Source of the DNA: ANME-2 cluster archaeon
Lineage (GTDB): Archaea > Halobacteriota > Methanosarcinia > Methanosarcinales > Methanogasteraceae
Direction of reading: 5' to 3'
Length of the DNA stretch: 11,836 bases
NCBI GenBank assembly: GCA_003601535.1
Contig: PIXW01000091.1
Location: 1 to 11,836, forward strand
Shown here: positions 1-11,836 of the stretch, piece by piece
Position numbering within the stretch: position 1 is the stretch's first letter
How the letters are laid out: every line of letters begins with the position of its first letter
The notes under the pieces: model-generated
The model's database searches: none
Told to the model about the DNA's origin: nothing
Seen by the model: only the letters and a program-made list of their open reading frames with translations
Position numbers and translations under genes: made by a program

Positions 1-37
1 CCCTGTTCAGGATACGAATAGGTAAGATGGGATTGAA

Positions 38-793
38 ATGAATCTGATTTATTTCTCTCTTCCCTTTTTATTTATTATAGCGCTTGTATTCTCGATGCTT
101 GGGATGGGCGGCTCACAACTATATATTCCGGTTCTGTTCTGGCTTGGTATGGATTTTAAAACAGAGGCAATTCCACTTGGTATGTTACTGAATGTGGTAA
201 ATAGCTCTTCGGCAGCATGGACTTATGGACGGAGAAAACTCATCGATTGGAGAGTGGCAACTCCTTTTGGTATAGCCATGGTAATCTTTGCCCCAGTGGG
301 GACGCTGGCGAATGTAAATCTGCCAACAAAACCTGTAATCTTGATATTTGCCCTGTTCACCACTGCTGCTGCTCTATTGATGCTCAGCGGATGGAAACCC
401 AAGAAGGGTAGTCTGTCTGCGCACGAACGGCTTATCCTGGGCATTTTTGCAGGCAGCGTACTGGGCTTCTTTGCAGGATTGATTGGGAGGGGCGGGGGCA
501 GCTTTGTTGTCCCCCTTCTATATATTGCGGGATTGGACATGAAGATGGCAGCCGCCACCTCTGCCATGGTCGTGACCTTTTCCGGAACTTCGAGTTTTGT
601 TTCACACATCGCAACGGCTGCAAAACCGGATTGGTTCTTCTGGATGCTTTGCGCAGTTTCGGTATTTACAGGCAGCCAGATAGGCTCGAGATTGATGGCA
701 AAGAAATTAAAACCAAAGTCGGTCAGGTTGATTTTTGGAGGGGTTCTTTTAGGAGTTGCAATCATTCTGATTGTTAAGGATGTGCTGTTGTAG
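38..793 (+). CDS. TauE/SafE-family membrane transporter
   Basis: This 251-residue integral membrane protein resembles the TauE/SafE (formerly DUF81) family, whose members are linked to export or uptake of sulfite, sulfoacetate and other small organic anions. It shows the family's two-fold repeat. The first half starts with a hydrophobic helix followed by a glycine-rich GMGG stretch and a proline (about residues 21-32). The second half repeats this as GLIGRGGGSF followed by VVPLLY (about residues 147-162). A short charged loop (KPKKG) separates the halves, and about seven or eight hydrophobic segments can be counted. The length is typical of the family. The ATG at 38 follows a purine-rich stretch (GGTAAGATGGGA), a weak to fair ribosome binding site. 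A 174-nt spacer separates it from the next gene's longest possible reading frame, so it is probably not part of the downstream signalling cluster. The substrate cannot be told from sequence. Confidence 0.85.
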   Translation: MNLIYFSLPFLFIIALVFSMLGMGGSQLYIPVLFWLGMDFKTEAIPLGMLLNVVNSSSAAWTYGRRKLIDWRVATPFGIAMVIFAPVGTLANVNLPTKPVILIFALFTTAAALLMLSGWKPKKGSLSAHERLILGIFAGSVLGFFAGLIGRGGGSFVVPLLYIAGLDMKMAAATSAMVVTFSGTSSFVSHIATAAKPDWFFWMLCAVSVFTGSQIGSRLMAKKLKPKSVRLIFGGVLLGVAIILIVKDVLL

Positions 794-869
794 AGTGAAC
801 GTGTGTGCTATAACTGACGCGAAAAACCACGAGATTAAGATAAGAATATGGTTCTGATCTTTTTGCGGT

Positions 870-904
870 CGATAGCGGCAGCCTTCGTGTGCATCACGCT
901 ATCG
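870..904. repeat. Inverted repeat (8-bp arms) in the spacer after the transporter gene
   Basis: CGATAGCG at 870-877 is the exact reverse complement of CGCTATCG at 897-904, leaving a 19-nt loop. It sits about 80 nt past the stop of the transporter gene and 136 nt before the V4R gene. It is not followed by a T-run on the plus strand, so it is a poor intrinsic terminator. It could be a regulator-binding site or an RNA hairpin. The rest of the 794-1039 spacer shows no convincing gene. Confidence 0.4.
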
Positions 905-973
905 TCTCCTGCAACGCTCGAGAGTTGACAGTCCACGGTTCCGGCAGCCCCAGAGTCCCAAACCTTAATGATG

Positions 974-983
974 CTATACAAAC
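974..983 (+). promoter_or_regulatory. Weak TATA-like candidate for the signalling cluster
   Basis: The A/T-rich stretch CTATACAAAC lies about 57-66 nt upstream of the ATG at 1040. If it served as a TATA box, transcription would begin near 1005 and give a leader of about 35 nt that includes the Shine-Dalgarno site AGGAG at 1028-1032. The match to the archaeal TATA consensus is imperfect, so this is only a candidate. No better box was seen in the spacer. Confidence 0.25.
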
Positions 984-1039
984 ATACATCTGAGATGATG
1001 ACTACATCATGCAGTCTCGTCGAATGCAGGAGCAGAGGC

Positions 1040-1543
1040 ATGATCTATACCGGACAGTCACGTGCATGCCTCACCGATATCGAGCATGGTTTTTATGGAA
1101 TCAGGAAGGCAGTCGAACAGCTCATAGGTCCGGTTGCGGGCACAGTATATTACAATGCCGCTATCGCTGGCGGCATCGCGTATGTCCAGGGAGCGCTCAG
1201 GTCTGACAGCATCACAGAATCAGCGCAGGGTTTTAGGGATTGTGTGGATGATTATGCACAGCTGGGATTCGGGGATTTCATCGTCGAAGAGATCGATTAT
1301 GAAGATGCGAAAGGTGTTGTCACATGCAAGGATGCGTTTGAAGGATGGGCGTGGAAGAAGCATGATGACACCTCAAAAGCCTGTTATTACTCATGCGGCA
1401 TCCTCGCAGGATTTATGAGGGCGCTCACAGGAAGAGAGGATATCGAATGTGTTGAGACAGAGTGTATTGCAGAGGGTGCAGATGCTTGCGTATTTGTGAT
1501 CGCACCAAAAAAGGATCTGATCAAGCAGAGATTGATGATATGA
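1040..1543 (+). CDS. V4R-domain (predicted small-ligand/hydrocarbon-binding) protein
   Basis: This protein resembles the V4R (4-vinyl reductase) fold, which is used as a small-molecule sensor or carrier domain in archaea and bacteria. Visible features are an early RACL segment, a helix with a glycine-rich end (YYNAAIAGG), a middle aromatic strand with FEGWAW, a Gly-rich helix (SCGILAGFMRALTG) and the closing pattern C-x4-C-x7-C (Cys137, 142 and 150), typical of the metal/ligand-binding end of V4R proteins. The open frame could start at ATG 968 (191 residues), but that ATG has no ribosome site. ATG 1040 has AGGAG seven nucleotides upstream and gives 167 residues beginning right at the domain, so it is preferred. 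The stop overlaps the next gene's ATG (ATGA at 1540), which indicates translational coupling. The likely role is the input sensor of the downstream GTPase cluster. This is inference. Confidence 0.75.
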   Translation: MIYTGQSRACLTDIEHGFYGIRKAVEQLIGPVAGTVYYNAAIAGGIAYVQGALRSDSITESAQGFRDCVDDYAQLGFGDFIVEEIDYEDAKGVVTCKDAFEGWAWKKHDDTSKACYYSCGILAGFMRALTGREDIECVETECIAEGADACVFVIAPKKDLIKQRLMI

Positions 1544-1809
1544 GTGATAATCACGAAATCGGAGCATGTGGATCTGCATGTTATATTTGTTTATCAAAAG
1601 AGAGTGGGGCATGTCAGGGATGCGAAAAATCGCAACCTCTGCTGATTGAGAAAGCCGGGTACGGATGTCCGTTCTACGAATGTGCCAGAAGACTGGATGT
1701 GGCGAACTGTCTGCGATGTGAGAAACGATCATGCGATCTAAAGAGAGGCTTATCAAAGGGCTACTGCCCTGCATACACCTGTCTGGTGGTAGGAGATACC
1801 GGTGCATGA
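1540..1809 (+). CDS. Small protein with 12 cysteines, DUF3795-like
   Basis: This 89-residue protein carries twelve cysteines in paired patterns: ACGSACYIC, ACQGC, GCPFYEC, NCLRC followed by C five residues after the second Cys of that pair, and YCPAYTC. The opening CG-x2-C-x2-C pattern and the CPFYEC motif recall the DUF3795 family of small archaeal and bacterial metal-binding proteins of unknown function. Iron-sulfur or zinc binding is likely. It starts at the ATG inside the ATGA overlap with the V4R gene. A longer frame from 1462 exists, but it would run 26 codons inside the upstream gene and is not favoured. Coupling to V4R genes on both sides suggests that it supplies or senses metal/redox state for them. 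No biochemical role is known to me. Confidence 0.7.
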   Translation: MSDNHEIGACGSACYICLSKESGACQGCEKSQPLLIEKAGYGCPFYECARRLDVANCLRCEKRSCDLKRGLSKGYCPAYTCLVVGDTGA

Positions 1810-1870
1810 TTGGTAAAAGCTTATGTAGCCACCCATCCAATCACGAATCAAACGCAAAGGAGAGGATCAG

Positions 1871-2311
1871 ATGACAAACAAAATCGAGTATGCGCACCGC
1901 ACATTTGCGGGCTTGGGAGCAGCGATCTGGGAACTATTCGGAAAGTCAAGTCAGGAGCAGACCAATCTCTTCTCCTCATACATCGGTGCTGAAATCGGCA
2001 AACTCCTCCTCGAGAAGGGTCTGGTGAATAAGGACACACCGGTAAAGGAGTTGATTGCGATCATCGCAGACGAACTTGAAGTTGGAGAGGAACCTGAGAC
2101 TACCGAAAGCGATGGTTCGGTTACGCTTACGATCAGAAAATGCAATGTCTGCCCAACGAAGGTTGGGGGAATCGCCTTCGAGACCACAGTATGTCCGATC
2201 CCTGGAATCGTCAGGGGCGCAATCGATGCTGTGAAGGGCACCAGAGGCGAGGGTTATGCAAAACTCGAGCCAGGTAAGGTGTGTGAGATAACAGAGAAGG
2301 TGAGCCCATGA
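1871..2311 (+). CDS. Second V4R-like protein with four conserved-type cysteines
   Basis: This 146-residue protein begins at ATG 1871, preceded by a strong Shine-Dalgarno sequence (AAAGGAGAGG) five nucleotides upstream. The first 70 residues are mostly helical (GAEIGKLLLEKG, VKELIAIIADEL). They are followed by an acidic linker and then a strand-rich half with Cys91-x2-Cys94, Cys108-Pro, a helix (GIVRGAIDAV) and Cys138 in a final strand. This helix-then-strand layout with late cysteines fits divergent V4R or predicted hydrocarbon-binding proteins, and the four cysteines could hold a metal or iron-sulfur centre. The gene is 61 nt after the Cys-rich gene, and that gap could hold an internal promoter. 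Its stop overlaps a small frame at 2308. Family assignment is less certain than for the first V4R gene. Confidence 0.6.
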   Translation: MTNKIEYAHRTFAGLGAAIWELFGKSSQEQTNLFSSYIGAEIGKLLLEKGLVNKDTPVKELIAIIADELEVGEEPETTESDGSVTLTIRKCNVCPTKVGGIAFETTVCPIPGIVRGAIDAVKGTRGEGYAKLEPGKVCEITEKVSP

Positions 2312-2418
2312 CCGAATATTTCTATGCAGCATCGGCAGTTAGAAAGGTTTTTGATGATAAAGCCCCAGATAGGAATAACAAACACAACCGCGGAACTTGG
2401 GGGTGTGTTGTGTGGTGA
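2308..2418 (+). CDS. Possible small protein (36 residues)
   Basis: An ATG at 2308 overlaps the stop of the V4R-like gene (ATGA) and has a very good ribosome site, AGGTGA at 2298-2303, four nucleotides upstream. It opens a 36-codon frame ending at TGA 2416-2418. The product begins MTEYFYAASAVRKVF and is otherwise polar and basic, with one Cys and four Trp/Tyr-type aromatics. I do not recognise it. The 136-nt space before the Roadblock gene is otherwise unexplained in an operon where other joints overlap. It may be a true small protein, a coupling frame that carries ribosomes toward the next gene, or the remains of a longer one. Confidence 0.35.
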   Translation: MTEYFYAASAVRKVFDDKAPDRNNKHNRGTWGCVVW

Positions 2419-2447
2419 CCTTCGAGTTGATCGGGTAGGTGAGTTGG

Positions 2448-2825
2448 ATGCCTGAAACCAAGAAAGACAGACTGGACATGATCCTTGCCAGATTCGGAGA
2501 AGTCGGGCAGATCAAAGCCGTCGGCATCGTCTCCAAGGAAGGATTGCTGATAACAGCTCGCATGCCGCCGGAGATGAACGAGCGGATCGTTGCAGCGCTC
2601 TGCTCCACGATCATGGCAAGCGCGGAGACTGCCAGTACACAGATGGGGACAGGAGCGGTGAGTGATATTCATGTGAAGACCGAGCAGGGAACGATACTGC
2701 TCCAGCCAGCCGGTGAAAAAGCGATCTTGATCGCACTGGCAGAATCCAGCGCTCAACTTGGGCTGATCATGATGGAGATCGAAGCGAGAGCGAAACAGGT
2801 GCAGGAGATCCTTGAAGAGGTATGA
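2448..2825 (+). CDS. Roadblock/LC7-domain protein (MglB-like)
   Basis: This 125-residue single-domain protein matches the Roadblock/LC7 fold. It has a first helix with a KKDRLDMIL-type start, a beta hairpin (IKAVGIVSKEGLLITARMP), a long helix (ERIVAALCSTIMASAETAS), two strands (SDIHVKTEQGTILLQPAG, then AILIALAES) and a last helix (LIMMEIEARAKQVQEIL). Such proteins dimerise and bind small Ras-like GTPases. Bacterial MglB is a GTPase-activating protein, and Roadblock proteins accompany GTPases in actinobacterial conservons. The ATG at 2448 is preferred over GTG 2439 because AGGTGA (2437-2442) lies five nucleotides before it. The stop is one nucleotide from the next gene's ATG, and that next gene encodes a GTPase domain, so a physical partnership is very likely. 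Confidence 0.88.
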   Translation: MPETKKDRLDMILARFGEVGQIKAVGIVSKEGLLITARMPPEMNERIVAALCSTIMASAETASTQMGTGAVSDIHVKTEQGTILLQPAGEKAILIALAESSAQLGLIMMEIEARAKQVQEILEEV

Positions 2826-2826
2826 C

Positions 2827-4026
2827 ATGGTGACAGATGCCGAATGCAAACGCAAGACCTATATTCCTATGCTCGATGAACTGCTTGGTGGTGGTATGCC
2901 TGCCGGCACCTCGATATTGTTCACAGCGATGCCGGGCGTGACGTCAGAGGTTTTCGGATATCAGATCATTGCCGAGCGCATGCGAAACGAAACGGATGTT
3001 TGCTTCATATACACAAACACCAGAACACCTGTTGAGATCGAACACGTATTTCAGAGATATGGATGGGATCTGCGATCATTTCTTGACTCGGATCAGGCAT
3101 TCTTTATCGATTCCATATCTCCAATGATGGGGATGCCAGCAATCGGCAAATATTCGATCGATGATTTTAGAGAGAGCGAGAAAACGATCACAAACGCGAT
3201 CTCTGATATCGCAGGAGGAGTCGCTGTAATTGAAGATATTTCAACGCTTCTCGATTCCATTGGTGTTGATCCGACATTCGACCTGATCGAGCGGTTGAAC
3301 AAGGAGGCACGGTCGAACGATGTGAATATGATATACATGTTCACACGATGGAACTATGAGAAGGTGATGCTCGACAGACTATCTGATATCGTTGACTGCG
3401 AGATCAAACTCTTCAGTGTCGAAGAGAAGGTGATTTATCGGCAGGTCTTTGCAATCACAAAATCGAACTGGATAAAGACTTCCGGAGCCAAGATATTCTT
3501 CGAGGTTTTAGAACCAGGTGGTGTCAGAATCTTTATACCGAAACTGCTGGTGACCGGTCCGTACAATGCCGGAAAAACAACATTCACCAAGGCAATTGCA
3601 CCGGATACTGTTTCAGTAGAGCGGCAGACATTTGAACTATTTCCTACGACAGTCGGGCTCGATATCGGACATATCGATTACAAAGGTTTCTCAGCTGACG
3701 TATTTGGCACTCCGGGTCAGGAACGATTCGATCTTCTGCTCGAACCACTTGGAAGAGAGGCTATCGGTACGTTTATCGTGATCGATTCGACAAAACCGGA
3801 GACGTTCGTGCGTGCAAAGGAGATGATCCGGATGTGCCGTACAGAGGCGATACCAAAGGTAATAATCGCCAACAAGCAGGACCTTCCAAACGCGCTGTCG
3901 CCTGATGAGATCAAGAAGAGGATGGCTCTCTGGGAGGATGTTCCGATCGTGCCAGTATCAGCAGCAAACAGACAGGGACTTGATGAGGCTCTGGACATTT
4001 TATTCAGCCTCATATACAGGATATGA
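2827..4026 (+). CDS. Degenerate KaiC/RecA-like domain fused to a Ras-like (COG2229-type) GTPase
   Basis: This 399-residue protein has two parts. Residues 1 to about 225 resemble KaiC/RecA-superfamily proteins: a 'LDELLGGGMPAG' start (17-27), a region aligned to Walker A that reads AMPGVTSE (34-41) with Ser40 replacing the catalytic lysine, and a kept Walker B (VAVIED, Glu136-Asp137). Residues about 238-399 form a complete small GTPase: G1 GPYNAGKT (244-251), G2 Thr274/275, G3 DVFGTPGQE (291-299), G4 NKQD (349-352) and G5 VSA (377-379). The FGTPGQERF form of G3 is the type found in MglA-like and COG2229 GTPases next to Roadblock genes. ATG 2827 is chosen over TTG 2812 because GAGG lies six nucleotides upstream. 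The start follows the Roadblock stop by 1 nt, and the stop overlaps the next gene by ATGA. The first half probably cannot hydrolyse ATP by itself. Confidence 0.85.
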   Translation: MVTDAECKRKTYIPMLDELLGGGMPAGTSILFTAMPGVTSEVFGYQIIAERMRNETDVCFIYTNTRTPVEIEHVFQRYGWDLRSFLDSDQAFFIDSISPMMGMPAIGKYSIDDFRESEKTITNAISDIAGGVAVIEDISTLLDSIGVDPTFDLIERLNKEARSNDVNMIYMFTRWNYEKVMLDRLSDIVDCEIKLFSVEEKVIYRQVFAITKSNWIKTSGAKIFFEVLEPGGVRIFIPKLLVTGPYNAGKTTFTKAIAPDTVSVERQTFELFPTTVGLDIGHIDYKGFSADVFGTPGQERFDLLLEPLGREAIGTFIVIDSTKPETFVRAKEMIRMCRTEAIPKVIIANKQDLPNALSPDEIKKRMALWEDVPIVPVSAANRQGLDEALDILFSLIYRI

Positions 4027-4709
4027 TTCCAAAAATAAGATCGGGAATTGCAGGTTTTGATAATCTGACCGGCGGTCTGCCAGAGAATACGATGACTCTG
4101 GTTTATGGTCCGCCAAAGACCGGGAAGTCTATATTCTGCTATCAATTTCTCCGCCAGTCCGTAGAAGAAGGGGATCTGTGCACGTATCTGATGACGGATT
4201 ATAGTTTATCCCAACTCGAACAGCAGATGATGGCATTTAACTGGTTCATCCATGATTATATCTCCAACAAAAGGTTATATGTGATCGATACGGCATCAGG
4301 CTCGGTTGGTGCGATACAAAAAGAGACCAGGAATATGATGGTATCTTTTCCGCAGAATCCAACTGATATCGCAAGCAAGCTCATCCAGCAACTGCAGTCC
4401 GTCTATCAGCAGGCGCAGCGATTCCGGTCGATTCTGGATTCATCGACCACCTTGTTCGCATTCAACTCACCGATCCTGATCATCAGGGTACTCAAGTCAT
4501 ACACCATGCGGATCAAGATGGCTGGCGGCACCGGACTCATCACGTACACTGAGGGATCAGTCGAGCCGCAGATCGAGACGATGCTGAAAGCTACTGTGGA
4601 TAACATCATCCATCTCGATGGCGAGGAACTTACCATTGAAGCGATGGCTGGGCTCAAACACGAAAAAGCGAGTTACAGGATCAGTGACGAGGGAATCGTG
4701 GTGCAGTAG
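4023..4709 (+). CDS. KaiC/RecA-superfamily ATPase-like protein
   Basis: This 228-residue protein has the KaiC-like start SGIAGFDNLTGGLPENT and an intact Walker A, GPPKTGKS (residues 29-36). At the place of Walker B the sequence reads LFAFNSPILII, with Asn148 where an Asp is expected (KaiC-type IDS), so catalysis may be weak or need a partner. Later LITYTEGS matches the family's strand after Walker B. One stretch (about residues 100-140, rich in Gln, Ser and Arg) looks helical or coiled. The gene begins inside the stop of the fusion gene (ATGA), so the two are co-translated. The preceding protein has the opposite damage (Walker A lost, acid kept), which suggests that the two form a mixed RecA-type assembly. 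FlaH, GvpD-like and circadian KaiC proteins are distant relatives. No closer role can be named. Confidence 0.8.
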   Translation: MIPKIRSGIAGFDNLTGGLPENTMTLVYGPPKTGKSIFCYQFLRQSVEEGDLCTYLMTDYSLSQLEQQMMAFNWFIHDYISNKRLYVIDTASGSVGAIQKETRNMMVSFPQNPTDIASKLIQQLQSVYQQAQRFRSILDSSTTLFAFNSPILIIRVLKSYTMRIKMAGGTGLITYTEGSVEPQIETMLKATVDNIIHLDGEELTIEAMAGLKHEKASYRISDEGIVVQ

Positions 4710-4757
4710 TGGTGGGCTTGCCAGCAACCAGAGATGTTTGTATCCAAATAATGATCG

Positions 4758-5768
4758 TTATGGGCGTTTCTTCGAGCCAGGACACGCCGCCTTCTTTTTG
4801 ATCCGGTAATAATTAAGCGGATGCTTGATCCCTTCGCACAGGGTATCAGCGCCAGTGCAATTCCCGTACGTCTTCATCGCATCGCAACCAGGTGCGGTGT
4901 ATTCGCGTCCTGCGATGTGCTCGACCTGGTACCTGGTTCGTGATTCATCAAAGTCAGGCGATCCACCGAACATCTGAACGATCCCGTCCACATCCATGCC
5001 GATATTCAGCAGAAACGAGGTAACTGCAAACCGTGCTGAATGCGGAAGGTTGATACCCTGCTGAAGTCTTGCGAGTATATGTGCGATGCACGGCGGGAAT
5101 GCCTCGGTACAAACCGCGCCTTTGATATCAAACTCGGTTTTTCGCGTTCCAAGTGATTCATTCACAGCACTGACGTATTTCGATAACGCATCGCAGATTT
5201 CAGACGGGATATCAAGCGGCAGATCATGCTGTATGTGATCGCTGATCGCCTCCAGCAATAGTCGTGTAAATTCGTGTGTGGAAAGTGAAACCCAGCCGCG
5301 GTGCAGCCTTCGGTTCACCAGTTTCCATCCGGGGTCATGCATGCGGTGCGCGTATCTGATGTAATCGGTAAAATGCATGTCGAATCCTCGATCAGACAAA
5401 TCAACATGCATATCAAACTCAGCGCCCATTGCTATCAGGAAATCCTTTGGCTCGGTTTTAAGAGAGTCATAGACTGCTTTTGACTCTGCAAGAGCATATC
5501 TGCGGATCAGATAAGAATCATCAATACAGGATATGATTATCCTGGCAACCGGATATGATAGCAGTTCGATCTCTGCCTGAATCTCCGTACCAACGTTCTT
5601 CTCGATTCTGCCCTCGATTGCCTGAATCACCCGTTCCATGCTGCGAGCGCGGACGCGATCATACACACGTTTATTGAGTAGATCCGGAATGGTGACCCCC
5701 AGTTCCCGGACATACGCAGTGGCTCCGGATGTGAAAGGATAGATCGCGAAACTGATATCAGGGATCAT
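4758..5768 (-). CDS. priL: DNA primase large subunit PriL
   Basis: This 336-residue protein matches archaeal/eukaryotic primase large subunits, which pair with the catalytic PriS to start RNA or DNA primers during replication. It opens with the family-typical 'ALYPF'-like element (FAIYPFTSGATAYV). The C-terminal iron-sulfur domain is clear: FPPCIAHIL (Cys228), a helix with ARF, PDFDES, RYQVEHIAG, then GCDAMKTYGNC (Cys296 and 305) and LCEGIKHPLNYY (Cys312). These four cysteines bind a 4Fe-4S cluster in known PriL proteins. An open frame continues upstream into the tRNA, so ATG 5768 is taken as the start, 26 nt after the mature tRNA end. GAGGT lies about 15 nt upstream, a rather long spacing. 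Co-transcription with the two tRNAs is likely. The catalytic subunit PriS is not in this window. Confidence 0.92.
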   Translation of the reverse strand: MIPDISFAIYPFTSGATAYVRELGVTIPDLLNKRVYDRVRARSMERVIQAIEGRIEKNVGTEIQAEIELLSYPVARIIISCIDDSYLIRRYALAESKAVYDSLKTEPKDFLIAMGAEFDMHVDLSDRGFDMHFTDYIRYAHRMHDPGWKLVNRRLHRGWVSLSTHEFTRLLLEAISDHIQHDLPLDIPSEICDALSKYVSAVNESLGTRKTEFDIKGAVCTEAFPPCIAHILARLQQGINLPHSARFAVTSFLLNIGMDVDGIVQMFGGSPDFDESRTRYQVEHIAGREYTAPGCDAMKTYGNCTGADTLCEGIKHPLNYYRIKKKAACPGSKKRP

Positions 5769-5794
5769 GCACTGTTTCTCTATACCTCTTGAGA

Positions 5795-5891
5795 TGGGCC
5801 CACTGCGATTCGAACGCAGGACCGCTCGGTTTCTCATTACGGATCTAAGAATTATGAGCCGAGCGCTCTAACCTGGCTAAGCTATGGGCCC
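5795..5891 (-). tRNA. tRNA with CAT anticodon, 22-nt intron (elongator Met likely, Ile2 possible)
   Basis: The minus strand gives a full cloverleaf. The acceptor stem is GGGCCCA paired with TGGGCCC followed by A73. The D arm contains AGCTTAGCCAGGTTAGAGC. The anticodon arm is CTCGG/CCGAG around CTCATA-A, and the T arm is CTGCG-TTCGAAT-CGCAG. The anticodon is CAT. The anticodon loop is interrupted between positions 37 and 38 by 22 nt (5831-5852). Without it the tRNA is 75 nt. No CCA is encoded. CAT is shared by elongator Met and Ile2 (lysidine/agmatidine-modified). Introns at this site are common in archaeal elongator Met tRNAs, so Met is favoured, but the identity is not settled. Confidence 0.9.
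5831..5852 (-). other. tRNA intron (bulge-helix-bulge type)
   Basis: These 22 nt lie between positions 37 and 38 of the CAT tRNA, the canonical archaeal intron site. The intron's ATGAG pairs with the anticodon-side CTCAT to make the central helix expected of a bulge-helix-bulge motif cut by the tRNA splicing endonuclease. Confidence 0.85.
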
Positions 5892-5897
5892 GCAAAG

Positions 5898-5970
5898 CGC
5901 CGCCAACAGGGCTCGAACCTGTGACATCTTGGTTAACAGCCAAGCACTCTACCAACTGAGTTATAGCGGC
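5898..5970 (-). tRNA. tRNA-Asn (GTT)
   Basis: This is a 73-nt cloverleaf on the minus strand. The acceptor stem is GCCGCTA paired with TGGCGGC (one T-G wobble), followed by discriminator G73. The D stem is ACTC/GAGT with loop AGTTGGTA, the anticodon arm is CTTGG-CTGTTAA-CCAAG, and the T arm is ACAGG-TTCGAGC-CCTGT. Anticodon GTT reads Asn codons, and G73 is usual for tRNA-Asn. No CCA is encoded. It lies only six nucleotides before the CAT tRNA, so the two are surely one transcript, probably continuing into priL. Confidence 0.95.
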
Positions 5971-6060
5971 TTCCGATATACATCAATCATAACAGTATAG
6001 ACTTAAACCTTATGCTTTGTACCCGCAGGTTTATCATTATCAGACCTACATGTATCTGTC
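5971..6060. promoter_or_regulatory. Divergent promoter region (tRNA/priL minus; aCPSF2-like plus)
   Basis: This 90-bp gap separates divergent units. On the minus strand, GGTTTAAG (6002-6009) lies 32-39 nt before the tRNA-Asn 5' end and can serve as its TATA box. On the plus strand, TTTATCAT (6030-6037) lies 24-31 nt before the nuclease ATG at 6061. That places the start of transcription at the start codon, which fits a leaderless mRNA, and no Shine-Dalgarno site is seen there. Confidence 0.5.
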
Positions 6061-7314
6061 ATGGATTGCTCGTTACGGTTTCTCGGCGGATGCAGAGAGG
6101 TTGGCAGATCAGCGGTTACGATCGATGATGACATCCTGCTTGATTACGGGATGAAACCAGGCGAAGCACCGGATCATCCGCCGTCGTATCCGTTGAATGG
6201 AATTCATCCGGAAACAGTCATCGTGTCGCACGGGCACCTTGACCACTGCGGGCTGGTACCAAACATCATGGATACGCACCCGCGGGTTTATACCACGCCG
6301 ATCACCAAATATCTCACTTCATTTCTTGCAAAGGATACGCTTTCAATCGCAAGACGCGCCGGGCAGATGCCGCCGTTCGATGCTCAGGATGTCCAGGAGT
6401 TTTTGCGGTGCACCTGCGCCATCGATTATCGGGATGCTTTGTTGTGCGGCAGATATACAGCAGAGTTGTACGATGCAGGACACATCCCTGGTTCGGCATC
6501 GGTTCTTCTGGAATCGGAAAACGGGTTGAGAATACTTTATACCGGGGATGTGAATCTCACAGATACGCGTCTTTTGAATCGATCCGAGCAACAGCCGAAA
6601 GCCGACATCCTGATCATCGAAAGTACGTATTATGATACCGACCACACACCAAGAAAAGAACTGGAACGTGCATTCATCGATTCGATCCGTGAGACTCTGA
6701 ACCGCGGCGGCAATGCAATCATCCCGTGTTTTGCGATCGGGAGAACCCATGAGATCCTGATGATCCTGCATAAACACGGACTGCATCCGTACATTGACGG
6801 GATGGGGATCGATATCTTCCGCAAGATCATCCAGTATCCTGAGTATCTGCGTGATTCGGAGGCACTCCAGCAGGCATTCGATAATAGCACCGTGGTGAAA
6901 CCGGAGGCGCGATCGCGAATACTGAAGAATGCCATCATCGTCACGACTGCAGGGATGTTAAACGGCGGACCTGCACTGTATTACATCAGCAGGATGCACG
7001 CCGATCGATCCAGCAAGATTCTGCTGACAGGCTATCAGGTCGAAGGCACCAATGGGTACCATGCTCTCAGACACGGTTATCTGACTGTAGGAAAGCGGGT
7101 ACTGCACCTTGGAATGGAGGTGGAACAGTATGATTTCTCTGCTCATTGCGGGGATTCTGAGTTGAAGTCGATTGTACGCAGATTCTCAGGTCTCGGCGGC
7201 GAGATCGTGTTTGCCATGCATGGTGACCGTGCCGATGATTTTGCAGCATGGATTAGCGAGCACGAGATCGATGCAATAGCGCCGGCAAACGGCGATTCTT
7301 TCATAATCGAATAG
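6061..7314 (+). CDS. Beta-CASP metallo-beta-lactamase RNase, aCPSF2-like
   Basis: This 417-residue protein has the complete metallo-beta-lactamase/beta-CASP motif set: Asp28 (motif 1), HGHLDH (57-62, motif 2), His141 in AGHIPGS (motif 3), Asp163 in TGD (motif 4), Glu187 in ESTYYD (motif A), His362 in DFSAHCGD (motif B) and His387 in MHGD (motif C). These bind two zinc ions and cut RNA. Archaeal members include aCPSF1, which has N-terminal KH domains, and the shorter aCPSF2 and aRNase J. The lack of KH domains, the length and the LGGCREVGRS start fit aCPSF2, an endo- and/or exoribonuclease for RNA maturation or decay. The ATG at 6061 is the first in frame, has no ribosome site and sits about 25 nt after a TATA-like box, so leaderless translation is likely. 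It converges on tRNA-Ser. Confidence 0.88.
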   Translation: MDCSLRFLGGCREVGRSAVTIDDDILLDYGMKPGEAPDHPPSYPLNGIHPETVIVSHGHLDHCGLVPNIMDTHPRVYTTPITKYLTSFLAKDTLSIARRAGQMPPFDAQDVQEFLRCTCAIDYRDALLCGRYTAELYDAGHIPGSASVLLESENGLRILYTGDVNLTDTRLLNRSEQQPKADILIIESTYYDTDHTPRKELERAFIDSIRETLNRGGNAIIPCFAIGRTHEILMILHKHGLHPYIDGMGIDIFRKIIQYPEYLRDSEALQQAFDNSTVVKPEARSRILKNAIIVTTAGMLNGGPALYYISRMHADRSSKILLTGYQVEGTNGYHALRHGYLTVGKRVLHLGMEVEQYDFSAHCGDSELKSIVRRFSGLGGEIVFAMHGDRADDFAAWISEHEIDAIAPANGDSFIIE

Positions 7315-7321
7315 AAAAATA

Positions 7322-7406
7322 CGACGAGAGGGGGATTTGAACCCCCGAGGTGCAGTGCACCACTGGATTAGCAATCCAGCGCCATACCGGGCTTGGCTAT
7401 CTCGTC
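7322..7406 (-). tRNA. tRNA-Ser (GCT)
   Basis: This is an 85-nt cloverleaf on the minus strand. Acceptor GACGAGA pairs with TCTCGTC, followed by G73. The anticodon arm is CTGGA-TTGCTAA-TCCAG with anticodon GCT. A long variable arm (TGGTGCACTGCACC, self-pairing) is typical of class II tRNA-Ser. The T arm is GGGGG-TTCAAAT-CCCCC. There is no encoded CCA. TTAATA (minus strand, 7434-7439) lies 28-33 nt before its 5' end and is a candidate TATA box. Its 3' end is only 8 nt from the stop of the convergent nuclease gene. Confidence 0.95.
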
Positions 7407-7484
7407 ATCACAGTAATGGATTGTGGGTAGTGGTATTAACATTTTCTAAACGATGAGGCTGTCACACAATCCGGTATACAGGCT

Positions 7485-7501
7485 CTGTACTTAAAGTACA
7501 G
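7485..7501. repeat. Near-perfect palindrome CTGTACTT-A-AAGTACAG
   Basis: Two 8-bp arms lie around a single A in the 148-nt gap between the DUF1614-like gene and tRNA-Ser. It lies about 55 nt past the stop of the minus-strand gene and could be a hairpin in its transcript. Palindromes of this shape also occur at the ends of IS200/IS605-type elements, but no transposase or TnpB frame is present. Apart from this repeat and the tRNA-Ser TATA candidate, the gap (7407-7554) holds nothing recognisable. Confidence 0.4.
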
Positions 7502-7554
7502 GGCTTGTGCATTGCGATTCATCGTTCCGGTATGTCTCTTCATAACGCGCCATT

Positions 7555-8214
7555 TCAAGCAATCAACGATGCCAGTACCGCAAAGCACATCGTGACATAG
7601 ATCGCCTGAAAACTCCCGGCGCCACCGATACTGATCCTTGCGCTCCCCTGCCGTTCGGGATCGATTGCGCCGAGAACAGTGCATAACCCGATCAGGATGC
7701 CGATAACACCAGCAGCAAACGCCACGGTTGCGGCTTCGCCTGATGCCAGCAATAGCGCAAGCGTAAGTGGTACGATTCCGATGTAATCCGGAAGTTTGAT
7801 CCCGACTCCGTCCTGAAAGACTGCAACGATGTGGGTCACCGCGATCATAATGATACCAATCTCGATTGATGCAAGATTCGGAGATGTCACGCCGAGATAG
7901 CACGCAGCCACAAAGGGTATCACGAATCCACCAAGATTGATCGTGATTATCGTGTCAAAAAAACGTTTCTTCTCATGAAAATCTCGTTCCAGCGGAACTG
8001 AATATATCTCCTCGAGTAAATGTACTGCTTCCCTTGTGTAACCTGGTTTTCGCATCCGTTTGTGTGCAACCGGAATCTCGATGCCCCCTGTCAGAAGGAC
8101 GATCGCCAACAAGCATGATGGTAGTATGCTTGCACCGGCACGGATCTGAACACCAGTTATTATAAGAACGATAATCCAGAAGAGAATCAGTGTTGTGTGG
8201 TTTGCGCCTCGCAT
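7555..8214 (-). CDS. DUF1614-like integral membrane protein
   Basis: This 219-residue hydrophobic protein appears to be related to the DUF1614 family, whose function is unknown. After two N-terminal membrane helices and a charged cytosolic-type segment (about residues 51-82), it has the family's pattern FDTIITINLGGFVIPFV, several further helices, a segment ending DGVGIKLPDYIGIVPL and a C-terminal motif ISIGGAGSFQAIYVT, where DUF1614 members show a similar SIGGAGTFDGI. About seven membrane segments are visible. ATG 8214 has GAGGA about seven nucleotides upstream, a good ribosome site. It is transcribed away from cfbD and toward tRNA-Ser, with no clear partner gene. Confidence 0.75.
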   Translation of the reverse strand: MRGANHTTLILFWIIVLIITGVQIRAGASILPSCLLAIVLLTGGIEIPVAHKRMRKPGYTREAVHLLEEIYSVPLERDFHEKKRFFDTIITINLGGFVIPFVAACYLGVTSPNLASIEIGIIMIAVTHIVAVFQDGVGIKLPDYIGIVPLTLALLLASGEAATVAFAAGVIGILIGLCTVLGAIDPERQGSARISIGGAGSFQAIYVTMCFAVLASLIA

Positions 8215-8327
8215 CTTTCTTCCTCGATCTGTTTTTTATCTGATACAAACATCCGAATCCCATGCACAAATGAAGGGAAATGGATGAATAGGCTCGGATT
8301 TAATTTACGCTGGGCTTTGTAGACCCA

Positions 8328-8357
8328 TTAAATATAGATCGCACATTGTATATAAAG
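8328..8357 (+). promoter_or_regulatory. Strong TATA-box candidates upstream of cfbD
   Basis: TTAAATATA (about 8329-8337) and TATATAAAG (8349-8357) are both near-perfect archaeal TATA boxes, 12 nt apart. The second predicts a transcript start near 8380, some 140 nt before the cfbD ATG, at the base of the hairpin at 8381-8425. They lie in the 306-nt gap between the divergent DUF1614-like gene and cfbD, which holds no gene. Confidence 0.5.
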
Positions 8358-8380
8358 TTTATCGGATTTGTGCCACGATA

Positions 8381-8425
8381 GAGCCGCTTACGAGAATGCA
8401 AAGGCGAACTTCAACTCAAGCGCTC
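8381..8425 (+). other. Potential RNA hairpin in the cfbD leader
   Basis: GAG-C-CGCTT (8381-8389) can pair with AAGCG-CTC (8418-8425), giving eight base pairs with one bulged C and a loop of about 28 nt. It begins where transcription from the strong TATA box at 8349 should start, so it may cap a leader RNA or a separate short RNA. It matches no riboswitch class that I recognise. Confidence 0.35.
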
Positions 8426-8454
8426 TTGCACGATTGCCGGTGGCGTCACAGTCT

Positions 8455-8504
8455 CCCTGATCAGGGGTACCTCTCCGGGTAGCACAATGTTAATACCCTG
8501 ATCA
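8455..8504 (+). promoter_or_regulatory. Repeated CCCTGATCA sites around the proximal cfbD promoter
   Basis: A perfect 12-bp palindrome, CCCTGATCAGGG, lies at 8455-8466, and its CCCTGATCA half recurs at 8496-8504. The 41-bp spacing is close to four helical turns, so both could bind the same face. Between them, TTAATA (8490-8495) lies 26-31 nt before the cfbD ATG and could drive a leaderless mRNA. The second copy directly follows this box. This arrangement would suit a repressor. Confidence 0.45.
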
Positions 8505-8520
8505 TTACAATATCCATCAC

Positions 8521-9636
8521 ATGGATGATATCGTAATAATGCACCCGCGTCCAAGTGCAATCGTTGCGGCGTTGTACACATTGCGTGATCTGGACACTGA
8601 CATCGCTATCATGCACGGACCTCCCGGATGTTCATTCAAACATGCTCGCCTGCTGGAGGAAGATGGCATGCGGGTGGTCACGACAGCGATGGATGAGACT
8701 GATTTTGTTTTTGGTGGGCGCCAGCTCCTTGCATCCCTGCTTGAGAAAGTCGCCGACCGCTGGCATCCGGAACGCATCGGAATCGTCGGGACATGCACCA
8801 GCATGATCATAGGCGAGGATCTCCATCAGGCTGTCGAGGATGTCGATATCGATATTCCGGTAATCGTTGTCGAGGTACATGCAGGATACCACGACAATAC
8901 CCATGGCGTGATCATGACGCTTGAATCTGCACGGGATGTCGGAATCATCGATGGCACTGAGTTTGAACGGCAGAAGAGCCTGCTTGAAGAGGCGACCAGA
9001 CTGGAACAGGTGCATGGGGCAGCGAGCAAGGATTATCTCGAACCATCGAGGGGCGATCTCAAATATAAGGTTGCAGAACGGATTCTAAAATTATTGGAAG
9101 ATGGAAAGAACTGTGTGAATATTTTGAATGCGAAGAAGGAGACCGCATACATGTTTGCTGACGTTCCTCTCGCTATCTGCGAATGTGCGAGAGCTATCGG
9201 TTCGGATTCGGAGATTGTCAACCTTGCAAACCTGGATACGGAGATCGGTCTTCCAAGAATCAGGCGGTATGCGGTAGACATCTTGCGGGATATGTGTGAT
9301 GCGGATGCCGGAGTGCAGATTCATGAGATCATTGGCGGACTGGATGAGTATTCGATCGCAGGAAGAGTGGCAGGCGAGATTATACGCAGAAAATATCCGG
9401 ATTTTGATTTTGCGGTCATATCCGGAGTTCCACATGCAGTTCCAATGAATGATCTATCTGGCATGGAGATCATATCGGTCACCAATGGTCCGCGGCAGGT
9501 GATCCCGCTCAAGGAGATGGGGCATGATGCGGTTGTGGTGGAGATCGATCTGCACCCGAAGACGCTTGGTGTCAACCATATCGTGGAATCTGAGTTTGGT
9601 GCGACGCTGCGTGAGATGAGCGGGATTGGGCGATAG
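8521..9636 (+). CDS. cfbD: Ni-sirohydrochlorin a,c-diamide reductive cyclase, catalytic subunit CfbD
   Basis: This 371-residue nitrogenase-like (NifD-related) protein is of the type that, with the NifH-like reductase CfbC, reduces and cyclises Ni-sirohydrochlorin a,c-diamide during synthesis of coenzyme F430, the nickel cofactor of methyl-coenzyme M reductase. Visible family features are the [17 protein letters not shown] start, Cys37 in HGPPGCSF and Cys92 in GTCTS (candidate 4Fe-4S ligands), the [16 protein letters not shown] strand ([13 protein letters not shown]) and late segments [10 protein letters not shown] and [16 protein letters not shown]. The protein lacks the extra length of nitrogenase NifD, as expected for CfbD. 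ATG 8521 has no Shine-Dalgarno site but sits correctly behind a TATA-like box. No other cfb gene is within the window. Presence of this enzyme implies a methanogen or anaerobic methane/alkane oxidiser. Confidence 0.9.
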
Positions 9637-9797
9637 CGGGCGTGCAGGTATGAGTGGAACCGCTTAAGGTAACCGAACCGGACACCCTTCGAAAAATCAA
9701 GGTGATATCCGAACGTTCCGTCCCGTCACACACACCCATATCCACGGTCTACATGCAACGAATCAACAGAACCGAAAAAAACAACCCACACGCCAAT
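9637..9797. other. Intergenic region without a recognised gene
   Basis: This is the gap between the convergent cfbD and beta-helix genes. A 76-codon plus-strand frame at 9654-9884 has low-complexity, polar content, no ribosome site and runs across the terminator, so it is not called. No T-run terminator for cfbD was seen. Confidence 0.5.
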
Positions 9798-9834
9798 AAA
9801 AAAAGGAGGAGTGAAAGATTCCCTTCATTCACTC
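9798..9834 (-). terminator. Hairpin plus T-run terminator of the beta-helix gene
   Basis: Read on the minus strand, GAGTGAA (9834-9828) and TTCACTC (9815-9809) form a perfect 7-bp stem with a 12-nt loop. The stem is followed by CTCC and seven T residues (9804-9798). It begins four nucleotides after the gene's stop codon (9838-9840). Archaea often end transcripts at T-runs alone, so the T7 may be the active part. Confidence 0.65.
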
Positions 9835-9837
9835 TAT

Positions 9838-10995
9838 CTACCCGTCCTTCTTTCTCTCAATCCGAACGTATCCGGCAAGCATGAGCAGCCCGACCGCGAG
9901 GAGCGCAATCGTCGGCAGCTCCGGCACCGGGGCGCATGGGGCTGGTCCGCCGAGTCTTGGACTGGTTATTACTTTGCCATGACTCGCATAGTATGTCTGG
10001 TCATAGATGCTTGCGTCGATTCTTGTCTCGTTGTTTGTGCCCCACCAGTTATTGGCTGTGTTCACATCAGAGGACTGGTGGTTCTCGAACTGCCACTCGT
10101 AACCACCGCTCGTGTCGTTGTACACACCGTTTGCGATGATGTTGTTGTTCTCGATGGTGTTGTCTGTGCTTCCTCCCTCCAGGTAGAAGCCTGAGTCTTC
10201 GTTGTTCTGCACCCAGTTGCAGGAGAAGTTGCTGTCGCACGAACGCGACAGGTAAATGCCCCACTGGTTATTCGAGCAGTCGTTCCCTGTCAGCATGTTG
10301 TTAGTGGTCAAAATCTCCAAAAAGATGCCTCTGTTGCCGTTGTTCGAGCAGTTGTTCCCTGTCAGCGTGTTGTATTGCACATCAATCATGTAGATGCCAT
10401 CGTTGTCGTTGTTCGAGCAGTCGTTCCCTGTCAGCATGTTGTATTTCGATTCATAATACATCGCGATGCCATCGTTGTCGTTGTTCGAGCAGTCGTTCCC
10501 TGTCAGCATGTTGCTGCCCGAAGCCTGCAAGTAGATGCCGTTGTAGTTGCCCGATACGATGTTGTCCGAGATATTGCAGTGATATGCGCAGTTGAGGAAA
10601 AACCCTGCAAACCCACCTTGTATATACGTAGTTGTCCCTGTCGCCCCGGTCACCTTGAATCCGGTGATGTTCACATAATTCGCAGTCACATAGAAGACGT
10701 AATCAGCCGATGTCTCCGCGGTCACGGTCACCACACCTGCGCCCTCGCCTTCCAGCGTGAGCCGCTTGTCCACATCCACGTTCTCGTTGTAGCTGCCGTT
10801 GTACACATAGATCGTATCGCCGGCGGTTGCATTGTCGATCGCTGCCTGTATCTGACCGGGATCGATCGCGTGAAACGTCGTGTCGCCTGCATTCCACCAG
10901 CCGGTCTGGTTCACATTTATTTGTGTCGCGCTCGCTGCTCCACAGAGCAGGACTATGAACGCAAGTCCAAATATTGTACTATTCACTTTGTTCAT
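9838..10995 (-). CDS. Secreted parallel beta-helix (NosD/PbH1-like) surface protein with PEF-CTERM-like tail
   Basis: This 385-residue exported protein has a signal peptide at residues 1-23 (basic start, hydrophobic GLAFIVLLCGAASA). It then shows a NosD-like entry motif, IQAAIDNATAGDTIYVYNGSY, followed by VDKRLTLEGEG. A right-handed parallel beta-helix follows, with repeats such as NMLTGNDCSNNDNDGIYM at 23-24 residue steps. A Pro-rich linker leads to PELPT, a membrane helix and a basic end (RIERKKDG). That tail resembles the archaeal PEF-CTERM signal, with Leu for Phe, which is cut and lipid-anchored by an archaeosortase. Several N-x-S/T sites suggest N-glycosylation. The start at 10995 has GGAGG ten nucleotides upstream. 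Such proteins act at the cell surface, often binding or cutting polysaccharides. The ligand here is unknown. Confidence 0.85.
   Translation of the reverse strand: MNKVNSTIFGLAFIVLLCGAASATQINVNQTGWWNAGDTTFHAIDPGQIQAAIDNATAGDTIYVYNGSYNENVDVDKRLTLEGEGAGVVTVTAETSADYVFYVTANYVNITGFKVTGATGTTTYIQGGFAGFFLNCAYHCNISDNIVSGNYNGIYLQASGSNMLTGNDCSNNDNDGIAMYYESKYNMLTGNDCSNNDNDGIYMIDVQYNTLTGNNCSNNGNRGIFLEILTTNNMLTGNDCSNNQWGIYLSRSCDSNFSCNWVQNNEDSGFYLEGGSTDNTIENNNIIANGVYNDTSGGYEWQFENHQSSDVNTANNWWGTNNETRIDASIYDQTYYASHGKVITSPRLGGPAPCAPVPELPTIALLAVGLLMLAGYVRIERKKDG
10271..10515 (-). repeat. Four tandem 69-72 bp repeats inside the beta-helix gene
   Basis: The plus-strand string beginning TTCGAGCAGTCGTTCCCTGT recurs at 10271, 10343 (one changed base in this part), 10412 and 10484, spaced 72, 69 and 72 bp. 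Each unit encodes one 23- or 24-residue beta-helix coil with the motif LTGN(D/N)CSNN. DNA conservation is higher than protein folding alone needs, which points to recent duplication or gene conversion. Confidence 0.85.
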
Positions 10996-11127
10996 TGTAT
11001 CATTTCCTCCATAGGGATTGTTTTATGCACCCTCTACACAAACCATGATCATGTTCAACTGTTTCGGTATGTAGTTCCTGCGGATCTCAGATGTGGAGAA
11101 TGCTCATCAGCCACATACTGCATATAG

Positions 11128-11135
11128 CATAAAAA
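11128..11135 (-). promoter_or_regulatory. Candidate TATA box for the beta-helix gene
   Basis: TTTTTATG on the minus strand lies about 135 nt before the ATG at 10995 and predicts a leader of about 110 nt that carries the GGAGG site. A second A/T stretch, GCATAAAAC (about 11019-11027), is nearer, but it would start transcription on top of the ribosome site. The rest of 10996-11217 shows no gene. Confidence 0.3.
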
Positions 11136-11217
11136 GGTAACGGTTTATTGTAAATTGAGATTTTTGCATGATAAATCGTCAGACGCACCACGGTTGCCTC
11201 CGCCGGCACAAAGATCA

Positions 11218-11322
11218 TCAGGCAGAACTGCCCGCAACTGGTTCTGCCAGATTTTCGATGATTGTCGCAATCGCGGGAGATTTCCGGGCACAGATGTTCA
11301 GTACCCCGGACTCGCAGTTTGC
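11218..11322 (-). pseudogene. Decayed coding fragment A (unknown family)
   Basis: The minus strand reads ESGVLNICARKSPAIATI followed by IENLAEPVAGSSA and a stop. It has no clear start, and the frame upstream looks non-coding. The same phrases occur in fragment B nearby: GVLN followed later by SAIATL or PAIATI and an AxP segment. Fragment A looks like the same protein end with about 13 residues missing. I do not recognise the family. It is probably a remnant of a gene lost by deletion. Confidence 0.35.
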
Positions 11323-11424
11323 CACAAGCACACCCAAACCCGGGTATGCTGCCTGTTTGTGTACCCCACGCCAGACTAGAGATGCCCTGTCAGATAAGCG
11401 GATGAAAGCGCGGCGTATGCGCAC

Positions 11425-11640
11425 AGATCGTAATCATTCGAGGATCGTGGGGGTATTGTACTCTGAATAATCCTTTGAATGACTTGCTGGTTGGTATCGT
11501 GCTCGGACGTCTCTTTAATCGCATCGTATCTTCATATTATTCCTGGGTTTACGCGCCGACCATTCTATATGTTATGGTATGTATAAATATGACGGCTAGC
11601 CGTGCACATCCCGTCGTTATATGTCGAAATGACATTGTAC
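11425..11640. other. Non-coding stretch with a TATA-like box and the palindrome ACGGCTAGCCGT
   Basis: No gene is recognised here apart from the tail of fragment B's open frame on the minus strand. TATAAATA at 11582-11589 is a good plus-strand TATA box but is followed by no convincing coding frame. The 12-bp perfect palindrome ACGGCTAGCCGT lies at 11592-11603, just after it. Confidence 0.3.
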
Positions 11641-11792
11641 CATGTGCTCACGTCCCGACCCACACCGGCTCTGTCTGGCTTCGCGAGCGTCGCAATCGCG
11701 GAGAGCACAGCGAGATAACTGGTCATTGGATTCTCTGGCGACGGCAGATTTTCGACCCGCACATTCAGCACACCGAACTCGCCCGCGTACAT
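11565..11792 (-). pseudogene. Decayed coding fragment B (unknown family)
   Basis: The minus strand encodes a protein-like segment, GEFGVLNVRVENLPSPENP, continuing MTSYLAVLSAIATLAKPD and RAGVGRDVSTWYNVIS, then degrades before a stop at 11565-11567. The only in-frame ATG (11792) lacks a ribosome site, and a TGA stands two codons upstream. Sensible sequence (LVTDV) continues there only in another frame, which suggests a frameshift. Together with fragment A it looks like one of two copies of the same gene end. The family is not recognised. Confidence 0.35.
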
Positions 11793-11836
11793 CAGTCACC
11801 AGTAAGCTTGCAAAAAATAGATTTGGAGAAATGTGA

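Follow-up and report, generated by a model that had tools for sequence, protein, structure and literature searches.

The DNA analyzed here, a stretch of 11,836 nucleotides from an ANME-2c-like archaeon (hereafter the window), carries on its forward strand, to which all coordinates below refer, a gene cluster with a stable core of three genes encoding a Roadblock/LC7 protein, a KaiC-GTPase fusion and a KaiC-like ATPase. With moderate confidence we favor the reading that the cluster constitutes a switch, fed by sensors of the V4R fold, in which a Ras-like GTPase on a KaiC scaffold is under the control of Roadblock; this suggests a signaling route in methane-oxidizing archaea. For all six genes of the cluster the dN/dS ratio ranges from 0.03 to 0.26 in the pairs compared, indicating that they are not chance ORFs.

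The three-gene core

The Roadblock/LC7 protein (128 aa, 2439..2825; Pfam 63.3 bits, cut-off 23) finds in the PDB the chains 9jue (3.1e-16), 7f8m (4.2e-16) and 7yh1 (6.8e-9) as well as the conservon protein CvnB5 (3leq, 2.4e-4), and is likely a regulator of the Ras-like GTPase. The latter forms the C-terminal part (residues ~238–399) of the fusion (399 aa, 2827..4026), its N-terminal part (~1–236) being a KaiC domain; Pfam assigns 72.7 bits to KaiC, 49.8 to Arf and 40 to Ras. The best PDB match of the GTPase part is the Arf-like 4v0k (1.7e-12), Rab appearing only behind the Arf-like chains, and almost all of the 167 aligned fusion homologues have intact GTPase motifs. The Walker A lysine of the fused KaiC half is found at the aligned position in none of these 167 proteins, so that this half looks like a pseudo-ATPase; therefore, the "RecA-like output" postulated in the initial annotation is unsupported for the fused domain. 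The separate KaiC-like ATPase, KAI2 (228 aa, 4023..4709; Pfam KaiC 98.9 bits), has an intact Walker A sequence, GPPKTGKS. A stretch GGxPxGK[ST] located ahead of the Walker A site in 42 of the 167 fusions, and fitting a loose P-loop pattern, is presumably the usual KaiC lead-in.

Fusion homologues are present in 70 of the 392 genomes of the window's phylum, and fusions of clade A occur also in Methanobacteria and Methanomassiliicoccales. The gene neighborhood was followed in 56 loci other than the window, selected by the fusion and not by V4R; L022 and L056 are one locus rather than independent cases, and several of the loci L008–L023 recur among the family genomes G392–G407 (e.g., L010 = G392:C55). 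The KaiC gene adjoins the fusion in 55 of these neighborhoods and the Roadblock gene in 49, the seven exceptions being two contig ends and five loci of a single clade (f16/f25), in which all five sampled loci lack a Roadblock gene beside the fusion but the genomes possess one elsewhere. Furthermore, the Roadblock and KaiC trees (quick trees) display the same two-clade split as that of the fusion, with one change each, a figure as low as this being obtained in 0 of 500 shuffles, and in one genome (locus L087) the KaiC, GTPase and Roadblock domains are fused into a single KaiC-GTPase-Roadblock protein. The core is inherited jointly. Scattering of the homologues among relatives, which the initial annotation would take as a refutation, is therefore not observed for the core, whose three genes are found together in most of the loci read, whereas the full six-gene set is restricted to part of one family, in which V4R orthologues are found in 10 and P4 orthologues in 15 of 17 genomes. 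In f3/f4 a paralogous core adjoins TruD/YhbY genes, no sensor being recognized there.

Candidate sensors and cluster layout

The V4R-domain protein matches Pfam V4R (PF02830) with 39.9 bits, above the curated cut-off of 31. Its start, initially placed at 1040, is most likely at 998 (181 aa, 998..1543), because eight relatives (L008–L014 and L016) have a Met there and because a TATA-like motif, CCTTAAT, occupies positions 963–969; a start at 968 would fall inside this motif. The V4R family profile retrieves MopR (2.5e-17) and PoxR (8.8e-13) and no TRAPPC3 chain at E ≤ 1, and residues C129, E153, C156 and C164, conserved in 18–19 of 19 sequences, align with the C, E-x2-C, x7-C pattern of these phenol-sensing proteins. 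The window V4R resembles the zinc-type phenol sensors and could likewise be a ligand sensor, but, unlike MopR and PoxR, it is stand-alone and has no attached transcription activator.

The idea that sensors feed the core has gained support, because in 19 of the 56 loci, which represent three lineages, V4R joins the cluster, and PAS proteins or a protoglobin are found near the core in other lineages, the sensor types thus being exchanged; furthermore, in genome G133 the only V4R, the only Roadblock and the only strong fusion match are neighbors. On the other hand, 7 of the 17 genomes in the family to which the window belongs lack a V4R orthologue, and no V4R is found in the upstream DNA of L015, L018–L020 and L023, where the upstream region is covered.

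The second gene (1540..1809) encodes a protein of 89 aa that does contain the 12 cysteines originally counted and is weakly DUF3795-like (E 0.0029; 18.5 bits, under the cut-off of 22.6); this gene lies upstream of P4 in 9 of 16 loci.

P4 (146 aa, 1871..2311) had been considered V4R-like, a description supported by its predicted fold but not by its sequence. In a model having a pLDDT of only 73, the helices and the four-stranded sheet match solved members of the V4R/Bet3 superfamily, within which the differences in Z are modest, and the fold predicted for P4 is accordingly that of TRAPPC3/Bet3, part of a eukaryotic vesicle-tethering complex. This superfamily is characterized by glycine pairs in helices 2 and 5 (Podar 2008), and the P4 pairs G39/G43 and G112/G116 are present in 25 of 25 sequences, all of them at least 66% identical to that of the window. 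As to sequence, Pfam assigns no family to the P4 of the window, none of the 25 members yields a V4R match, the profile–profile comparison with V4R gives 0.3% (HHalign, shallow alignments), P4 has no Pfam TRAPP match, and the scan of the 25 members returned no MetOD1 match from a Pfam copy unchecked for that model; one homologue (P0143) bears the UniRef name "Metanogen output domain-containing".

The 127 nt ahead of the Roadblock gene are what is left of a seventh gene, P5, of which the start and the last ~110 nt survive in the window (2308..2438), as indicated by DNA alignment with five relatives; the gene is broken here by a ~390 bp deletion plus frameshifts, whereas it is intact in 14 of the 17 family genomes and not in G000. 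The structural model of P5 is of too low a quality to be used as evidence (pLDDT 54.6). The ANME-2c family has two further Roadblock loci, one with a V4R-like protein (16 of the 16 genomes having the locus) and the other paired with a P5-like protein (15 of 15), so that Roadblock genes recurrently stand next to V4R-type or P5-like genes. Profile comparisons of P5 with V4R and P4, and of the P5-like protein A6 with P4, V4R and A7, lend no support to kinship, nor does the A7 profile match any solved structure at E ≤ 1.

In the initial annotation the six genes formed one compact operon. The ATGA overlaps at 1540 and 4023 and the 1-nt gap at 2826 are indeed present, but the chain is interrupted by 61 nt between the Cys gene and P4, where a second TATA-like motif is located (1820..1827). 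This motif is CTTATGTA in 8 of 10 aligned sequences, its TTATGTA portion occurring in 9 of 10; L016 has TTTATGTA and L023 lacks it. The gap and this putatively functional motif make it plausible that the cluster consists of two transcription units, and an insertion of ~0.7 kb between the Cys gene and P4 in L008 likewise weakens the single-operon reading. The first motif (963..969) lies ~29 nt ahead of the ATG at 998 and may act as a promoter element; TTAAT is found in 8 of 8 aligned sequences and the complete CCTTAAT in 7, L016 differing.

Proposed working and its alternatives

In the switch that we favor, the V4R-fold proteins (V4R, probably P4 and, in relatives, perhaps P5) would have a hydrophobic or aromatic compound as ligand, or else sense a zinc or redox state, and their state would be conveyed as a change in the Roadblock dimer, which determines the nucleotide state that the GTPase adopts. 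The GTPase could in turn act on the pseudo-KaiC fused to it and thereby on the neighboring KaiC ATPase, which in the window's clade is the likely ATP-dependent effector. Physical contact between these proteins, the direction of the signal, a role of Roadblock as GAP or GEF, the type of ligand and the output are all inferred elements of this scheme.

In a special form of the switch, V4R/Bet3-fold dimers and Roadblock dimers would together be the platform that serves the GTPase as GEF, in the way that TRAPP serves Rab1. Non-Asgard archaea would then possess a TRAPP-like regulator: an Arf/MglA-type GTPase, having the pseudo-KaiC as built-in effector scaffold, would be controlled by V4R/Bet3-fold dimers seated on those of Roadblock. 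Both the assembly and this wider claim appear doubtful to us. They are grounded in the shared ancestry of V4R and TRAPPC3, and a V4R/Bet3 fold, a Roadblock-type fold and a small GTPase are indeed shared with TRAPP and with the Asgard TRAPPC3/Roadblock/GTPase proteins (PMC10933270). However, TRAPP has a longin dimer at its core whereas the partner here is a Roadblock/LC7 protein (PF03259), no longin being among the Pfam matches, and the GTPase is Arf/MglA-like whereas that of TRAPP is a Rab. Furthermore, the cluster's V4R profile points to MopR rather than to TRAPPC3, and P4, besides its lack of a TRAPP match and of profile similarity to V4R, is assigned to the fold through a model of limited pLDDT and small Z gaps. 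Should the TRAPP-like form be true, the V4R–Roadblock–GTPase partnership from which TRAPP arose would be older than TRAPP and have served archaea in ligand sensing; V4R was proposed in 2008 as the ancestor of Bet3, its archaeal functions being described there as not thoroughly understood (PMC2253512).

That the cluster is instead a polarity, motility or pilus switch of the MglA/MglB kind, driving surface machinery, we regard as unlikely. This would agree with the pairing of a Roadblock protein with a GTPase devoid of the G3 aspartate, with a match of KAI2 to ArlH (2.6e-12, under its cut-off) and with the statement in PMC4858521 that Roadblock/LC7 proteins frequently have their genes in the type IV pilus loci of archaea, several families of KaiC being associated with them; yet no pilus, archaellum or chemotaxis gene was recognized by eye in the eight loci with listed ORFs. 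That the system is centered on KaiC as a timer or ATPase hub, with the GTPase merely modulating the ATP cycle, seems quite unlikely: the GK[ST] of KAI2 is retained in all 15 clade A rows (the window and 14 other loci), but clade B keeps it in just 8 rows out of 35, each of them from f9, and none of the 167 fusions has a Walker A lysine in its KaiC half. Very improbable, finally, is that the genes are neighbors without any functional link, as the narrow distribution of the Cys, P4 and V4R orthologues could suggest; for the core this is contradicted by the gene order conserved across genera, the triple fusion and the congruent trees.

Relation to known systems

The MglA/MglB pair of Myxococcus and Thermus consists of a GTPase whose G3 motif lacks the usual aspartate and of its Roadblock partner. 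The cluster resembles it in having a Roadblock gene beside the GTPase gene, in the window as in the 49 loci mentioned above, and in the G3 motif, but MglA is a single-domain GTPase whereas that of the window is fused to KaiC, and the neighbors here are V4R, PAS or globin proteins. The conservons (CvnA–D) of actinobacteria share with the cluster the FGTPGQ G3 motif, a feature of CvnD, and a Roadblock protein, CvnB5, matched by that of the window; on the other hand, the cluster has additional KaiC parts, and a scan of the proteins encoded between 38 and 8214 revealed no histidine kinase. A further likeness is to the archaeal KaiC signaling hubs of Makarova 2017, cited in PMC5847659, which reportedly combine KaiC and inactivated KaiC domains with signaling domains. 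Among the matches listed in the literature searches, the KaiC-GTPase-Roadblock combination is described in no title or abstract opening.

As for gene context, PMC4316618, which also deals with MglA/MglB, presents the archaeal "group 4" MglA proteins as small GTPases lacking conserved neighbors. According to PMC10933270, the GTPase genes of MK-D1 are generally not in operons with TRAPPC3/Roadblock genes, which makes it difficult to match partners, whereas here the genes form one cluster. Genome layout alone provides matched GTPase, Roadblock and V4R-type sets in archaea, and the recurrent Roadblock and V4R-type neighborhood offers a concrete, purifiable candidate complex.

Distribution and motifs of the core

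At E ≤ 1e-20, 70 of the phylum's 392 genomes, from 29 of 138 genera, have a homologue of the fusion protein, a pseudo-KaiC joined to an MglA/Arf-like GTPase; several of these homologues match the GTPase part only. Fifty-six neighbourhoods, comprising 16 loci from the database homologue search (L008–L023) and 40 sites from 37 of these 70 genomes, were read with purpose-built HMMs and gene order; one locus is counted twice (L022 and L056). The gene of the stand-alone KaiC-like ATPase adjoins that of the fusion in all neighbourhoods except L085 (55/56), and Roadblock adjoins the fusion protein, or is fused to it, in 49/56, the misses being two loci that stop at contig ends (L017, L057) and those of families f16 and f25 (L088–L092). 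The fused case (L087; Robl_LC7, 48.4 bits) is a natural KaiC-GTPase-Roadblock triple fusion of 546 aa (L087:6652-8292, minus strand), preceded by a degenerate KaiC gene, and represents a good single-chain target for modelling.

The fusion tree consists of two clades. Clade A, which groups the window with ANME-2c, with f3 and with sequences labelled as coming from Methanothermobacter, Methanobacterium or Methanomassiliicoccales, has the order Roadblock-fusion-KaiC where this could be seen; clade B is mostly KaiC-fusion-Roadblock, with Roadblock-KaiC-fusion in L061 and L063. Copies of both clades, about 40% identical, are present in 15 of the 17 genomes of the window's family. Trees of Roadblock (44 rows) and of KaiC (50 rows) display the same A/B split with one change each, and the partners were therefore inherited together. 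At L065, L067, L071, L072, L058, L059 and L066 the clade B core lies beside TruD and/or YhbY (identified by Pfam in L065, by eye or length in the others), and at L058 S19e and PDCD5-like genes were recognized by eye, so that a link with translation is possible.

In 167 aligned fusion sequences (51 from the loci and the best 116 of 852 database homologues, a set that is hence redundant), every sequence keeps the GTPase P-loop lysine, the switch threonines and N, K and D in the NKxD motif; 164 have the G3 glutamine, and all 167 carry glycine in place of the G3 aspartate. The Walker A lysine position of the fused KaiC is occupied by Ser in 104 sequences, by Gly in 32, by Cys in 15 and by other residues in 16, and never by lysine. 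Slightly upstream, 42/167 have a GGxPxGK[ST] stretch that fits a loose P-loop pattern; it probably corresponds to the lead-in that ordinary KaiC proteins carry ahead of their true Walker A, and was not counted as a P-loop. The stand-alone KaiC has GK[ST] in 15/15 clade A loci and in 8/35 clade B rows, all eight from family f9 (L082 is truncated). Retention of the GTPase motifs, loss of the fused-KaiC lysine and variability of the stand-alone KaiC point to GTP binding or hydrolysis as what would be the constant activity of the core, an ATP-driven partner being plausible in clade A and f9. The nearest structures are Arf-like chains, then Arf, Rab and Ras, for the GTPase part, and 9jue and 7f8m, then 7yh1 and CvnB5, for Roadblock.

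Gene order and the P5 gene in the window

The junctions described in the initial annotation (ATGA at 1540 and 4023, 1 nt at 2826) are all right, whereas its V4R start at 1040 is replaced by 998, as in eight relatives, and its count of six genes missed a seventh. This gene, P5 (about 163–177 aa), sits between P4 and Roadblock in the relatives, and is intact in 14 of the 17 family genomes (four genera), the others being the window's own and two of 72–73% completeness. In the window (2308–2438) its start and last ~110 nt remain, ~390 bp are gone and the remainder is frameshifted. An assembly error may be the source; P4 homologues 91–96% identical, on four long contigs (10.8–39.6 kb), none of whose lengths recurs among those listed for P5 homologues, count indirectly against it. 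Frameshifts at about the same C-terminal place occur in L019:8639-9148, P0211–P0214 and the window (2380–2420), and may reflect sequencing error, decay or frameshifting.

TATA-like motifs precede both V4R (CCTTAAT in 7/8 sequences, TTAAT in 8/8) and P4 (CTTATGTA in 8/10, TTATGTA in 9/10), which suggests two transcription units, V4R-CYS and P4-(P5)-Roadblock-fusion-KaiC, if these motifs act as promoters. In one relative ~0.7 kb is inserted between the gene of the 12-cysteine protein (CYS) and P4 (L008:890-1640). All six genes have dN/dS of 0.03–0.26 in comparisons of the window with L016, L009 or L023.

Sensor-type partners and the candidate switch

V4R genes join the core in the window's family (f1), f9 and f31. 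In the 747 kb that make up the window and the loci read, the V4R HMM detected 22 ORFs; each lies in the core's own cluster, and they are distributed among 19/56 loci (eight of L008–L023, ten of f9, and L064 with three) and the window. V4R occurs in 213/392 genomes of the phylum, mostly one to three each; in ten whole genomes, picked for having V4R by the core, 12 of the 22 genes above cut-off are located there, and in G133 the sole V4R, the sole Roadblock and the sole match to the fusion at E ≤ 1e-20 are neighbours. By sequence the family matches the phenol sensors MopR, PoxR and DmpR, then MJ1460, and its C, E-x2-C, x7-C pattern aligns with MopR, where these residues bind zinc.

Other sensor-type genes were also encountered. 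Ahead of Roadblock lie multi-PAS proteins in L021, L022/L056 and L053 (Pfam; two proteins with weak STAS), as they do, judged by eye, in L054 and L055. A universal stress protein follows Roadblock in L069, and a protoglobin and a V4R gene in L082:4541-6052 (minus strand), which brings a gas sensor next to a ligand sensor. In two f9 loci (L076:9164-10825, L079:9121-10747) V4R is followed, by eye, by precorrin-2 dehydrogenase-like and siroheme-decarboxylase-like regulator genes.

Five Roadblock genes are present in the genome of the window, including those of two fusion loci. Two of the others (L105:1847-2678 and L106:2982-3838) are paired with V4R-like and P5-like partners: on contig C214 a V4R-like protein comes after Roadblock (96.6% in profile comparison with the V4R alignment; Pfam V4R 16.6 bits, below cut-off), and on C72 Roadblock is preceded by a P5-similar protein (75.6% profile match) that has no Pfam match and resembles neither V4R nor P4 in profile comparison. 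Among the 17 family genomes the pairs are adjacent in all those having the partner (16/16 and 15/15, respectively). This recurrence is the strongest new support for a putative unit that joins Roadblock to V4R-type proteins, among which the P5-like protein would be a candidate V4R relative.

These data slightly favor a switch in which a ligand would act on Roadblock and Roadblock on the GTPase, carried on a KaiC scaffold; we infer this signalling order, like the ligand, the output and the possible role of Roadblock as GAP or GEF. Against this reading stand the five of 56 loci (L088–L092) with no Roadblock beside the fusion, the patchiness of V4R within the window's family (10/17 genomes, V4R being truly absent at the site in L015, L018–L020 and L023), the position of the clade B core beside ribosome-related genes in f3/f4 and the link of archaeal Roadblock and KaiC proteins to the type IV pilus reported in PMC4858521. 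In the window's lineage V4R is not adjacent to Roadblock, P4 and P5 lying in between. The boldest reading, a TRAPP-like arrangement, would suit the predicted TRAPPC3 (Bet3) fold of P4 and seems unlikely; no TRAPPC3 chain was among the structure matches of the V4R family at E ≤ 1. No description of the KaiC-GTPase-Roadblock set was found in the literature searched, and its novelty is provisional because the most relevant source, an mBio 2017 review, lay outside that scope.

Genomic surroundings

The window corresponds to contig C17 of a genome in 263 contigs that is 78% complete, and the closest named relatives of its fusion protein are ANME-2/Methanosarcinales MAGs, two of which are assigned to Ca. 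Methanogasteraceae. The gene set is flanked by TauE (38–793) and by PriL, the archaeal primase large subunit (4758–5837, minus strand), and is also surrounded by tRNAs, a beta-CASP protein, DUF1614 and CfbD (F430 synthesis). A predicted tRNA-Tyr with the unusual anticodon ata (5795–5891, minus strand) overlaps the PriL start as listed; since the PriL family match begins at residue 29, the true start is probably downstream. The protein encoded at 9838–10995 (minus strand) is rich in repeats and looks secreted; by eye it resembles NosD, and its C-terminus is PEF-CTERM-like.
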